Below, piece by piece: positions 1-64,000 of a DNA stretch of 64,000 nt (the first letter of the stretch is position 1; each line of letters starts with the position of its first letter). The translations under genes and the position numbers were made by a program. Under the pieces are notes generated by a model, which saw nothing but the letters and a program-made list of their open reading frames with translations, was not told the DNA's origin and did no database searches. The stretch comes from Cognaticolwellia sediminilitoris (GTDB lineage: Bacteria; Pseudomonadota; Gammaproteobacteria; Enterobacterales; Alteromonadaceae): assembly GCA_002104535.1 (NCBI GenBank), contig NBOG01000007.1:62001-126000 (forward strand). Direction: 5' to 3'.

Positions 1-111
1 GTTAATTTGTACAGTTAACAAAGCAACTTGTACTTCCGGAGAACCAGTATCACCTTCAGCTTGTGCATATTCTGCAACGATAGCAGCTTTTTCAGCAGCG
101 TTTAAAGACAT
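1..111 (-). CDS. rpsO: 30S ribosomal protein S15 (N-terminal part, runs off the window)
   Basis: Only the first 37 codons are present, reading leftwards off position 1. The translation starts [20 protein letters not shown] and continues into [12 protein letters not shown], the conserved N-terminus of bacterial S15, a primary 16S rRNA-binding protein of the small subunit. Its place downstream of truB on the same strand is the classic order, where pnp usually follows. A 9-bp hairpin and a good sigma70 promoter lie just upstream, so the gene can be transcribed independently of the infB operon. Identification is firm despite truncation. Confidence 0.95.
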
Positions 112-126
112 ATTATTTACCTTAAT

Positions 127-164
127 TTTAGTGTTTTAATAATCGCGTCAAGCCGAACACTAAA
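127..164 (-). promoter_or_regulatory. Leader hairpin in front of rpsO, candidate S15 autoregulatory site
   Basis: A perfect 9-bp inverted repeat (127-135 with 156-164, 20-nt loop) lies 15 to 53 nt upstream of the rpsO start codon, inside the predicted leader. In E. coli S15 represses its own translation through a leader pseudoknot near the start codon. The position fits such a role, but I did not establish a pseudoknot, so function is inferred. Confidence 0.45.
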
Positions 165-190
165 TCAGCAAGACGTTCTAAAGAGCGCGT

Positions 191-218
191 ATTCTATCAA
201 CAATTATTGTAATTGCAA
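191..218 (-). promoter_or_regulatory. Predicted sigma70 promoter of rpsO
   Basis: On the minus strand a -35 TTGCAA (213-218) is followed after 16 bp by a -10 TAGAAT (191-196). Transcription would begin near 184 and give a leader of about 70 nt before rpsO. Assignment is from motif match and spacing only. Confidence 0.55.
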
Positions 219-385
219 CCAATATGTATTGCTTATAATCTAAGCTTATGTCGAAGACAACACAATATTTTACATTTTATTAACGATTTTGTGACATCAA
301 TTTAACTTTTAAGCTGTATTCTGTTGGACACGCCCATAAGTTAGCATTACACTCCTTCAGCTATAAATAATTTAAAGGACTAGTA

Positions 386-547
386 GTGAAGAAAGTAATA
401 ATTGTAATTTTAACATCTGTACTTTTCATGGGTTGTGCTTCGACAGAAGACTCAACTGACGACTCAGCAAATGCTAAAAAAAATAAAACCTGTACATCAG
501 TTAAAGTTATGGGAAGTAATTTACCTAAACGAATTTGTAAATCTTAG
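386..547 (+). CDS. Small predicted lipoprotein of unknown function
   Basis: A 53-codon frame starts at GTG, with an AAAGGA ribosome binding site 6 nt upstream. The product has a short basic N-terminus, a hydrophobic stretch and a lipobox-like FMGC, so it is probably lipidated on a cysteine near residue 16. The mature part is Ser/Asp/Lys-rich and ends in a cysteine-containing segment with SNLPKRIC. Other small proteobacterial lipoproteins end in a similar way; I recognise the pattern but know no function. The gene is opposite in strand to truB and rpsO and interrupts their usual adjacency. A bidirectional terminator follows directly. Confidence 0.65.
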   Translation: MKKVIIVILTSVLFMGCASTEDSTDDSANAKKNKTCTSVKVMGSNLPKRICKS

Positions 548-561
548 TTTTTCTTAATTTA

Positions 562-587
562 AAAAGGAGCTAGAAATAGCTCCTTTT
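562..587. terminator. Bidirectional intrinsic terminator between the small lipoprotein gene and truB
   Basis: An 11-bp stem (562-572 with 577-587) with a GAAA loop is flanked by A and T runs on both sides. It can end transcription of the lipoprotein gene from the left and of truB from the right. Confidence 0.8.
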
Positions 588-591
588 AATT

Positions 592-1533
592 TTAAATAAC
601 TGTAATACGTTTCGGGGCAACTAAGCCGTCATCATCAATGTGACCAACACCAATAAATTCACCTGTATCAACGTCGTCTCCGACAAATACTTGTACTAAG
701 CCTTCACTAGGTGCGCCTGAGCATTGAACAGGGTTACCATGGCGTAAAAAGTTCGCTGACATATCATCAACAAAAACAACGGGGATACCATCACAAGCTG
801 TAGTCATTGGTAACAGTAATGGATCTAAATATACCGATGGAGCAACTTCTTCTTTTTCCGCTTGTTCAAGTAACGCCTCAAGTTGCTGCATTGTCACCAT
901 ACGCTCTGTTGGGTAGTTCCCGACAGCACTACGATGTAAATGTGCTACATGAGCACCACAACCGAGTAACTCACCTAAGTCGTCAATAATCGTGCGAATA
1001 TAAGTACCTTTAGATACATGAATATCTAAATCAACTTCATCACCTTCAAAGCGTAATAAATCTAAACGGAACACCGTAATATCACGAGACTCTCTAGGTA
1101 CTTCGATACCTTCACGCGCATACTTGTAAAGTGGTTGACCTTGATATTTTAACGCCGAATACATTGAAGGAACTTGTTGCGTTGTACCACGAAATGACTC
1201 TAGTGCTGTTGCCAGCTGCTCGGCACTAACTTCAACGGGCCTTTCACTGACAACTTCGCCATCAATATCACTGGTGGTAGTACGTACACCAAGTTTTGCT
1301 GTTACTTGATAGGTTTTATCCGTATCGAGTAAAAATTGTGAAAACTTAGTACCTTCACCTAAACATATCGGTAACATACCAGTAGCTAAAGGGTCTAAAG
1401 CTCCAGTATGTCCTGCTTTTTGAGCAAAATATATACGTTTAACTTTTTGTAAAGCGCTGTTTGACGACATATCGTACGGCTTATTTAGCAGTAAAACGCC
1501 GTTAATCGCACGGCCTTTTCTTTTCTTTGCCAT
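592..1533 (-). CDS. truB: tRNA pseudouridine(55) synthase TruB
   Basis: This 313-residue protein converts U55 in the T-loop of elongator tRNAs to pseudouridine. The N-terminus has [14 protein letters not shown], and the catalytic Asp lies in [20 protein letters not shown] (around residues 41-60), the family signature. The C-terminal part resembles the PUA-like extension of TruB. Length is normal (E. coli 314). It follows rbfA with a 2-bp gap, so the two are co-transcribed, and it ends at a bidirectional terminator. The ATG start is conserved. Confidence 0.97.
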
Positions 1534-1535
1534 CG

Positions 1536-1946
1536 TTATTCAGTCTCTGATTTTTCGTCAGTTTCTGGAGTTTCACCTTCGTGATTCTTCAGATCTTCAG
1601 CAACGGCTTTATCAACAAGGTTACCCATACGAACACCTTCAACCATTGAACTATCATAAATAAACCTTAGTTCTGGCATTATGCGCGCTTTAATACGTTT
1701 GGCTAATAATGTACGGATATAACTCGCCGCTTCATTTAATACTTCAATAGAAACATCAACATTTTGACCTTCTAAAGTGAAAAACGTGACAAATATTTTC
1801 GCGTAGGCTAAATCACGAGTGATCTCGACAGCATTTACCGTCACCATGCCTAAGCGTGGATCTTTAACTTCGCGCTGAATAATCATTGCGATTTCTTTTT
1901 GAATTTCTTGTGCAACTCGATCGGTACGAGCAAATTCTCTTGCCAT
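1536..1946 (-). CDS. rbfA: 30S ribosome-binding factor RbfA
   Basis: The product is 136 residues and belongs to the RbfA KH-like cold-shock factors that bind immature 30S subunits and help 16S rRNA 5'-end maturation. Features seen are the [20 protein letters not shown] start, the [11 protein letters not shown] segment and FIYDSS near the end of the fold. The acidic tail ([14 protein letters not shown]) is variable in the family. It lies between infB and truB, as in most gammaproteobacteria, with a 208-bp gap behind infB. Confidence 0.96.
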
Positions 1947-2154
1947 GATGGCTACTCCTAATAACGCTATAAAACGTATTAATAAGTTAGTTAAACTTTA
2001 TAGCAAAAAATGGAGGCTAAGCCCCCATTTTAATAAATCGATTGTGATTAAATATTTAAGCTGTTGATAACTAGAGCAAAGAAAAAGCACGCAGTTGACG
2101 CATGTCAATGAGTACTTTTGATGCAGCTATCGTTAACAACAGCAATAATATTAA

Positions 2155-4842
2155 TTACAATGTACGTTGTATTTCAACCGTTTCAAAAACTTCGATTTGG
2201 TCGCCAACACGGACATCGTTGTAGTTCTTAACACCGATACCACACTCAGTACCGTTACGAACTTCTTGTACATCATCTTTAAAGCGACGTAAAGATTCTA
2301 ACTCACCTTCGTAAATAACAACGTTTTCACGTAATACACGAATAGGTGCTGAACGTTTAATAAGACCTTCAGTAACCATACAACCGGCGATTGCACCAAT
2401 TTTAGGTGATTTGAAGACATCACGTACTTGAGCAAGACCAATGATTTCTTGTTTAAATTCAGGAGCAAGCATACCGCTCATTGCTGACTTAACTTCATCA
2501 ATCAAAGCGTAGATAACACTGTAGTAGCGTAAATCAATTTTTTCAGCTTCAATCACTTTACGCGCAGTAGCATCGGCACGAACGTTAAAGCCAACTACGA
2601 TAGCGTTTGACGCTGCAGCTAAAGTAGCATCAGTTTCAGTAATAGCACCTACACCACTACCAATGATTCTTACTTTAACTTCATCTGTTGATAATTTAAC
2701 AAGTGAGTCTGAAATCGCTTCAAGTGAACCTTGTACATCTGATTTAAGTACAACGTTAACTTCAGAAATATCACCTTCAGCCATGTTAGCAAACATGTTT
2801 TCTAGTTTAGACTTCTGTTGACGAGCAAGTTTCACATCACGGAATTTACCTTGACGGAATAACGCAACTTCACGCGCTTTTTTCTCATCTTTAACAACTG
2901 TCGCTTCATCACCTGATTGTGGAACACCACTTAAACCAATGATTTCAACAGGGATAGATGGACCAGCTGACTGGATTGTTTTACCGTTCTCATCACGCAT
3001 AGCACGAACACGGCCGTATTCTAAACCACAAAGTACGATATCACCTTGGTTCAATGTACCTTCTTGAACAAGTATAGTAGCAACTGGGCCACGACCTTTA
3101 TCAAGTTTTGATTCAACAACGACACCGTTTGCCATTTTATCAACAACAGCGGTAAGTTCTAATACTTCAGATTGAAGTAATATTGCATCAAGTAACTCAT
3201 CGATACCTAAACCAGTTTTTGCAGATACGTGACAGAATTGAACGTCGCCGCCCCACTCTTCAGATAATACATCGTGTTGTGATAGTTCACTCTTAACGCG
3301 ATCTGGGTCTGCACCCTCTTTATCCATTTTGTTTACAGCGATGATAATTGGCGCTTCAGATGCTTTAGCATGTTGAATAGCTTCAATAGTTTGTGGCATT
3401 ACACCATCATCTGCCGCAACAACAATAATAACGATATCCGTTGCTTTAGCACCACGTGAACGCATAGCTGTAAACGCAGCATGGCCTGGAGTATCAAGGA
3501 AAGTGATCATGCCATGACCCGTTTCAACATGATAAGCACCAATATGCTGAGTAATACCGCCGGCTTCGCCGTCTGCTACTTTGGCTTCACGAATATGGTC
3601 AAGTAATGATGTTTTACCGTGGTCAACATGACCCATGATAGTAACAACCGGTGCACGTGTTATTTCTATACCTGAGTGTCCGCGATCAGATAATACCGCT
3701 TCTTCAAGCGCATTTTCTTTCACTAGCACAACTTCACGGCCCATTTCTTCAGCAACTAAGGCTGCAGTTTCTTGGTCAATGACTTGGTTAATAGTCGCCA
3801 TAGCGCCCATTTTAAACATAGCTTTTACAACTTCAGCGCCTTTAACAGACATTTTGTTAGCAAGCTCTGCCACTGAAATAGTTTCGCCGATACGTACTTC
3901 ATTAAGCTTAATTTCAACAGGTTTAGTGAAACCATGCTTTAAACTTTGCGGTGAAGATAAGCTTAACTTACCTTTACCACGTGCATTACGTCCACCACGG
4001 TTATTTCTGTCTTGACCCGCTGGCTTTTTCTTTTTACGTCGACGGCCACTTTCATCAGCTGAATCACTTTTATCTTCAGCTTCTTGTGCATATTTAGAAG
4101 ACGTTAAATGTACCACTTCTTTTTCTTTCGCTTTACGCTCAGCTTCTTGCTCTTTCCAGCGTGCTTCGTTTTCTTCTGCGAGTTTACGAGCAGCTTCAGC
4201 AGATAAACGTGCTTCTTCTTCAGCTTTTGCTGTTAATTCAGCTTCTTGTTGTAAGCGTAATTTTTTAGCTTCTTCAGTTTCCGCTGCTGGTGCAGGTTTT
4301 GCCGCTGACTCTTCAATGCTTTTCGCTTTAGCTACTGCTGCTTGCTTAGCTTTAGCTTCTGCTTCAATTTTAGCTTCTGCTTTTGCTTCTGCTTGCAATT
4401 CAGCTTTTGCTGCTGCAGCCGCACGAGCGTTTTCAGCTTCTTTAGCATCTGCTTCAGCTTTTGTTTTAGCGTCAATTTCAGCTTGAATGCGAGCTTCTTC
4501 AGCTGCTTTAGCTTCTACATCAGCTTGTTGTTGTTCTTCTAAATCACTACGTTTTACATAAGTACGCTTTTTACGAACTTCAACTTGTACTGATTTAGCT
4601 TTGCTACCGTGACCTAAAACTAAGGTAGATTTTTTCTTACGGCTTAGCGTCATTTTACTTGGGCTAGCTGTTGAATCATCGCCATGTTGCTTTTTCAAAT
4701 GGTCAAGCAGGGTTTCTTTTTCTTCTTGCGAAACAGAATCGGTCGCCGATTTTTTCACGCCAGAGTCAGCCAATTGGCTTACTAAGCGATCCACCGGTGT
4801 ACCGATCTCTTTGGCAAGTTGTTCTACTGTTACGTTTGCCAT
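2155..4842 (-). CDS. infB: Translation initiation factor IF-2
   Basis: An 895-residue GTPase that places fMet-tRNA on the 30S subunit and promotes subunit joining. The N-terminal IF2 domain is followed by a long charged Ala/Glu/Lys coiled region (about residues 60-260) and a basic stretch (RRRKKKKP). The G domain has GHVDHGKT near residue 403, DTPGH and NKMDK. The C-terminal domains II to IV end in the IF-2 C-terminus. The Ala/Lys-rich linker is low-complexity and produces spurious frames on the other strand. It is the third gene of the rimP operon, 21 bp after nusA. Confidence 0.98.
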
Positions 4843-4863
4843 CTATATAATTCTCCCGGTGAG

Positions 4864-6360
4864 TTATTCTTCGTTAAACCAACAAATATTACGTGCAGCC
4901 ATAATTAGCTCGCCCGCTTTGGTTTCATCTAATTCTTCAATATCTGATATTTCATCAACGCCTTGCTCAGCAAGATGTTCTAACGTTGTAATACCACGAC
5001 TTGCTAATACAAACGCTAAGTGGCGTTCTAAGCCGGCAAGATTTAATAAATCTTCTGCAGGCTCTGCACCTTCAAGTGTTTCTTCACTTGCTAATGCTTG
5101 AGTGGTAATTGCCGCTTTTGCACGTTCACGTAGTTCTTCAACAATGTCTTCGTCCATGCCATCTATATCAAGCATTTCAGCAACAGGAACGTAAGCAATC
5201 TCTTCTAATGACGTAAAGCCTTCTTCAACTAACATCAGAGCAAAGTCTTCATCAAGATCTAACTTATCAATAAAGAGAGTTAACACTTTATCGTTTTCAG
5301 CTTGATGCTTCTCATTCATGTCAGCAACAGTCATGACGTTAAGTTCCCAGCCAGTTAATTGGCTAGCTAAACGAACGTTTTGACCACTACGGCCAATCGC
5401 CATAGCTAAATTACCTTCCTCAACAGCAATATCCATAGTGTTTTTATCTTCATCAACGATGATAGAAGCCACTTCAGCAGGTGCCATTGCATTAATAACG
5501 TATTGTGCAGGGTTGTCATCATATAATACGATGTCAACACGCTCGCCGCCTAACTCACTTGAAACGGCTTGTACACGTGAACCACGCATACCAACACAAG
5601 CACCAACAGGATCGATGCGTTTGTCATTACTTTTTACAGAGATTTTTGCACGAGAACCAGGATCGCGAGCTGCGCCTTTAATCTCAAGCATTTCTTCGCC
5701 AATCTCAGGTACTTCAACGCGAAATAGTTCGATCAACATTTCAGGTTTAGTACGACTGACAAATAACTGTGCGCCACGTGCTTCTGGTTTAATTTCATAA
5801 AGTAAACCGCGAATACGATCGCCTGGACGGAAGCTTTCACGAGGAAGCATGTCATCACGATAAACAATCGCTTCTGCATTATTACCTAAATCTAGGATTA
5901 CACTATCACGGCTAGCTTTTTTCACTACACCGGTAATGATTTCACCAATTTGTTCTTGGTATGCGTCAACGATAAGTCCACGTTCAGCTTCACGAATTTT
6001 TTGAACGATTACTTGCTTAGCCGTTTGTGTTGTAACACGGTCAAACTTAACTGATTCAATTTGCTCTTCAACATAGTCGCCTACGTTAAGTTCAGGTTCA
6101 TCGTATTGCGCCGCAGCTAAGCTCATCTCAGCATACGGATTTTCCATTGGCGTTTCACTTTCATCAACAACCAACCAGCGACGGAAAGTCTCAAACTCAC
6201 CCGTTGCACGATCAATACTTACACGAACGACGATATCGCCTTCATATTTCTTTTTAGTTGCCGTTTCCAAAGCGGTTTCCATCGCTTCGAAAATACTTTC
6301 TCTAGGTAATGCCTTTTCATTAGAAACAGCATCTACGACCAGTAATATTTCCTTACTCAT
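4864..6360 (-). CDS. nusA: Transcription termination/antitermination factor NusA
   Basis: A 498-residue RNA polymerase-associated factor that modulates pausing, termination and antitermination. The N-terminal polymerase-binding domain (about 1-130) is followed by S1 (about 135-200) and two KH domains with the signature [14 protein letters not shown]. Two C-terminal acidic helical repeats (about 365-498) are present, as in gammaproteobacteria. It lies 29 bp downstream of rimP. In other species NusA influences its own operon by termination in the leader, which makes the terminator-like hairpins upstream of rimP relevant. Confidence 0.98.
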
Positions 6361-6389
6361 GCTAGTTAGCCTTTCTCATTATTTTAAAA

Positions 6390-6851
6390 TTATTTTTTAT
6401 GGTTAAAAACAAGGTGAGCCTTGTCTATGTTACTGATAACAAGAACATATTCTTCGTTATCTACCATCACTACTAAACTGTCATTTTCAACGGCAACTAA
6501 TTTGCCTTTAAATTTACGACGGCCATTTAATGGCATTGAAATTCTAACTTCTATGGTTTCATCAACTACCGCTTCAAATTGCGGTTTGTCAAACAATGGA
6601 CGATCAAGTCCAGGTGATGAAACTTCTAAGCTGTATTCACTGCTAATTGGGTCTTCTACGTCGAGAATAGCCCCTACTTGACGACTGACTTCAGCACAGT
6701 CATCAACATCGATACCATTTTCATGGTCGATAAATAAGCGTAAAACCGAATTGTTACCGGCACTGATATACTCAACGCCTAATAATTCCTTACCCGTTAC
6801 TTCAACGGCAGGACGTAACATGTCAGTTAGTTTGTGTTCAAATTTAGCCAA
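6390..6851 (-). CDS. rimP: Ribosome maturation factor RimP
   Basis: A 153-residue protein needed for 30S subunit maturation. It shows the RimP motifs LRLFIDHENGIDVDDCAEVS, LEVSSPGLDRPL and the C-terminal SH3-like part. The conserved N-terminus MAKFEHKLT begins at TTG (6851-6849), and GGAGAAAAGTGA just upstream gives a clear ribosome binding site, so the rare start is likely real. First gene of the nusA-infB operon. Confidence 0.95.
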   Translation of the reverse strand: MAKFEHKLTDMLRPAVEVTGKELLGVEYISAGNNSVLRLFIDHENGIDVDDCAEVSRQVGAILDVEDPISSEYSLEVSSPGLDRPLFDKPQFEAVVDETIEVRISMPLNGRRKFKGKLVAVENDSLVVMVDNEEYVLVISNIDKAHLVFNHKK

Positions 6852-6884
6852 TCACTTTTCTCCAAATTGGAAGAGTACAGAAAC

Positions 6885-6904
6885 AAAAAAAGGGCATAAA
6901 GCCC
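6885..6904 (-). terminator. Weak terminator-like hairpin just upstream of rimP
   Basis: On the minus strand a short GGGC/GCCC stem with a 5-nt loop (6892-6904) is followed by seven T residues (6891-6885). It lies about 35 nt before the rimP start, downstream of a stronger terminator. The stem is only 4 bp, so activity is uncertain. Confidence 0.4.
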
Positions 6905-6951
6905 AGCGATATAACTTGCTGCTATTGCACCTTTTCACAAAGTTAAGATAC

Positions 6952-6976
6952 AAAAAAGCCCCAATACGCGGGGCTT
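6952..6976 (-). terminator. Intrinsic terminator or attenuator in the rimP-nusA leader
   Basis: On the minus strand AAGCCCC (7 bp) pairs with GGGGCTT around a 7-nt loop and is followed by a run of six T residues. It lies inside the leader between the operon promoter (7103-7131) and rimP. No gene lies upstream of it on this strand that would need a terminator, so attenuation or production of a short RNA is the natural reading. Confidence 0.75.
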
Positions 6977-6977
6977 A

Positions 6978-7078
6978 TTCACTGAACCCACGATGTAAAC
7001 CAAGCAATAACACTCTTGGTTCTGTACAACAATATCTTAGATAACTATCTTACTGCGATAAAGATCTATTCAGTGAAA
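6978..7078 (-). ncRNA. Structured leader RNA upstream of rimP (candidate attenuator element or short sRNA)
   Basis: A 9-bp helix (6979-6987 with 7068-7076) closes a domain of about 100 nt. Inside it is a 7-bp AACCAAG/CTTGGTT hairpin (about 6998-7022) and a weaker hairpin around 7032-7047. The domain directly precedes the terminator at 6952-6976, so the transcript from the promoter at 7103-7131 would be about 145 nt if termination occurs. E. coli has a tRNA (metY) at this place; I find no tRNA cloverleaf here. I recall an Rfam family named rimP-leader, but membership has not been tested. Confidence 0.5.
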
Positions 7079-7102
7079 TATTGCTATATTCAAGCTGCGC
7101 AA

Positions 7103-7131
7103 ATTATATAGAAGTGCTACTTTTATAGCAA
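7103..7131 (-). promoter_or_regulatory. Strong sigma70 promoter of the rimP-nusA-infB operon
   Basis: On the minus strand -35 TTGCTA (7126-7131), a 17-bp spacer and a perfect -10 TATAAT (7103-7108) are followed by a GC-rich discriminator (TTGCGC). GC-rich discriminators are typical of stringently controlled stable-RNA and ribosomal promoters. Predicted start is near 7096, giving a leader of about 245 nt before rimP. Confidence 0.7.
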
Positions 7132-7335
7132 GTTAATTTTCGTAAACTTTGAAGAATAGAAGTGTAAACTAACCATAGCTTTGCGACAAGAACTGGTACA
7201 AAATTAGCTATCAGTACTATAATAATTATTGCGGCGTTATCAGATAGTTAGTAAATTGCCTATTTTTATGGTAAAAATCAGTAACGGCAATTAAACTGCA
7301 ACTAATAACAGCATTTACAGGCGCTTTGGAATTTT

Positions 7336-9225
7336 ATGTATACATATTCTCATTTACTTTTAAGAAACTTTCTTTTTGCACTCAGCTTCTGTGTTTGTGC
7401 GGCGCTTATCGGTGCCGGTTTATTAACAGCACAAATATCTGAGCGACAAGAACAACATAAACAAACTTTAATATTGTTAGATAAACAACAAAAAATAGAG
7501 AATAGTGAGCTATTTGCAAACCAATTACCAAATTTAAATCAGTATCACTCAATTAATATTAAAAACAAAGAAGATACGGTAAATATCAATATTAAACAAA
7601 AATCTAACTTTATAAATGACTTATTCCTTCCTGCTGCCACACAAACTAATTTAACTCATGCAAATTTATTTATTAAATTTCAATTAGACGTTAGTAATAG
7701 TGTTAATTTTCTTACGAACATAATGCTCGCAGTAATTATCCTTAGCATAGTCTTTATAATAGTAGCCTCTTACATTAGCCTTGGCGCATCTCGACGATTA
7801 ACTGAAAACATAACAAAGCAAATTCAGCGTGAACTCGTTGGCATTATTAATGGTACAGAGCTTTCAATCGACGTTGATGAAAATGATATTAACTTACCAG
7901 AAATCCAAAAGCATTTAATTGAGCTTAAAGAACTGATTGCCTCTAAAGCTACAGCCACCGCGATACTCGAAAAAGATGCCTACATAGAGCCGGTAACTCA
8001 ATTAGAAAACCGAAACCGCTTTGTGCAATTTTTTGAAAATGTTGATAGTCGCGCTCAATTTGGTGTGCTTTCCATTACACGCTGCTCTGAATTACAAACT
8101 ATCAATCAAATTCATGGATATAATGAAGGTGACAACTATATTCGCAAAATTGCAGAAATCATGAAAAATGCTGTCGGCCGATATAATGGCGCGCAGGTAT
8201 TTCGATTAAATAGTTCTGATTTTGCAACATTAATTCCCAATGTTACTTTAAAATCAGCTGAGAAATTTGCTGAGGAATTAACAACGAGTTTTAATGAATA
8301 TCAACAATCTTCAGATTTAGATTCTGTTGGTTATACAGGTTTAGTTTATTTTGACAGTGATAAGCCTTTAGGTGAGCTTTTAGCTCTTGCTGATACCGGT
8401 ATTAGTGTAGCTCAAACACAAAAAGTTAACGCTTGGTATGCTCAAACCGACACTAGCATTGTTGAAAATAACAGCGCTAGCTACGGTAATCAAAATTGGC
8501 GACAAGAAATAGATAGTGTTATAGAGAACCAAAGGGTGAGTTTACTGGTACAACCCATTAAACCTAGTAGCCCAAACAACCGTGTTTATGGTGAAATACT
8601 GACACGTTTCTTAAATAGTAGTGATGATGTGTTGCCAACCGCCTCTTTTATAGCCATGGCTGAAAAGCTTGATAAAATTGTTGCTGTCGATCGCATGATT
8701 ATCGAAGCGGTTATTAAAGAGATTTCTGAAAGAAATATGCAGGATCACTTCTTCGGTATCAATGTCAGCGCTCGTTCAATTAACGATGGACACTTCCTTA
8801 TTTGGTTAGAAAGACGACTTTTACGTGATGCCGCTATTGCTTCTAAATTAGTATTTGAAATTACCGAAAGTGGCTTACAACAAAATATAAAAACCAGTAA
8901 AAACTTCATTGATATGGTGCATCGTGTTGGTGCTAGAATTACCGTTGAACGCTTTGGTGTTGGTTTAACCTCATTTAAATTCTTTAGAGATTTAAAACCT
9001 GATTTTATCAAAATGGACAGCACTTACACTCGAGACATTGATGAAGATAAAAACAACCAGTACTTTTTACGCCTAATGGTCGATTTAGCACATAGATTAA
9101 GCATAAGTGTGTTAGCGGAGTGTGTTGAAAGCCAAGAAGAGAAATTTATGCTTGGTAAACTATTCATTGATGGTTGCCAAGGTTTCTATATAGGTAAACC
9201 AGTAAATCTCTCAGCAATGTATTAG
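7336..9225 (+). CDS. csrD: CsrD-like degenerate GGDEF/EAL membrane protein (RNase E specificity factor)
   Basis: A 629-residue protein with two membrane helices (about 10-32 and 125-149) around a short periplasmic part, then a GGDEF-like domain (about 215-365) and an EAL-like domain (about 395-629). Both are degenerate: the GGDEF site reads LNSSDF (291-296), EAL reads EIL (420-422), and the DDFG-type motif is ERFG. This matches CsrD, which in E. coli binds CsrB/CsrC and directs RNase E to them rather than making or breaking c-di-GMP. Length is close to E. coli CsrD (646). A terminator follows. A CsrB-like RNA lies in the same window at 61221-61525, so a substrate is present. A different inactive GGDEF/EAL protein is the main alternative. 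Confidence 0.8.
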   Translation: MYTYSHLLLRNFLFALSFCVCAALIGAGLLTAQISERQEQHKQTLILLDKQQKIENSELFANQLPNLNQYHSINIKNKEDTVNINIKQKSNFINDLFLPAATQTNLTHANLFIKFQLDVSNSVNFLTNIMLAVIILSIVFIIVASYISLGASRRLTENITKQIQRELVGIINGTELSIDVDENDINLPEIQKHLIELKELIASKATATAILEKDAYIEPVTQLENRNRFVQFFENVDSRAQFGVLSITRCSELQTINQIHGYNEGDNYIRKIAEIMKNAVGRYNGAQVFRLNSSDFATLIPNVTLKSAEKFAEELTTSFNEYQQSSDLDSVGYTGLVYFDSDKPLGELLALADTGISVAQTQKVNAWYAQTDTSIVENNSASYGNQNWRQEIDSVIENQRVSLLVQPIKPSSPNNRVYGEILTRFLNSSDDVLPTASFIAMAEKLDKIVAVDRMIIEAVIKEISERNMQDHFFGINVSARSINDGHFLIWLERRLLRDAAIASKLVFEITESGLQQNIKTSKNFIDMVHRVGARITVERFGVGLTSFKFFRDLKPDFIKMDSTYTRDIDEDKNNQYFLRLMVDLAHRLSISVLAECVESQEEKFMLGKLFIDGCQGFYIGKPVNLSAMY

Positions 9226-9248
9226 GTTAAATCACTTACAAAATTATA

Positions 9249-9278
9249 AAGCCACTCTTAATACAGTGGCTTTTTTTT
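9249..9278 (+). terminator. Intrinsic terminator after csrD
   Basis: GCCACT (9251-9256) pairs with AGTGGC (9265-9270), extended by A/T pairs and followed by eight T residues. It separates csrD from the rsx operon. Confidence 0.8.
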
Positions 9279-9391
9279 AATCACAATTAAGACACTGTTA
9301 ATTAAAATGAATAACCCTACGCTTCATCTGTTGTTTATTGGTAAATAAACAAGGATAATAGCGTGAATTTTCACGGTAAAATATTGATCGA

Positions 9392-9973
9392 ATGACTCAT
9401 TATCTCTTGCTACTTGTTGGCACAGTACTAGTAAACAACTTTGTATTAGTTAAGTTTCTTGGCTTGTGCCCGTTTATGGGCGTGTCATCTAGAACTGAAA
9501 CGGCCATTGGCATGTCATTTGCGACAACATTTGTAATGACCCTTGCTTCATTACTGAGCTACATCGTCAATAGTTATATATTAGCGCCGTTAGGTTTAGA
9601 ATATTTAACCACCATGACTTTTATTTTAGTGATCGCCGTCGTTGTGCAGTTTACCGAAATGGTCGTTCACAAAACTAGTGCTAACTTATATCGTCTCTTG
9701 GGTATTTTCCTACCCCTTATTACCACTAACTGTGCCGTGTTAGGTGTTGCGCTATTAAACCTGCAAGAACAACATAATTTTTTCGAATCTATTATCTATG
9801 GCTTCGGCGCTTCAGTTGGTTTTTCACTAGTATTGATTATGTTTTCAGCGATGCGTGAGAAGTTAGCTAATGCCGATGTGCCAACACCGTTTAAAGGTTC
9901 AGCCATCGCTATGATCACCGCCGGTTTAATGTCATTAGCATTTATGGGCTTCGCTGGTTTGGTGAAATTTTAA
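9392..9973 (+). CDS. rsxA: Electron transport complex subunit RsxA (RnfA)
   Basis: A 193-residue integral membrane protein with six predicted helices, homologous to NqrE/RnfA. The [20 protein letters not shown] segment and the [12 protein letters not shown] segment near the middle carry the conserved cysteines used by RnfA and RnfE for a membrane-embedded iron-sulfur site. First gene of rsxABCDGE; its TAA overlaps the rsxB ATG by one base. The complex couples NAD(P)H/ferredoxin electron transfer to ion movement. In enterobacteria it keeps SoxR reduced. Confidence 0.96.
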
Positions 9974-10527
9974 TGAGTACACTGATCGCAATATTAGTCA
10001 TTGGTGTCATCGCGGCATTGTTTGGCGCTTTATTAGGTTTTGCCTCTGTTCGCTTTAAAGTTGAGGGCGACCCGTTAGCCGAGCAACTTGATGCTTTACT
10101 ACCACAAACTCAATGTGGTCAATGTGGCTATCCGGGTTGCAAACCTTATGCTGAAGCTGTTGCCAACGGTGAAGCTATTAATAAATGTGCGCCAGGTGGT
10201 GAAGACACCATCAAAAAGATAGCTGACTTAATGGGCGTGGAGGTTCAACCCTTAGATGAGAACCATGAAACAGATAACTCCCCCAAAGTCGCTTTTATTA
10301 TTGAAGAAGACTGTATCGGTTGTACTAAATGTATTCAAGCTTGTCCCGTTGACGCCATCATTGGCACAACCAAGCAAATGCACACGATTATTGCTGACGA
10401 GTGTACTGGCTGTGATTTATGTGTCGCACCTTGTCCAGTAGATTGTATAGAAATGATCCCTGTTGCAACCACAACGCAAAACTGGCAATGGGATTTAAAT
10501 AATATTCCTGTTGTACAGGTCGATTAG
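9973..10527 (+). CDS. rsxB: Electron transport complex subunit RsxB (RnfB), Fe-S protein
   Basis: A 184-residue protein with an N-terminal membrane anchor (about 3-25), then a four-cysteine cluster domain (CGQCGYPGC ... C, about 49-75). Two [4Fe-4S] ferredoxin motifs follow: [12 protein letters not shown] and [12 protein letters not shown]. This is the standard RnfB layout, passing electrons between the soluble and membrane parts of the complex. Overlaps rsxA by one base and is followed after 11 bp by rsxC. Confidence 0.97.
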
Positions 10528-10538
10528 AAGAGGTTTGG

Positions 10539-13370
10539 GTGGATTCTGTTATTGAACGTATACAAAAAGGAAATTTTTGGCAATTTCATGGCGGCATACA
10601 TCCGCCTGAACAAAAGTTTCTAACCAGCACCAAACCGATTGCTAGTGCACAAATACCTGAACAATTAATCATCCCGATTCGTCAGCATATTGGCCAAGCA
10701 GGTAAGCTAATCGTTAATATCGGCGACAAAGTACTTAAAGGACAAGTTTTAAGTACTGCAGACAACCCTATGTCATTGCCAATACACGCCCCAACAAGTG
10801 GTACGGTTAGCGCTGTTCAATCAATGGCGATTCCACACCCTTCGGGCTTAAGTGAAACTTGTTTAATATTAACCCCTGACGGTGAAGACACATGGAAAAA
10901 GCGTTATATATGTCCTGATTACCAAAACTTAACTAAAGAAACTATTTTAGATAAAATAGCTAATGCTGGCATCGCAGGCATGGGCGGCGCGGGCTTTCCG
11001 ACACAAGTAAAAGTCAGCACCTTAGCTAAAATAGACTATTTAATTATAAATGCTGCTGAGTGTGAACCTTACATTACAGCGGACGATTTACTGATTCAGG
11101 AACATAGCCCAACCATCCTAGATGGCATTAAAATTTTAGATCATGTCCTAGCACCGAAAAACATTCTTATTGGAATAGAAGATAACAAACCTACCGCAAT
11201 CGAAGTTTTAAAGAAAGTTACGGCAGATATCGAACATATTAAAATCTGTGTGATTCCCACTAAATACCCTAGTGGCGGCGAAAAACAGTTAATACAAATA
11301 TTAACTGGTCAAGAAGTGCCGAGCGGTGTTTTACCGAGCTCCCTTGGGATTGTTATGCAAAATGTTGCAACATGTTTTGCCATTGCTGAAGCGGTAATTA
11401 GTGATACCCCCCTAATTAAGCGAGTAGTAACGGTAAGTGGTCAAGCACTTGAAAAACCACAAAATGTATGGGCACTTATTGGTACACCTGTTGGCTTTTT
11501 AACACAACAATGTGGTTATACTAACAGTCAAGACAAACATTTGATCATGGGCGGCCCCATGATGGGCTTCAGTTTACCCAATGACCAAATTCCTGTGATA
11601 AAAACCACTAACTGTATTTTGGCACCCAGTGAAATTGAAATAGCCTCACCCTTCTCTTCTACAAGCCGTAAAGAAGTAGAATGTATAAGATGCGGGCTAT
11701 GTGCTGACGCATGCCCTGCACAACTATTACCACAAGAACTTCAGTGGAGTGCAAAAGCAAAAGATCAACCACAACTTGAAAAGCTTAACTTATTTGACTG
11801 TATTGAATGTGGAGCCTGCGCTTACGTATGCCCAAGTCAAATACCTTTAGTACATTATTACCGTGTTGCTAAGGCTGAAATACGTCAACAAAAACTGCTT
11901 GATATCAAAGCCGAAAAAGCAAAAGTTAGATTTGAAGCACGTAAACTTAGACTGGAACGTGAAAAAATTGCACGTGCAGAAAAACATAAAAAAGCAGCTG
12001 AAGCACGCAAAGCCAGAATGAACGCAGGCACGCCAGCAGCTAAATCAGAAAAATCGGCAGTAGCTGCAGCGCTTGCTCGAGTAAAAGCTAAAAAAGCCCA
12101 AAGCAACTCCAACGATGATAAAACTATCGATACAACTGTCACAGCTGTTGCAAACGAATCCGTCGAACAAGTAAATGATAGTAAAAGCCAAGTAGCCAAT
12201 GCTATCGCCCGTGCGAAAGCAAAAAAACTAGCACAACAAAATCAAGTAAAGCTTGAATCGATTGATACCGCACAAGATATAGCATTACAAAAACCTGCAG
12301 CGACAAGCCAAGTCGAAACAGCAAAAGCTAGCGACAATAAAGTTGAACCGAAAAGTTCTCCTAAAGTCAGCGATAAAAAATCAAAAGTAGCGGCTGCCGT
12401 CGCCAAAGCGAAAGCTAAGGCAGAAGCTAAAAAACACCAATCTGAGGATTCAGCCAACGCGCAAGAACCAATTGAAGCGAAGCAAGTTAAGCGCAAAATT
12501 GATGCACCCTTTGAATCAAGCAATGAAAATGTTCACCCTGATATCGTTGTTCAAACCTCAACTGCTGATATTAAAAGCAATCCAATTGAAGATAAAAAAG
12601 CTAAAGTAGCCGCGGCAGTTGCCAAAGCAAAAGCTAAGGCACAAGCTAAAAAGCGTAAAGATGCAGCAACAACACAAGCCGAAGAACCCGTTGTTGAAAA
12701 CCCCGTACTCGATAGCGCCGCAGTAGTAAATGTTGAGAAAGCTGAAATAAAACCGGCTATTTCTGAAAGTAACAATAAGCCTCAAGCTGATGAGCAAACA
12801 ACAACTACGGATGATAAAGCCGATATAACGACGGCTAAAAAAGCTAAAGTAGCTGCCGTAGTTGCCAAAGCAAAAGCAAAGTCGAAGGCTCAAAACAAGA
12901 CGAAGGCAACAGAGGCTGAAGTAGAACAGAAAGCTGTAAAAAATAATATTAGCAATGTGCAAAAGTCAGGTGACCGTTATACACAGTCACCGGAGCACAA
13001 TACTTCATCAAGCGATGGCAAAGTATCCGAGCAAGTAATAACAAATAACGCTTTATCGCAAGAAAATCAGCTTCCTGATTTAACACCACAAAACCAGCAG
13101 CATTTAGAGAAAACAGATAAGCCAAAATCAGCTGACCGCAAAGCTAAAATAGCAGCAGCGATTGCAAAGGCAAAAGCTAAAAAGCTTGCTCAAACTTCTC
13201 AGTCAGCAACTGAAACTGAATCAACAGTAGAAAATGAAATAGATAATAGCCCATCAAAAAAGCCAGCCACTATTGATGAGCAGAAGAAAGCACGAATTGC
13301 TGCAACCATTGCGAAAGCTAAAGCAAAAAAACTTGCAGCTTCAAGCAAAAATTCACAACCTTCAGAGTAA
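10539..13370 (+). CDS. rsxC: Electron transport complex subunit RsxC (RnfC) with long Lys/Ala repeat tail
   Basis: This 943-residue subunit receives electrons from NADH. Residues 1-450 hold the conserved core: GGIHPPE at the N-terminus, the glycine-rich AGMGGAGFPTQVK nucleotide site near residue 150, and two ferredoxin motifs (CIRCGLCADACP and CIECGACAYVCP, about 385-430). After residue 450 comes a charged tail of nearly 500 residues with seven copies of a KxKxAAAxAKAKAK module. Similar tails occur in E. coli RsxC (740 residues); this one is longer. Start is GTG with AGAGG upstream, and the N-terminus matches E. coli. Confidence 0.95.
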   Translation: MDSVIERIQKGNFWQFHGGIHPPEQKFLTSTKPIASAQIPEQLIIPIRQHIGQAGKLIVNIGDKVLKGQVLSTADNPMSLPIHAPTSGTVSAVQSMAIPHPSGLSETCLILTPDGEDTWKKRYICPDYQNLTKETILDKIANAGIAGMGGAGFPTQVKVSTLAKIDYLIINAAECEPYITADDLLIQEHSPTILDGIKILDHVLAPKNILIGIEDNKPTAIEVLKKVTADIEHIKICVIPTKYPSGGEKQLIQILTGQEVPSGVLPSSLGIVMQNVATCFAIAEAVISDTPLIKRVVTVSGQALEKPQNVWALIGTPVGFLTQQCGYTNSQDKHLIMGGPMMGFSLPNDQIPVIKTTNCILAPSEIEIASPFSSTSRKEVECIRCGLCADACPAQLLPQELQWSAKAKDQPQLEKLNLFDCIECGACAYVCPSQIPLVHYYRVAKAEIRQQKLLDIKAEKAKVRFEARKLRLEREKIARAEKHKKAAEARKARMNAGTPAAKSEKSAVAAALARVKAKKAQSNSNDDKTIDTTVTAVANESVEQVNDSKSQVANAIARAKAKKLAQQNQVKLESIDTAQDIALQKPAATSQVETAKASDNKVEPKSSPKVSDKKSKVAAAVAKAKAKAEAKKHQSEDSANAQEPIEAKQVKRKIDAPFESSNENVHPDIVVQTSTADIKSNPIEDKKAKVAAAVAKAKAKAQAKKRKDAATTQAEEPVVENPVLDSAAVVNVEKAEIKPAISESNNKPQADEQTTTTDDKADITTAKKAKVAAVVAKAKAKSKAQNKTKATEAEVEQKAVKNNISNVQKSGDRYTQSPEHNTSSSDGKVSEQVITNNALSQENQLPDLTPQNQQHLEKTDKPKSADRKAKIAAAIAKAKAKKLAQTSQSATETESTVENEIDNSPSKKPATIDEQKKARIAATIAKAKAKKLAASSKNSQPSE
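12042..13340 (+). repeat. Seven Lys/Ala helical modules encoded in the rsxC tail
   Basis: Seven degenerate modules of about 17-20 codons with the pattern K-x-K-[VI]-A-A-[AVT]-[VI]-A-K-A-K-A-K occur near 12042, 12179, 12373, 12591, 12833, 13137 and 13283. They are separated by 25-80 codons of acidic, Ser/Thr-rich linker. The modules are alike at protein level but differ in codons, so they are old rather than recently slipped repeats. The low-complexity coding creates long meaningless frames on the minus strand. Confidence 0.85.
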
Positions 13371-13379
13371 TTGAACCCT

Positions 13380-14444
13380 ATGGCATTTTGGATAGCAAGC
13401 TCCCCACATAATCATCAACAAAGTGAAACATCTGCTCTGATGCGGATGGTGATTTATGCCACTATTCCTGGTATTTTCGCCCAATGGTATTTCTTTGGTT
13501 GGGGCAACTTAATTCATATTTCGTTGGCTGTGATCACAGCAATTATTGCCGAATTTACGATATTGTCACTACGCAAAAAACAAATAACACAACAGCTATT
13601 TGATGGTAGTGCCATTTTAACAGCAGTTTTACTCGGCATTAGTTTACCGGCCCTAGCACCTTGGTGGGTAACCATAACAGGCACTGTTTTTGCCATTGTA
13701 GTTGTCAAACAACTCTATGGCGGTTTAGGACATAATCCATTTAATCCTGCAATGGCCGCTTATGTCATGTTGCTAATTTCATTCCCAGTTCAAATGACTT
13801 CATGGCAACCACCATTATCACTGTTGGCCATGGACATTCAATTAACCGATACACTTTATGTTATTTTCTCTGGTTATACTCCACAAGGTTACTCTGTAGA
13901 GCAAATTCGGACACACATTGACGGCTTTACAATGGCAACGCCACTAGACACTGTTAAAACCAATTTAACCTTAGGCCTAACTGTTGTTGAAAGTATGGAA
14001 GCCCCGACGATAGGGAAACACTTTGGTGTAGGTTGGGAATGGATTAACGCGGGTTTTCTTCTTGGCGGGCTATTTTTACTGAGTAAAAAAGCCATTCATT
14101 GGACAACACCAACAAGCTTTTTATTCAGTTTATTCGTTTGTAGTTTTATCGCCTTTATTATTAGCCCTGATAGCAGTGCTTCAACTATGTTTCATTGGTT
14201 TACTGGTGCGACAATGCTGGGAGCGTTTTTTATTCTCACCGACCCAGTTTCTGGTGCGACAAGTGTTAAAGGGAGATTGATTTTTGGTGCCCTTGCCGGC
14301 CTATTAGTGTTCTTGATCAGAAAGTTTGGCGGCTACCCTGATGCTGTCGCATTTGCAGTTTTATTATGTAATATGTCTGCTCCTTTGATCGACCAATACA
14401 CGCGCCCTAGAACCTACGGTCATCAATTAGGGGAGAAAAAGTAA
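13380..14444 (+). CDS. rsxD: Electron transport complex subunit RsxD (RnfD)
   Basis: A 354-residue integral membrane subunit. The motif DPVSGATS near residue 290 carries the Thr to which FMN is covalently bound in RnfD/NqrB. The open frame extends to a TTG at 13371, but ATG at 13380 gives MAFWIASSPHNHQQ, which aligns with the E. coli N-terminus MVFRIASSPYTHNQ, so I start there. Its TAA overlaps the rsxG ATG by one base. Confidence 0.95.
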   Translation: MAFWIASSPHNHQQSETSALMRMVIYATIPGIFAQWYFFGWGNLIHISLAVITAIIAEFTILSLRKKQITQQLFDGSAILTAVLLGISLPALAPWWVTITGTVFAIVVVKQLYGGLGHNPFNPAMAAYVMLLISFPVQMTSWQPPLSLLAMDIQLTDTLYVIFSGYTPQGYSVEQIRTHIDGFTMATPLDTVKTNLTLGLTVVESMEAPTIGKHFGVGWEWINAGFLLGGLFLLSKKAIHWTTPTSFLFSLFVCSFIAFIISPDSSASTMFHWFTGATMLGAFFILTDPVSGATSVKGRLIFGALAGLLVFLIRKFGGYPDAVAFAVLLCNMSAPLIDQYTRPRTYGHQLGEKK

Positions 14445-15082
14445 TGTCTGATCTTAAACCGGCAATATCAAAAAATTCTCTAATACTTGGTTTATTTGCC
14501 ATTGCTTGTACTGCCGCCGTTGGTTTAGTCAATCTTTATACAAAAGATAGGATCGAAGTGCAGGCACAACAACAGTTAATTAAGCAATTAAATGAAATTG
14601 TTGCGAAAAATAAACATGACAATGAAATGTTTCGTGATTGTATTAAAGCTCCCGACACAAATAGTAATTTATTTATCGATGTTATTTACCGAGCTCGGCT
14701 TAATAACACACCGACAGCGGCAGCTATCAAAACGGTAGCGCCTAATGGTTATAGTGGTAATATTGAATTACTAATCGCGGTAAATACTGACGGTAGTGTT
14801 AGCGGTGTACGCACTTTACAACATAAAGAAACTCCTGGTTTAGGCGATAAAATCGAACTGAGAAAAAGTGACTGGATCACCAAGTTTTCTGGTAAAAAAG
14901 TCCTTAATAAAAAAGATAGCCGCTGGGCAGTGGTAAAAGATGGTGGTATGTTCGACCAATTTACCGGCGCAACCATTACCCCCAGAGCGATAGTTGAAAC
15001 GGTTAAAAAAACTGTCGATTATTTTAAAGCGAATCAAAGTCAAATATTTTCCACCGCCAGTAATTGCGGAGCTAAGTCATGA
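14444..15082 (+). CDS. rsxG: Electron transport complex subunit RsxG (RnfG), covalent flavoprotein
   Basis: A 212-residue protein with one N-terminal membrane helix (about 12-30) and a periplasmic FMN-binding domain. The motif [11 protein letters not shown] (about 175-185) contains the Thr expected to carry FMN by a phosphoester bond. [12 protein letters not shown] is also typical of the family. It overlaps rsxE by four bases (ATGA), so the two are translationally coupled. Confidence 0.96.
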
Positions 15083-15783
15083 AAATGAATCCTGAATATA
15101 AAGAATTAGCGTGGCAAGGTTTGTGGAAAAACAACCCAGGCATAGTTCAGCTACTAGGTCTCTGTCCATTGCTGGCAGTAACCTCTACGGTTGTTAATGC
15201 GCTAGGGTTAGGTGTCGCAACATTGTTCGTACTTATCTGTTCAAACGCCACTGTTTCGGCCATTAGGCATTGGGTACCTAAAGAAATTCGTATCCCTATT
15301 TTTGTTCTTATCATTGCCGCCTTTGTTACTTGCGTGCAGTTATTAATGAACGCTTTTACCTATAACTTGTACCAATCATTAGGTATTTTTCTGCCTTTAA
15401 TCGTTACCAACTGTGCCATTATAGGGCGCGCCGAAGCTTATGCTTCTAAAAACCCAGTAGCCCAAGCTAGCTTTGACGGTTTAATGATGGGCTTAGGTTT
15501 CTTAGCCGTTTTAGTATTTCTTGGTGCCATTCGTGAAGTTCTAGGGCAAGGCACATTATTCGATGGCGCAAACTTATTACTTGGACCTTGGGCAACCCAA
15601 CTTAAAATAGAAGTGTATCAACTCGATAGTCAGTTTTTGTTAGCCATGCTGCCACCCGGTGCATTTATTGCCATGGGCTTTTTAATTGCAGGTAAAAACT
15701 TTATTGATAGTAGGATTGCTCAAGCAAAACCTAAAAAGCTAGACAAAGCTATTGAACGCGTTCGGGTAAATTTTGAAAATTAA
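15079..15783 (+). CDS. rsxE: Electron transport complex subunit RsxE (RnfE)
   Basis: A 234-residue membrane protein paralogous to RsxA, with conserved [18 protein letters not shown] near the N-terminus and [20 protein letters not shown] in the middle. The cysteines match those that hold the membrane Fe-S cluster shared with RsxA. Last gene of the complex; nth follows after 49 bp, an arrangement also seen in E. coli. Confidence 0.96.
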
Positions 15784-15832
15784 CAAAATTTAAAGCAAAT
15801 AACTCTAGTTCACACAATAATAAGTAAGCTTT

Positions 15833-16465
15833 ATGAATAAAGAAAAAAGAATAGAAATGCTAACCCGCTTAAGGGACGATAACCCTACTCCAACCACAGA
15901 ACTTAACTTTTCAAGCCCGTTTGAGTTATTGATAGCGGTATTATTGTCTGCTCAAGCAACGGACGTTAGTGTAAACAAAGCCACAGATAAGCTTTACCCA
16001 GTCGCTAATACCCCACAAGCTATATTAGACCTTGGCCTTGACGGTTTAAAATCGTATATAAAAACTATTGGCTTATTTAACACCAAAGCTGTAAACACCC
16101 TTAAAACCTGTCAAATGTTGATCGATCTACACGGCGGTGAAGTGCCTGAAAACAGAGCAGCACTTGAAGCCTTACCTGGCGTTGGAAGAAAAACAGCTAA
16201 CGTAGTACTTAATACCGCCTTTGGCTGGCCTACCATCGCCGTAGACACGCATATATATCGCGTCTCTAATCGCACCAAACTCGCGATGGGCAAAACGGTC
16301 GAGAAAGTAGAAGAAAAGCTACTTAAAGTCATTCCTGCCGAATTTAAAGTAGACGTTCATCACTGGTTGATATTACATGGTCGCTATACCTGCATCGCCC
16401 GCAAGCCACGCTGCGGCAGCTGTATTATTGAAGACTTGTGTGAGTTTAAAGACAAGACTGAGTAG
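15833..16465 (+). CDS. nth: Endonuclease III (Nth), DNA glycosylase/AP lyase, with a mosaic 3' end
   Basis: A 210-residue base-excision repair enzyme that removes oxidised pyrimidines. The helix-hairpin-helix LPGVGRKTANVVL holds the catalytic Lys, and VDTHIYRV holds the catalytic Asp. The cluster motif C-x6-C-x2-C-x5-C is complete at the C-terminus. From 16221 to 16368 it is identical to a broken copy at 17818-17965; after that the two tails differ at about 24 of 93 positions, mostly third codon bases. The gene is intact, but its last 80 codons probably came in by recombination. The tail here is richer in GC than the broken copy. Confidence 0.96.
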   Translation: MNKEKRIEMLTRLRDDNPTPTTELNFSSPFELLIAVLLSAQATDVSVNKATDKLYPVANTPQAILDLGLDGLKSYIKTIGLFNTKAVNTLKTCQMLIDLHGGEVPENRAALEALPGVGRKTANVVLNTAFGWPTIAVDTHIYRVSNRTKLAMGKTVEKVEEKLLKVIPAEFKVDVHHWLILHGRYTCIARKPRCGSCIIEDLCEFKDKTE

Positions 16466-16582
16466 CTAAATGACTATTTGAGCCGAAAGCAGACAATTTT
16501 TCAAAGGTTTTAATAGGCACTTTATTCATAACTGCCGTTTGTATTTCATTTACAAAATACAGCCAATAGCGATAAGAAGATA

Positions 16583-17641
16583 TCAATGATAATAGGCTGC
16601 AATTTCATCAACAAACTCTATTGGTAAACTTCCCAACAAATTGGTGAGAACAATAATAGATAAATTGTCTTCAGGATAAATTATAAGAGTTACGGCATTA
16701 CCTCCACTGGAGCTAACTGCGGAATTTGATTCTCTAGCAATCACCTGCCAACCAGCAGCATAACCGTTTTCTCTATCATTAAAACCTGCGGTATTGCCAT
16801 CTTTCAATCTATGTGGTTTCCATAAAGAATTTAAGTATGTTGCATCGAAAATCTTATGTGCTTGTAGCGCTAATACAAATTTCGCTAACTCGTGTGCATT
16901 GGCAGACATGCCCGCAGCAGGCCTCAAAATAGGTGGAAAGTTCAACTCCATACTATGATGGTTGCCATTAGAATAAAAGTACTGCTGAGCAATGGGCACC
17001 CTAAAGCTATTTTTTGCTGTTTCAGTCATTTCAATTTCCAATAGAAATTCTTTCAACGTGTTGCTGTAACTTTTACCAGAGTATTTCTCAATTATTTTCC
17101 CTAATATTGCATATCCTGTTTGATTGTAGTTGAACGCTAATTCAGGCTCACTTTGCAATGGCAGTTTCTTTACTTCTTCCCATGCGCTTGCATCACTCCC
17201 ATCTCCTACTAGCTCAATTACATTGCCCGTCAATATACTGGGTAACCCAGAGGTATGGGATAAAATTTGTTCAATGGTTATTGATTGCCATGAACTTGGC
17301 AAATTATCTAAATGTAAGCCAATTGGGTCTGTTAAAACTAACTTATTTAGTGATGCTAGCTTTACAATTAAAGTGCCCGTAAAAGCCTTAGTCATTGAGT
17401 TAATAGGAAAAATCGTGTCTGTTTGTACTTCCATTGCCTTTTCAATGTCCAAGTGTCCGTAGTTAGAGAGTTTGACCAACTTTCCATTTTGAATAACGGC
17501 TAGTTGCAGTCCGGGGATATGATTTGCTTCCATTTTTTTCTTTATAAAAGCATCAACTGTGTCTGCTCGAGCCTGACTAACGTTGAGGGCCAAGAACAAC
17601 ATTCCTACAACGTAAAATACAACTCTCTTTAAACCGTCCAT
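16583..17641 (-). CDS. Secreted serine hydrolase, beta-lactamase/penicillin-binding-protein fold
   Basis: A 352-residue protein with a signal peptide (about 1-26, ending ARA-D). It belongs to the class C beta-lactamase-like serine hydrolases (Pfam Beta-lactamase). The nucleophile motif SxxK is S82-M-T-K85. The Tyr motif reads Y172-N-Q instead of the usual YxN, and a Ser-Ser-Gly-Gly stretch near 310 stands where KTG or HxG is expected. These changes argue against a true beta-lactamase; an esterase or peptidase role is possible but not shown. It lies on the opposite strand between nth and an nth fragment, so it probably arrived with the recombination that made the mosaic. Confidence 0.8.
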   Translation of the reverse strand: MDGLKRVVFYVVGMLFLALNVSQARADTVDAFIKKKMEANHIPGLQLAVIQNGKLVKLSNYGHLDIEKAMEVQTDTIFPINSMTKAFTGTLIVKLASLNKLVLTDPIGLHLDNLPSSWQSITIEQILSHTSGLPSILTGNVIELVGDGSDASAWEEVKKLPLQSEPELAFNYNQTGYAILGKIIEKYSGKSYSNTLKEFLLEIEMTETAKNSFRVPIAQQYFYSNGNHHSMELNFPPILRPAAGMSANAHELAKFVLALQAHKIFDATYLNSLWKPHRLKDGNTAGFNDRENGYAAGWQVIARESNSAVSSSGGNAVTLIIYPEDNLSIIVLTNLLGSLPIEFVDEIAAYYH

Positions 17642-17756
17642 AGTTTTACCATTTTAACCTCATCATTATAAATAGAATTATGCTTACATAGCTCCAAGCG
17701 GCTTAAGCATATCACATAAAACAATACCTTACGTTGATTACATCCACCAAATCTCT

Positions 17757-17817
17757 ATGGAAACGACATCGGTTTATGCAAAATGGACGTTTATAATAAG
17801 TCTACTTTCATTATCCA
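17757..17817 (+). pseudogene. Truncated start of an unknown membrane-protein gene, cut by the nth junction
   Basis: An ATG opens about 20 codons (METTSVYAKWTFIISLLSLS) that look like the first segment of a small membrane protein. They run straight into nth-derived sequence at 17818. The resulting 105-codon frame (17757-18074) is a chance fusion read partly in the wrong nth frame. I see no clear ribosome binding site and consider it a remnant rather than a working gene. Confidence 0.45.
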
Positions 17818-18058
17818 TTGGCTGGCCTACCATCGCCGTAGACACGCATATATATCGCGTCTCTAATCGCACCAAACTCGCGATGGGCAAAACGGTCGAG
17901 AAAGTAGAAGAAAAGCTACTTAAAGTCATTCCTGCCGAATTTAAAGTAGACGTTCATCACTGGTTAATTTTACATGGCCGTTATACTTGTGTTGCGAAAA
18001 ACCGAGATGCGGTTCTTGCATTATTGAAGACTTGTGTGACTTTAAAGATAAAACTTAA
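17818..18058 (+). pseudogene. Second, broken 3' end of nth
   Basis: This 241-bp segment matches nth 16221-16465. The first 148 bp are identical; the rest is about 74% identical. It lacks the first two thirds of the gene, including the catalytic Lys. It also has one base missing in an A run near 17996-18000 (five A where six keep the frame). With that base restored it reads through the complete Fe-S motif to a stop at 18056-18058. The AT-rich tail looks more like the rest of this chromosome than the tail of the complete gene, so this may be the original nth end. Confidence 0.9.
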
Positions 18059-18255
18059 GCTTAATACAATCTAATTATATTATTGCATTAGTTAAACTTA
18101 TATAAAGAGCTATTCAAAATTTATAGCATTATGTGATGCAAACCTTACGTCTATAACTAGGCTAAAAAACTATTATAGAGAATATATTTGTGCAAGAATG
18201 TTAAAATCAATAAGCATATCTAGCTTTTCAACCTGTCATTTAGCCAAATTAAATC

Positions 18256-18867
18256 ATGGATTATCTACTCACGATTATAATGTTTGCCATTTCATCATCA
18301 GTAACACCGGGACCTAATAATATTACCGTAATGGCTTCTGGTGTTAACTTCGGTATTAAAAAAAGTTTACCTGTATTTACCGGAATATGCTTTGGTTTTG
18401 CTTTAATGTTATTTTTAGTGGGTATTGGCTTTGGGCAAATATTTACTAAAATGCCCATTTTGCATGTCATTATTAAAACTTTAGGTATCCTATATTTGCT
18501 TTATTTTGCTTACGTAATCGCTAACGCTGGTGAAATAAATAACGCTAATACCCGACAAAAGCCTTTTACCTTTCTAAATGGCGTTTTGTTTCAATGGTTG
18601 AATGTAAAAGCTTGGGTAGTAGCAACTGGGGCTATCGCCGCATTCACTTCGGTAGGGGCTGACTTTTATCAACAAGTCCTTATCATCACATTTACATTTT
18701 TACTGATTTCATTTCCGTGCGTCGGGATTTGGTTATTCTTTGGCTCAACACTAAAAAACAAGCTAAAATCAAAACGTCACCTGCTTATGTTTAACTATGC
18801 TATGTCAGGTTTATTAGTGTTATCAATAGTTCCGATCATCATAGAGCTAGTTATTCAATTTATCTAA
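18256..18867 (+). CDS. LysE/RhtB-family amino-acid exporter
   Basis: A 203-residue membrane protein with about six helices. The N-terminal SSVTPGPNNITVMASGVNFG motif and the following glycine-rich helix are hallmarks of LysE/RhtB translocators, which export amino acids or related small molecules. Substrate cannot be told from sequence. Stands alone after the nth fragment. Confidence 0.85.
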   Translation: MDYLLTIIMFAISSSVTPGPNNITVMASGVNFGIKKSLPVFTGICFGFALMLFLVGIGFGQIFTKMPILHVIIKTLGILYLLYFAYVIANAGEINNANTRQKPFTFLNGVLFQWLNVKAWVVATGAIAAFTSVGADFYQQVLIITFTFLLISFPCVGIWLFFGSTLKNKLKSKRHLLMFNYAMSGLLVLSIVPIIIELVIQFI

Positions 18868-19014
18868 ACATATGCATTGCTAGCTTTATTAATATTGCTC
18901 TGACTAGTTATTTTGTGAACACAAAGTACTATAATGCCTTTGCACTCAATTTAGCTTCTGAGCAGTGTTTTTTATCCTATTTTTAAAATTTAAATTAAAG
19001 TTGATGAGTATTTT

Positions 19015-19434
19015 ATGAAATTTTTGCACAGTATGGTTCGTGTTAAAGACCTAGATAAATCATTAGAGTTTTATGTTAAACATTTAGGTTTAATCGAAAC
19101 TCGTCGTGTTGATGTACCAGAAGGAAAGTTTAGTCTAATATTTTTAGCAACGGAACCTGGCGCTGCTGAAATCGAACTGACACATAATTGGGGCTCAGAA
19201 GAAGACTACACTGTTGGTCGAAATTTTGGCCATTTAGCCTTTGAAGTTGACGATATATATGCCTTATGTGAAAAACTCATGGCTGCAGGTATCACCATTA
19301 ATCGTCCACCTCGCTGTGGCCATATGGCGTTTGTTAAGTCACCTGACAATATCTCAATAGAGTTATTACAAAAAGGTGAACGACTCGCACCACAAGAACC
19401 TTGGGCAAGCATGGAAAACATTGGCAGTTGGTAA
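19015..19434 (+). CDS. gloA: Lactoylglutathione lyase (glyoxalase I), VOC superfamily
   Basis: A 139-residue VOC-fold protein. The expected metal ligands of GloA are present: H5, E54, H73 and E116, in contexts [27 protein letters not shown] and ISIELLQ. Glyoxalase I converts the methylglyoxal-glutathione adduct to S-lactoylglutathione. Length agrees with E. coli GloA (135). Monocistronic; a 12-bp inverted repeat lies 50 bp downstream. Confidence 0.88.
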
Positions 19435-19483
19435 CCTCTAACAATAACGGTTTAACTATTTCCAATTTATTGGACTAAAAATC

Positions 19484-19522
19484 ACACTAGAAACTAAATT
19501 TAACTTAACGAGTTTCTAGTGT
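19484..19522. repeat. 12-bp perfect inverted repeat downstream of gloA
   Basis: ACACTAGAAACT (19484-19495) and its exact complement (19511-19522) are separated by 15 nt. No T run follows on the plus strand, and only a short one on the minus strand. It could act as an imperfect terminator or an mRNA 3'-end stabiliser. The rest of 19435-19713 shows nothing I can assign. Confidence 0.6.
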
Positions 19523-19713
19523 TGCCGTTCTCCTAATCGCCTGCTGTTATCATCGATGCCAATACTTTAACTTTACTTTACCCTCACTATTGTTCTCATA
19601 TTCAGCGCTTATCAGCTTAAGTTTTCAGCAAGATATAAATAAGTCACTATCACAAGTACTAGTTTCACGTTAATATACTGAATTAATTACTCAAAATAAT
19701 ACTCAGAATTTCC

Positions 19714-20247
19714 ATGGCCTTAAAATCAACCATCAATAAAGCGACAATTCATTTATCTGATATGGATCGCAATTATTATGACACTATCCAGTTAACCATC
19801 GCTCAACATCCTTCGGAAAATGATCGCCGTATGATGATAAGACTTATCGCTTATATACTAAATGCCAATGAAAACCTTCAATTCGGTAAAGGTGTCAGTG
19901 ATGAAGACGAAGCGGCAATTTGGCAAATAAACTACAGTGAAGAAATTGAGCTTTGGATTGAACTAGGCCAACTTGATGAAAAGCGTTTAAAAAAAGCCTG
20001 TAACCGTGCAAAACAAGTCAAGCTTTATTGTTTTGGGAGTAGCGTAGATACGTGGTGGCAACAATCTAAAAGTAAGCTCAACCAATTCAGCAAACTTTCT
20101 ATCGAAAGCTTTAGTGAAGAAACGGCGCAAGCATTAGAGCTATTAGCGGATCGTTCTATGGAATTTCAAGTCAGTATTCAAGATGGTCAGTTTTGGCTTA
20201 CAAGTGGCGAAGAAACGCTTTTAATCGAGCTAGAAAAACTGAAATAA
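19714..20247 (+). CDS. yaeQ: YaeQ family protein
   Basis: A 177-residue protein recognisable as YaeQ by the MALKSTINKATIHLSDMDRNYY start, the ENDRRMMIRLIAYILNA and EIELWIELGQLDEKRLKKAC segments, and the family length of about 180. Structures of YaeQ show a variant PD-(D/E)XK nuclease-like fold; the cellular role is not settled. Single gene with its own short flanks. Confidence 0.88.
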   Translation: MALKSTINKATIHLSDMDRNYYDTIQLTIAQHPSENDRRMMIRLIAYILNANENLQFGKGVSDEDEAAIWQINYSEEIELWIELGQLDEKRLKKACNRAKQVKLYCFGSSVDTWWQQSKSKLNQFSKLSIESFSEETAQALELLADRSMEFQVSIQDGQFWLTSGEETLLIELEKLK

Positions 20248-20324
20248 CCTATCGCCTACTAATTGATAATAACAAGCTAAAGTAGGCTTTCATAAACCAT
20301 TATTACATTAAAAAGCTCATAATT

Positions 20325-21740
20325 ATGATTACAACAATGCACTTATCTTCTAAAATGCAAAATCGCTTTACCTTAAAAATATTGCTAACCACATTAACCC
20401 TGACTATTTCATGTTCTAGCTTTAGTGCTAGCGAGATAATATCGTCTAAACAAGTCATCAAAGACATTACTTATTTAGCGTCAGATGAGTTAAAAGGTCG
20501 TGCTAGTTTTAGCCCTGAAATTGATAAAGCTGCTAATTATATTGCAAAACGTTTTGCAGACATTGGTTTAAAGCCGATGACAATCAAAAATTCAGGCCTT
20601 AATGCTAGTAATAAAAATGATCAATTTTTGCAACGTTTTACCGTTCATCAAATTAAACCTAAAACACTTAATGTTGTGATCAATGGCAATGAGATTGCTT
20701 CAGAAAATTTAGCGATAGCGTCAACAATTGCCGAATTAAACTGGCAAACGAATGATGTTAAATTACATATTGTTAAGCAAAACGATGATATGCGAAAAAC
20801 CGTCAGTGAACTCAATCAAGAAGGTGGTCAACACTTAGTTGTAATCAACAGTGCTCACGCTAAAACATTTAAGGGCTATCAAGGTTATTTCAATCGCGGC
20901 TTAACAAAACTATCACTTGAGCATCGAGGTGCTATTGTCATGGTCTTAAGTGATGAAGCTGAGCTGAATAGTGTTTCTGTTAGCGCAAGTGCAACTATCA
21001 CCACACAGTCGTTAACCAATGTTGTTGGAGTATTACCAGCAATTAACCCACAAAAGAGCATTGATAAAACATCAGACAATAATAACGCAGGTGAGATAGT
21101 TTTATATTCATCTCACTACGATCATTTAGGCACCACAGAAGACGGTAAACAAATTTATAATGGCGCAGACGATGATGCCTCTGGCACCACTGCGGTAATC
21201 AACTTAGCGGAATACTACGCAAAACAAGCTAACAACAAACGTACGTTAATGTTCAGTGCATTTACCGCTGAAGAAATTGGCGGATTTGGTTCTAAATACT
21301 TCTCTGAGCAACTTAATCCTGATGATGTTGTTGCTATGATAAATATTGAAATGATCGGCAAGCCATCAAAATTTGGCGCAGGTACTGTTTGGATGACGGG
21401 CATGGAGCGCTCAAACTTAGGCGCTTTACTCAATGAGAAACTTAGCCCTTTAAATAGACAAATTTACCAAGACCCTTATCCTGAACAAGGTTTATTCTAT
21501 CGTTCAGACAATGCGACACTGGCACGCTTAGGTGTTCCTGCCCACAGCTTTAGCAGTACACAACTTGATAAAGACGAGCATTATCACAAAGTTAGTGATG
21601 ATATAGCTAGTTTAGACTTATCGTCTATGCACAAAGTAATTGAGTCATTAGCAACGTCAACCCAAGCACTAGTTAATGGCAGTGTTACGCCAACACGAAT
21701 CGATAAAGCACAAGTTAGAGCTAAAGGTAAAATTTATTAA
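20325..21740 (+). CDS. Secreted M28-family metallopeptidase
   Basis: A 471-residue protein with an N-terminal signal (hydrophobic stretch about 14-35, followed by SFSAS). The catalytic half has the M28 di-zinc motifs: HYDH (near 264), GADDDASGTTAV (near 280) and the EE pair in TAEEIGGFGSKY (near 315). A further Asp and a late His follow. Such enzymes are aminopeptidases acting on exported peptides. The first ATG may not be the true one; ATGs a few codons later also precede the signal sequence. A terminator follows at 21800. Confidence 0.85.
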   Translation: MITTMHLSSKMQNRFTLKILLTTLTLTISCSSFSASEIISSKQVIKDITYLASDELKGRASFSPEIDKAANYIAKRFADIGLKPMTIKNSGLNASNKNDQFLQRFTVHQIKPKTLNVVINGNEIASENLAIASTIAELNWQTNDVKLHIVKQNDDMRKTVSELNQEGGQHLVVINSAHAKTFKGYQGYFNRGLTKLSLEHRGAIVMVLSDEAELNSVSVSASATITTQSLTNVVGVLPAINPQKSIDKTSDNNNAGEIVLYSSHYDHLGTTEDGKQIYNGADDDASGTTAVINLAEYYAKQANNKRTLMFSAFTAEEIGGFGSKYFSEQLNPDDVVAMINIEMIGKPSKFGAGTVWMTGMERSNLGALLNEKLSPLNRQIYQDPYPEQGLFYRSDNATLARLGVPAHSFSSTQLDKDEHYHKVSDDIASLDLSSMHKVIESLATSTQALVNGSVTPTRIDKAQVRAKGKIY

Positions 21741-21799
21741 GCGAACAGCCTTATCTACATATCACCTCAGAGGCATGTAATGCTCTGAACAGAAAATAC

Positions 21800-21836
21800 A
21801 AAGCCCAGTAATAAATCTTTATTGCTGGGCTTTTAC
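21800..21836. terminator. Bidirectional terminator between the M28 peptidase gene and the GNAT gene
   Basis: AAAGCCCAGTAATAAA pairs with TTTATTGCTGGGCTTT around a very short loop, with one G-T pair, followed by T residues. It lies between convergent genes and can serve both. Confidence 0.8.
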
Positions 21837-21980
21837 TATAAAACAAAGTCAAAAATTTTATCAAAATATAACTAGATGGCAATCAGAGTCGCTATATGTG
21901 TTTACCTTAAACTTAAGTTAAATAGTAATAGCCAATCAGCGTAGTTCTGAAATGAATGAACATTTAATCGCTTAAAGTGC

Positions 21981-22481
21981 TTATATTGATTGCGCCTGAC
22001 ACTGCCAGTGCATTTGAAATTCCAACTCATTAACACTGATTACTTTAAAACCGTGTCGTAAATACAACTGCTTTGCCGGATTGTCTAATAAGACATTTAA
22101 GCTAATATCTAATTGTTTTTCTTTCGCCTTTCTTTTTATTAATTCGAGTACTTTACTACCAATACCAACACAGTGATATTTCGGTAATAATTGAAATTGA
22201 CGAATATGAATTCTATCAGGAAATTGACCAAGTTTTACCAGCCCTATAGCCAGCTCTTGAATAAAAATAATATAAGAGTCATCAAAGTACTCATCAATAC
22301 GCTGCATATGGCCTGCGTCATTTAAGCAAATGCCTGCTTTTTTTAAATGCTCATCCATTGACACTTTGCGTAAGTTCAAAAGAAAAGCTCTGTCATTAAA
22401 AGTTGCACGCTTAAAGCTAACAACAATAGCGTTATTATCAGCAGAAAACCCAGTAGCAAAAGTTTTAATATTGTCTGACAT
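21981..22481 (-). CDS. GNAT-family N-acetyltransferase
   Basis: A 166-residue acetyltransferase-fold protein. Acetyl-CoA-binding motif A is seen as FQLLPKYHCVGIGSKVLELIKRKA (about 97-120), and the C-terminal LYLRHGFKVI is typical of motif B. The substrate cannot be inferred. Convergent with the M28 peptidase gene and divergent from the DUF885 gene. Confidence 0.85.
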   Translation of the reverse strand: MSDNIKTFATGFSADNNAIVVSFKRATFNDRAFLLNLRKVSMDEHLKKAGICLNDAGHMQRIDEYFDDSYIIFIQELAIGLVKLGQFPDRIHIRQFQLLPKYHCVGIGSKVLELIKRKAKEKQLDISLNVLLDNPAKQLYLRHGFKVISVNELEFQMHWQCQAQSI

Positions 22482-22687
22482 CGTCCAAGAAAATTTTTAT
22501 ATCATTACATTACTATAGCAAGTTGCCCTGTAAGGTAAACTTATAATTGACTGCTTTAAAATAACTTTTCGATTGCTAATATCTATCGCTGATATCTATC
22601 GCATAAAAACTGCCATTGACCTCGGACAGCTTGATTATTAAGCAAAATTAAAGGCAATATAGCCGCTTATAATAAAAGGACGCAAAT

Positions 22688-24550
22688 ATGACCTTCAATA
22701 AATCTCTCATCATTATTTCTATTTCTGCGGCGCTAACTGTTGCTTGTGGTAATGAAACATCGACAAACGTTGCTAAAGGCAGTAACGCACTAGCAGAACA
22801 ATCTGATAGTACAATTAATATCAATAAAGTTGAAATGGCTTCAAAAGCAGCCAATGAACTTTTTGATACTATTTTCATGGAAGGTGTAAACCGCAACCCG
22901 GTCAGACAAACTTATCTTGGTATTAAAACTGATTATGACAAGTGGCAAGACCTTTCTGAAGAAAACACCGCGAAAGAACTCGCTTTTGCTAAACAAGCAC
23001 TAAAGCGTATTGAAGTGATTAACGTCAATGCTGTCGATAAACAAACAGCTTTAAGCTATAAATTATTAACCCAAAAACTTGAACAACAAATTGCAGATTA
23101 CCAATGGCGTCATCATAACTACCCTGTTAATCAAATGTTTGGCGTTCATTCGCAAGTACCTGCGTTATTGATTAATCAACATAGCATTAAAGATAGCAAG
23201 CAAGCTCATGACTATATTGCTCGTGTTAAAAATTCAAAGCTGTTACTTGAACAGTTGGTTGAACAGCTTAAAATTAGAGAGAAGAAAGGCATTATTGCCC
23301 CGAACTTTGTTTTTGAGCACGTTATTCGTGATTCAAAAAACTTATTAGTTGGTGCGCCTTTTGATACTAATGCAGACAGTACTTTATACGCAGATTTTAA
23401 CAAAAAAATTGCACAGCTAGAGCTTACTGATTCAGAGAAAGAGTCATTAACTGCTGAATTAACTGCTGCGTTAAACACTGAATTTAAAGCCGGATACCAG
23501 CAACTAATTAGCTATTTAATTGAGCTAGAGAAAAAAGCGGTCGACAATGACGGAGCTTGGAAGTTACCTAAAGGTGATACTTTCTATAACAACGCCTTAA
23601 AGCGAACCACTACTACAGATTTAACCGCTGATGAAATTCATGAAATTGGTTTAAATGAAGTAGCGCGTATTCATGACGAAATGCGCTTGATCATGAAAAA
23701 AGTAAACTTTGAAGGTTCATTAAACGACTTCTTCCAGTTTATGCGTCATGACAAACAATTTTACTATGCCGCAGATAATGCCGGACGCGAACGTTATTTA
23801 ACGGAAGCTACTGACTTGATAAACATCATGAAAGGTGAGCTTGATCAACTATTCATAACTAAACCAAAAGCTGATTTAAAAGTTAAAAAAGTAGAAGAGT
23901 TTAGAGAAAAGTCAGCTGGTAAAGCATTTTACCAACAGCCTGCACCAGACGGTTCACGCCCAGGTATTTACTACGCAAACCTATATGACATGGAAGCAAT
24001 GCCAACATATCAAATGGAAGCACTCGCCTACCATGAAGGTATTCCAGGCCATCACATGCAAATAGCCTTGAAACAAGAGCTAGAAGGCATTCCAAAGTTC
24101 CGTAAATTTGGTGGTTACACAGCTTATAGTGAAGGCTGGGGTTTATATTCAGAAATGATCCCAAAAGAAATTGGTTTCTATCAAGACCCTTACTCAGATT
24201 TTGGTCGGTTAGCAATGGAATTATGGCGCGCGTGTCGCTTAGTAGTTGATACTGGCATTCACAATAAAAAATGGACACGTGAACAAGGTATTGCTTATTA
24301 CGTAAATAATACACCTAATGCTGAATCTGATGCTGTTAAAATGGTTGAACGTCATTTTGTTATGCCTTCACAAGCAACAGCTTACAAAATTGGTATGTTG
24401 AAAATTGTGGAGCTACGTGAACTGGCGAAAACTAAGTTAGGCGATAAGTTTGATATCCGTGAATTCCATGATGTTGTACTCACTAATGGCGCGGTGCCAC
24501 TTAATGTACTTGAAGATATGGTTAATGACTATATAGTTAAAAAAAGTTAA
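22688..24550 (+). CDS. DUF885-family predicted lipoprotein metallopeptidase
   Basis: A 620-residue protein starting with a signal sequence and a cysteine (ALTVACGNE), probably a lipoprotein anchored in the periplasm or outer membrane. The C-terminal half has HEGIPGHHMQ, an HExxH-like motif kept in DUF885 proteins, and a later EGWGLYSE stretch. The family is thought to be metallopeptidases because of these residues, but few members are characterised. Good ribosome binding site (AAAGGA) and a strong terminator 50 bp downstream. Confidence 0.82.
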   Translation: MTFNKSLIIISISAALTVACGNETSTNVAKGSNALAEQSDSTININKVEMASKAANELFDTIFMEGVNRNPVRQTYLGIKTDYDKWQDLSEENTAKELAFAKQALKRIEVINVNAVDKQTALSYKLLTQKLEQQIADYQWRHHNYPVNQMFGVHSQVPALLINQHSIKDSKQAHDYIARVKNSKLLLEQLVEQLKIREKKGIIAPNFVFEHVIRDSKNLLVGAPFDTNADSTLYADFNKKIAQLELTDSEKESLTAELTAALNTEFKAGYQQLISYLIELEKKAVDNDGAWKLPKGDTFYNNALKRTTTTDLTADEIHEIGLNEVARIHDEMRLIMKKVNFEGSLNDFFQFMRHDKQFYYAADNAGRERYLTEATDLINIMKGELDQLFITKPKADLKVKKVEEFREKSAGKAFYQQPAPDGSRPGIYYANLYDMEAMPTYQMEALAYHEGIPGHHMQIALKQELEGIPKFRKFGGYTAYSEGWGLYSEMIPKEIGFYQDPYSDFGRLAMELWRACRLVVDTGIHNKKWTREQGIAYYVNNTPNAESDAVKMVERHFVMPSQATAYKIGMLKIVELRELAKTKLGDKFDIREFHDVVLTNGAVPLNVLEDMVNDYIVKKS

Positions 24551-24597
24551 GCAACTATAAACGTTTAGTTACTTTCAACTTGACGTTTTCTAGTGTC

Positions 24598-24636
24598 AAA
24601 AAAAAACGCTAAAGTGTATTCTTTAGCGTTTTTTAT
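24598..24636 (+). terminator. Intrinsic terminator after the DUF885 gene
   Basis: AAAAAACGCTAAAG and CTTTAGCGTTTTTT form a 14-bp stem with a 6-nt loop and a T run. Confidence 0.88.
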
Positions 24637-24905
24637 ATTTATCATTGCTGCAAGTTAGATTGAGCCTTTATTTTTTAACTTAACGGATGCAGCTAAAATT
24701 TTTTCACCTCAAGAAACCAGCAAAAAATCAAGACTCACTCTGCAAGATACTCAGACTTATTTACCATTACCTTCGTTGTACACTTCCAATTTTCGTTAAA
24801 ATAAAATTAATCTGAATTAGCTGAATTAAGTTGATTTTATTAATGAATTTGTAACAAAACTTTGCTATTGTCTTGCTGACCAAATAGACAATATTTGAGC
24901 AATGG
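24637..24905. other. Non-coding stretch upstream of the secreted nuclease gene
   Basis: AT-rich DNA with no credible reading frame. It should hold the promoter for the nuclease gene, but I cannot pick a convincing -35/-10 pair. Confidence 0.4.
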
Positions 24906-24940
24906 ATAGGCAGAAATGAAAATTTCTGCCTATTTTTTTT
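24906..24940 (+). terminator. Strong intrinsic terminator inside the leader region of the secreted nuclease gene
   Basis: ATAGGCAGAAAT (24906-24917), a GAAA loop and ATTTCTGCCTAT (24922-24933) are followed by eight T residues. It is the second terminator after the DUF885 gene, 270 bp beyond the first and only 66 bp before the nuclease ATG. It may end a short independent RNA or act as an attenuator for the nuclease. Confidence 0.85.
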
Positions 24941-25006
24941 GTTTATTTTTAAGTAAATACAAACCTGTAAATCAACAACAATAATAATAAAAAAGAGAGA
25001 AGTAAC

Positions 25007-26758
25007 ATGAAGTTCCGTACCTTCACCAAAGCCACTGGTTATGCTTTTGGTTTATCCGTTTGCATAGCAACAATGAGTACCGTGGTTTATGCCGCTGAAC
25101 CTCAAAACTATTACGACACAGTCGATCCTTCCAATTCCACAACATTAAAACAAAGTTTGCATGAGATTATTGACGATCATCAACGTTTTCCTTATACATC
25201 AACGGCAACTGATACGTGGGATATATTAGAAGCTGCTGATGAAGATCCCAACAATCCAAATAATGTCATTGATATCTACAAAAATGCCTCTTACGCAAAA
25301 GTTGGCGGTGGCAATACAAACTATAACCGTGAACACAGTTGGCCGAAGTCATATGGTTTCCCAAAAGACGGGGCCAGTAATTACCCATACACTGACGCCC
25401 ATCATTTATTTATCGCTAATAGTGGTTATAACTCAAGCCGTAGTAATAAACCTTTCGCCAATTGCGATTTAAGTTGTGCCGAAAAACTGACAGAATATAA
25501 CAATTCAAGAGGTGGTGGCGCAGGCGAACATAACTTGACCACGGGATCAGGTTCAACAGGTACCTGGCAAACATGGATAGGAAGAAAAGGCGATGTCGCT
25601 AGAGCATTAATGTATTTAGCCGTTCGTTACGAAGGTGGCAACCATGGTGTTACGGGTGTAGCTGAACCCGATTTAATACTAACAGACGACCGTAATTTAA
25701 TTGAAAACTCAAAAACAGGTGCCAACGTTTCAGTTGCCTATATGGGCCTTAAGTCTGTATTAATCCAATGGCATAAAGATGATCCAGTCGATGATTTTGA
25801 ACGACGTCACAACGACGCTGTATATGCTCAACAAGGAAACCGTAATCCCTTTGTAGATCGCCCTGAATATGCTGAATGTGTATTTGAGAATATCTGTGAT
25901 GGTACCGCGCCTCCAGCACCTACCGGTAGTGATATTTGGATAAACGAAATCCATTACGATAATAATGGCAGCGATATTAATGAAGGTATTGAGATAGCTG
26001 GTGCTGCAGGCGTGGACCTAACAGGATGGAGTTTAGTAGCCTATAACGGCACAAACGGTACTCGCTATAAAACCACTAACCTTAGTGGCACTGTACCTAA
26101 CCAAAATGGTGGTTTTGGTACCCTTAATTTTAAAATTTCAGGCTTACAAAACGGTGGTTCTGATGGCATAGCACTCGTTGATGACAGTAACCAAGTTCGT
26201 CAATTCCTAAGTTATGAAGGCGTATTGACTGCAACAGACGGCCCCGCAAGTGGCATGGAGTCGACTGATATTACGGTTTCTGAGACATCAAGTACCCCTG
26301 TTGGCTATTCATTACAGCTTGCGGGCACTGGCGTTCAATATAGCGACTTTACTTGGCAGACAGTAGCAACTAATACTGCTGGAAACCTTAATAATAATCA
26401 AACATTTACCGGTAGCGCACAACAAAGTGTATTTATGAATAATACCGTTACAGCAATCCCTGATAACGACAGTATCATCAGTGCAATTGATGTACAACGC
26501 ACTGGCAATGCCGAAAGCGTTAATGTTTCGGTTGATATAACACATACATACCGCGGTGATATTAGCTTATCGTTAATTGCACCCGATGGCAGTTCTTATC
26601 TGTTAAAGTCATTTTCCGGTAGTGATAGTGCCGATAATGTTATTGCCAACTATAATGTTGATGTTTCAGGGTTAGCACAGGGACAGTGGCAATTATTAGT
26701 CACTGATAATTACCAACAAGACATTGGTAATTTAAACCAATGGAGCCTTACGTACTAA
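25007..26758 (+). CDS. Secreted multidomain endonuclease I with lamin-tail and proprotein-convertase P domains
   Basis: A 583-residue exported nuclease. After a signal peptide (about 1-30) comes an endonuclease I domain (about 34-295). Its catalytic signature is NREHSW (107-112), followed by DAHHLF (130-135) and NSSRSNKPF, as in EndA/Vvn-type periplasmic and extracellular nucleases. A short Pro linker leads to a lamin-tail-like beta domain (about 308-465, starting DIWINEIHYDN) and a C-terminal P/Homo B-like domain (about 474-583). The additions suggest a nuclease released for scavenging extracellular DNA. Domain borders are estimated by eye. Confidence 0.85.
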   Translation: MKFRTFTKATGYAFGLSVCIATMSTVVYAAEPQNYYDTVDPSNSTTLKQSLHEIIDDHQRFPYTSTATDTWDILEAADEDPNNPNNVIDIYKNASYAKVGGGNTNYNREHSWPKSYGFPKDGASNYPYTDAHHLFIANSGYNSSRSNKPFANCDLSCAEKLTEYNNSRGGGAGEHNLTTGSGSTGTWQTWIGRKGDVARALMYLAVRYEGGNHGVTGVAEPDLILTDDRNLIENSKTGANVSVAYMGLKSVLIQWHKDDPVDDFERRHNDAVYAQQGNRNPFVDRPEYAECVFENICDGTAPPAPTGSDIWINEIHYDNNGSDINEGIEIAGAAGVDLTGWSLVAYNGTNGTRYKTTNLSGTVPNQNGGFGTLNFKISGLQNGGSDGIALVDDSNQVRQFLSYEGVLTATDGPASGMESTDITVSETSSTPVGYSLQLAGTGVQYSDFTWQTVATNTAGNLNNNQTFTGSAQQSVFMNNTVTAIPDNDSIISAIDVQRTGNAESVNVSVDITHTYRGDISLSLIAPDGSSYLLKSFSGSDSADNVIANYNVDVSGLAQGQWQLLVTDNYQQDIGNLNQWSLTY

Positions 26759-27093
26759 TTAAAATGTCAGCTAAATAGTTAGAACTCTTCGCCACAAATA
26801 ACCTGTGGCGAAGGGTATTTTACCTTGAACCACAAATTCAAAATGAATTCCCCCGCTCCACTTTAGCGCTTAACCACAGTAAACTATTCTTTTGCTATGT
26901 GTAATCCACCTTAGGCATCTTGATTTTAGCGTCAATAATTACGCTTGCTGTTTTAAAATACCGATGAAAAAATAAGTTGCAGTTAAAGCCACTTTACTTA
27001 TGGTGATATGAAATATTATAGTGGTTAAATAATAATAAGGATCACCCATATCTTGGGTAAACTTATGTCTTTATTTCATTTAAGGTCTATTTA
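26759..27093. other. Intergenic region with one hairpin
   Basis: A 9-bp stem (26788-26796 with 26804-26812, TTCGCCACA type) lies 30 bp after the nuclease stop and may end its transcript, though the T run is imperfect. The remaining 280 bp show no frame, repeat or clear promoter. Confidence 0.5.
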
Positions 27094-27546
27094 ATGGAAC
27101 TCAAAATTATTCCCATCTTTCAAGTAATTATTGCCATGGTTCTAATGACTTTACTACAGTATTTATTTCCAGACTTTACTTTCATAAACTCAACAACTAC
27201 CAGCTTGGCTATTATAATGTTAGCACTTGCTTTGTTAATTGGCTTTTTCGCTATTTATAGCTTTCGAAAACATGACACTACGGTTAATCCAACAACACCC
27301 GAAGAGTCATCACAAGTGGTTGATAGTGGTATATATCAGTTTTCTCGAAACCCGATGTATTTAGCAATGTTATTAGCACTTGTGGCATACGCTTGTTACC
27401 TTCAGAGCCCTTTAAATGTAGCTGTTTGCCTAGTTTTTATTTGGTATATTACAAAATATCAAATTACACCAGAAGAGCGCATGCTAACGAAACTATTTGG
27501 TCAACAATATAGTGATTACCAGAGCCGTGTTCGTCGCTGGCTTTAA
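27094..27546 (+). CDS. Isoprenylcysteine/phospholipid methyltransferase-like membrane protein
   Basis: A 150-residue protein with about four membrane helices. The C-terminal half has SGIYQFSRNPMYLAMLLALVA and PEERMLTKLFGQQYSDYQSRVRRW, the SAM-binding signature shared by ICMT-like and PEMT-like methyltransferases. Bacterial members methylate unknown small or lipid substrates. The start and length are normal for the small bacterial versions. Confidence 0.82.
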   Translation: MELKIIPIFQVIIAMVLMTLLQYLFPDFTFINSTTTSLAIIMLALALLIGFFAIYSFRKHDTTVNPTTPEESSQVVDSGIYQFSRNPMYLAMLLALVAYACYLQSPLNVAVCLVFIWYITKYQITPEERMLTKLFGQQYSDYQSRVRRWL

Positions 27547-27645
27547 AATAAATGATATAAAAAAACACTAACAACGCGAAGCTGAGAGTGCTTTTTATTT
27601 AACAATTTAACTGGCTATATTACTTAATAAGCGTTCGATTAAACG

Positions 27646-28215
27646 CTATGCTTTCTTTAGATAAGCTGCCACTAAAACAATACGCGTACCGTTAACCTTA
27701 CCTTCGATATGTTCTGGATTATCCGTTAAGCTGATACCTCGTACCATAGTGCCCTGCTTAGCGGTAAAGTTTGCCCCTTTAACTTTTAAATCTTTTATTA
27801 GGGTAACGTTATCGCCATCTTGTAATTCTGCGCCATTACTATCACGGGTTGGCCCTTCGCGCTCAGCTGCTGCAATACCTTGTTCTGCCCAAGTTTTAAC
27901 GTCATCTTCTAAGTAGATCATATCCAGAGCATCTTGAGCCCAGCTCTCCGCTGACACTTTATGCAACATACGATAAGCCATCACTTGAACTGCCGGCTCT
28001 TGATTCCACATAGCGTCGGTCAAACAACGCAAATGGTTGATATCTAGCTCAGTAGTCCCTTCCACTTGTCCGAGACAAGTATCACACAAGTAAATACTTT
28101 GTTGAGCACTTAGGTCGCTTGTTGGAGGCACAGGATGAACAGCTAAGTTATCGGTTGATGAACAAAATTCACAGCTTGAATTGCTGCGTGCTTTTAGGGC
28201 ATTTTCAGTAGGCAT
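27646..28215 (-). CDS. PhnA/YjdM-type zinc-ribbon protein
   Basis: A 189-residue protein with an N-terminal zinc ribbon (CEFC near 17 and CDTC near 44) and a C-terminal PhnA domain (about 130-189) with the SH3-like LQDGDNVTLIKDLKVKG segment. Despite the PhnA name, the E. coli homologue (YjdM) is not established as a phosphonoacetate hydrolase, so no reaction is claimed. The middle part is an extension compared with the 111-residue E. coli protein. Monocistronic. Confidence 0.82.
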   Translation of the reverse strand: MPTENALKARSNSSCEFCSSTDNLAVHPVPPTSDLSAQQSIYLCDTCLGQVEGTTELDINHLRCLTDAMWNQEPAVQVMAYRMLHKVSAESWAQDALDMIYLEDDVKTWAEQGIAAAEREGPTRDSNGAELQDGDNVTLIKDLKVKGANFTAKQGTMVRGISLTDNPEHIEGKVNGTRIVLVAAYLKKA

Positions 28216-28349
28216 AAGGGCTTCTCGCTAAATTTTTGCGCTATTATGCTCCTAATTTACCGATTTAAAAAGTGCAGATTATTAAACATAAAGAAATACA
28301 GAGGTTTCTGTTAACTTTATTGAAGTATTGAATAGTGTTTTTTAAAAGC

Positions 28350-28379
28350 TTTGCTACTTATTGTCTAATAAGCAGCAAA
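28350..28379 (-). terminator. Terminator-like hairpin after sstT
   Basis: On the minus strand TTTGCTGCTTATT pairs with AATAAGTAGCAAA, with one G-U pair, around AGAC, and is followed by a T-rich stretch. It lies 28 bp past the sstT stop. Confidence 0.65.
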
Positions 28380-28406
28380 ACTTTAACGTTGATTCAGGCT
28401 GAAGGC

Positions 28407-29645
28407 TTAATCTAAGTTTTTAGTAGCATGGTGAGAAGCTGCAGCGGTAAAAACCACATCTGTTGAGCTATTTAGCGCCGTTTCTGCTGAATCTTGAATA
28501 ACGCCGATAATGAATCCTATAGCAACGACTTGCATGGCAATATCCGTATTGATGCCAAATAAACCACAAGCCAATGGAATAAGTAATAGTGAACCACCAG
28601 CAACCCCCGAAGCACCACATGCTGACACTGCAGCAATAATACTCAACAAGATAGCGGTAGCAAAGTCGACTTCAATATTTAAGGTATTTGCTGCTGCAAG
28701 GGTTAATACCGTAATGGTAATGGCTGCACCAGCCATATTGATGGTGGCACCTAATGGAATAGAAACTGAATAAGTGTCTTCATGTAAGTCAAGTTTTTCA
28801 CACAACTCCATATTTACTGGAATATTAGCTGCAGAGCTTCGAGTGAAAAATGCCGTAATACCTGACTCTTTTAAACAAGTTAACACTAATGGGTAAGGAT
28901 TTTTGCGCATAATAAAATAAACAATCAATGGATTGACTATCAAGGCAATGATTAGCATCGCACCTAACAGTACTAATACTAAGTGGCTAAATTCGCCTAA
29001 AGTATCAAAACCTGTTGTTGCAACCGTATTCGCTACTAAGCCCATAATACCTAACGGTGCGAATCGAATAACTAATTTAACTACACTTGAAATAGCTTCA
29101 GCAAAGTCATGAACCATCACTTTGGTTGATTCGCTGCCTTTTTTCAATGCGAAGCCTAAACCTAAACCCCAAGCTAGTATGCCAATGAAGTTTCCGGTAA
29201 TAACGGCGTTGAATGGATTATCAACAATTTTAAAAGCCAATGTTGTTAATACTTCAGTCAAACCTTGTGGTGGATTAGCACTTGCACCTGCGATATCTAA
29301 AGTTAATTGCACTGGAAACGCGAAGCTTAAGCCAACGGCGACTAATGCAGCACTTATAGTGCCTATTAAATAAAGTCCAATAATAGGCTTTAACTTAGCG
29401 TCACTATTAGCTTTTTGATTGGCGATAGACGAAGCAACCAACACTAAGACTAAAATAGGCGCAACCGCTTTAAGTGCGTTAACAAATAAGCTCCCTAATA
29501 TTGAAAATGACTTGGCGATGTCAGGAGAGATAATGGCTAAAGCAATACCAAAAACAATCGCAATGATGATTTGGTTAACAATATTTATCGATTTTAACTT
29601 GTTAAAAATTGAGTTTGTTTCTAAAGAAGTTTGTTCTGTAGTCAT
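28407..29645 (-). CDS. sstT: Sodium/serine-threonine symporter SstT
   Basis: A 412-residue transporter of the dicarboxylate/amino acid:cation symporter family. The sequence shows the re-entrant serine-rich loop [20 protein letters not shown] and the substrate-binding [17 protein letters not shown]. Near the C-terminus are [21 protein letters not shown] and [23 protein letters not shown], all as in SstT. Takes up serine and threonine with sodium. Monocistronic. Confidence 0.95.
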
Positions 29646-29754
29646 AGTATTTCTTATTTCAGTTGTTGTTGTTTTTATTAAGTGAATAAAGTTTCTGGAG
29701 ATTTTTTACCACTTATTCACTGACACTGTCTAGTTTAATCGTTACATGGATGTT

Positions 29755-31137
29755 TTAAAAAGACGGTTCACTTTTCCAAGTGATAAAATAGGTACTTTCT
29801 TCACCCGCAGATAAATAATCCTGACAAACAAAGTGCCCTACTACTGCGACTAGTTCATCATCATAAAATATAAATGGTAAGCGTTTTCTTTGCCAAGGTG
29901 GTATAGCAAGCTCTTGTAACACTTTTTTCAATGAGCGTGAATGTTGTCGATATTCTGGCAAGCATTTCGGGTTGTCGTGCACAAATTGAATAGTAACTTT
30001 TTGACCTAGCTCTGGTTTTTTAAGTCGTTTTTGCCATGTATGTTCAATGTCAGCATTATTTGAAGCCGTTGGAACCAATAAATTTAACACGCCTAATTGG
30101 TCAGGTAGAGCAATAGTTACAGGCTTATCAGCAATCAAGTCTTCTACATCAATACATTGCTGCCACTGCGATATATCTTGATAGATACTCGTTAAATAGA
30201 GTGCGTTCTTAAAACGTCTAATGCAGCAGCTAGCCAATTGAATAACAGGAGACTTATCAGTTTCTGCGGCTAACTGTTGGCAGATTTGCGCTAACTGTTG
30301 GCCCGTTGGCATTAAGCAGTTATGACTTGCTAAAAAATAGCGCAATAAATTTTTTAATCGTGGTTGGCTCAAGCAGGTAAGTTTCTCTACCGCTAAGGTA
30401 TTGGCCGATAACTGACAATCGGCTAGATCTTGTTCAGCTAACTCATCAAGTAATTGCTGTGCTTCAAAGCAGTGTTGAGCACTTCTTGAAATTGTTTTGT
30501 TAATACTCGGCCAACGTTCATCTAAGGTCGGTAAAATTTGATGACGTAAGAAATTGCGATCGTAATGCTGATCATTATTCGACTCATCTTCAATCCAGCT
30601 AAGGGCTTGTTGCTCTGCATAAGCAATGATATCGCTACGTGAAACTGATAATAAAGGCCTTACTAAACGGTGCTGTGCTAATGTCGAGTCCGTTGACATT
30701 GCAGATAACCCCTTCAATCCTGAGCCTCGTTTTAAGGCCAATAAAAATGTTTCAGCTTGGTCATTAAGGTGATGCCCTGTAACAATGAACGCAGGCGTTT
30801 CACTCGTGTTGATCAGTACTTGGTAGCGTGCTTCACGTGCGATAGCTTCTAAACTTTGTTGTGGCTTTTTAGTTAAGCTTAATTTATGGCTAATTAATGG
30901 CAGAGAAACGTTGTCACATTGTTGCTGAGCAAAAGCTTGCCATGCATCTGCATTAGGACTTAAGCCATGATTAACATGACAGACAACAATATTATTTAGT
31001 AATTGCTGCTGATTTTTTAATTTAGCCAGTGCAATAAGCAGTACCTGTGAGTCAACACCACCGCTGTAAGCAATGATAATTGTTTTCTCTGGCGAGTTTT
31101 TAAAAAAACGCAGTAACGTAGATTCAATAATATTCAC
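29755..31137 (-). CDS. tilS: tRNA(Ile)-lysidine synthetase TilS
   Basis: A 460-residue enzyme that attaches lysine to C34 of the minor tRNA-Ile so that it reads AUA. The PP-loop ATPase motif SGGVDS is at about residues 25-30, HLNDQAETFL near 125, and the C-terminal TilS domains contain the conserved LKKVLQELAIPPWQRKRLPF. It is separated from accA by a terminator, so it has its own promoter. Confidence 0.96.
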   Translation of the reverse strand: MNIIESTLLRFFKNSPEKTIIIAYSGGVDSQVLLIALAKLKNQQQLLNNIVVCHVNHGLSPNADAWQAFAQQQCDNVSLPLISHKLSLTKKPQQSLEAIAREARYQVLINTSETPAFIVTGHHLNDQAETFLLALKRGSGLKGLSAMSTDSTLAQHRLVRPLLSVSRSDIIAYAEQQALSWIEDESNNDQHYDRNFLRHQILPTLDERWPSINKTISRSAQHCFEAQQLLDELAEQDLADCQLSANTLAVEKLTCLSQPRLKNLLRYFLASHNCLMPTGQQLAQICQQLAAETDKSPVIQLASCCIRRFKNALYLTSIYQDISQWQQCIDVEDLIADKPVTIALPDQLGVLNLLVPTASNNADIEHTWQKRLKKPELGQKVTIQFVHDNPKCLPEYRQHSRSLKKVLQELAIPPWQRKRLPFIFYDDELVAVVGHFVCQDYLSAGEESTYFITWKSEPSF

Positions 31138-31200
31138 AAATTTAAAGCATGTTTTGAGTTTATGATGACTTAAAATAACTTAAGGTAACTTACGATAATA

Positions 31201-31225
31201 AAAAGCGACCTTAAGGTCGCTTTTT
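31201..31225 (-). terminator. Intrinsic terminator after accA
   Basis: AAAAGCGACC and GGTCGCTTTT pair around TTAA, with T runs on either side. It ends the long lpx-dnaE-accA transcript 8 bp after the accA stop. Confidence 0.88.
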
Positions 31226-31232
31226 ATTATGA

Positions 31233-32189
31233 TTAACAGTAACCGAACGACATTAATTTATCGTATCGTGTTTCTATCAACTCATCACCTGAAAGCTTAT
31301 CAAGTTCAGCAAGATCAGCTTTTAGAGCTTGCTTAAGGAATGCTGCCATTTGGTCCATATCACGATGGGCACCGCCTAATGGCTCTTCAACAATACTGTC
31401 GATAAGTCCAAGTTCTTTAATTCGCTTAGCAGTAATTCCCATTGCTTCAGCAGCTGTCGGTGCTTTTTCAGCGGTTTTCCATAAGATAGAAGCACAACCT
31501 TCTGGAGAAATAACTGAATAAGTCGAGTATTCAAGCATGTTTACTTTATCACCAACACCGATAGCTAATGCACCACCAGAGCCACCTTCACCAATTACAG
31601 TACATATAATTGGTACATTTAAACGAGACATTACTTTTAAGTTCATCGCAATAGCTTCACTTTGGCCGCGTTCTTCAGCACCAATACCTGGATATGCACC
31701 AGGAGTATCAATAAATGTAATGATTGGCATTTTAAAACGCTCAGCCATTCTCATTAGACGTAAGGCTTTACGGTAACCTTCAGGACGAGGCATCCCAAAG
31801 TTACGTTTAACTTTTTCGTTAGTTGAACGACCTTTTTGATGGCCAATAACCATGACAGGTCTGCCATCTAAACGTGCTGTGCCGCCAACAATCGCTTTAT
31901 CATCAGCATATGCTCTATCACCGGCTAATTCATCAAACTCGGTAAAGATACGTGGCAAATAATCTAAGGTATAAGGGCGCTGAGGATGACGAGCAACTCG
32001 CGCGGTTTGCCAAGGATCTAGAGCTGAGAATATTTTCTTAGTTTGCTCGTTGTTTTTTTCGCGCAACTGAGAAATTTGCTCTTCTAAATCAAGATCGAGT
32101 TCTTGGCCATTGTTGACCAACTGTAATTCTTCAATTTTCGCTTCAAGTTCCGCAATTGGAAGCTCAAAATCTAAAAAATTTAATGACAT
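31233..32189 (-). CDS. accA: Acetyl-CoA carboxylase carboxyltransferase subunit alpha
   Basis: The alpha subunit of the carboxyltransferase that makes malonyl-CoA for fatty acid synthesis, 318 residues. The open frame reaches 32222, but [21 protein letters not shown] starting at 32189 matches the E. coli N-terminus almost exactly, so that start is used. Conserved carboxylase stretches GHQKGR and [13 protein letters not shown] are present. Follows dnaE closely at the end of the lipid A/replication gene run. Confidence 0.97.
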
Positions 32190-32241
32190 ATGATTATTCT
32201 TACCTATGTTGTCTTTAAGCAACGTTACTCAAGAACGCTAC

Positions 32242-35200
32242 CTATTTAAATTTTAATTCGACTTGCTCTTCACCCAATAGGGTTTTCAAATCGTATAAAA
32301 GCATGTCGCTAGGTGACACGCGCCACTGTACCCCCAATTCTAACATACCTTGTGCTTCATCTCTTTGATAAAAAACACGAATTGGGCAAATACCATCTTT
32401 ATAAGGCGTTAATACCTCCGTTAACTGGTCGATAAAGCTACCAGAAAGATGATTTTTATCAACTTGTAAATCTAGTGACGAAACATAATTTTCACGTGCA
32501 TCCGCTATGGTCATAATGTCTCGGGCGGTCATTGTAATACCTCCGGAGTAATCATCAAAGCTGACCTGTCCGCTACAGACTAAAATAGCATCAGAAACGA
32601 GTAATTCTGCAAACCTATCGTAGTCATCAGGAAACAATCGAGTGTCCATACGAGCACTTTTATCGTCAAGTGTTACCAGTGCCCAACGGCGACCACGTTT
32701 ATTCACTAATACACGTACAGCTAGCACTAAGCCTACAGCTACCGTAGTTTTATCTTTATTAGTGGGTTGTAAACTGACTAAGCGCCCTGTTGCATAACGC
32801 TTAATTTCATTTAAGTAACGATTTATCGGGTGACCGGTTAAATATAACCCTAAAGTTTCTTTTTCGCCATCTAACCATTGCTGCTCTGGCCACATTGGCA
32901 CATCTTTAAAAGCTTGTCGGTTATCTTCCGGCTCTTCGTTGATTAAACCAAATAGATCATTTTGCCCAATTGCCTGTGCTTTGGCATGCTGCTCTGCGGC
33001 TTTTAACGCTTCAGGTAAAGACTCAAACAACGCGGCTCTATGCGGCCCATCTTTACTTTTAGGGCCCAAGGCATCCATCGCACCCGCTTTAATTAACTTT
33101 TCTAGCACCCGTTTATTGGTTTTCTTTAAATCTACTCGCGCACAAAAATCGAATAAATCAATAAATTCACCATCGCTTTCACGGGCAGCAATTATCGCTT
33201 CTATCGGCCCTTCACCCACGCCTTTAATCGCGCCAATGCCGTAAATAATTTGATCTTGTTCATTAACGGTAAACTTATATTGGCCACTATTTACATCAGG
33301 CGGTAATAAATCGAGGCCCATGTTGTCACATTCATCAACCAAGGTAACAATTTTATCAGTGTTGTCCATATCGGCTGACATAACCGCTGCCATAAATGGT
33401 GCAGGAAAATGCGTTTTCATCCATAATGTTTGATAAGACACTAAGGCATAAGCAGCAGAATGTGATTTGTTAAAACCATAACCGGCAAATTTTTCAACCA
33501 AGTCGAATATCTTTATTGCCAGCTCGCCATCAACACCACGCGCTTTAGCTCCTGCTTCAAAACCCGCTCGCTGTTTCGCCATTTCTTCAGGTTTTTTCTT
33601 ACCCATAGCACGACGCAACATATCGGCACCACCAAGCGAGTAGCCTGCCAGTACCTGAGCAATTTGCATTACCTGCTCTTGATACAAAATAATACCGTAA
33701 GTCGGCTCAAGAATTGGCTTCAAGTCCATGTGTTGCCATGTAGCATCCGGATAACTAATGGCTTCACGGCCATGCTTACGCTCGATAAAGTTATCAACCA
33801 TGCCTGATTGCAATGGCCCCGGTCTAAAAAGTGCAACAAGGGCGATAATATCTTCAAAACAATCAGGTTTAAGCTTAGCAATTAGGGACTTCATCCCGCT
33901 TGATTCAAGCTGGAAAACCGCTGTTGTTTCTGACTTTAACAACACTTTAAAACTGGCTTTATCTTCAAGATCGATCGCAGCGATATTGATGGGCTCTTTG
34001 CCTTCTCTTAACAATTTAGTATCAGCCATTTCAATGGCCCATTGTAAAATTGTTAGCGTTCGTAAACCGAGAAAATCAAATTTAACTAAGCCCGCATCTT
34101 CAACATCGTTTTTATCAAATTGAGTAACCGGGTTTTTACCTTCTTCATCACAATAAAGTGGCGCAAAATCAGTAATTGTCGTCGGTGAAATAACAACTCC
34201 ACCAGCATGTTTACCGGCATTTCGGGTTGTGCCTTCTAATATTCGGCACATATCGATTAAATCTTTTACATCACTGTCTTGAGCGTATACCTCTGGCAGT
34301 TTTGGCTCTTCTTCAAATGCTTTCGCTAACGTCATTCCCGGTGTTGGCGGGATCAGTTTCGAGATTCGGTCAACAAAGCCATAAGGGTGACCTAACACTC
34401 GGCCAACATCACGAATTACGGCTTTTGCCGCCATGGTACCAAAGGTGATGATTTGTGATACCGCATCACGTCCATATAGTTCAGCAACATGATCAATAAC
34501 TTCATCACGGCGATCCATACAAAAGTCGATATCAAAATCAGGCATCGAGACACGTTCAGGGTTAAGAAATCGCTCGAATAGTAGATCGTATTCCAGTGGG
34601 TCGAGGTCAGTGATTTTTTGTGCATAAGCAACTAATGAACCAGCCCCTGAACCACGCCCCGGTCCAACAGGAATATTATTATCCTTACTCCACTGGATAA
34701 ACTCCATAACAATTAAGAAGTAACCAGGGAACCCCATGTTGTTAACAACTTCGAGTTCAATCGCTAAACGTTCATCGTAAGGTTTACGTTTTTCGGCAAA
34801 ATCTGGCGCATCTTTATCAAATAAGAACTCTAGCCTTTCTTCTAAACCTTCTTTTGATACTTTGACTAAGTAGTCTTCAATCGACAGGCCATCAGTGGGA
34901 AAATCTGGTAAAACATACTCGCCTAAACGTACGGTGACATTACAACGTTTGGCGATTTCGACCGTGTTGGCTAGTGCTTCAGGAATATCAGCAAATAGCT
35001 CGAGCATTTCCTCTTCAGTTCGAAGGTACTGCTCTTTGGAATATTTTCTAGGTCGGCGTTTATCGTCTAAGGTGTAGCCGTCATGGATAGCAACGCGAAT
35101 TTCATGGGCATCAAAGTCATCTGGACTTAAAAACATCACTTCATTGGTCGCTACCACCGGTAAATCATGCTGTGCAGCTAACTCTACGGCAAGGTGGATG

Positions 35201-35796
35201 TAATTTTCTTCATCATTTCTGCCGGTTCTGATCAACTCAAGGTAAAAGCAATCTGGAAAATATTGTAGATAAAATTCCAGCATCTGCTCAACAAAATCAC
35301 GATTACCTTTTAATAAAGCTTTACCGACATCGCCTTCGCGCCCGCCTGAAAGCAGAATTAACCCTTCTCGATGTTCAATTAACCAATCACGGTCTAAAAC
35401 TGCTTTACCTTGGATGTGACCTCGTAAGTATGCTTTTGAAATCAATTCTGTTAAGTTTTTGTAACCGACATTACTGGTCGTTAGCACCACTAGTCGAGAT
35501 AGTTCGTTTTCTAGTGCTGGACTTTTAACCCAAAAGTCACAACCGATAATAGGCTTGATACCAGCGCCATGTGCCGCATGGTAGTATTTAACTAATCCAC
35601 ATAGGTTAGTTTGATCTGTCAATGCCATCGCTGGCATATTTAAGTCAGCGGCCCTTGCCACAATAGGCTTAACTTTTTTCAAACCGTCGCACATAGAATA
35701 ATCGCTATGTATTCTTAAGTGCACAAATTTAGGATCACACGTAGTGACTAATTCGTTAGATTCGCTAGTAGTTATTTCGGACTCAGATTCAGACAT
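32242..35796 (-). CDS. dnaE: DNA polymerase III alpha subunit
   Basis: The 1184-residue replicative polymerase. It has an N-terminal PHP domain ([14 protein letters not shown] onward), the polymerase core with the catalytic Asp pair in PDFDIDF near residue 420, then the tandem HhH, OB-fold and C-terminal tau-binding parts. About 20 extra Ser/Glu/Thr-rich residues precede the E. coli-type start ([13 protein letters not shown]). No internal Met allows a shorter start, so the extension appears genuine. Lies 8 bp behind rnhB, as in E. coli. Confidence 0.98.
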
Positions 35797-35804
35797 CTAG
35801 TGCT

Positions 35805-36455
35805 CTAATTATTTTTATTATGCGTTGCTGCATTAGCGAGTACATTGGCGACAGGTTTGAAACTTCTGCGATAGCAGTCCAGTACTCCATGCTCGATGAT
35901 TTTTTCTAAATGTGCTTTTGTTGGATAGCCTTTATGTTGCGCAAAACCATAATAGGGATAAAGCTTGTCTAAAGCGATCATTTCATCGTCTCTTACCACT
36001 TTAGCCAAGATTGAAGCGGCACTTATTTCTGCGACGCGGGCATCACCTTTTACCACACTTTGACTGGCAATATTCCCAGTTTCATGAGCAAACGTGGGAC
36101 AACGGTTACCATCAACTAGCACAAAGTCAGGTAGCACATCTAAGCCTTGCACAGCACGCTGCATAGCAAGCATAGTGGCATGTAAAATGTTAAGAGTGTC
36201 TATTTCTTCCGGCGATGCCCGTCCGATTGACCATGCAATAGCACGTTGTTTAATTTCTACTGATAAAAGCTGACGCTTTTTATCAGAAAGCTTTTTTGAA
36301 TCCATTAATCCTTCAATAGGATTATCGGGATCTAAAATAACCGCTGCGGTAACAACATCACCCACTAAAGGGCCACGCCCTACTTCGTCCACTCCTGCAA
36401 TGCTGTAAGCGACGGGATATTCAAAGGGTTGAATGATTTTTTTTACGGCTGGCAT
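35805..36455 (-). CDS. rnhB: Ribonuclease HII
   Basis: A 216-residue enzyme that cuts RNA in RNA-DNA hybrids and removes single ribonucleotides. The active site [19 protein letters not shown] holds Asp and Glu near residues 22-23; VLVDGN and a later Asp complete it. It sits between lpxB and dnaE with gaps below 10 bp, so all three are co-transcribed. Confidence 0.96.
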
Positions 36456-36461
36456 AATAAC

Positions 36462-37622
36462 TTAGTCTTCACATTCTATTAGATCTAATACCGCTTTAGC
36501 AGCTTGCGCACTAGCATCTTGTTTTAACGCTAAATGAATATCAGTAAAAGCTTGATCCAATGCAGACTGATCTTCGAATAAACGTTCTTTAATTAAGGGA
36601 AGAATATTATCAACGGTTACTTCTGATTGCAGCAATTCAGGTACTAAACTTTTATTAGCTAATAAATTCGGTAGCGAAAACCATCTCAATTTCACAAAAC
36701 TTTTAAACATATGATAAGTCAATGGATTGAATTTATAGCAAATCACCATAGGACGTTTAACGAGTGCGGCTTCTAACGTAACTGTACCTGACGCTGTTAA
36801 TAAACAATCACTGGCCGCCATCACTTGTTGCGTTTTACCGACAATAATATTAACCGATAACTCTGGGGCAAATTTTTGCTGTAATTGCTTAAATTGCTCC
36901 GCACGTTTATCACTGATCATTGGCACGACAAATTCAATCTCAGCCGAATCGCTAGGCGCGCTGTTTAAGAGTTTTTTTGCAGTTAATAAGAAAGGTTCAA
37001 CCAATCGTGACAGTTCACCACCACGACTACCCGGCATTAGCGCTAGTATCTTTGCTGATTCAGATAAACCGAGTGCTCGGCGGGCTGCATTTTTATCTGA
37101 CACCAGAGGGATATCATCAGCAAGAGAATGACCTACAAAGGTACAGGGTATTTGATGTTTATCGTAAAAGGCTTTTTCGAAGGGCAATAGCGATAACACC
37201 ATATTGGTTGCTTTAGCAATTTTAAAAACACGTTTTTCACGCCAAGCCCATACTGAGGGGCTAACATAATGTACGGTTTTTATCCCTTGCGCTTTTAAAC
37301 GCCCTTCTAGAGTAATGTTAAAATCGGGGGCATCTATGCCTATAAATACGCTAGGCTTGTTAGTTACAAAGTGCTCAGTGAGTGATTTTCGAATATGTAA
37401 TAGTCGACGTAAACGCCCCAAGACTTCAAACACTCCCATCACTGATAGTTCTTCCATGTCATATAGGCTGTTAAAACCTAACGCTAACATTTTAGGACCA
37501 CCGATACCGATAAACGTGGCATTTGGGTGTTTGAGTTGTAGTTGTTGCATTAAACCGGCGCCTAAAGTGTCACCGGAATGCTCACCAACAACAATAGCGA
37601 ATGTAACTTCAGAATTATTCAT
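36462..37622 (-). CDS. lpxB: Lipid-A-disaccharide synthase
   Basis: A 386-residue GT19 glycosyltransferase that joins UDP-diacylglucosamine and lipid X to form the lipid A disaccharide. Seen are VGEHSGDTLGAGLM at the N-terminus, YVSPSVWAWR near 120, LPGSRGGEL near 195 and TASGTVTLEAAL near 278. Acts at the inner membrane face. Follows lpxA after 64 bp. Confidence 0.96.
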   Translation of the reverse strand: MNNSEVTFAIVVGEHSGDTLGAGLMQQLQLKHPNATFIGIGGPKMLALGFNSLYDMEELSVMGVFEVLGRLRRLLHIRKSLTEHFVTNKPSVFIGIDAPDFNITLEGRLKAQGIKTVHYVSPSVWAWREKRVFKIAKATNMVLSLLPFEKAFYDKHQIPCTFVGHSLADDIPLVSDKNAARRALGLSESAKILALMPGSRGGELSRLVEPFLLTAKKLLNSAPSDSAEIEFVVPMISDKRAEQFKQLQQKFAPELSVNIIVGKTQQVMAASDCLLTASGTVTLEAALVKRPMVICYKFNPLTYHMFKSFVKLRWFSLPNLLANKSLVPELLQSEVTVDNILPLIKERLFEDQSALDQAFTDIHLALKQDASAQAAKAVLDLIECED

Positions 37623-37686
37623 AATTGATTTATCGTTATTATATTGCTGCTATTGTAAACTTCGTTATCACGACCACTATCGATAT

Positions 37687-38475
37687 TTAGCGAATAATAC
37701 CGCGGCTAGAATTTTTAATGAAATCGGTAAAAAGTGTTAATTCTGCAGCATCACTTCCAGCTTCTGAAATTTTTTGCATCGCTTCATCAACCGTTAAACC
37801 TTGACGATAAACTGCTTTATAAGCGCGTTTGATTTCCAAAACTAGTTCTTTATCAAAGCCTCGACGTTTTAAACCTTCACTATTAAGTCCAAAAGGTTTT
37901 GCTGGCTGACCAGATGCCATTACATAAGGAGGTATATCTTTAAGGATTAATGAATTAGCACCAATGAAACTATGGGCACCAATATGACAAAACTGATGAA
38001 CACCTGTCATGCCGCCAATGATGGCATGATCGCCAACATGTACATGACCAGCAATTGATGCACCATTAGCTAAAATACAGTTACTTCCTACCATACAATC
38101 ATGAGCAACATGGGTATAGGCCATAAATAAATTGTTGCTGCCGATTTGAGTTAAACTGTTATCTTGAACTGTGCCGCGATGAATTGTGCAGTTTTCACGG
38201 AAAGTATTATTATCTCCGATCACCAATTCTGTTAATTCACCTGCATATTTTAGATCTTGGCAATCTTCACCAATTGAGGCAAATTGAAAGATACGATTAC
38301 CTTTACCTAAAGTCGTTGGGCCATTAATCACTACATGTGAACTGATTTCACAATCATCACCAATAACAACATTAGCTGCAACGTAGGTCCAAGGGCCAAT
38401 TTTTACATTTTTTCCGATAACCGCACCATCTTCGATAATAGCTTGCGGATGGATTAAAGACACAGAATTAGCCAT
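37687..38475 (-). CDS. lpxA: UDP-N-acetylglucosamine acyltransferase
   Basis: First enzyme of lipid A synthesis, a trimeric left-handed beta-helix protein built of hexapeptide repeats. The catalytic His lies in YTHVAHDCMVG (about residue 122). The frame can be extended to 38496, inside fabZ, but MANSVSLIHPQAIIEDGAVIG at 38475 fits the family N-terminus and begins 1 bp after the fabZ stop. This gives 262 residues, the usual length. Confidence 0.95.
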   Translation of the reverse strand: MANSVSLIHPQAIIEDGAVIGKNVKIGPWTYVAANVVIGDDCEISSHVVINGPTTLGKGNRIFQFASIGEDCQDLKYAGELTELVIGDNNTFRENCTIHRGTVQDNSLTQIGSNNLFMAYTHVAHDCMVGSNCILANGASIAGHVHVGDHAIIGGMTGVHQFCHIGAHSFIGANSLILKDIPPYVMASGQPAKPFGLNSEGLKRRGFDKELVLEIKRAYKAVYRQGLTVDEAMQKISEAGSDAAELTLFTDFIKNSSRGIIR

Positions 38476-38476
38476 A

Positions 38477-38929
38477 TTATAATGCTCTTCTTGCACACAT
38501 TAAGTCGGCAGAACAAACCACTTTGCCATCGACTTTAGCTTCAGCATAAAACTTCCACATGCCACGACGTTCTTTTATAAAATCTAAATGTAAATGCAAA
38601 GTATCTCCTGGGTGAACAGGCTTTTTAAATTTAGCTTTATCGATTGAAGCAAATAAAAACAGCTCACCGTCAGTTTTATCTGGCACTGATTTAAAACCTA
38701 AAATACCACTCGCTTGTGCTAATGCTTCAAGAATTAATACACCAGGGAAAATAGAATAGCTTGGAAAGTGCCCCATAAATGCAGGTTCGTTAACGGTAAC
38801 ATTCTTAATCGCATGAATAGATTTGCCTGGCGTATAATCAAGTACACGGTCAACTAATAGAAACGGGTATCGATGCGGAATAATAGTTTTAATTTCTTCT
38901 ACATCAATAATGTTATTTTGCGATTCCAA
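38477..38929 (-). CDS. fabZ: 3-hydroxyacyl-ACP dehydratase FabZ
   Basis: A 150-residue hot-dog-fold dehydratase of fatty acid synthesis. Conserved [35 protein letters not shown] (catalytic His and Glu) and the C-terminal strand are present. Placed between lpxD and lpxA, which ties fatty acid and lipid A synthesis by shared acyl substrate. Confidence 0.97.
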
Positions 38930-38965
38930 ATTTATATCCTCAAGTTTTTGCTATGCTGTTATTTA

Positions 38966-39991
38966 TTAGCTTTTTAAAGCTAACAGATCTTTTTCTGCTG
39001 CACTTAAACGTTTAGTAATAGTATCAAGTTTTCTAATTCTGGCATTAGTTTTATGCCATTCTTTATTCGGTTGGCAAGGCATACCTGACGAGTACACGCC
39101 AGATTCAGTCAGCGACTTTGTCACCATTGTCATACCCGTAAAGACACAACCGTCCGTTATCTCTATATGGCCGTTGATACCAACTAGGCCAGCAACAACA
39201 CAGTTTTTACCTACAACGGTGCTACCTGCGATAACACTGCAGGCTGCCATTGCTGTATTCTCTCCGATCACAACATTGTGAGCAATCTGTATTTGGTTAT
39301 CTAATATAACACCGTTCTTAATTATCGTATTGCCAAGAGCACCACGATCTATTGTGGTACTAGCACCTATTTCAACATTATCGCCAATGATTACTGAGCC
39401 TAATTGCGGTATTTTAACCCAATTACCTTTATCATTTGCATAACCGAATCCATCAGAGCCAATGACAGTATTGGCTTGAATTAAACAGTTTTTGCCAATA
39501 ACTACACCATGATAGATGCTAACATTTGCCCAAATAGCTGTGTTCTCACCTAACTGTGCGCCAATGCCGATAAAACAACCTGCGCCTATACTAACACCAT
39601 CAGCAAGGCTAACACCGCTTTCAACAACAGCATTAGCACCAATGGTAACGTTTTCTCCAATACTAACACTTGAATCCACAACTGCTGAAGGATGTATACG
39701 ATCAGCTGGTTTAGGTGTCGTATCAAGCAACTGAGCCACAAGCGCATATCCCATATAAGGGTTATCCATTACCAAGGCATTGGTTTGACAGTTTTTTGCT
39801 TCAGCATCGTTAACAATAACGGCACTCGCATGCGTATCCAATAATTGAGCGCTATATTTACTATTCGCTAAAAAGGCAATTTGTCCTGCTTTTGCATCAA
39901 CTAAAGTCGCAATGCTGGATATTTCACATTGTTCATCACCTTGAACAACTGCCCCAATCTTATTTGCAATTTCCGCGAGTATATATGACAT
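38966..39991 (-). CDS. lpxD: UDP-3-O-(3-hydroxymyristoyl)glucosamine N-acyltransferase
   Basis: A 341-residue acyltransferase, third step of lipid A synthesis. It has an N-terminal uridine-binding domain (about 1-100), a hexapeptide-repeat beta-helix (about 100-290) with the catalytic His in IQIAHNVVIG, and a C-terminal helix. Downstream of skp with a 198-bp gap that holds a hairpin. Confidence 0.96.
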   Translation of the reverse strand: MSYILAEIANKIGAVVQGDEQCEISSIATLVDAKAGQIAFLANSKYSAQLLDTHASAVIVNDAEAKNCQTNALVMDNPYMGYALVAQLLDTTPKPADRIHPSAVVDSSVSIGENVTIGANAVVESGVSLADGVSIGAGCFIGIGAQLGENTAIWANVSIYHGVVIGKNCLIQANTVIGSDGFGYANDKGNWVKIPQLGSVIIGDNVEIGASTTIDRGALGNTIIKNGVILDNQIQIAHNVVIGENTAMAACSVIAGSTVVGKNCVVAGLVGINGHIEITDGCVFTGMTMVTKSLTESGVYSSGMPCQPNKEWHKTNARIRKLDTITKRLSAAEKDLLALKS

Positions 39992-40098
39992 AAATATTAA
40001 CTTCTTTTAAAGGTATTGATTTCCAAGTTGATATTAAATTCAGCAACTAGGGCATCAGTAAAAGTGTAGAGAAAACGAAAACCTAAAAGGCTAAACGC

Positions 40099-40128
40099 AA
40101 TATTCCGAATCAAAAGATTCGGAATATT
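40099..40128. repeat. 13-bp hairpin between skp and lpxD
   Basis: AATATTCCGAATC (40099-40111) and its exact complement (40116-40128) flank AAAA. The sequence after the stem lacks a clean T run on the minus strand. It could attenuate or stabilise the bamA-skp mRNA before lpxD; function is not established. Confidence 0.65.
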
Positions 40129-40189
40129 TAATTAGGCGAGTCTGTAAAAATAAATACTGCTTTAGTGTTTATTTTTTAGTAAATACTTA

Positions 40190-40708
40190 TTAATTAAGTT
40201 TACTAACTTGCTTAACTACTTCAGCCGTAATTGTTGAATCAGGCTTAGCATAAACCACTGCGCTTTGTTCAAGCACTAAGTCGTAATCGCCTTTAGCGGC
40301 AATGTTATCAATTGCTTGACGAACTAACGCAATAATTTTGTTAGTTTCTTCATTTTTACGAGCACCAGTATCCTGTTGGAAAGCTTTACCTTTTGTTTGG
40401 TAATCTTGAAAAAGTGAGCCCATTTTTTCGTCAAGGTCAGCAATTTCTTTAGCACTCATTAAAGAGCCATCGCGTTTTTTCTTTTCTTGAAGATATTTAA
40501 TATCTTGTTCAAGTTGAGCTAGTACAGCTTTCTCGTCTTTAAATTCTTCTTCTAAGCTTTTCATCACAACAGCAGTTTGTGGTATTTTACCCATAACTTC
40601 TTGAAAGTTAACAACAGCAATTTTTTGATCTGCAGCCATAGCTGAATTAGCTAATAAAAAACCCGAGGCTGCAGTAGCGATTGCAATAGACTTAATCAAT
40701 TTATTCAA
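40190..40708 (-). CDS. skp: Periplasmic chaperone Skp (OmpH)
   Basis: A 172-residue protein with a signal peptide (about 1-25, cleaved at AMA-A), followed by IAVVNFQEVMGKIP. A long charged helical segment (about 45-110) forms the coiled-coil arms of Skp. It holds unfolded outer-membrane proteins on the way to BamA. Directly downstream of bamA, as in most gammaproteobacteria. Confidence 0.94.
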   Translation of the reverse strand: MNKLIKSIAIATAASGFLLANSAMAADQKIAVVNFQEVMGKIPQTAVVMKSLEEEFKDEKAVLAQLEQDIKYLQEKKKRDGSLMSAKEIADLDEKMGSLFQDYQTKGKAFQQDTGARKNEETNKIIALVRQAIDNIAAKGDYDLVLEQSAVVYAKPDSTITAEVVKQVSKLN

Positions 40709-40849
40709 TTTTAACTCCTAAAATATTTTTTCAATATTTTTATATTTTTATATTATGCGGTAGTTATACCGTTTCATGTAATTTGGTTCAAGCCTATTTA
40801 AGGAAAGTTGCAATATTGCATCAATAAATAGGCAGTTTTTACCGGCTAA

Positions 40850-43324
40850 TTAGAAAGTTTGTCCAATATTAAAGCTAAAGAACTCCGTGTCATCACCTTC
40901 TTCTTCTTTCAATGTTTTAGCAAAACTAAAGATCATCGGTCCCATTGGAGATAGCCATTGCACAGAAACACCAGCAGATGCTCTATAACGACCAACATCT
41001 GAATAGTCAGCAATTTTACTGAACTCGTTTTCAGCTAAGTCTTGATAGCTTTCAACATCAAACTCAGTATCCCAAACATTACCAACATCAACAAAGATAC
41101 TAGAACGCACGCTATTACTAAATCCTTCATCTAAGAATGGTGTTGGTACAATAAGTTCTATTCCACCCACTGCAATAGCATTACCACCAACAGAGCGTTG
41201 AGAAGCTTGAATAGTATCGTGATCTGGACCTAAACAGCAGCCTGCACCAGAACCAACTGAGTCAGGAGTTCCAGGGATTTGTGTAGCCCGACGATATATA
41301 GCACGAGGACCAATAATGTTAGATTCAAAACCCCTCAATGTGCCAGAGCCACCGGCTCTAAAGTTTTCCCAAAATGGTAATACTTGATCGTTACCATCAA
41401 CACTACCGTAGCCATTTCCATAACCTAATTGAAATTTAGCGAGCACTGTCCAACGTTGATCACGTGTAAGTGGGAAATACCATTTCGTATCTAAATTAAT
41501 TTTAAAATAATTAACGTCTGAATTTGGCGTAGTCATTTTATACGACAAACTTTGCTGTGATCCGTCAGTTGGAAATGTTCCGCGGTTTAGCGTTGAACGA
41601 GATATCGCCGCATTGAGGTCAAAACTTTCAAAGGTTAAACCACCATCTGGATCATCTGGATCAGAGTATAATTCATAAAAGTTTTGAATTTGCTCGTATG
41701 ATTGCAAACGGGTAATACCATTGTTTTTGTAACCAACTCCAAAGCTTAATCGTACATACTCATTAATAGGAAAACCTAATGTTGTACCGACACCATAGGT
41801 TTTATTGTTGTACTCAACTAGGTTAGCGTTACCAGCATCAAACTCTTGATAGAATATATTGCCACCTAAAGATACGCCATCAACTGTAAAGTATGGGTCA
41901 GTGTATGAAATATTGGCACTTTTAGAATAACTCGAGGTATTTATACTGAACGCGAGACGATTACCTGTACCCAAAAAGTTATTTTGTTGAATACCTGCAT
42001 TTAAACTTAATTGTGTTTGCGAACCATAACCGATACCCGCAGTAAATGAACCTGAAGGTTGTTCTTTAACTTCAAAGTCAATATTGACGAGGTCATCTTC
42101 ACCTGGCAATTGATTAGTTTCAAACTCAACTGTTTCCATATAAGGCAAGCGTTGTACCCATGCTTTAGAGCCCTCAACAAGATTATTTGATAACCAAGCA
42201 CCTTCCATTTGACGCATTTCACGACGTAATACATGCTCTGCAGTTACATGATTGCCTTTGAAGTTTATTCGATTTACATAAACTCGCTTACCAGGATCAA
42301 CCGACAGTACCAATTTTACGGTTTTGTTTTCTTCGTCTATTTCAGGAATGGTCACAACTTTTGGATAGGCATAACCATAGCGACCTAAAAACTTACTCAC
42401 TAACTCTTCAGAGTAAGTAACTAAAGCGCCATTATAAAGTTCATCAGTTTTAATCGGGGTAATAGCGCGAATAGTTTTTTCAAAACCAGCCATATCCCCA
42501 ATAAAGTCAACTTCACTGACGGTATAAACGTCACCTTCTGTAACGTTAAGCGTTATATAAACCGCTTCCTTATCAGGTGTCATAGAAACTTGTGTAGAAT
42601 CAACTTTATATTGCAAATAGCCCCGATCAAGGTAATAACTTTTGATGGTTTCCATATCACCTTGAAGCGTTTGCTTTTGATAGCGATCTTGCGCCATGAA
42701 ATCCCACCAAGGAGAATCAAAAGTTAATTCAATACGATCAAGTAACTCAGCATCAGTAAATTTTTCGTTACCAACAATATTAATTTGTTCGATTGCAGCT
42801 GCGTCACCTTCTTTGAAAGTAAAATCTAGGTTGACACGATTACGCGGTAAATGAGTGACTTTAGCTTTAACATCAGCATTATATTTACCAACGCTGTGAT
42901 AAAAGTCTTCTAAACCAACTTCAATACCAGATATCACCGTCATATCCAATGTTTCACCAACACGGATATCACTGCCATCTAGACTTTCGGTTAATTGCTC
43001 TTCTTTCAAGTCTTTATTACCTTCAAAGGTAATAGCACTTATTGTTGCGCGTTCTCGAACCCGATAAATAACAGTATTGCCATCTCTTGAGACAACGACA
43101 TCACTAAAGTGTCCCGATTTATAAAGCGCTTTAATCGACTGTGAAACTCGAAATTCGTTTAAGTTATCTCCAACGTTAAATGGAATATGCGTTAACGCAG
43201 CTCCAAGTGCTACACGCTGTAAACCTTTAACTTGAATATCTTCTACTTGGAAATCTTCAGCAGCTTGTACTGATGTTCCCAAACTACCTAATAATACCGC
43301 CAGGGCAAGTTTTTTAATAATCAT
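40850..43324 (-). CDS. bamA: Outer membrane protein assembly factor BamA
   Basis: An 824-residue Omp85 protein. The signal peptide (about 1-21, VQA-A) precedes five POTRA domains (about 22-425) and a 16-strand barrel ending in Phe (SFNIGQTF). The loop-6 motif appears as LRGFESNIIGPRA, a variant of VRGF. Loop 6 also carries vicinal cysteines (GAGCCLGPDHD), placed unlike the two separated Cys of E. coli. Catalyses folding and insertion of outer-membrane proteins. Neighbours rseP and skp are standard. Confidence 0.97.
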   Translation of the reverse strand: MIIKKLALAVLLGSLGTSVQAAEDFQVEDIQVKGLQRVALGAALTHIPFNVGDNLNEFRVSQSIKALYKSGHFSDVVVSRDGNTVIYRVRERATISAITFEGNKDLKEEQLTESLDGSDIRVGETLDMTVISGIEVGLEDFYHSVGKYNADVKAKVTHLPRNRVNLDFTFKEGDAAAIEQINIVGNEKFTDAELLDRIELTFDSPWWDFMAQDRYQKQTLQGDMETIKSYYLDRGYLQYKVDSTQVSMTPDKEAVYITLNVTEGDVYTVSEVDFIGDMAGFEKTIRAITPIKTDELYNGALVTYSEELVSKFLGRYGYAYPKVVTIPEIDEENKTVKLVLSVDPGKRVYVNRINFKGNHVTAEHVLRREMRQMEGAWLSNNLVEGSKAWVQRLPYMETVEFETNQLPGEDDLVNIDFEVKEQPSGSFTAGIGYGSQTQLSLNAGIQQNNFLGTGNRLAFSINTSSYSKSANISYTDPYFTVDGVSLGGNIFYQEFDAGNANLVEYNNKTYGVGTTLGFPINEYVRLSFGVGYKNNGITRLQSYEQIQNFYELYSDPDDPDGGLTFESFDLNAAISRSTLNRGTFPTDGSQQSLSYKMTTPNSDVNYFKINLDTKWYFPLTRDQRWTVLAKFQLGYGNGYGSVDGNDQVLPFWENFRAGGSGTLRGFESNIIGPRAIYRRATQIPGTPDSVGSGAGCCLGPDHDTIQASQRSVGGNAIAVGGIELIVPTPFLDEGFSNSVRSSIFVDVGNVWDTEFDVESYQDLAENEFSKIADYSDVGRYRASAGVSVQWLSPMGPMIFSFAKTLKEEEGDDTEFFSFNIGQTF

Positions 43325-43353
43325 AAAATATTAACTTTATATACTTCTTTTAG

Positions 43354-44709
43354 TTATAATCGCGATAAATCGTTAAATATGGCGATACTCATCAAGCTTA
43401 GTAGCGCTATAGTACCAAATTTAAAACCTATTTCTTGTATTTTTTCCGGAACAGGTTTCCCTGTTAAAAGCTCTATAAAATAGTAAAACAAGTGTCCTCC
43501 ATCTAAAACCGGCAAAGGTAAAAGGTTAATTATGCCTAAGTTGATACTAATTAGCGCTAAAAAGCCTAAAAAGTAAACAAAACCATAATCAGCACTATTA
43601 CCTGCACCTTGTGCAATTGATATTGGCCCGCTTAAGTTTTTTACCGATACATCACCAGTAATTAATTTACCGATCATATCGAAACTTAACACTACTAAAT
43701 TCCATGTCCTTATTGCACTTTGTTCAAGGGCATCTATCGGTCCATAAGCTTGGTCAAATAGATACTCTTTTGGATAAGGTTGAGATACCGGTTGTACACC
43801 TAAATATCCAACCACCTTATCTTTATACTTTTTAGCTTCAGGTATTACATTTAACACCAATTCTGAACCATCACGTAATACGGTTACTTTGACGCTTTGA
43901 TCTGGATATCGTTTAATTTCATCTGAAAACGTTTGCCACTGACCATTAATTTTAATTTCATCAAGTGCGAGTAGCTCGTCTCCAACACTTAAACCGTACA
44001 ATTCTGCAGGACTGTCTTTAGCAACTACGGCTAATTTAGCTTCTACTTTGGCACGAAATGGCACGAGACCTAAACTAGCAATTGATGATTCTTTTTCTGG
44101 TGAAAAAGCCCAATCTTCAGTATCTAATGTAAATTTTTGGTTGGAGCTACTGTCTGCTCTTTTAACCAAAAAGGTAACCTCTTTATCACCTATCGCACCA
44201 ACTAAGGCTAAATTAACATCTTGCCAATCTCGTGTTCTGTTACCTGAAACTTCGATGATTTCACTATTTATAGGAAGCTTAGCTTTTGCGGCAATTGAGC
44301 CTGCTGAAACTTCACCAATAATCGGTTTAACACTGGGTACACCAATTAAAAACATCAAATAAAAGGCAAAAATAGCAAAAGCAAAGTTAGCAAAAGGGCC
44401 TGCAGCGATGATAGCGATACGCTGAGAAACAGATTTACCATCAAAGGTACTATTTTTATTGTCCTCGGTAACGTCGTCAACTCTGCTATCAAGCATTTTA
44501 ACGTAACCACCAAGCGGGATCATCGCAATAACAAACTCTGTACCGTGACGGTCATACTTACGCCAAATTGCCTTGCCAAAGCCAATCGAAAATCTTTCAA
44601 CTTGTACACCGTTTTTACGTGCAACCCAAAAGTGGCCGTATTCATGAACGGTAATTAAAATACCCAGGGCAACGACAAAAGACGCAAGATTCCAAATAAA
44701 CTCTATCAT
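43354..44709 (-). CDS. rseP: Intramembrane zinc protease RseP
   Basis: A 451-residue site-2 protease that cleaves anti-sigma factor RseA and remnant signal peptides. The zinc motif HEYGH lies at about residues 22-26 and the second site LPVLDGGHLFYY near 395. Two PDZ domains lie between. Located between dxr and bamA, consistent with its link to the sigmaE envelope response. Confidence 0.96.
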   Translation of the reverse strand: MIEFIWNLASFVVALGILITVHEYGHFWVARKNGVQVERFSIGFGKAIWRKYDRHGTEFVIAMIPLGGYVKMLDSRVDDVTEDNKNSTFDGKSVSQRIAIIAAGPFANFAFAIFAFYLMFLIGVPSVKPIIGEVSAGSIAAKAKLPINSEIIEVSGNRTRDWQDVNLALVGAIGDKEVTFLVKRADSSSNQKFTLDTEDWAFSPEKESSIASLGLVPFRAKVEAKLAVVAKDSPAELYGLSVGDELLALDEIKINGQWQTFSDEIKRYPDQSVKVTVLRDGSELVLNVIPEAKKYKDKVVGYLGVQPVSQPYPKEYLFDQAYGPIDALEQSAIRTWNLVVLSFDMIGKLITGDVSVKNLSGPISIAQGAGNSADYGFVYFLGFLALISINLGIINLLPLPVLDGGHLFYYFIELLTGKPVPEKIQEIGFKFGTIALLSLMSIAIFNDLSRL

Positions 44710-44729
44710 TCAACTACTCTATTATTGCT

Positions 44730-45929
44730 CTAATGCTCGGGCTCAGTGATTAATGACTGCGCAAATTTTCTAACAATTTTATCTAATGCAACAACATCTT
44801 CAATTGAAGTCACCTGTTCTGAGACAAATTTATTCACAGAAGTTTCATTTATTTTTGCAATATCAGTGAATTTAATTTTTTCGTTCAAAAAAGCATCAAC
44901 GGCTATTTCATTGGCAGCATTAAGTGCTGTACATGCGCCTTGACCACTTTTACAGGCATCAATGGCTAATTTTAAATTAGGATATTTAACAAAGTCGACG
45001 TCTTCAAACTCAAAAGATTTGGCAGCAAAAAAATCAAATGGTTCAACGCCAGAGTCAATACGCTGTGGGAAACTTAAGGCATGAGCGATAGGGGTACGCA
45101 TATCAGGATTACCCATTTGCGCGATAACCGAACCATCTTTGTATTGCACCATAGAGTGAATAGTACTTTGCGGGTGTAAAACTACTTGGATATCTTCAGG
45201 AGCAAGGTTAAACAACCATTTAGCTTCAATAAACTCTAAGCCTTTATTCATCATAGTGGCTGAATCAACCGAAATTTTCCGACCCATATCCCAGTTCGGA
45301 TGTGCACAAGCTTGTGCAGGAGTAACATTCTCAAGATCTTCACGTTGCCACGTTCTGAATGGGCCGCCAGAGCCAGTTAATAAAACTTTACTCACCCCTT
45401 CGCTAGCAAGATCGCAATACCCTGGTTGTTGTTGAGCATTTAAAGGTAAGCACTGAAAAATTGCATTATGCTCACTATCAATCGGCAGTAATTGAGCGCC
45501 AGACGCTTTAACTGCGGCAATAAATATCGCACCAGAGGTAACCAACGCTTCTTTGTTAGCTAATAAGACTTTCTTTCCTGCTTTAACCGCAGCTAATGTT
45601 GGTAATAAGCCACAAGAGCCAACAATAGCGGCCATAACCGTATCAGTTGTTGGTTCTTGGGCGATGGTTTCAAGTGCTGTCGCACCTGACCTAATGTCAA
45701 TATGAGTTATGTTTGCTGCAAGTAATTTTGCTTTAAGCATTTCAGCACTCTTCGCTGACACCATAACCACTTTGTTAGGCCTAAACTCAAGACATTGATC
45801 AAACATGTCATTAACGCTTGAGTGTGCAGATAAACTGACTATATCAAATTTTTCGGGGTGTAAACGAACAACATCTAACGTGCTTTTACCAATTGAACCG
45901 GTAGAGCCTAAAATACACAATTTTTGCAT
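44730..45929 (-). CDS. dxr: 1-deoxy-D-xylulose 5-phosphate reductoisomerase
   Basis: A 399-residue enzyme of the MEP isoprenoid pathway that forms MEP using NADPH. The N-terminal [16 protein letters not shown] is the nucleotide-binding loop; [11 protein letters not shown] and [21 protein letters not shown] hold metal and substrate ligands. It supplies the isoprenyl units used by UppS nearby. Gap to cdsA is only 5 bp. Confidence 0.97.
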
Positions 45930-45934
45930 TTATT

Positions 45935-46801
45935 CTACCAACCCAAATAAGCGTAACATAACGCATAAATAGGCGCGGTTGCCGTTAAACTATCAATACG
46001 GTCTAAAACACCGCCATGGCCTGGTAATATTGAACCACTGTCTTTTACACCAGCTTGGCGTTTAAACATACTTTCGTTCAAATCACCCAAAACTGAGATA
46101 GTTGTGATCAAGATTGTTACTGGAATAACGATTTTGTATTGAGCAATGCTCCAATCGATAAAATAGCCGGCTATTGCTACCATTACACAGGCAAAAACAA
46201 CACCACCTAAAAAGCCTTCTAATGTTTTGCCAGGGCTGACATTTGGCAATAATTTGTGCTTACCGATAGATTTACCAACAAAATAAGCGCCTACATCAGC
46301 ACTCCAGACCATCAAAAATAGAAACATCAATAATTGTGCACCATGATAGCTATCTATTTGAAATTCGCTACTTCTTAACACCATAAAAGCAAGCCAAGTC
46401 GGTATTAAAGTTAACCAGCCAAAAAGCCCTCTAACTGAACGATGACTTGACCAAAAGGTACTACAACGTGGATATAAAAAAGTTAAACCTGCAGAAAGCA
46501 ACCACCAAGCTACCGCTAACCAAAGGATAATATTAACTTGGGACAACAATACCTTTGGGGCATGCCATAACTGTTCAATCGGCAATAAATACCAAAGTGC
46601 GCCAATTAATAAACTGGTAATACCTACAAAAGCTAAACGTCTACGCAAAGATGCAAAGCCCATTAATGGCCCCCACTCCCAAGCACCGATGGCCATAACA
46701 ACTAACATAACTGCAGCAAAGTTAATTAGTGATAGATAAAAAATCGCTCCGATTGCAGCGGGTGCGAGCAATAGTGCAGTAATGATACGTTGTTTTAACA
46801 A
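45935..46801 (-). CDS. cdsA: Phosphatidate cytidylyltransferase
   Basis: An integral membrane enzyme making CDP-diacylglycerol, the precursor of membrane phospholipids. The C-terminal signature is GDLNESMFKRQAGVKDSGSILPGHGG-like, with its Asp residues (about 245-275). The open frame reaches 46870, but the family N-terminus LKQRIITALLLAP begins at a TTG at 46801, with AAGGAA six bases upstream. I take that start, giving 288 residues. The upstream part would also leave little room behind uppS. Confidence 0.93.
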   Translation of the reverse strand: MLKQRIITALLLAPAAIGAIFYLSLINFAAVMLVVMAIGAWEWGPLMGFASLRRRLAFVGITSLLIGALWYLLPIEQLWHAPKVLLSQVNIILWLAVAWWLLSAGLTFLYPRCSTFWSSHRSVRGLFGWLTLIPTWLAFMVLRSSEFQIDSYHGAQLLMFLFLMVWSADVGAYFVGKSIGKHKLLPNVSPGKTLEGFLGGVVFACVMVAIAGYFIDWSIAQYKIVIPVTILITTISVLGDLNESMFKRQAGVKDSGSILPGHGGVLDRIDSLTATAPIYALCYAYLGW

Positions 46802-46884
46802 ACGATATTCCTTATTTTCTGGGGCATTTATGTGCTTTATTTTAGTTATTGATATTGATTGAAAGCACAATCCCGTTATTATTT

Positions 46885-47643
46885 TTAATTATTATTAATG
46901 ACTTGCGCACTCGTTTGACCAAAACGTCGTTCTCTTTGGTCAAACAATGTTATTGCTTTGGTAAACTCTTCTTCATCAAAGTCTGGCCAAAGTACATCGG
47001 TAAAATAAAACTCTGCATAGGCTGCTTGCCACAACAAAAAGTTACTAATACGATAGTCGCCACCTGTACGAATGAGTAAATCTAACTCAGGTAACCCTGC
47101 TAAACTCGTCTGATCATTCAATGTTGATTCAGTTATTTCTTCTGGCTTTATTTCTTGCTTGGCAACTTTTTCTGCTAATATTTTAGCTGCATTAGTAATG
47201 TCCCAACGCCCGCCATAATTAGCCGCAACAGCTAAGACCATTCCGGTATTTTCAGCGGTTAATGTCTCAGACTCTACGATCATTTTTTGTAATTTGCTGG
47301 AAAACTTGCTCAGATCGCCAATTACCTTAAATTTAATACCATTTTTATGCAAGCGCTTAACTTCTCTAGTTAAGACAAACATGAATAGGTCCATAAGAAC
47401 ACTGACTTCACTTTCAGGTCTTTGCCAATTTTCACTACTAAAAGCAAATAAAGTTAATACTTTTACGCCTTTTTTAGCCGCAATTGCAACTGAGGTCTTT
47501 ACCGACTCTACACCAGCTTTATGGCCAGCAGTTCGCTTTTTTCCTCTCAATTCAGCCCAGCGGCCATTACCGTCCATAATAATAGCAACATGCTGAGGAA
47601 TTCTTGCTGTTTCTGCTAGCATTTGATTATTTGCTTTACTCAC
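46885..47643 (-). CDS. uppS: Undecaprenyl diphosphate synthase
   Basis: A 252-residue cis-prenyltransferase producing the C55 lipid carrier for peptidoglycan and O-antigen. [23 protein letters not shown] holds the catalytic Asp, [11 protein letters not shown] follows, and [23 protein letters not shown] is the C-terminal signature. Start is GTG with GGAGAG upstream. A terminator lies between it and frr. Confidence 0.96.
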
Positions 47644-47696
47644 ATACTCTCCATTGTAGCTTAACGCTGAGTAGTATATTTCTATCTAGTCTATGC

Positions 47697-47725
47697 AAAA
47701 ACGCCGCAGGCATTATCTACGGCGT
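47697..47725 (-). terminator. Intrinsic terminator after frr
   Basis: On the minus strand ACGCCG and CGGCGT pair around a 13-nt loop and are followed by five T residues. It lies 22 bp past the frr stop and separates it from uppS. Confidence 0.75.
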
Positions 47726-47747
47726 CATGAAAGAATTAATGAAAAAA

Positions 47748-48305
47748 TTAAATTTCCATTAATTCCTTTTCTTTACCTGACAGAATATCATCAACTTGCT
47801 TAATAAAAGTGTCAGTAATTTTTTGTATTTCATCTTCAGATTGATGCATTTCATCATCACTGATTTCTTTCTCTTTATTCAGAGACTTGATATCTGTATT
47901 AGCATCACGACGAATATTACGAATAGCAACTTTACCGCCTTCAGCTTCACCACGAACAACTTTTACTAAATCTTTACGTCGTTCTTCGGTTAGCGCAGGC
48001 AGTGGAATGCGAATTAAGGTACCTTGTGATGAAGGATTAAGGCCTAAGTCCGATTTTAAAATAGCTTTTTCCACAGCGCCGATCATGCCTTTGTCAAACA
48101 CGGTAATCGCTAATGTACGTGCGTCAGGAACAGATATATTACCCACTTGGTTAAGTGGCGTATCCATCCCGTAATACTCAACAACAATATTATCAAGTAA
48201 AGAACGATGTGCTCGCCCGGTACGTATTTTGTTCAAACTAATTTTTAATGACTCGATACTTTTCGCCATTCTTTCTTGAGCGTCTTGTTTTATTTCGTTT
48301 ATCAC
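47748..48305 (-). CDS. frr: Ribosome recycling factor
   Basis: A 185-residue protein that splits post-termination ribosomes with EF-G. The conserved [36 protein letters not shown] and the C-terminal [12 protein letters not shown] segment are present. Follows pyrH after 19 bp. Confidence 0.97.
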
Positions 48306-48324
48306 TATGTTATTCCTGCACTAA

Positions 48325-49065
48325 TTAATTTAAATTTTCAGCGTGATCAATTGTTGTACCTTCGACACCGCCCATAATGACAGATCGTAATGCGCCAGGT
48401 TTATTCATATTGAAAACCCGTAACGTCATACTGTGATCGCGAGCTAAGGTGAAGGCAGCTAAATCCATCACTTGTAATTCTTTTTCTAATACTTCTTGGT
48501 AACTCAAATGACTATATAAAGTTGCATCTGGATTTGCGACTGGATCTTCTGAGTAAATACCATCGACTTTCGTTGCTTTTAATACTACATCTGCTTCAAT
48601 TTCGATGCCACGTAAACATGCAGCAGAATCGGTAGTAAAAAATGGATTGCCCGTACCCGCACTAAATATCACCACACGACCTGACTTTAATAAGCTAATC
48701 GCTTCTGCCCAATTGTAACGGTCACACACACCAGCAAGATCAATTGCTGACATTAAACGTGTGTTAACAAATGCACGGTGAAGTGCGTCACGCATGGCTA
48801 AACCATTCATAACAGTTGCTAGCATACCCATTTGGTCGCCAACAACACGATTCATACCTGCTTCAGCTAGGCCTTTACCTCGAAACAGATTACCACCGCC
48901 AATAACTAAGCCGACCTGAATACCCATTTCGATTAATTCTTTAATTTCTTGTGCCATACGATCCAATACTTTTGGATCTATGCCAAAGCCTTCTTCACCC
49001 ATTAAGGCTTCACCGCTAAGTTTTAAAAGGATTCGACGATACATTGGTTTGGGATTGATGCTCAT
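48325..49065 (-). CDS. pyrH: UMP kinase
   Basis: A 246-residue hexameric kinase converting UMP to UDP. The N-terminus [27 protein letters not shown] and the [28 protein letters not shown] region fit the family. Lies after a terminator downstream of tsf, so it probably has its own promoter in 49066-49290. Confidence 0.97.
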
Positions 49066-49293
49066 GTAATAAACATTCCTTAAGAATTATTAAATTAAAT
49101 AGTCTAGGCCTGATCGACCGCGAGTATTTTAATACGTTTAGCCAAGCTTCGAAAGTCTAATATGAAAAAAGTCTATAGTAGAAGCTATTTATTGCTTTTC
49201 TTTGCAAAAAGCGCACGATATTTAACCGAAACCAACATATTTCGCTGTTAGTTTGAATTTCTAACCTTTAAATTACGGTAAATTTAGCTTATA

Positions 49294-49319
49294 AAAAAAG
49301 CGCCAAATGGCGCTTTTTT
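49294..49319 (-). terminator. Intrinsic terminator after tsf
   Basis: AAAAAAGCGCC and GGCGCTTTTTT pair around AAAT. It ends the rpsB-tsf transcript. Confidence 0.88.
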
Positions 49320-49357
49320 CAAGAAAGGTGCGTTAACTAAATTAATTCAATAATGAA

Positions 49358-50230
49358 TTAACCTTTAGCTGCAGCGATTTGTGCTTCAACTTCAGCAGCA
49401 AAATCTTCTTCTTTCTTCTCGATACCTTCACCAACTTCTAAACGAACAAATGAAGAAATTGTTAAGCCTTTCTCTTTTAAGATAGCACCAACAGTTTTCT
49501 TTGGTTCCATGATAAAAGCTTGACCTGTTAAAGAAATTTCACCAGTAAATTTCTTCATACGGCCGATGATGATTTTTTCAAGTAAATCAACTGGCTTTTT
49601 CTTGTTTTCTTCAAGAGCATCGTTTTCAGCTTTTAAGATATCTAACTGAATGCGTTGTTCATTTTCAACTACGCTAGCTGGAACATCTTCAGGGTTGATG
49701 TATTCTGGCTTGCTTGCAGCAACGTGCATAGCAATGTGCTTAAGTGATTCTGCATCACCTTCACCAGCAACAACAACACCGATAGTAGCGCCATGGCTAT
49801 AAGAAGCTAAAGCAGCTCCTTCGATGTACTCAACACGACGAACATTGATGTTTTCACCAATTTTTGTCACTAGAGTAATACGCTTCTCTTCGAATTGAGC
49901 TTGTAGCTCTTCGATAGTTACTTTAGAAGCAAGTGCCGCGTCAGCAACTTCGTTAGCAAAAGCTAAGAAGTTATTGTCTTTTGCAACAAAATCAGTTTGA
50001 CAGTTAATTTCAACTAAAACAGCAACGCCATCGTTAGTTTTGATTAAAATAGTACCTTCAGCAGCAATGTTACCTGCTTTCTTAGCAGCTTTTGCTTGGC
50101 CAGACTTACGCATGTTTTCAATTGCAAGTTCCATATCGCCATCAGCTTCTTGTAAAGCTTTTTTACAATCCATCATGCCCGCAGCTGTGCGTTCACGTAA
50201 TTCTTTAACTTGTGCAGCAGTAATTGCCAT
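49358..50230 (-). CDS. tsf: Elongation factor Ts
   Basis: The nucleotide exchange factor of EF-Tu, 290 residues from the conserved start [26 protein letters not shown] at 50230, preceded by GAGGAAAA. The open frame extends to 50269, but those 13 residues have no family support. The N-terminal UBA-like domain, core ([14 protein letters not shown]) and C-terminal coiled part are complete. Confidence 0.97.
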
Positions 50231-50262
50231 GAAATTTTCCTCAATATAAAAGTATTCAGTAT

Positions 50263-50291
50263 TTGCCACAACAACTGAATTGTTGTGGCAA
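50263..50291 (-). promoter_or_regulatory. Intercistronic hairpin between rpsB and tsf
   Basis: TTGCCACAACAA and its exact complement form a 12-bp stem with a 5-nt loop in the 93-bp gap. No T run follows on the minus strand. In E. coli the rpsB-tsf gap also holds a partial terminator that lowers tsf transcription, so a similar role is plausible. Confidence 0.55.
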
Positions 50292-50323
50292 CAGCAGTTT
50301 AGATCGTTATCTAAAAACTGAAC

Positions 50324-51052
50324 TTATTCAGTTTCTACAAAACCGTCTTTTTCAGCTTGTACTGCGATGTTTTGCTCACGACCAGAAAGAACAGCATTTG
50401 CAGCTGAATCTAAGTATAAGGTCACAGCGCGAATCGCATCATCGTTACCTGGAACGATGTAGTCAACGCCATCTGGGTTTGAGTTAGTATCAACAACAGA
50501 AATTACTGGAATGCCTAAGTTGTTAGCTTCTTTAATAGAAATGTGCTCGTGATCAGCATCAATGATGAATAAAACGTCAGGTAAACCACCCATGTTTTTG
50601 ATACCACCAAGGCTTTTCTCAAGTTTTTCCATTTCACGAGTACGCATCAACGCTTCTTTCTTAGTAAGCGCTTCAAAAGTACCGTCAGAGCTTTGAGCTT
50701 CAAGATCTTTTAAACGTTTGATTGATTGACGAACTGTTTTCCAGTTAGTCAACATACCACCTAACCAACGGTGATTAACGTAGAATTGGTCACATTTTAT
50801 CGCTGCATCTTTAATTGCATCGCTTGCTGCGCGTTTAGTACCAACAAATAAAACTTTACCTTTCTTCGAAGAAACATTGCTTAATACAGCAAGAGCTTCG
50901 TTGAACATTGGAACAGTTTGTTCAAGGTTGATGATATGAACTTTATCACGAGCGCCAAAAATGTATGATTTCATTTTTGGGTTCCAGTAACGGGTTTTGT
51001 GACCGAAATGAACACCGGCTTTAAGCATATCGCGCATAGAAACGTTTGGCAT
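50324..51052 (-). CDS. rpsB: 30S ribosomal protein S2
   Basis: A 242-residue ribosomal protein. [43 protein letters not shown] and [27 protein letters not shown] are diagnostic. First gene of rpsB-tsf, preceded by a leader of about 207 nt. Confidence 0.98.
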
Positions 51053-51258
51053 GTTTTTTCCTTTATGGGGTTAAGCGTCCATACACCCAATATACACGAC
51101 CCTTAATTGCGTTTTACTAAATGTAAAATCGCTGAGCACCCCGGTATATCTTTGCTAGATGTATGTGAGTTTAGTTTTAATGTATTGAATTTTTTCAATA
51201 CCGTTTAATGTTAAAAATATCTGTAAAACCCATATGAGATTTAGACAAACAATTTAAC
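51053..51258 (-). promoter_or_regulatory. rpsB 5' leader, candidate S2 autoregulatory region
   Basis: Between the predicted start site and rpsB lie about 205 nt. They contain an 8-bp hairpin (51182-51189 with 51194-51201) and, nearer the gene, GGGT and ACCC-type segments that can pair across 51065-51090. In E. coli S2 represses rpsB-tsf through a conserved leader structure. I recognise the layout, not the exact fold. Confidence 0.4.
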
Positions 51259-51265
51259 GGCGCAC

Positions 51266-51294
51266 TTTATACCATAAACCCCAGCATTTGACTA
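51266..51294 (-). promoter_or_regulatory. Predicted sigma70 promoter of rpsB-tsf
   Basis: -35 TAGTCA (51289-51294), a 17-bp spacer and -10 TATAAA (51266-51271), followed by a GC-rich discriminator (GTGCGCC). This is the form expected of a growth-rate-controlled ribosomal promoter. Confidence 0.6.
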
Positions 51295-51402
51295 GTTTTT
51301 AGCTAAAAATAAGCCTTGTGATATTTTATTTCGCTAAAAGCTAGGATCTTTAATTGCAGCGCGGTAAAATTACTTCACTATTTCCATCAAACTAATGAAA
51401 TC

Positions 51403-52038
51403 ATGTCATTGAATACAGAAAACGCAGAACTTTTTTATATCTACGATAGTCACTGCCCATGGAGTTATGCCTCTACCGTATTGGTTGAAAAAATATTAAG
51501 TGCTTTCCCTGCAATCAGTTTTAGAGCTATGCACATTGGCTATTACGATGGGGATAATAAAGTATCTCCAACGACCATTACTGCAGTAGGAGAATTTAGT
51601 AACGTGCCGTTTGGCAGTAATTATGTCGATACCCTAAATTACACAAAAGACTCAACATTAGCAGCCAACTTAATGGCTTGGGTTCAAAACAAGTCGGCAA
51701 AGTCGGCTTTTGAATTATTGACCAAGTTACAGCACGCACATTTTATTTTAGGTAATGAATTGGCTGATAAGGAAAGCGTCATTGATATAATCGATGAACT
51801 TAAATTGTCACCACCAGCAAAATGTCTACAATCAAATAAGTTAACTAAAGACGCTGAATTTGCTATTCATGACATTATTGAAATACAAGAGCTGATTGGC
51901 ACTCAAGCAATTCCAGCGATGCTTTTGGCCTACAATGAAAGCTTAGTGCTACTAAACCACAACCTGTATTTAGAAAATCCTGACGCTATTGTCGAGGCGG
52001 TTAAGGTTGAGTTGAATAGCCTTTCGTCAAAAAGTTAA
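51403..52038 (+). CDS. DsbA-family thioredoxin-fold protein with CPWS site
   Basis: A 211-residue protein with YIYDSHCPWSYAS at the N-terminus and a cis-Pro segment (GTQAIPAML) near 177, matching the DsbA/2-hydroxychromene isomerase-like fold. The active site is C18-P-W-S21, so only one catalytic Cys remains; it cannot work as a CxxC oxidase. No signal peptide is seen, so a cytosolic glutathione-linked role is possible. Divergent from rpsB. Confidence 0.75.
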   Translation: MSLNTENAELFYIYDSHCPWSYASTVLVEKILSAFPAISFRAMHIGYYDGDNKVSPTTITAVGEFSNVPFGSNYVDTLNYTKDSTLAANLMAWVQNKSAKSAFELLTKLQHAHFILGNELADKESVIDIIDELKLSPPAKCLQSNKLTKDAEFAIHDIIEIQELIGTQAIPAMLLAYNESLVLLNHNLYLENPDAIVEAVKVELNSLSSKS

Positions 52039-52080
52039 CCATGGCCTGTATTTGTCTGGCCAAGTATTAATCAGTTTTCA

Positions 52081-52112
52081 GATAAGAGGGTTAACTTATT
52101 AACCTTCTTATC
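52081..52112 (+). terminator. Terminator-like hairpin after the DsbA-family gene
   Basis: A 14-bp stem with one mismatch (52081-52094 with 52099-52112) and CTTA loop lies 43 bp after the stop. The T run is poor. The rest of the gap up to map shows nothing else. Confidence 0.5.
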
Positions 52113-52336
52113 TTAATAAGTTAAATTTACAGCAATTCCCAAGTAAACTAACGTTACAGCTCACTTAATTATTTACTGTGAAGTTTTCGATTGGGAAAAG
52201 TCAAAAAAAACAGGTAAAATTACACGCAATTATTGTTTATCGATGCTAATTAATTTTCACAAAGAAAATAACAGCAGTAGTCGCTAAATATATTTTACCC
52301 TTATTACATTATTTACAGAGTTAGATTTGAGGTTTT

Positions 52337-53125
52337 ATGACAATTACGATAAAAGATCAGCAAGAAATTGAAAAAATGAGAATTGCGGGAAAGCTTGCTG
52401 CAGATGTATTGGAAATGATTGAGCCTCATGTTAAAGCTGGTGTTACTACCGACGAACTTAACACGATTTGTGCCGAGTACACTGAAAAAGTCCAAAATGC
52501 GATATCTGCACCGTTAAACTATCATGGCTTTCCAAAATCAATTTGTACATCAGTTAACCACGTTGTTTGTCATGGTATTCCTAACGATATTCCATTAGTG
52601 GATGGCGATATTATCAATATTGACATTACAGTCATTAAAGACGGCTACCACGGTGATACTAGTAAAATGTTTTTAATTGGCGATACTTCACCAGAAGACA
52701 ACCGTCTTTGTCGTATTACTCAAGAAGCTTTATATATTGGTTTGAAAAAAGTTAAATCGGGTAACACTTTTGGCGAAATCGGCACAGCCATTCAAAAGTT
52801 CATCAAAAAATCGGGCCGTTACTCTATTGTAAAAGAATATTGTGGTCACGGTATTGGCAAAGAATTTCATGAAGAGCCACAAATTGTTCATTATAAGAAT
52901 AATGACAATGAAAAAATGCAAGAAGGTATGTGTTTTACCGTTGAGCCAATGATTAATCTTGGTCGAGCCAATACTTTACTCGATAAAGAAGACAACTGGA
53001 CGGTATATACTTTAGATGGCAAAAAGTCAGCGCAATGGGAACATACCGTTGTAGTCACTAGAACCGGTTGTGAAGTTTTAACCCTTCGTAAAGATGATAC
53101 GATACCTCGAATACTGCATAACTAA
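52337..53125 (+). CDS. map: Type I methionine aminopeptidase
   Basis: A 262-residue enzyme that removes the initiator Met. The five metal ligands sit in NIDITVIKDGYHGDTS (two Asp), GHGIGKEFHEEP (His), FTVEPMIN (Glu) and QWEHTVVVT (Glu). It lies between rpsB (divergent) and glnD, the common gammaproteobacterial order. Confidence 0.97.
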   Translation: MTITIKDQQEIEKMRIAGKLAADVLEMIEPHVKAGVTTDELNTICAEYTEKVQNAISAPLNYHGFPKSICTSVNHVVCHGIPNDIPLVDGDIINIDITVIKDGYHGDTSKMFLIGDTSPEDNRLCRITQEALYIGLKKVKSGNTFGEIGTAIQKFIKKSGRYSIVKEYCGHGIGKEFHEEPQIVHYKNNDNEKMQEGMCFTVEPMINLGRANTLLDKEDNWTVYTLDGKKSAQWEHTVVVTRTGCEVLTLRKDDTIPRILHN

Positions 53126-53224
53126 GTTTAAATAAATATAACTAAATTGCTGTTTGCATAGTAACTTATCTCATTACTATGCAATTTTCGCTAATGGGAA
53201 TATTGCTAAATATATGAGAGCTTA

Positions 53225-55852
53225 TTGTTGAATACACCATCATTAATCCCAGAAAGTTATTGTGACGCTCTAGCCATCAGCGCACCGACCTTAACTAGCG
53301 CACAATTTTGCTCACTCAGCCAAGAGTTTTTGCAATGGCAGCTCGAACAATTCCCTATTAGTGAAGTAACATCTCTAGTAGCCGCAAGAGCCTATTTTGT
53401 AGACCTTATTTTAACTAAACTTTGGTGCCAACATCACCTCGACGAATACCAAATTAGCTTAGCCGCCGTTGGTGGCTATGGACGCCGAGAACTTCACCCC
53501 TACTCTGATGTAGATATTTTATTAATTACTCAAGATATCATTGAAGATGAATTAGCTGAAAAAATATCAGCATTTATAACGCAACTTTGGGATGTAAAAC
53601 TTGATATTGGTCACAGCGTTCGCAGTATAAAAGAATGCCTTAACCAAGCGATTGATGATGTAACCATCGCAACAAATTTAATGGAAATGCGTCAAATTTG
53701 TGGGAACGAGTCATTAGTCTCTCAATTACAACCGTTGTTGATTGAGGATATATTTTGGACCTCAGAAAAGTTTTTTATCGCCAAGCGCGATGAACAATAT
53801 AAACGCCATAAACAGCACCATGGTGCATCATATACCCTTGAGCCAAATCTAAAGTCTAACCCTGGTGGCCTGCGTGATATTCAAACCATTGGCTGGGTTG
53901 CCAAACGCCACTTTATGGCAGATACGCTTGAGCAGTTAATCGACCACCAATACCTGACTAGCAATGAATTTTTTGAATTAATTGAATGTCAGGATTACTT
54001 ATGGCGCATGCGTTGTGCCTTGCATTTTATTGCTGGACGCAATGAAAACCGCTTGTTATTTGATTACCAAGCAGATGTTGCTGAATTAATGGGCTTTGGT
54101 GATGGTGGAAAGCTTGCGATAGAACGTATGATGAAGCGGTTTTTCCGCATTATTTCTCGCGTTTCTGAGCTAAACAGAATGCTTTTACAGCATTTTGAAT
54201 ATGCGATTTTAAATGAGAAGAAGCACAGTAAAGAGATTGTGCTTAATGAAGATTTTGTCATTATAGATGGACAAATTAAAGTCTGTAATAAACGCGTTTT
54301 CACACGGTCCACCATGATCATGGAAATGTTTTTACTGATAGCTCAGCATAAAGAAATTACTGACTTACATCCTGAAACGTTACGTCTTATGCGTAATGCT
54401 CGACGTCGTTTAGTCTCTGGCATGGTCGACTATGAACGTTGTCGAGAAATATTTATTGCCTTAATTAAACACCCTCGTGGCTTAGGTTTAGCATTTACGC
54501 TAATGCATCGACACTCTATTATTGGCGCTTATTTACCTCAATGGCGAAATATTGTCGGCCAAATGCAATTTGATTTATTTCACGCCTATTCTGTCGACGA
54601 GCATAGTTTTCGTTTATTGAAAAATCTATATCGCTTTAGCCAGCCTAAGCATAATGACGAATATCCATTATGTAGTAAAATTGTTCAACGCATACGCAAG
54701 CCAGAGTTACTTTACTTTGCAGGTATATTTCATGACATTGCAAAAGGTCGTGGCGGCGATCATGCAAAACTTGGCGCAATCGACGCATTAGACTTTGCAA
54801 AGATCCATAAATTAGGCGATCACGATGGCCGTATGATCTCTTGGTTGGTTGAAAAGCATTTATTAATGTCAGTAACAGCACAGCGCAGAGATATTTCAGA
54901 CCCTGATGTCATCAAAACTTTTGCTGAAATTGTTCGCGATGAGGCGCATCTTGACTATTTATATTGTTTAACCGTTGCCGACATGCGCGCCACGAACGAA
55001 AGCTTATGGAATAGTTGGAAAGCTAATTTACTTGAAGACTTATACTACAGCACTAAGCGTGCCTTTAGGCGTGGTCTTGAAAAACCAGTCGATTTAAGAG
55101 CAAAAATCAGAGAAAACCAACGACTTGCCAGTGAAATATTAGCGATACAAGATGTTGATCAAGAGCGCTTAACGCAATTATGGAAAGAATTTAAAGCAGA
55201 TTATTTTTTACGCTACTCACCTGAGCAAATTGCTTGGCATTTTCAGCATATTTTGTCGCATAACAAAGCTAAACCTTTAGTTATTATAAGCCCGAAACCT
55301 TATCGAGGTGGCACCGAGGTATTTGTCTATACCCAAGATAAACCTAATATATTTTTTAATATTGTTTCATTACTCGGTGCTAAAAAACTGTCTATTCATG
55401 ATGCTAAAATCACCACAAATAAATCAGGTTACACTGCCAATACCTTTGTAGTTTTAGACAACCGCAATAAAGCTATTAATGATAGTGCGAGAGCGCTCAG
55501 CATTGCACGCTCATTAAGTAGCAGGTTAGCGTCGAAACAAATTCGTATTAAGCCTAAGCCAATAGCAAAAAGGTTTCGTCAATTTAAAGTGCCTACCCAT
55601 GTTAGTTTCATTGAAGGCACAACAAAGAACCGTACTATGTTAGAAATCGTCGCGTTAGATCATCCAGGTCTTTTAGCGAATATTGCCGCTATTTTTCAAA
55701 AATGTAAAATACAAATACATTCAGCTAAAATAACCACCTTCGGCGAAAAAGCCGAAGATGTTTTTACCGTTTCAAATATAGACAACCAAGCATTAACTCA
55801 CGAGCAAAAAGACGCTTTAGAAGCGATGCTTTGTGCTGAAAGCCCACGATAA
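53225..55852 (+). CDS. glnD: Bifunctional uridylyltransferase/uridylyl-removing enzyme GlnD
   Basis: An 875-residue nitrogen sensor that uridylylates PII proteins when glutamine is low and reverses this when it is high. The nucleotidyltransferase motif is [19 protein letters not shown] (about 80-98), the HD domain [12 protein letters not shown] (about 503-514), and two ACT domains occupy the last 190 residues. Start is TTG at 53225 or the adjacent TTG at 53228; both follow GAGAG. Confidence 0.96.
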
Positions 55853-55882
55853 CTTTACCAAATGAATACTAGGAATCTCCTG

Positions 55883-56713
55883 ATGTCAGATTTACAAAAT
55901 ATAATTGAACAAGCATTTGAAGAACGCATGAACATTACTCCTACAACCGTTTCTTCTGAAGTGAAACAAGCGGTTTTAGATGCTTTAGCGGCCCTAAATA
56001 ATGGTTCAGCTCGTGTAGCAGAAAAAATCGCCGGTGAATGGGTTGTACATCAATGGCTTAAAAAAGCAGTTTTACTCTCATTTCGAATTTGGGATAACGA
56101 AGTTATTGATGGCGCTGAGAGCAAATATTTCGATAAAGTACCGATGAAATATACTGATTACAGCCATGCTGACTTTGAAGCAGACGGTGTTAGAGTTGTG
56201 CCAGGCGCTTCAGTTAGAACCGGTAGTTTTATCGGCAAAAACGTCGTTGTTATGCCAAGTTTCGTCAACATTGGCGCATATGTTGATGAGGGTTGTATGG
56301 TTGACGGTTGGGCTACTGTAGGCTCTTGCGCTCAAATTGGTAAAAACGTACATTTGTCAGGTGGCGTTGGTATTGGCGGTGTACTTGAACCGCTACAAGC
56401 TGGCCCGACAATTATTGAAGACAATTGTTTTATTGGCGCGCGCTCAGAGATTGTAGAAGGTGTTGTAGTTGAAGAAGGCGCGGTGATATCGATGGGTGTT
56501 TATATCGGTCAAAGTACCCGTATATTTGATCGTGAAACCGGCGAAATTCATTACGGTAGAGTCCCTGCTGGCTCTGTGGTTGTGCCAGGCAACTTACCAT
56601 CAAAATGTGGTACTTATAGTTTATATGCCGCTATCATTGTGAAAAAAGTAGATGCTAAAACACGTGCGAAAGTTGGCATAAACGCGCTGCTTCGCTCTGT
56701 ATCTGAAGAGTAA
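55883..56713 (+). CDS. dapD: Tetrahydrodipicolinate N-succinyltransferase
   Basis: A 276-residue hexapeptide-repeat enzyme of lysine and diaminopimelate synthesis. The frame extends back to 55862, but [20 protein letters not shown] at 55883 has AGGA upstream and fits the family N-terminus. Helical N-terminal domain, beta-helix (about 105-230) and C-terminal [17 protein letters not shown] are normal. Follows glnD by 30 bp, as in E. coli. Confidence 0.97.
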
Positions 56714-56777
56714 TTCACTTCATTATTTTAGCTAATCTCTCAAATGAAATAGTAAGAGTTCAGCCATTAATAAATAC
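56714..56777. other. Start of the dapD downstream gap (56714-57030)
   Basis: The gap holds the dapD terminator at 56778-56815. Beyond it, to 57030, I see AT-rich DNA with no frame or clear promoter for the small lipoprotein gene. Confidence 0.4.
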
Positions 56778-56815
56778 AATAGCACTTACTTTTATGAAGT
56801 AAGTGCTATTTTTTT
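56778..56815 (+). terminator. Intrinsic terminator after dapD
   Basis: AATAGCACTTAC and GTAAGTGCTATT form a stem of at least 12 bp with a T run of seven or more. Confidence 0.88.
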
Positions 56816-57030
56816 GACACTCTTCTAAAAATAACAATCTCACACAAGACTTCACATCTGGTCGTGATAATCCCATATGTTGCCCTCAATTTTAAAGTGA
56901 ACAATATTACTTTAAAATCAGTAAATTAAATAACCACCCCCGACTGCTATACCAATAAATCCTAGCCAATAATACAATTGGCATAACCCTTGCGATAGTG
57001 CTAATAAGACTAATTAATCATTAAAGCATT

Positions 57031-57360
57031 ATGAAAAAATTAACCCTATTGATCGCTATCTTTATTGTCACATTGTTATCGGCTTGCACGTCAACGCAAA
57101 AAATTGCAGTGACAAAGAAACCACTCATTTCAGATCATTATTTAATGCTCAGTCTGCTCAATCGCGCAATGACACAAGATCAACAAATGATGCTTGCATT
57201 TGCAGAGCAGCGAGAAAAATATCAATTTCCCTACTTTGTTCAACCTGTTGAAATAAAAGGTCCAAAAAGCGAAGCTTATCCTGTCAAAAGAGCAAAACAC
57301 AATTACAGTAACCTTATTGCACAAGACTTTAATTCTGTGCAAATCAGTGGGCCTAATTAG
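57031..57360 (+). CDS. Small predicted lipoprotein, function unknown
   Basis: A 109-residue protein with a classic lipoprotein signal: MKK start, hydrophobic core and LSAC lipobox, giving Cys19 as the lipidated residue. The mature part is basic, with two short helices (about 37-65) and a Tyr/Pro-rich region. I recognise no family. Convergent with truC, only 34 bp away. Confidence 0.7.
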   Translation: MKKLTLLIAIFIVTLLSACTSTQKIAVTKKPLISDHYLMLSLLNRAMTQDQQMMLAFAEQREKYQFPYFVQPVEIKGPKSEAYPVKRAKHNYSNLIAQDFNSVQISGPN

Positions 57361-57394
57361 TCCACTATCAGCTTATATTTAGCAATAATTTCGA

Positions 57395-58165
57395 TTATTT
57401 AAACTCTTCAGACTGCCAATTAAATTCAGTAAAAACCTGTTGCCACTGCGCATCAAATTCCGCATTAATTGAAATATTCAAACCTGATACTGGGTGAATA
57501 AAACTAATGCTTTTCGCGATTAACATTAAACGTTTAAAACCAAAATAATCGCCAAAAAATGGGTTTTGTTTATTATCACCATAATTAATATCACCAATAA
57601 TCGGGTGTCGTAAATGTGCAAGATGCCGACGTATTTGGTGCCTGCGACCAGTATGGGGTTGGCATTTAATCAACGAATACCGCACGCTTGAAAACTTCCC
57701 TAAAGCAATAGGTAGCGTTGCAACGGCGACTGATTGATAATGGGTTTGTGCACTTTGTGGCTCTTTATCACGACTGACATTTTTATCGCCTAATTCGTCC
57801 AACTTTTCTTTTAATGGATAATCAATCAAACCAGAATTAAGCAGGTGTCCACGCGTTAGCGCGTAATAAGTTTTATCTATCTTCCTGTCACTAAATGCTT
57901 GTCCCATCAAACGAGCAACATCTTGAGTTAAAGCAAAAAGTAATACACCTGAGGTCGGTCTATCAAGTCGGTGTAAAGGATAAACATATTGACCTATTTG
58001 ATCGCGGATAAGCTGTAGGGCAAAATAAATTTCATCTTTATCCATAAAGCTACGATGAACAAAAAGTCCTGCCGGTTTGTCGACAGCAACAATGTATTCA
58101 TCTTGATATAGAATATTCAAATGGGGTTTATCAACGATAACTGCGCCAGCATTTATTAAGGCCAT
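57395..58165 (-). CDS. truC: tRNA pseudouridine(65) synthase TruC
   Basis: A 256-residue RluA-type enzyme that modifies U65 of tRNA-Ile and tRNA-Asp. The catalytic Asp is in PLHRLDRPTSGVLLF; GRRHQIRRHLAHLRHPIIGD matches E. coli TruC closely, including the following GD...QN stretch. The N-terminal 14 residues before LNILYQDEYIVAVDKP are extra, and a later start cannot be excluded. Divergent from the DUF3549 gene. Confidence 0.92.
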   Translation of the reverse strand: MALINAGAVIVDKPHLNILYQDEYIVAVDKPAGLFVHRSFMDKDEIYFALQLIRDQIGQYVYPLHRLDRPTSGVLLFALTQDVARLMGQAFSDRKIDKTYYALTRGHLLNSGLIDYPLKEKLDELGDKNVSRDKEPQSAQTHYQSVAVATLPIALGKFSSVRYSLIKCQPHTGRRHQIRRHLAHLRHPIIGDINYGDNKQNPFFGDYFGFKRLMLIAKSISFIHPVSGLNISINAEFDAQWQQVFTEFNWQSEEFK

Positions 58166-58361
58166 ACGTTTAAATACTTCTCTTGGATGTTAATGTTAAT
58201 TGCTAAAGTAGTAGCTTCGATAAGCAATGCTGTAAGTACTATTTTGTCACCACTTCGATTGATAATCCATCAAGATAAACGGTGGAGTTAACGCACTAAT
58301 AGCCCTATAATAACGCGCCTCAATAACTTATCTCAACTTATAAAAGTGTTAATATTATTCT

Positions 58362-59402
58362 ATGAGTACAACTTCAGACACTATTCCGTCAATATCGGCT
58401 TTACTGAGCTTATCTGATTCTCAATATCGAATTTACGATATTGGCCGACGTGTAGATAAAATATCAAAAGAGCAGTTTGAAAGAATTGAAGCCGCTCAAT
58501 TACCCTATCCATACCCGATTCAAGGGCATGCCTTGCTCGCGATTGCATTTTGGCAAAAACAATCAACTAGCCCATACCTATGGTTTGTAAAACTTCCTTT
58601 AGATGAGAGAGGTTTATTAAATCAAGGCGCTAGAAATCATTTTATAGCGATTATTATCGAAGCACTTGGTGAAAACCTTTCGGTTAATCCAACAGAGCAA
58701 CAAGAAGCATTGCTAAAGAAAAATCCATATCACTTTACCCCTGCGCAATACAAATTAGCGGCGGTTAACAGCATTGTATCTAAGTCATTAAAGCAATCTG
58801 CTAGTAAGTTTTATGTACCGGCTCAAACATATTTATCAGGTGTAAATGGTTGGGACGCTTGGCCTGAAGTCGGTGTTCAGGGGGTAGCTGATTTTGCTTT
58901 TAGATTAAGTGAAACTGACAACGCTAAAGTTTTAACGGATGCTTTGCATATACTGCCAGAAGAAGTTTTACTGCCGTTATGCTCTGCATTAGAAAATATT
59001 ATATTACCTGCGGATGTAATTCAGCAAATAACAACACGTTTTCAATTGGCACAGTCAAACGAAAAGCACACTGAGTCTATTGCGTTATTGCGTGCATTAG
59101 CATCAAGTACTCAAAATCCATTTAGTGAACAATGCATCACTAATTTATTAACTCGTGATAGTTTAAACAACGATATCTTGATCATCATTGCAGGTCGTTT
59201 ATGGCCAATTCTGGCTGATGAAGCATTACTGTTTATTTATTTAGAACATTTAACTAAAGAAAACGATAATGAGTTGTTCTCTGCAATTTTTAAAGATTTA
59301 GTTGCAATCCCCATGATACGCCCCGTACTATTGCAAGCAATTCGCTCACCAAAACGCAGCCCGGCTTTAGCACAAGCTATTGGTATGTTGTTTAAAGATT
59401 AG
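58362..59402 (+). CDS. DUF3549 family protein
   Basis: A 346-residue soluble protein. The N-terminal SISALLSLSDSQYRIYDIGRRVDKIS and the following WFVKLPLDERGLLNQGARNHF are features I associate with DUF3549, found in Vibrio, Shewanella and relatives next to truC and DUF3301. The C-terminal half is helical, HEAT-like. Function unknown. Followed 8 bp later by the DUF3301 gene. Confidence 0.8.
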   Translation: MSTTSDTIPSISALLSLSDSQYRIYDIGRRVDKISKEQFERIEAAQLPYPYPIQGHALLAIAFWQKQSTSPYLWFVKLPLDERGLLNQGARNHFIAIIIEALGENLSVNPTEQQEALLKKNPYHFTPAQYKLAAVNSIVSKSLKQSASKFYVPAQTYLSGVNGWDAWPEVGVQGVADFAFRLSETDNAKVLTDALHILPEEVLLPLCSALENIILPADVIQQITTRFQLAQSNEKHTESIALLRALASSTQNPFSEQCITNLLTRDSLNNDILIIIAGRLWPILADEALLFIYLEHLTKENDNELFSAIFKDLVAIPMIRPVLLQAIRSPKRSPALAQAIGMLFKD

Positions 59403-59410
59403 AGATTAGC

Positions 59411-59713
59411 ATGGAAAATATTTACTACTTATTATTTATTGGCTTACTTTTTTGGTATTTCGTTTATTTACGTAAAGTATCAGAATATGCACGATCGCAT
59501 GCCGATAAGTACTGCCAGCAAGAAAACTTACAGTTCTTAGCTATCGCGCGCCAATCAAGTCGTTTTCGGTTTTCTAAACAATTTGGGCCGCATTGGCTCA
59601 GTAGTTTCGAATTTGAATTTAGTGGCGATGGTGAGTCAACGTATAATGGTACGATGACACTTCGAGGCTATAAACTGGATAATATCGACACTCCAGCCTA
59701 TCGAGTTAACTGA
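59411..59713 (+). CDS. DUF3301 family protein
   Basis: A 100-residue protein with one N-terminal membrane helix (about 4-20) and a small cytosolic beta domain containing CQQENLQFLAIARQSSRFRF and GTMTLRGYKL. These fit DUF3301. Co-transcribed with the DUF3549 gene; no role known. Confidence 0.8.
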   Translation: MENIYYLLFIGLLFWYFVYLRKVSEYARSHADKYCQQENLQFLAIARQSSRFRFSKQFGPHWLSSFEFEFSGDGESTYNGTMTLRGYKLDNIDTPAYRVN

Positions 59714-59731
59714 TTTATTTTTGGAGGTTTT

Positions 59732-60847
59732 GTGCAGTTTTTTAAGTCACTTTTCTGCTGGCAGGGATTCGATAACCGTCTTCGTTTTATCTCGGTAAGT
59801 GTCAGTTGTTACCTTTTATTTATACTTTTCAATCAAGTTTTTAGTGACTCCGCATTAATCACAAGCTTTGTTTTATCAGTATTTTCAATAATATACTTAG
59901 CCACAACACGTCGTCGATTAAATGATATAAAGCTACTACTAAAGTGGACTTTTGCCCCTGCAGTCAGCTTTTTAATTTGCGGTTTACTGGTAATATTTAC
60001 CGACAACAATATTACTAGTTGGTTGTTATTCTTATCATTATCCCCAGTGTTATGGTTGGTTACTTATCCAAGTAAACACAAAAGAACTTATATTTTAGGC
60101 TATGACGGCCCCGTTGATTTGACTCATTTACATCAAGAGACAAAAGTACGTTCCGTTCATAATAAAAGAGTAGAGCCTACTATTGATAGTCTTCATGTTA
60201 ATACAGAGTTAGTAAAAGACGACGCCACAGACAATTCTAATACTCCTCATGCAAACGATTCAATAAATAACGGTCGTCATTCAACTTCAAATACCCAGCA
60301 CCAAGATGACTTAGCCCAGAGAGTTCGTTTAGCGCTTGTTAATTACAAATATAGCCGAATAATTTTCGCTATTGTCATTATTTTGTTGCTGTTGTCACTG
60401 ATCAGCTCATTACTTGTTACGTCATCAACACAAGAAGAATCTGCCAAAGTTCAATCTAGCGATGTTATAGAAGCTGCAGATAAATTCCAACATATGATCA
60501 CCCTACCAAATAACTTCACCGTCATGTTTTCAGCATCGCAAGCCCTCGTTTTAACATGGCCTGCCGATGTAGAAGACAACCAAGAAATTTGGTCACTGTC
60601 GAATGCGCAAGGCGATAAAAGTTGTACATCCATCGACTTCAATTCTGCAGTAGCAATTAGAACTTACCGAGTTAAAGTTGAGCAAAACAGTTATTACGCC
60701 TATTTTTCACCATTAGATACTCAAGCACTTATTAAAAATATTGCTTTTAAAAATAGCTTCACACTTTGTGGTTACAACTTTTCACTTAAAGGTAGTCAAG
60801 TAACATTAGGTAAATCACCTTTCTATGCTAATTTAATTGAGTATTAG
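59732..60847 (+). CDS. Predicted membrane protein with DUF805-like N-terminus
   Basis: A 371-residue protein starting at GTG with GGAGG upstream, 18 bp after the DUF3301 gene. The first 120 residues hold about four helices and a TRRRLNDI motif reminiscent of DUF805 membrane proteins. A polar, Asn/His/Asp-rich linker (about 135-195) follows. Then a further helix (about 210-230) precedes a C-terminal soluble domain with two cysteines that could form a disulfide. I do not recognise the C-terminal domain. Confidence 0.65.
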   Translation: MQFFKSLFCWQGFDNRLRFISVSVSCYLLFILFNQVFSDSALITSFVLSVFSIIYLATTRRRLNDIKLLLKWTFAPAVSFLICGLLVIFTDNNITSWLLFLSLSPVLWLVTYPSKHKRTYILGYDGPVDLTHLHQETKVRSVHNKRVEPTIDSLHVNTELVKDDATDNSNTPHANDSINNGRHSTSNTQHQDDLAQRVRLALVNYKYSRIIFAIVIILLLLSLISSLLVTSSTQEESAKVQSSDVIEAADKFQHMITLPNNFTVMFSASQALVLTWPADVEDNQEIWSLSNAQGDKSCTSIDFNSAVAIRTYRVKVEQNSYYAYFSPLDTQALIKNIAFKNSFTLCGYNFSLKGSQVTLGKSPFYANLIEY

Positions 60848-61220
60848 AGAAGCTGATTTTAAGTAAGAAAAGCAGCTCATCAAACTATATTTAACCCTAA
60901 CCTTTGTACTGTCATGTACTAATAGTCCATTATATTGACACAAATGTGGCTATGCTAATTATGCCAATATTCACCTATTCATATGACGAAGAAGCGATAG
61001 GACTAAACTATTGATAATTTTTCAAGGTCTTGACATTAATATTTACTTTACAAGTATTAAGCTTTTATTAACTTGACCTGAGGTGAACTGATAGCTTTCT
61101 TAATGATTGAATGGTAATCGTTGAGGGCTGATGTTAGCTAGATTCATACTAAGAATTAAATGTTATTTTTACTGATGCTTTTACGGTATGAACTACGAAT
61201 GATCAAGCTAAAATTAAAAT
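60848..61220. other. Intergenic stretch without recognised features
   Basis: AT-rich sequence between the membrane-protein gene and the 3' end of the CsrB-like RNA. No credible reading frame, repeat or terminator for the membrane-protein gene was found. Confidence 0.4.
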
Positions 61221-61525
61221 AAAAAAAATGCGGTTCAAAGAACCGCATTTCTTATAACTAGCTTATATGCATCCTGCATAAAAATATAATGATCCCGCTT
61301 CATCCATAAAGAGCTGTCCCTAGCCTTTCCTAGCAAACCATTTGCTGTCCATATTATCCATAACAATAACTATCCTAGTTACATCAATTGTCTACTCTTA
61401 CCATCCTGGTAACTGTTCCTTGACAATTTTTCCTTCTATCCTTGCGAGACATCCTATCTCTTCGCTAAACTAAGCGTCCTATTGGTATTCCTTACCGTTG
61501 TTTGTAATCCCTTCGTCTCCTTGAC
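61221..61525 (-). ncRNA. csrB: CsrB-family small RNA (CsrA-sequestering)
   Basis: Read on the minus strand, this stretch of about 305 nt carries 17 GGA trinucleotides: eleven AGGA, three GGGA and three TGGA, many placed to fall in short hairpin loops. It ends in a GC-rich hairpin, AAATGCGGTTC paired with GAACCGCATTT around CTTT, followed by eight T residues (61221-61250). Repeated GGA motifs plus a terminal Rho-independent terminator define CsrB/CsrC/RsmZ RNAs, which bind many CsrA dimers and free their mRNA targets. A sigma70 promoter and a GacA/UvrY-type box lie upstream. No protein frame fits. The exact 5' end is inferred from the promoter. Confidence 0.85.
61226..61250 (-). terminator. 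Intrinsic terminator of the CsrB-like RNA
   Basis: An 11-bp stem with a 3 to 4-nt loop, followed on the minus strand by a run of eight T residues (61228-61221), forms the 3' end of the sRNA. Confidence 0.88.
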
Positions 61526-61532
61526 AAATGTA

Positions 61533-61560
61533 ATATTAGACTAAACCAAAACATTTCAAA
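61533..61560 (-). promoter_or_regulatory. Predicted promoter of the CsrB-like RNA
   Basis: -35 TTTGAA (61555-61560), a 16-bp spacer and -10 TAATAT (61533-61538) on the minus strand. Transcription would begin near 61525, just before the first AGGA motif. Confidence 0.6.
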
Positions 61561-61693
61561 GTAGACAATTTAAAATAATCTGAATATTAATTGCACCAAC
61601 CGAACAAAATAAAATTTTAAACACTGAAAAACAATAACTTACGGATATCGCATTGCTAAGAGGTGTAATCAAAAACACCATATCCTACAACAT

Positions 61694-61711
61694 TGTGAGA
61701 TATGTCTTACA
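61694..61711. promoter_or_regulatory. GacA/UvrY-type upstream activating sequence
   Basis: TGTGAGATATGTCTTACA, read on the minus strand as TGTAAGACATATCTCACA, matches the GacA box TGTAAG-N6-CTTACA at 11 of 12 defined positions. It lies about 170-190 bp upstream of the predicted csrB start, the usual distance for these boxes on csrB/rsmZ promoters. It is also about 195 bp upstream of the DUF5610 gene on the other strand. Confidence 0.75.
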
Positions 61712-61906
61712 ACCTTAGGGCATATTTAGTCGTTCAGTTCAGAAAGTGGTTTTTGTCATTCAGAATGAGATTCTCAGTCAATAGGTCATTAATTTAACTG
61801 TTAATGCACAGGTGCTTAATTCAGTTAAATACGGATAACTAACCTTCAGCTATAATGAAATATGCCGATACATAATGTATAACCGTTTTAAGTGCAGGTA
61901 TTTTCT

Positions 61907-62524
61907 ATGAGTTCACCAATTAAACCAAGCTCGACCTATAACCAAGACGTTAGATCTTTAGCTAAACCGCAAGACAACAAGCTAAGTGATTCTAAAGCTC
62001 AAAATACCGATGTTCAACCCAAGGAAAGTAAGGTAACAGAAGTAAAAGATTCAATTGCTGTTACGCAAAAGAAACAACTTAATGCCGCTATCATCGAGTC
62101 TTCGTTAAAGTTTAGCAATTCTATTGGTGACCAACCTTTATCACTGGTACTAAAAACAGCTTTGCAAGGGATAAATGAAGCACTTAAAGCAGATGGCGCT
62201 AATACTACAATAGAGGAAGCCTATGACTCTGGTATAGATACAAGCCCTGAGGCTACGGCCGAGCGAATCGTGACATTTAGCACGCAATTTTTAGCTTCTT
62301 ATCGAGAACAACATCCTGAAATGGATGAGTCCGAATCATTATCAGCCTTTGTAAATATTATTAGCTCAGGTATTGACCAAGGTTTTGGTGAAGCTAAAGA
62401 TATCCTTAGCAGTTTGAATGTTTTAGAGGATGAAATGGCAAGTACGATTGATCAAACTTATGAGTTAGTGCAATCAGGGATACAAGCTTTTGTAGATTCC
62501 TTTAGTGAGCAAGAGAGCGAATAA
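61907..62524 (+). CDS. DUF5610-family protein
   Basis: A 205-residue soluble protein. Residues 1-55 are polar and low-complexity (Ser/Lys/Gln). The rest is an all-helical domain with EEAYDSGIDTSPEATAERIVTFSTQF, then LSAFVNIISSGIDQGFGEAKDIL. These resemble DUF5610 proteins of Vibrio and Shewanella; no function is known. The frame opens at a GTG at 61892, but ATG at 61907 with AGGT upstream is the better start. No signal peptide. Confidence 0.7.
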   Translation: MSSPIKPSSTYNQDVRSLAKPQDNKLSDSKAQNTDVQPKESKVTEVKDSIAVTQKKQLNAAIIESSLKFSNSIGDQPLSLVLKTALQGINEALKADGANTTIEEAYDSGIDTSPEATAERIVTFSTQFLASYREQHPEMDESESLSAFVNIISSGIDQGFGEAKDILSSLNVLEDEMASTIDQTYELVQSGIQAFVDSFSEQESE

Positions 62525-62681
62525 TCTACTATTATCTGATTTGATTGCAAAATCAACATAATAAAAAACCGCATAACCCCATAAAAACTTGATAAGTTTA
62601 GTTGCCTTTAAGTCGCGACAATTAAATTTATACAACATAAAAATGCATTGTAACTCATATTTTTTAACACTTGAAATCAGA

Positions 62682-63608
62682 TTATTTAACTAGCAAATTC
62701 TCAAGTGTCAACACAACTTGTACCGAAAATGCATGCAATAATTTCTTACTGTCTTTTGTTAGTTTTTGATCTGTTTTCAATAAAAATATAGTTTCGGTTC
62801 CACGAGTAGATTGATAATAATTTACATAATGTGGCGGCTCATAAAGGCTAGTCTTTATATTTAAGGCTTTATTAGTGAGTTCGGTGTATTGATCAGGCTT
62901 ATCAAGTTTATCTGCTTCATTTAACATCACAGACTTTTCAGCATCAATGATAATCCGCCATGTTTTATCGCCATTTTGCGTTAAAGTAAATATGTCGGTG
63001 TTTTGAATCACAAACTCGGCTTGATCGGCGTTGAGTACTGAGGCCAGTTGTGTAATTACCGCCTGAGCTAAATCAAGTACCTCATCAATTTGAGATAAAT
63101 TAGCAATCGCATTAATGACCGCTTCCAAGCCTTTTTGATAGCTTTGAATACGAGATAAATCTCGATAAGAGCGCAAAGCGATAAAACAAGTATGATTTAA
63201 CTTATGCTTAGTAATTTCAGTTTTAGATAAATAGCCATCAATATCGTAATCTTGCATAACATCATTGATTGGGGCAAAGCCAGGTTGACCTGTTCGCAAA
63301 ACAACACGGGTAAAATGATTCTCCAAGTCATTACGAATATACTTTGACACTGTCAAGCCAGCATTATCAGACTCCATCACAACGTCGAGTAAAACTAAGG
63401 CAATATCATTGCGTTGTTTTAATATTTTCTTCGCTTCTTCACCAGTGTAAGCATTTATAAATTCAATAGCTCTATTTTCAAAATGAAAGTCTGATAAACA
63501 TAATTCAGTGACTTTATGTACTTCTTCATCATCATCAACAATCAGCACTTTCCATGTACGCTTTTCGATAATTGGAGTTATATCCGTTTCTTCACTTAAC
63601 CAATCCAT
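62682..63608 (-). CDS. Response regulator with REC and DUF3369 domains
   Basis: A 308-residue regulator. The N-terminal receiver domain (about 18-150) has the acidic cluster D25-D26-D27, phosphoacceptor D75 in LVLLDVVME, T106 and K129. The C-terminal part (about 155-305) fits DUF3369, a sensor-like domain. In longer proteins it sits between REC and an HD-GYP or kinase output, but here no output domain follows. No partner kinase is next to it. Output and partner are unknown. Confidence 0.85.
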   Translation of the reverse strand: MDWLSEETDITPIIEKRTWKVLIVDDDEEVHKVTELCLSDFHFENRAIEFINAYTGEEAKKILKQRNDIALVLLDVVMESDNAGLTVSKYIRNDLENHFTRVVLRTGQPGFAPINDVMQDYDIDGYLSKTEITKHKLNHTCFIALRSYRDLSRIQSYQKGLEAVINAIANLSQIDEVLDLAQAVITQLASVLNADQAEFVIQNTDIFTLTQNGDKTWRIIIDAEKSVMLNEADKLDKPDQYTELTNKALNIKTSLYEPPHYVNYYQSTRGTETIFLLKTDQKLTKDSKKLLHAFSVQVVLTLENLLVK

Positions 63609-63967
63609 GTGCGATCTCTACTGGTAATTTTCTTGGGTCATGATTTCATATTATGAACAATTTAATAAATTAACAACTTTTACGCTTCTAAAATAAATTT
63701 AATGGGCGGTTAAAAGTAAATATTTTTAACAAATAACGAGAAAACTTCAAAAATAATAAGGTATTTACTCCTTCGCATGACGCTGTTACTTGATAAAATC
63801 GTCAAAATTACAGTATTAATCGACATTAATTACCGCCTGTTAGCCTTTATTTATAGGTTTTTAGTAATAAATTGAAACAATATTGATAAAGCTTCACTAT
63901 TTCTATTGCTCAATTCGTTGATATTTCTTAGTATATTGAGGACAAAAATAAATAAGGAATAAAAATA
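63609..63967. other. Divergent intergenic region before the HU gene
   Basis: AT-rich, 359 bp, between the divergent REC-DUF3369 and HU genes. A possible HU promoter reads TTGCTC (63907-63912), 17 bp, TAGTAT (63930-63935), followed by AATAAGGAATAAAAATA before the ATG. Nothing else is recognisable. Confidence 0.35.
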
Positions 63968-64000
63968 ATGAATAAAAGTGAATTAGTAGCAAAAATTGCT
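63968..64000 (+). CDS. DNA-binding protein HU (N-terminal end only)
   Basis: The last 33 bases encode MNKSELVAKIA, the start of HU-family nucleoid proteins (E. coli HU-beta starts MNKSQLIDKIA). An AAGGA ribosome binding site precedes it. Eleven residues identify the family but cannot separate HupA from HupB. Confidence 0.8.
   Translation, partial: MNKSELVAKIA

What the first reader, a model, noticed from the sequence alone, without database searches (positions are those of the whole stretch)
61221..61525. Unannotated CsrB-type regulatory RNA on the minus strand
A 1-kb gap between protein genes hides a transcript of about 305 nt with 17 GGA motifs and a textbook terminator. This density is far above chance in AT-rich DNA, and the same stretch has no reading frame. 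CsrB-like RNAs are usually missed by gene callers. Known: such RNAs titrate CsrA, the post-transcriptional regulator of motility, biofilm and carbon storage. Inferred: this is the local representative, and there may be more copies elsewhere, as in Vibrio.
Basis: partly seen in the sequence, partly recalled or inferred. Interest (0 to 1): 0.82.

Follow-up and report, generated by a model that had tools for sequence, protein, structure and literature searches.

The report
CsrB-type CsrA-sponge RNA in Cognaticolwellia
A stretch between two protein genes of a marine bacterium very probably encodes the local version of a well-known small RNA that soaks up the regulator protein CsrA; it is real and conserved, but of a known kind.

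Summary
On the minus strand, 61525-61221, a predicted transcript of about 305 nt carries 17 GGA motifs; the next densest 305-nt stretch of the window has 9. It ends in an intrinsic terminator. CsrA, UvrY (69% identical to E. coli) and BarA homologues are encoded. The locus is matched in 16 of 17 genus genomes searched, and GGAs are kept better than other triplets. Rfam's CsrB model gives 25.7 bits against a cut-off of 71; none of the 17 relatives over that cut-off is in this family. So this is best read as a Csr-type CsrA-sequestering RNA of a lineage that Rfam's cut-off does not reach. Three searches found one copy only. Pseudoalteromonas, Alteromonas and Shewanella have described Csr sRNAs, so it is a new member of a known kind. 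Transcription and CsrA binding were not tested.

The parts
61221..61525 (-). CsrB-type sRNA gene (predicted transcript, about 305 nt, 17 GGA motifs)
   Evidence: GGA count and chance controls; conserved in relatives; Rfam CsrB 25.7 bits, below the cut-off
61694..61711 (-). UvrY/GacA binding box, centred 177 bp upstream of the predicted 5' end
   Evidence: Exact match to TGTAAGN6CTYACA; a box with at most 2 mismatches to TGTAAGN6CTTACA in 29 of 30 loci; E. coli csrB box at -182 (also PMC4682653 passage)
61681..61689 (-). TGTAGGATA, 4 bp downstream of the box; resembles the partly conserved TGTAGGAGA reported 5 bp downstream of the enteric UvrY box
   Evidence: Sequence; PMC4682653 passage; compared by eye
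61533..61559 (-). Putative sigma-70 promoter: TTGAAA (61559-61554) and TAATAT (61538-61533)
   Evidence: The scan lists TTGAAA with AATATT one base over, not more than chance; the -10 region looks well conserved in the genus alignment (by eye)
61223..61253 (-). Intrinsic terminator: 14-bp stem, 3-nt loop, T tract
   Evidence: stem kept in the 30 aligned loci, 3 pairs with changes on both sides
59732..60847 (+). 371-aa protein, no Pfam or NCBIfam match at E 0.01, convergent neighbour of the sRNA
   Evidence: a homologue beside the sRNA in 22 of 29 other loci with 1.5-kb flanks
57395..58165 (-). truC (tRNA pseudouridine(65) synthase), also near csrB in E. coli, same relative orientation
   Evidence: NCBIfam NF008321, 343.6 bits against cut-off 328; E. 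coli truC-yqcC-csrB

Best explanation
This is the csrB-type gene of a Cognaticolwellia/Colwellia bacterium. Phosphorylated UvrY (switched on by BarA) binds the inverted repeat at 61711-61694 and activates a promoter whose start lies about 177 bp downstream. The transcript of about 305 nt ends at the terminator. Its 17 GGA motifs, mostly unpaired and partly in hairpin loops, bind several CsrA dimers and keep them off mRNA targets. Shown here by computation: motif density, conservation, box position and spacing, terminator, presence of CsrA, UvrY and BarA homologues, one copy found. Inferred from the known Csr system: transcription, UvrY dependence, CsrA binding, and effects on motility, biofilm and carbon storage.
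For: 17 GGA in 305 nt, the densest stretch of the window. UvrY box exact to TGTAAGN6CTYACA; under the narrower TGTAAGNNNTNTCTYACA it is the only exact match in the genome, and the two other places with one mismatch have at most 5 GGA per 300 nt in the 3 kb around them. Distance from box centre to the conserved GTCA[AG]G at the predicted start is 176-179 bp in 25 of the 27 loci that could be measured (of 30, own included) and 192-194 in two, against 182 bp to the annotated csrB start in E. coli. In the 30 best-matching loci, own included, the last 315 nt hold 15-20 GGA, and a box with at most 2 mismatches is upstream in 29 of 30. Among 16 genus sequences GGA triplets are kept at 0.86 against 0.62 for other triplets (Mann-Whitney p 0.0013, last 60 nt left out). 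GGA mean unpaired probability 0.76, against 0.62 in shuffles (8 of 200 as high). Fold z -2.88. CsrA of 63 aa, UvrY 69%, BarA 43% over residues 4-913. Rfam CsrB: only match in the genome, E 4.7e-5; at E 0.01 that family rings in 1 of 14 control genomes, E. coli.
Against: Rfam CsrB stays far below its gathering score (25.7 of 71 bits), so the relation to E. coli CsrB is architecture rather than alignable sequence; the lineage model R1 gives no match to the E. coli csrB region at E 0.01. Of 295 family genomes 221 have no R1 match at E 1e-6 (my count). Two GGAs are poorly kept: the first is shifted by a base in relatives (0 of 15) and the third is kept in 0.47. GGA unpairedness is only moderately above shuffles and like that of GAA or AAG. 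Covariation in the 3' 150 nt is confined to the terminator. Of 33 named loci fetched through a neighbour gene, 22 show no such RNA within the flanks fetched, at most 5 kb a side; two of the 22, L080 and L085, are close relatives (78-80% identity to the neighbour protein), and for L080 the contig length equals that of G007:C95, where the RNA lies outside the fetched stretch. No RNA or binding data.
Confidence: 0.93

Rival explanations
1. A structured sRNA that acts mainly by base pairing with mRNAs, with GGA motifs incidental to purine-rich composition.
For: Composition alone gives 8.6-8.9 GGA on average in sequences of the same dinucleotide make-up; GAA and AAG are about as unpaired as GGA.
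Against: 17 GGA is reached by 93 of 20,000 Markov sequences and 0 of 200 shuffles even with that composition; GGAs are kept better than other triplets; the UvrY box lies near csrB spacing.
Confidence: 0.04
2. A non-functional G-rich intergenic stretch next to a terminator that serves the convergent 371-aa gene (59732-60847, plus strand).
For: The terminator hairpin is also weakly matched by R1 on the other strand (E 0.0018).
Against: Nucleotide identity is 0.82-0.94 inside the transcript and 0.57 upstream, with the box at 0.91; box, predicted start and terminator are kept across genera; the terminator lies about 375 bp beyond the plus-strand gene and the scan finds it on the minus strand only.
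Confidence: 0.02
3. One of several redundant Csr RNAs in this genome, as in Vibrio. (This concerns copy number and is compatible with the best explanation.)
For: In my count, 15 of the 74 family genomes with a match at E 1e-6 or better have two or three places (in one, G156, they are about 60 bp apart and may be one RNA).
Against: In this genome RF00018, R1 and the box pattern each find this place only; weak R1 places at C12 have at most 5 GGA per 300 nt. A strongly diverged second RNA could escape all three.
Confidence: 0.1

Closest known systems
Pf1 sRNA of Pseudoalteromonas fuliginea BSW20308 (PMC9927453; abstract, section 5 and find passages read)
   Same: Csr sRNA of another marine genus with 21 GGA, a putative GacA box (CGTGAGACATCTCTTACA), promoter and terminator, and little similarity to E. 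coli CsrB; acts with CsrA on glycogen synthesis in E. coli
   Different: Experimentally tested; its sequence hits were reported only within Pseudoalteromonas; not compared with this RNA by sequence here
Aln1a-c of Alteromonas macleodii Te101 (PMC5864184; find passages read)
   Same: CsrB/C-like RNAs with A(N)GGA motifs in single-stranded regions, in a genome that also has CsrA
   Different: Three RNAs from one 404-nt intergenic region, observed by RNA-seq; here one predicted RNA of about 305 nt
CsrB1/CsrB2 of Shewanella oneidensis MR-1 (PMC3171408; find passages read)
   Same: UvrY/GacA box upstream and AGGA/ARGGA motifs; expression depends on BarA/UvrY
   Different: Two genes of 420 and 421 bp, shown by northern blot; here one found, shorter
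E. coli CsrB (Rfam RF00018)
   Same: 369 nt with 22 GGA, UvrY box centred at -182, truC nearby in the same relative orientation
   Different: Sequence too far for the Rfam cut-off: 25.7 of 71 bits

Membership tests
Csr/Rsm-type CsrA-sequestering sRNA (broad class) | Many GGA/AGGA motifs in a short non-coding RNA | tested here: met
   17 GGA in 305 nt; next best window has 9; no ORF of 50 aa or more listed. That it is transcribed was not tested
Csr/Rsm-type CsrA-sequestering sRNA (broad class) | GGAs exposed in hairpin loops or single strands | tested here: inconclusive
   7 of 17 GGA in hairpin loops of the lowest-energy fold, where 0.17 of nucleotides lie in such loops; unpaired probability 0.76 against 0.62 in shuffles, 8 of 200 as high
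Csr/Rsm-type CsrA-sequestering sRNA (broad class) | UvrY/GacA box upstream of the promoter | tested here: met
   61711-61694; spacing 177 against 182 bp in E. coli; 29 of 30 loci
Csr/Rsm-type CsrA-sequestering sRNA (broad class) | Intrinsic terminator | tested here: met
   61253-61223, kept across 30 loci
Csr/Rsm-type CsrA-sequestering sRNA (broad class) | CsrA, UvrY and BarA encoded in the same genome | tested here: met
   Homologues found: CsrA; UvrY; BarA
Csr/Rsm-type CsrA-sequestering sRNA (broad class) | Binds and titrates CsrA; transcribed under UvrY control | not testable with these tools
   Needs gel shift, RNA-seq and mutants
Rfam RF00018 (CsrB/RsmB) as curated | Score at or above the gathering cut-off of 71 bits | tested here: not met
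   25.7 bits, E 4.7e-5 in the genome; so not filed under RF00018 as Rfam draws it

The most novel reading that the evidence does not exclude
A Colwellia-centred lineage of CsrB RNAs, below Rfam's cut-off, whose CsrA-binding capacity changes by tandem gain of GGA-bearing units: one same-genus relative carries three head-to-tail 35-nt copies, and predicted RNAs in the 30 loci range from 15 to 35 GGA. The number of CsrA sites would then be an evolvable dial for Csr regulation.
Probability: 0.35. Interest if true: 0.4.

Novelty: new member of a known kind. Interest (0 to 1): 0.25.

Why it matters
If true, it supplies the RNA arm of the BarA/UvrY/Csr system for a marine genus in which I found none described, and shows that Rfam's CsrB cut-off misses a lineage that a box-plus-GGA search finds. 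It gives a concrete target, single-copy as far as found, for testing how these bacteria use Csr regulation. It does not change what is known about how the system works.

Tried and rejected
Rfam at gathering score found nothing at the locus. At a relaxed E-value the STnc430 and L20-leader matches include the terminator and lie below their cut-offs (30.2 of 47 and 24.7 of 58.7 bits). Other own-genome candidates were rejected: box-like sites at C7 and C28 and weak R1 places at C12 have at most 5 GGA per 300 nt. The TAG reported inside the UvrY match is the stop codon at the end of the gene. R1 against the E. coli csrB region gave no match at E 0.01. In 394 genomes of the order R1 matched 11 at E 1e-5 or better, 10 of them in the own family, so it is largely lineage-specific. 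A neighbour-gene search for names gave 33 loci, of which 11 show a GGA-dense stretch (14 or more per 300 nt) on the expected strand, 10 of the 11 with a box; R1 matched 10 of the 11 strongly.

Literature. 'Colwellia' with 'CsrB' gave 2 papers and 'Colwellia' with 'CsrA' and 'small RNA' the same 2. Of these, PMC5471319 was read in passages (Colwellia psychrerythraea 34H appears there only as a comparison genome in the passage seen) and PMC7841849 was seen only in the listing. The 2006 prediction paper on CsrA-regulating sRNAs (CSRNA_FIND) is only recalled; it was not among the 15 of 3,490 papers listed, so I cannot say whether the library holds it or whether it lists Colwellia.

Full report
What is there. 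The gap between the 371-aa gene (59732-60847, +) and the DUF5610 gene (61892-62524, +) is 1,044 bp and no ORF of 50 aa or more is listed in it. On its minus strand, 61525-61221, lie 17 GGA motifs in 305 nt. Scanning all 305-nt windows on both strands of the 64 kb, the mean is 1.7 and the next best separate stretch has 9. None of 20,000 Markov sequences of the intergenic composition reaches 17; 93 of 20,000 do when the G-rich transcript itself sets the composition, and 0 of 200 dinucleotide shuffles of the transcript without its last 35 nt do (largest 16). The stretch ends in a 14-pair terminator with a T tract. The promoter hexamers are plausible but no better than chance as a scan result.

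The sequence at 61711-61694 matches TGTAAGN6CTYACA exactly and has one mismatch to the UvrY consensus TGTAAGN6CTTACA printed in PMC4682653 (passages). Under the narrower pattern TGTAAGNNNTNTCTYACA it is the only exact match in the 3.84-Mb genome. Its centre lies 177 bp from the predicted 5' end; in E. coli csrB the distance to the annotated start is 182 bp, which agrees with the -183/-182 printed in PMC4682653. That paper also notes a partly conserved TGTAGGAGA 5 bp past the enteric box; here TGTAGGATA lies 4 bp past it (by eye). Of 30 loci, 27 could be measured (distance to a conserved GTCA[AG]G at the predicted start); in 25 it is 176-179 bp and in two 192-194.

Conservation. A DNA search of 147 genomes matched 36, including 16 of the 17 genus genomes, own included; the one without a match is 66% complete. 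In the 30 best matches, which were the loci fetched, the last 315 nt hold 15-20 GGA each, and 29 of 30 have a box with at most 2 mismatches upstream. These 30 were chosen by sequence similarity. In the 16-sequence genus alignment per-base identity to the window is 0.94 in GGAs, 0.82 elsewhere in the transcript (last 60 nt left out), 0.57 upstream and 0.91 in the box. GGA triplets are kept at 0.86 against 0.62 for other triplets (p 0.0013); two of the 17 are poorly kept. A covariance model of the 3' 150 nt (R1) matched 152 of 295 family genomes at E 0.1, but many of those are weak or antisense terminator matches. By my own count of the listing, 74 of 295 have a match at E 1e-6 or better; 30 of the 74 supplied the model's own sequences, so 44 are independent. 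Fifteen of the 74 have two or three places. Covariation is confined to the terminator, so the case rests on motifs and architecture, not on a proven conserved fold.

Structure. The RNA folds better than 99 of 100 shuffles (z -2.88). Seven of 17 GGA lie in hairpin loops of the lowest-energy fold; over 30 RNAs it is 195 of 555, while 0.14 of all nucleotides (last 35 nt left out) lie in hairpin loops. Mean unpaired probability of GGA is 0.76 against 0.62 in shuffles, with 8 of 200 as high; GAA (0.79) and AAG (0.72) are similar. This is supportive but modest.

The rest of the circuit. The genome has one CsrA match (63-aa ORF, 91.4 bits), a UvrY homologue 69% identical to E. coli's with an intact frame and a BarA homologue 43% identical over residues 4-913, the best by far of 60 matched places. 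truC lies 3 kb away in the same relative orientation as near E. coli csrB, with DUF3549, DUF3301 and the 371-aa gene between; this agrees with positional orthology but does not prove it.

Relation to Rfam. RF00018 scores 25.7 bits against a cut-off of 71. In 147 genomes 17 pass the cut-off, and all 17 are outside the window's family. That search used stricter filters and lost even the own weak match. So the RNA is not a member of RF00018 as curated, while it meets most of the architectural features of the broad Csr sRNA class that I could test. A similar gap was reported for Pf1 of Pseudoalteromonas, which has little similarity to E. coli CsrB yet acts with CsrA (PMC9927453).

Copy number.

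Organism. From this I infer that the window is from Cognaticolwellia/Colwellia.

Verdict. Very probably a real csrB-type gene; I found no description for this genus, and it is of a known kind.

Noticed in passing
L017 1628-1732: In one same-genus relative (G011) the RNA carries three head-to-tail 35-nt copies of a GGA-bearing segment that is single in the window; it has 20 GGA, against 15 in the similar L008 and 17 in the window.
   Followed up: partly
L029 1490-2060: A family member (G017) has a GGA cluster of about 530 nt with 35 GGA, about twice the usual number, with its box 718 nt before the end.
   Followed up: no
window 59732-60847: The 371-aa neighbour has no Pfam or NCBIfam match at E 0.01, yet a homologue lies beside the RNA in 22 of 29 other loci.
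   Followed up: partly
window 55-176 and 6885-7008: Rfam S15 leader and rimP leader on the minus strand, both above cut-off.
   Followed up: no
window 62682-63608: Response-regulator protein with a DUF3369 domain on the far side of the DUF5610 gene; no link to the RNA was looked for.
   Followed up: no
L082 around 2594, + strand: A second GGA-rich stretch (12 per 300 nt) without a UvrY box nearby in a same-genus relative.
   Followed up: no
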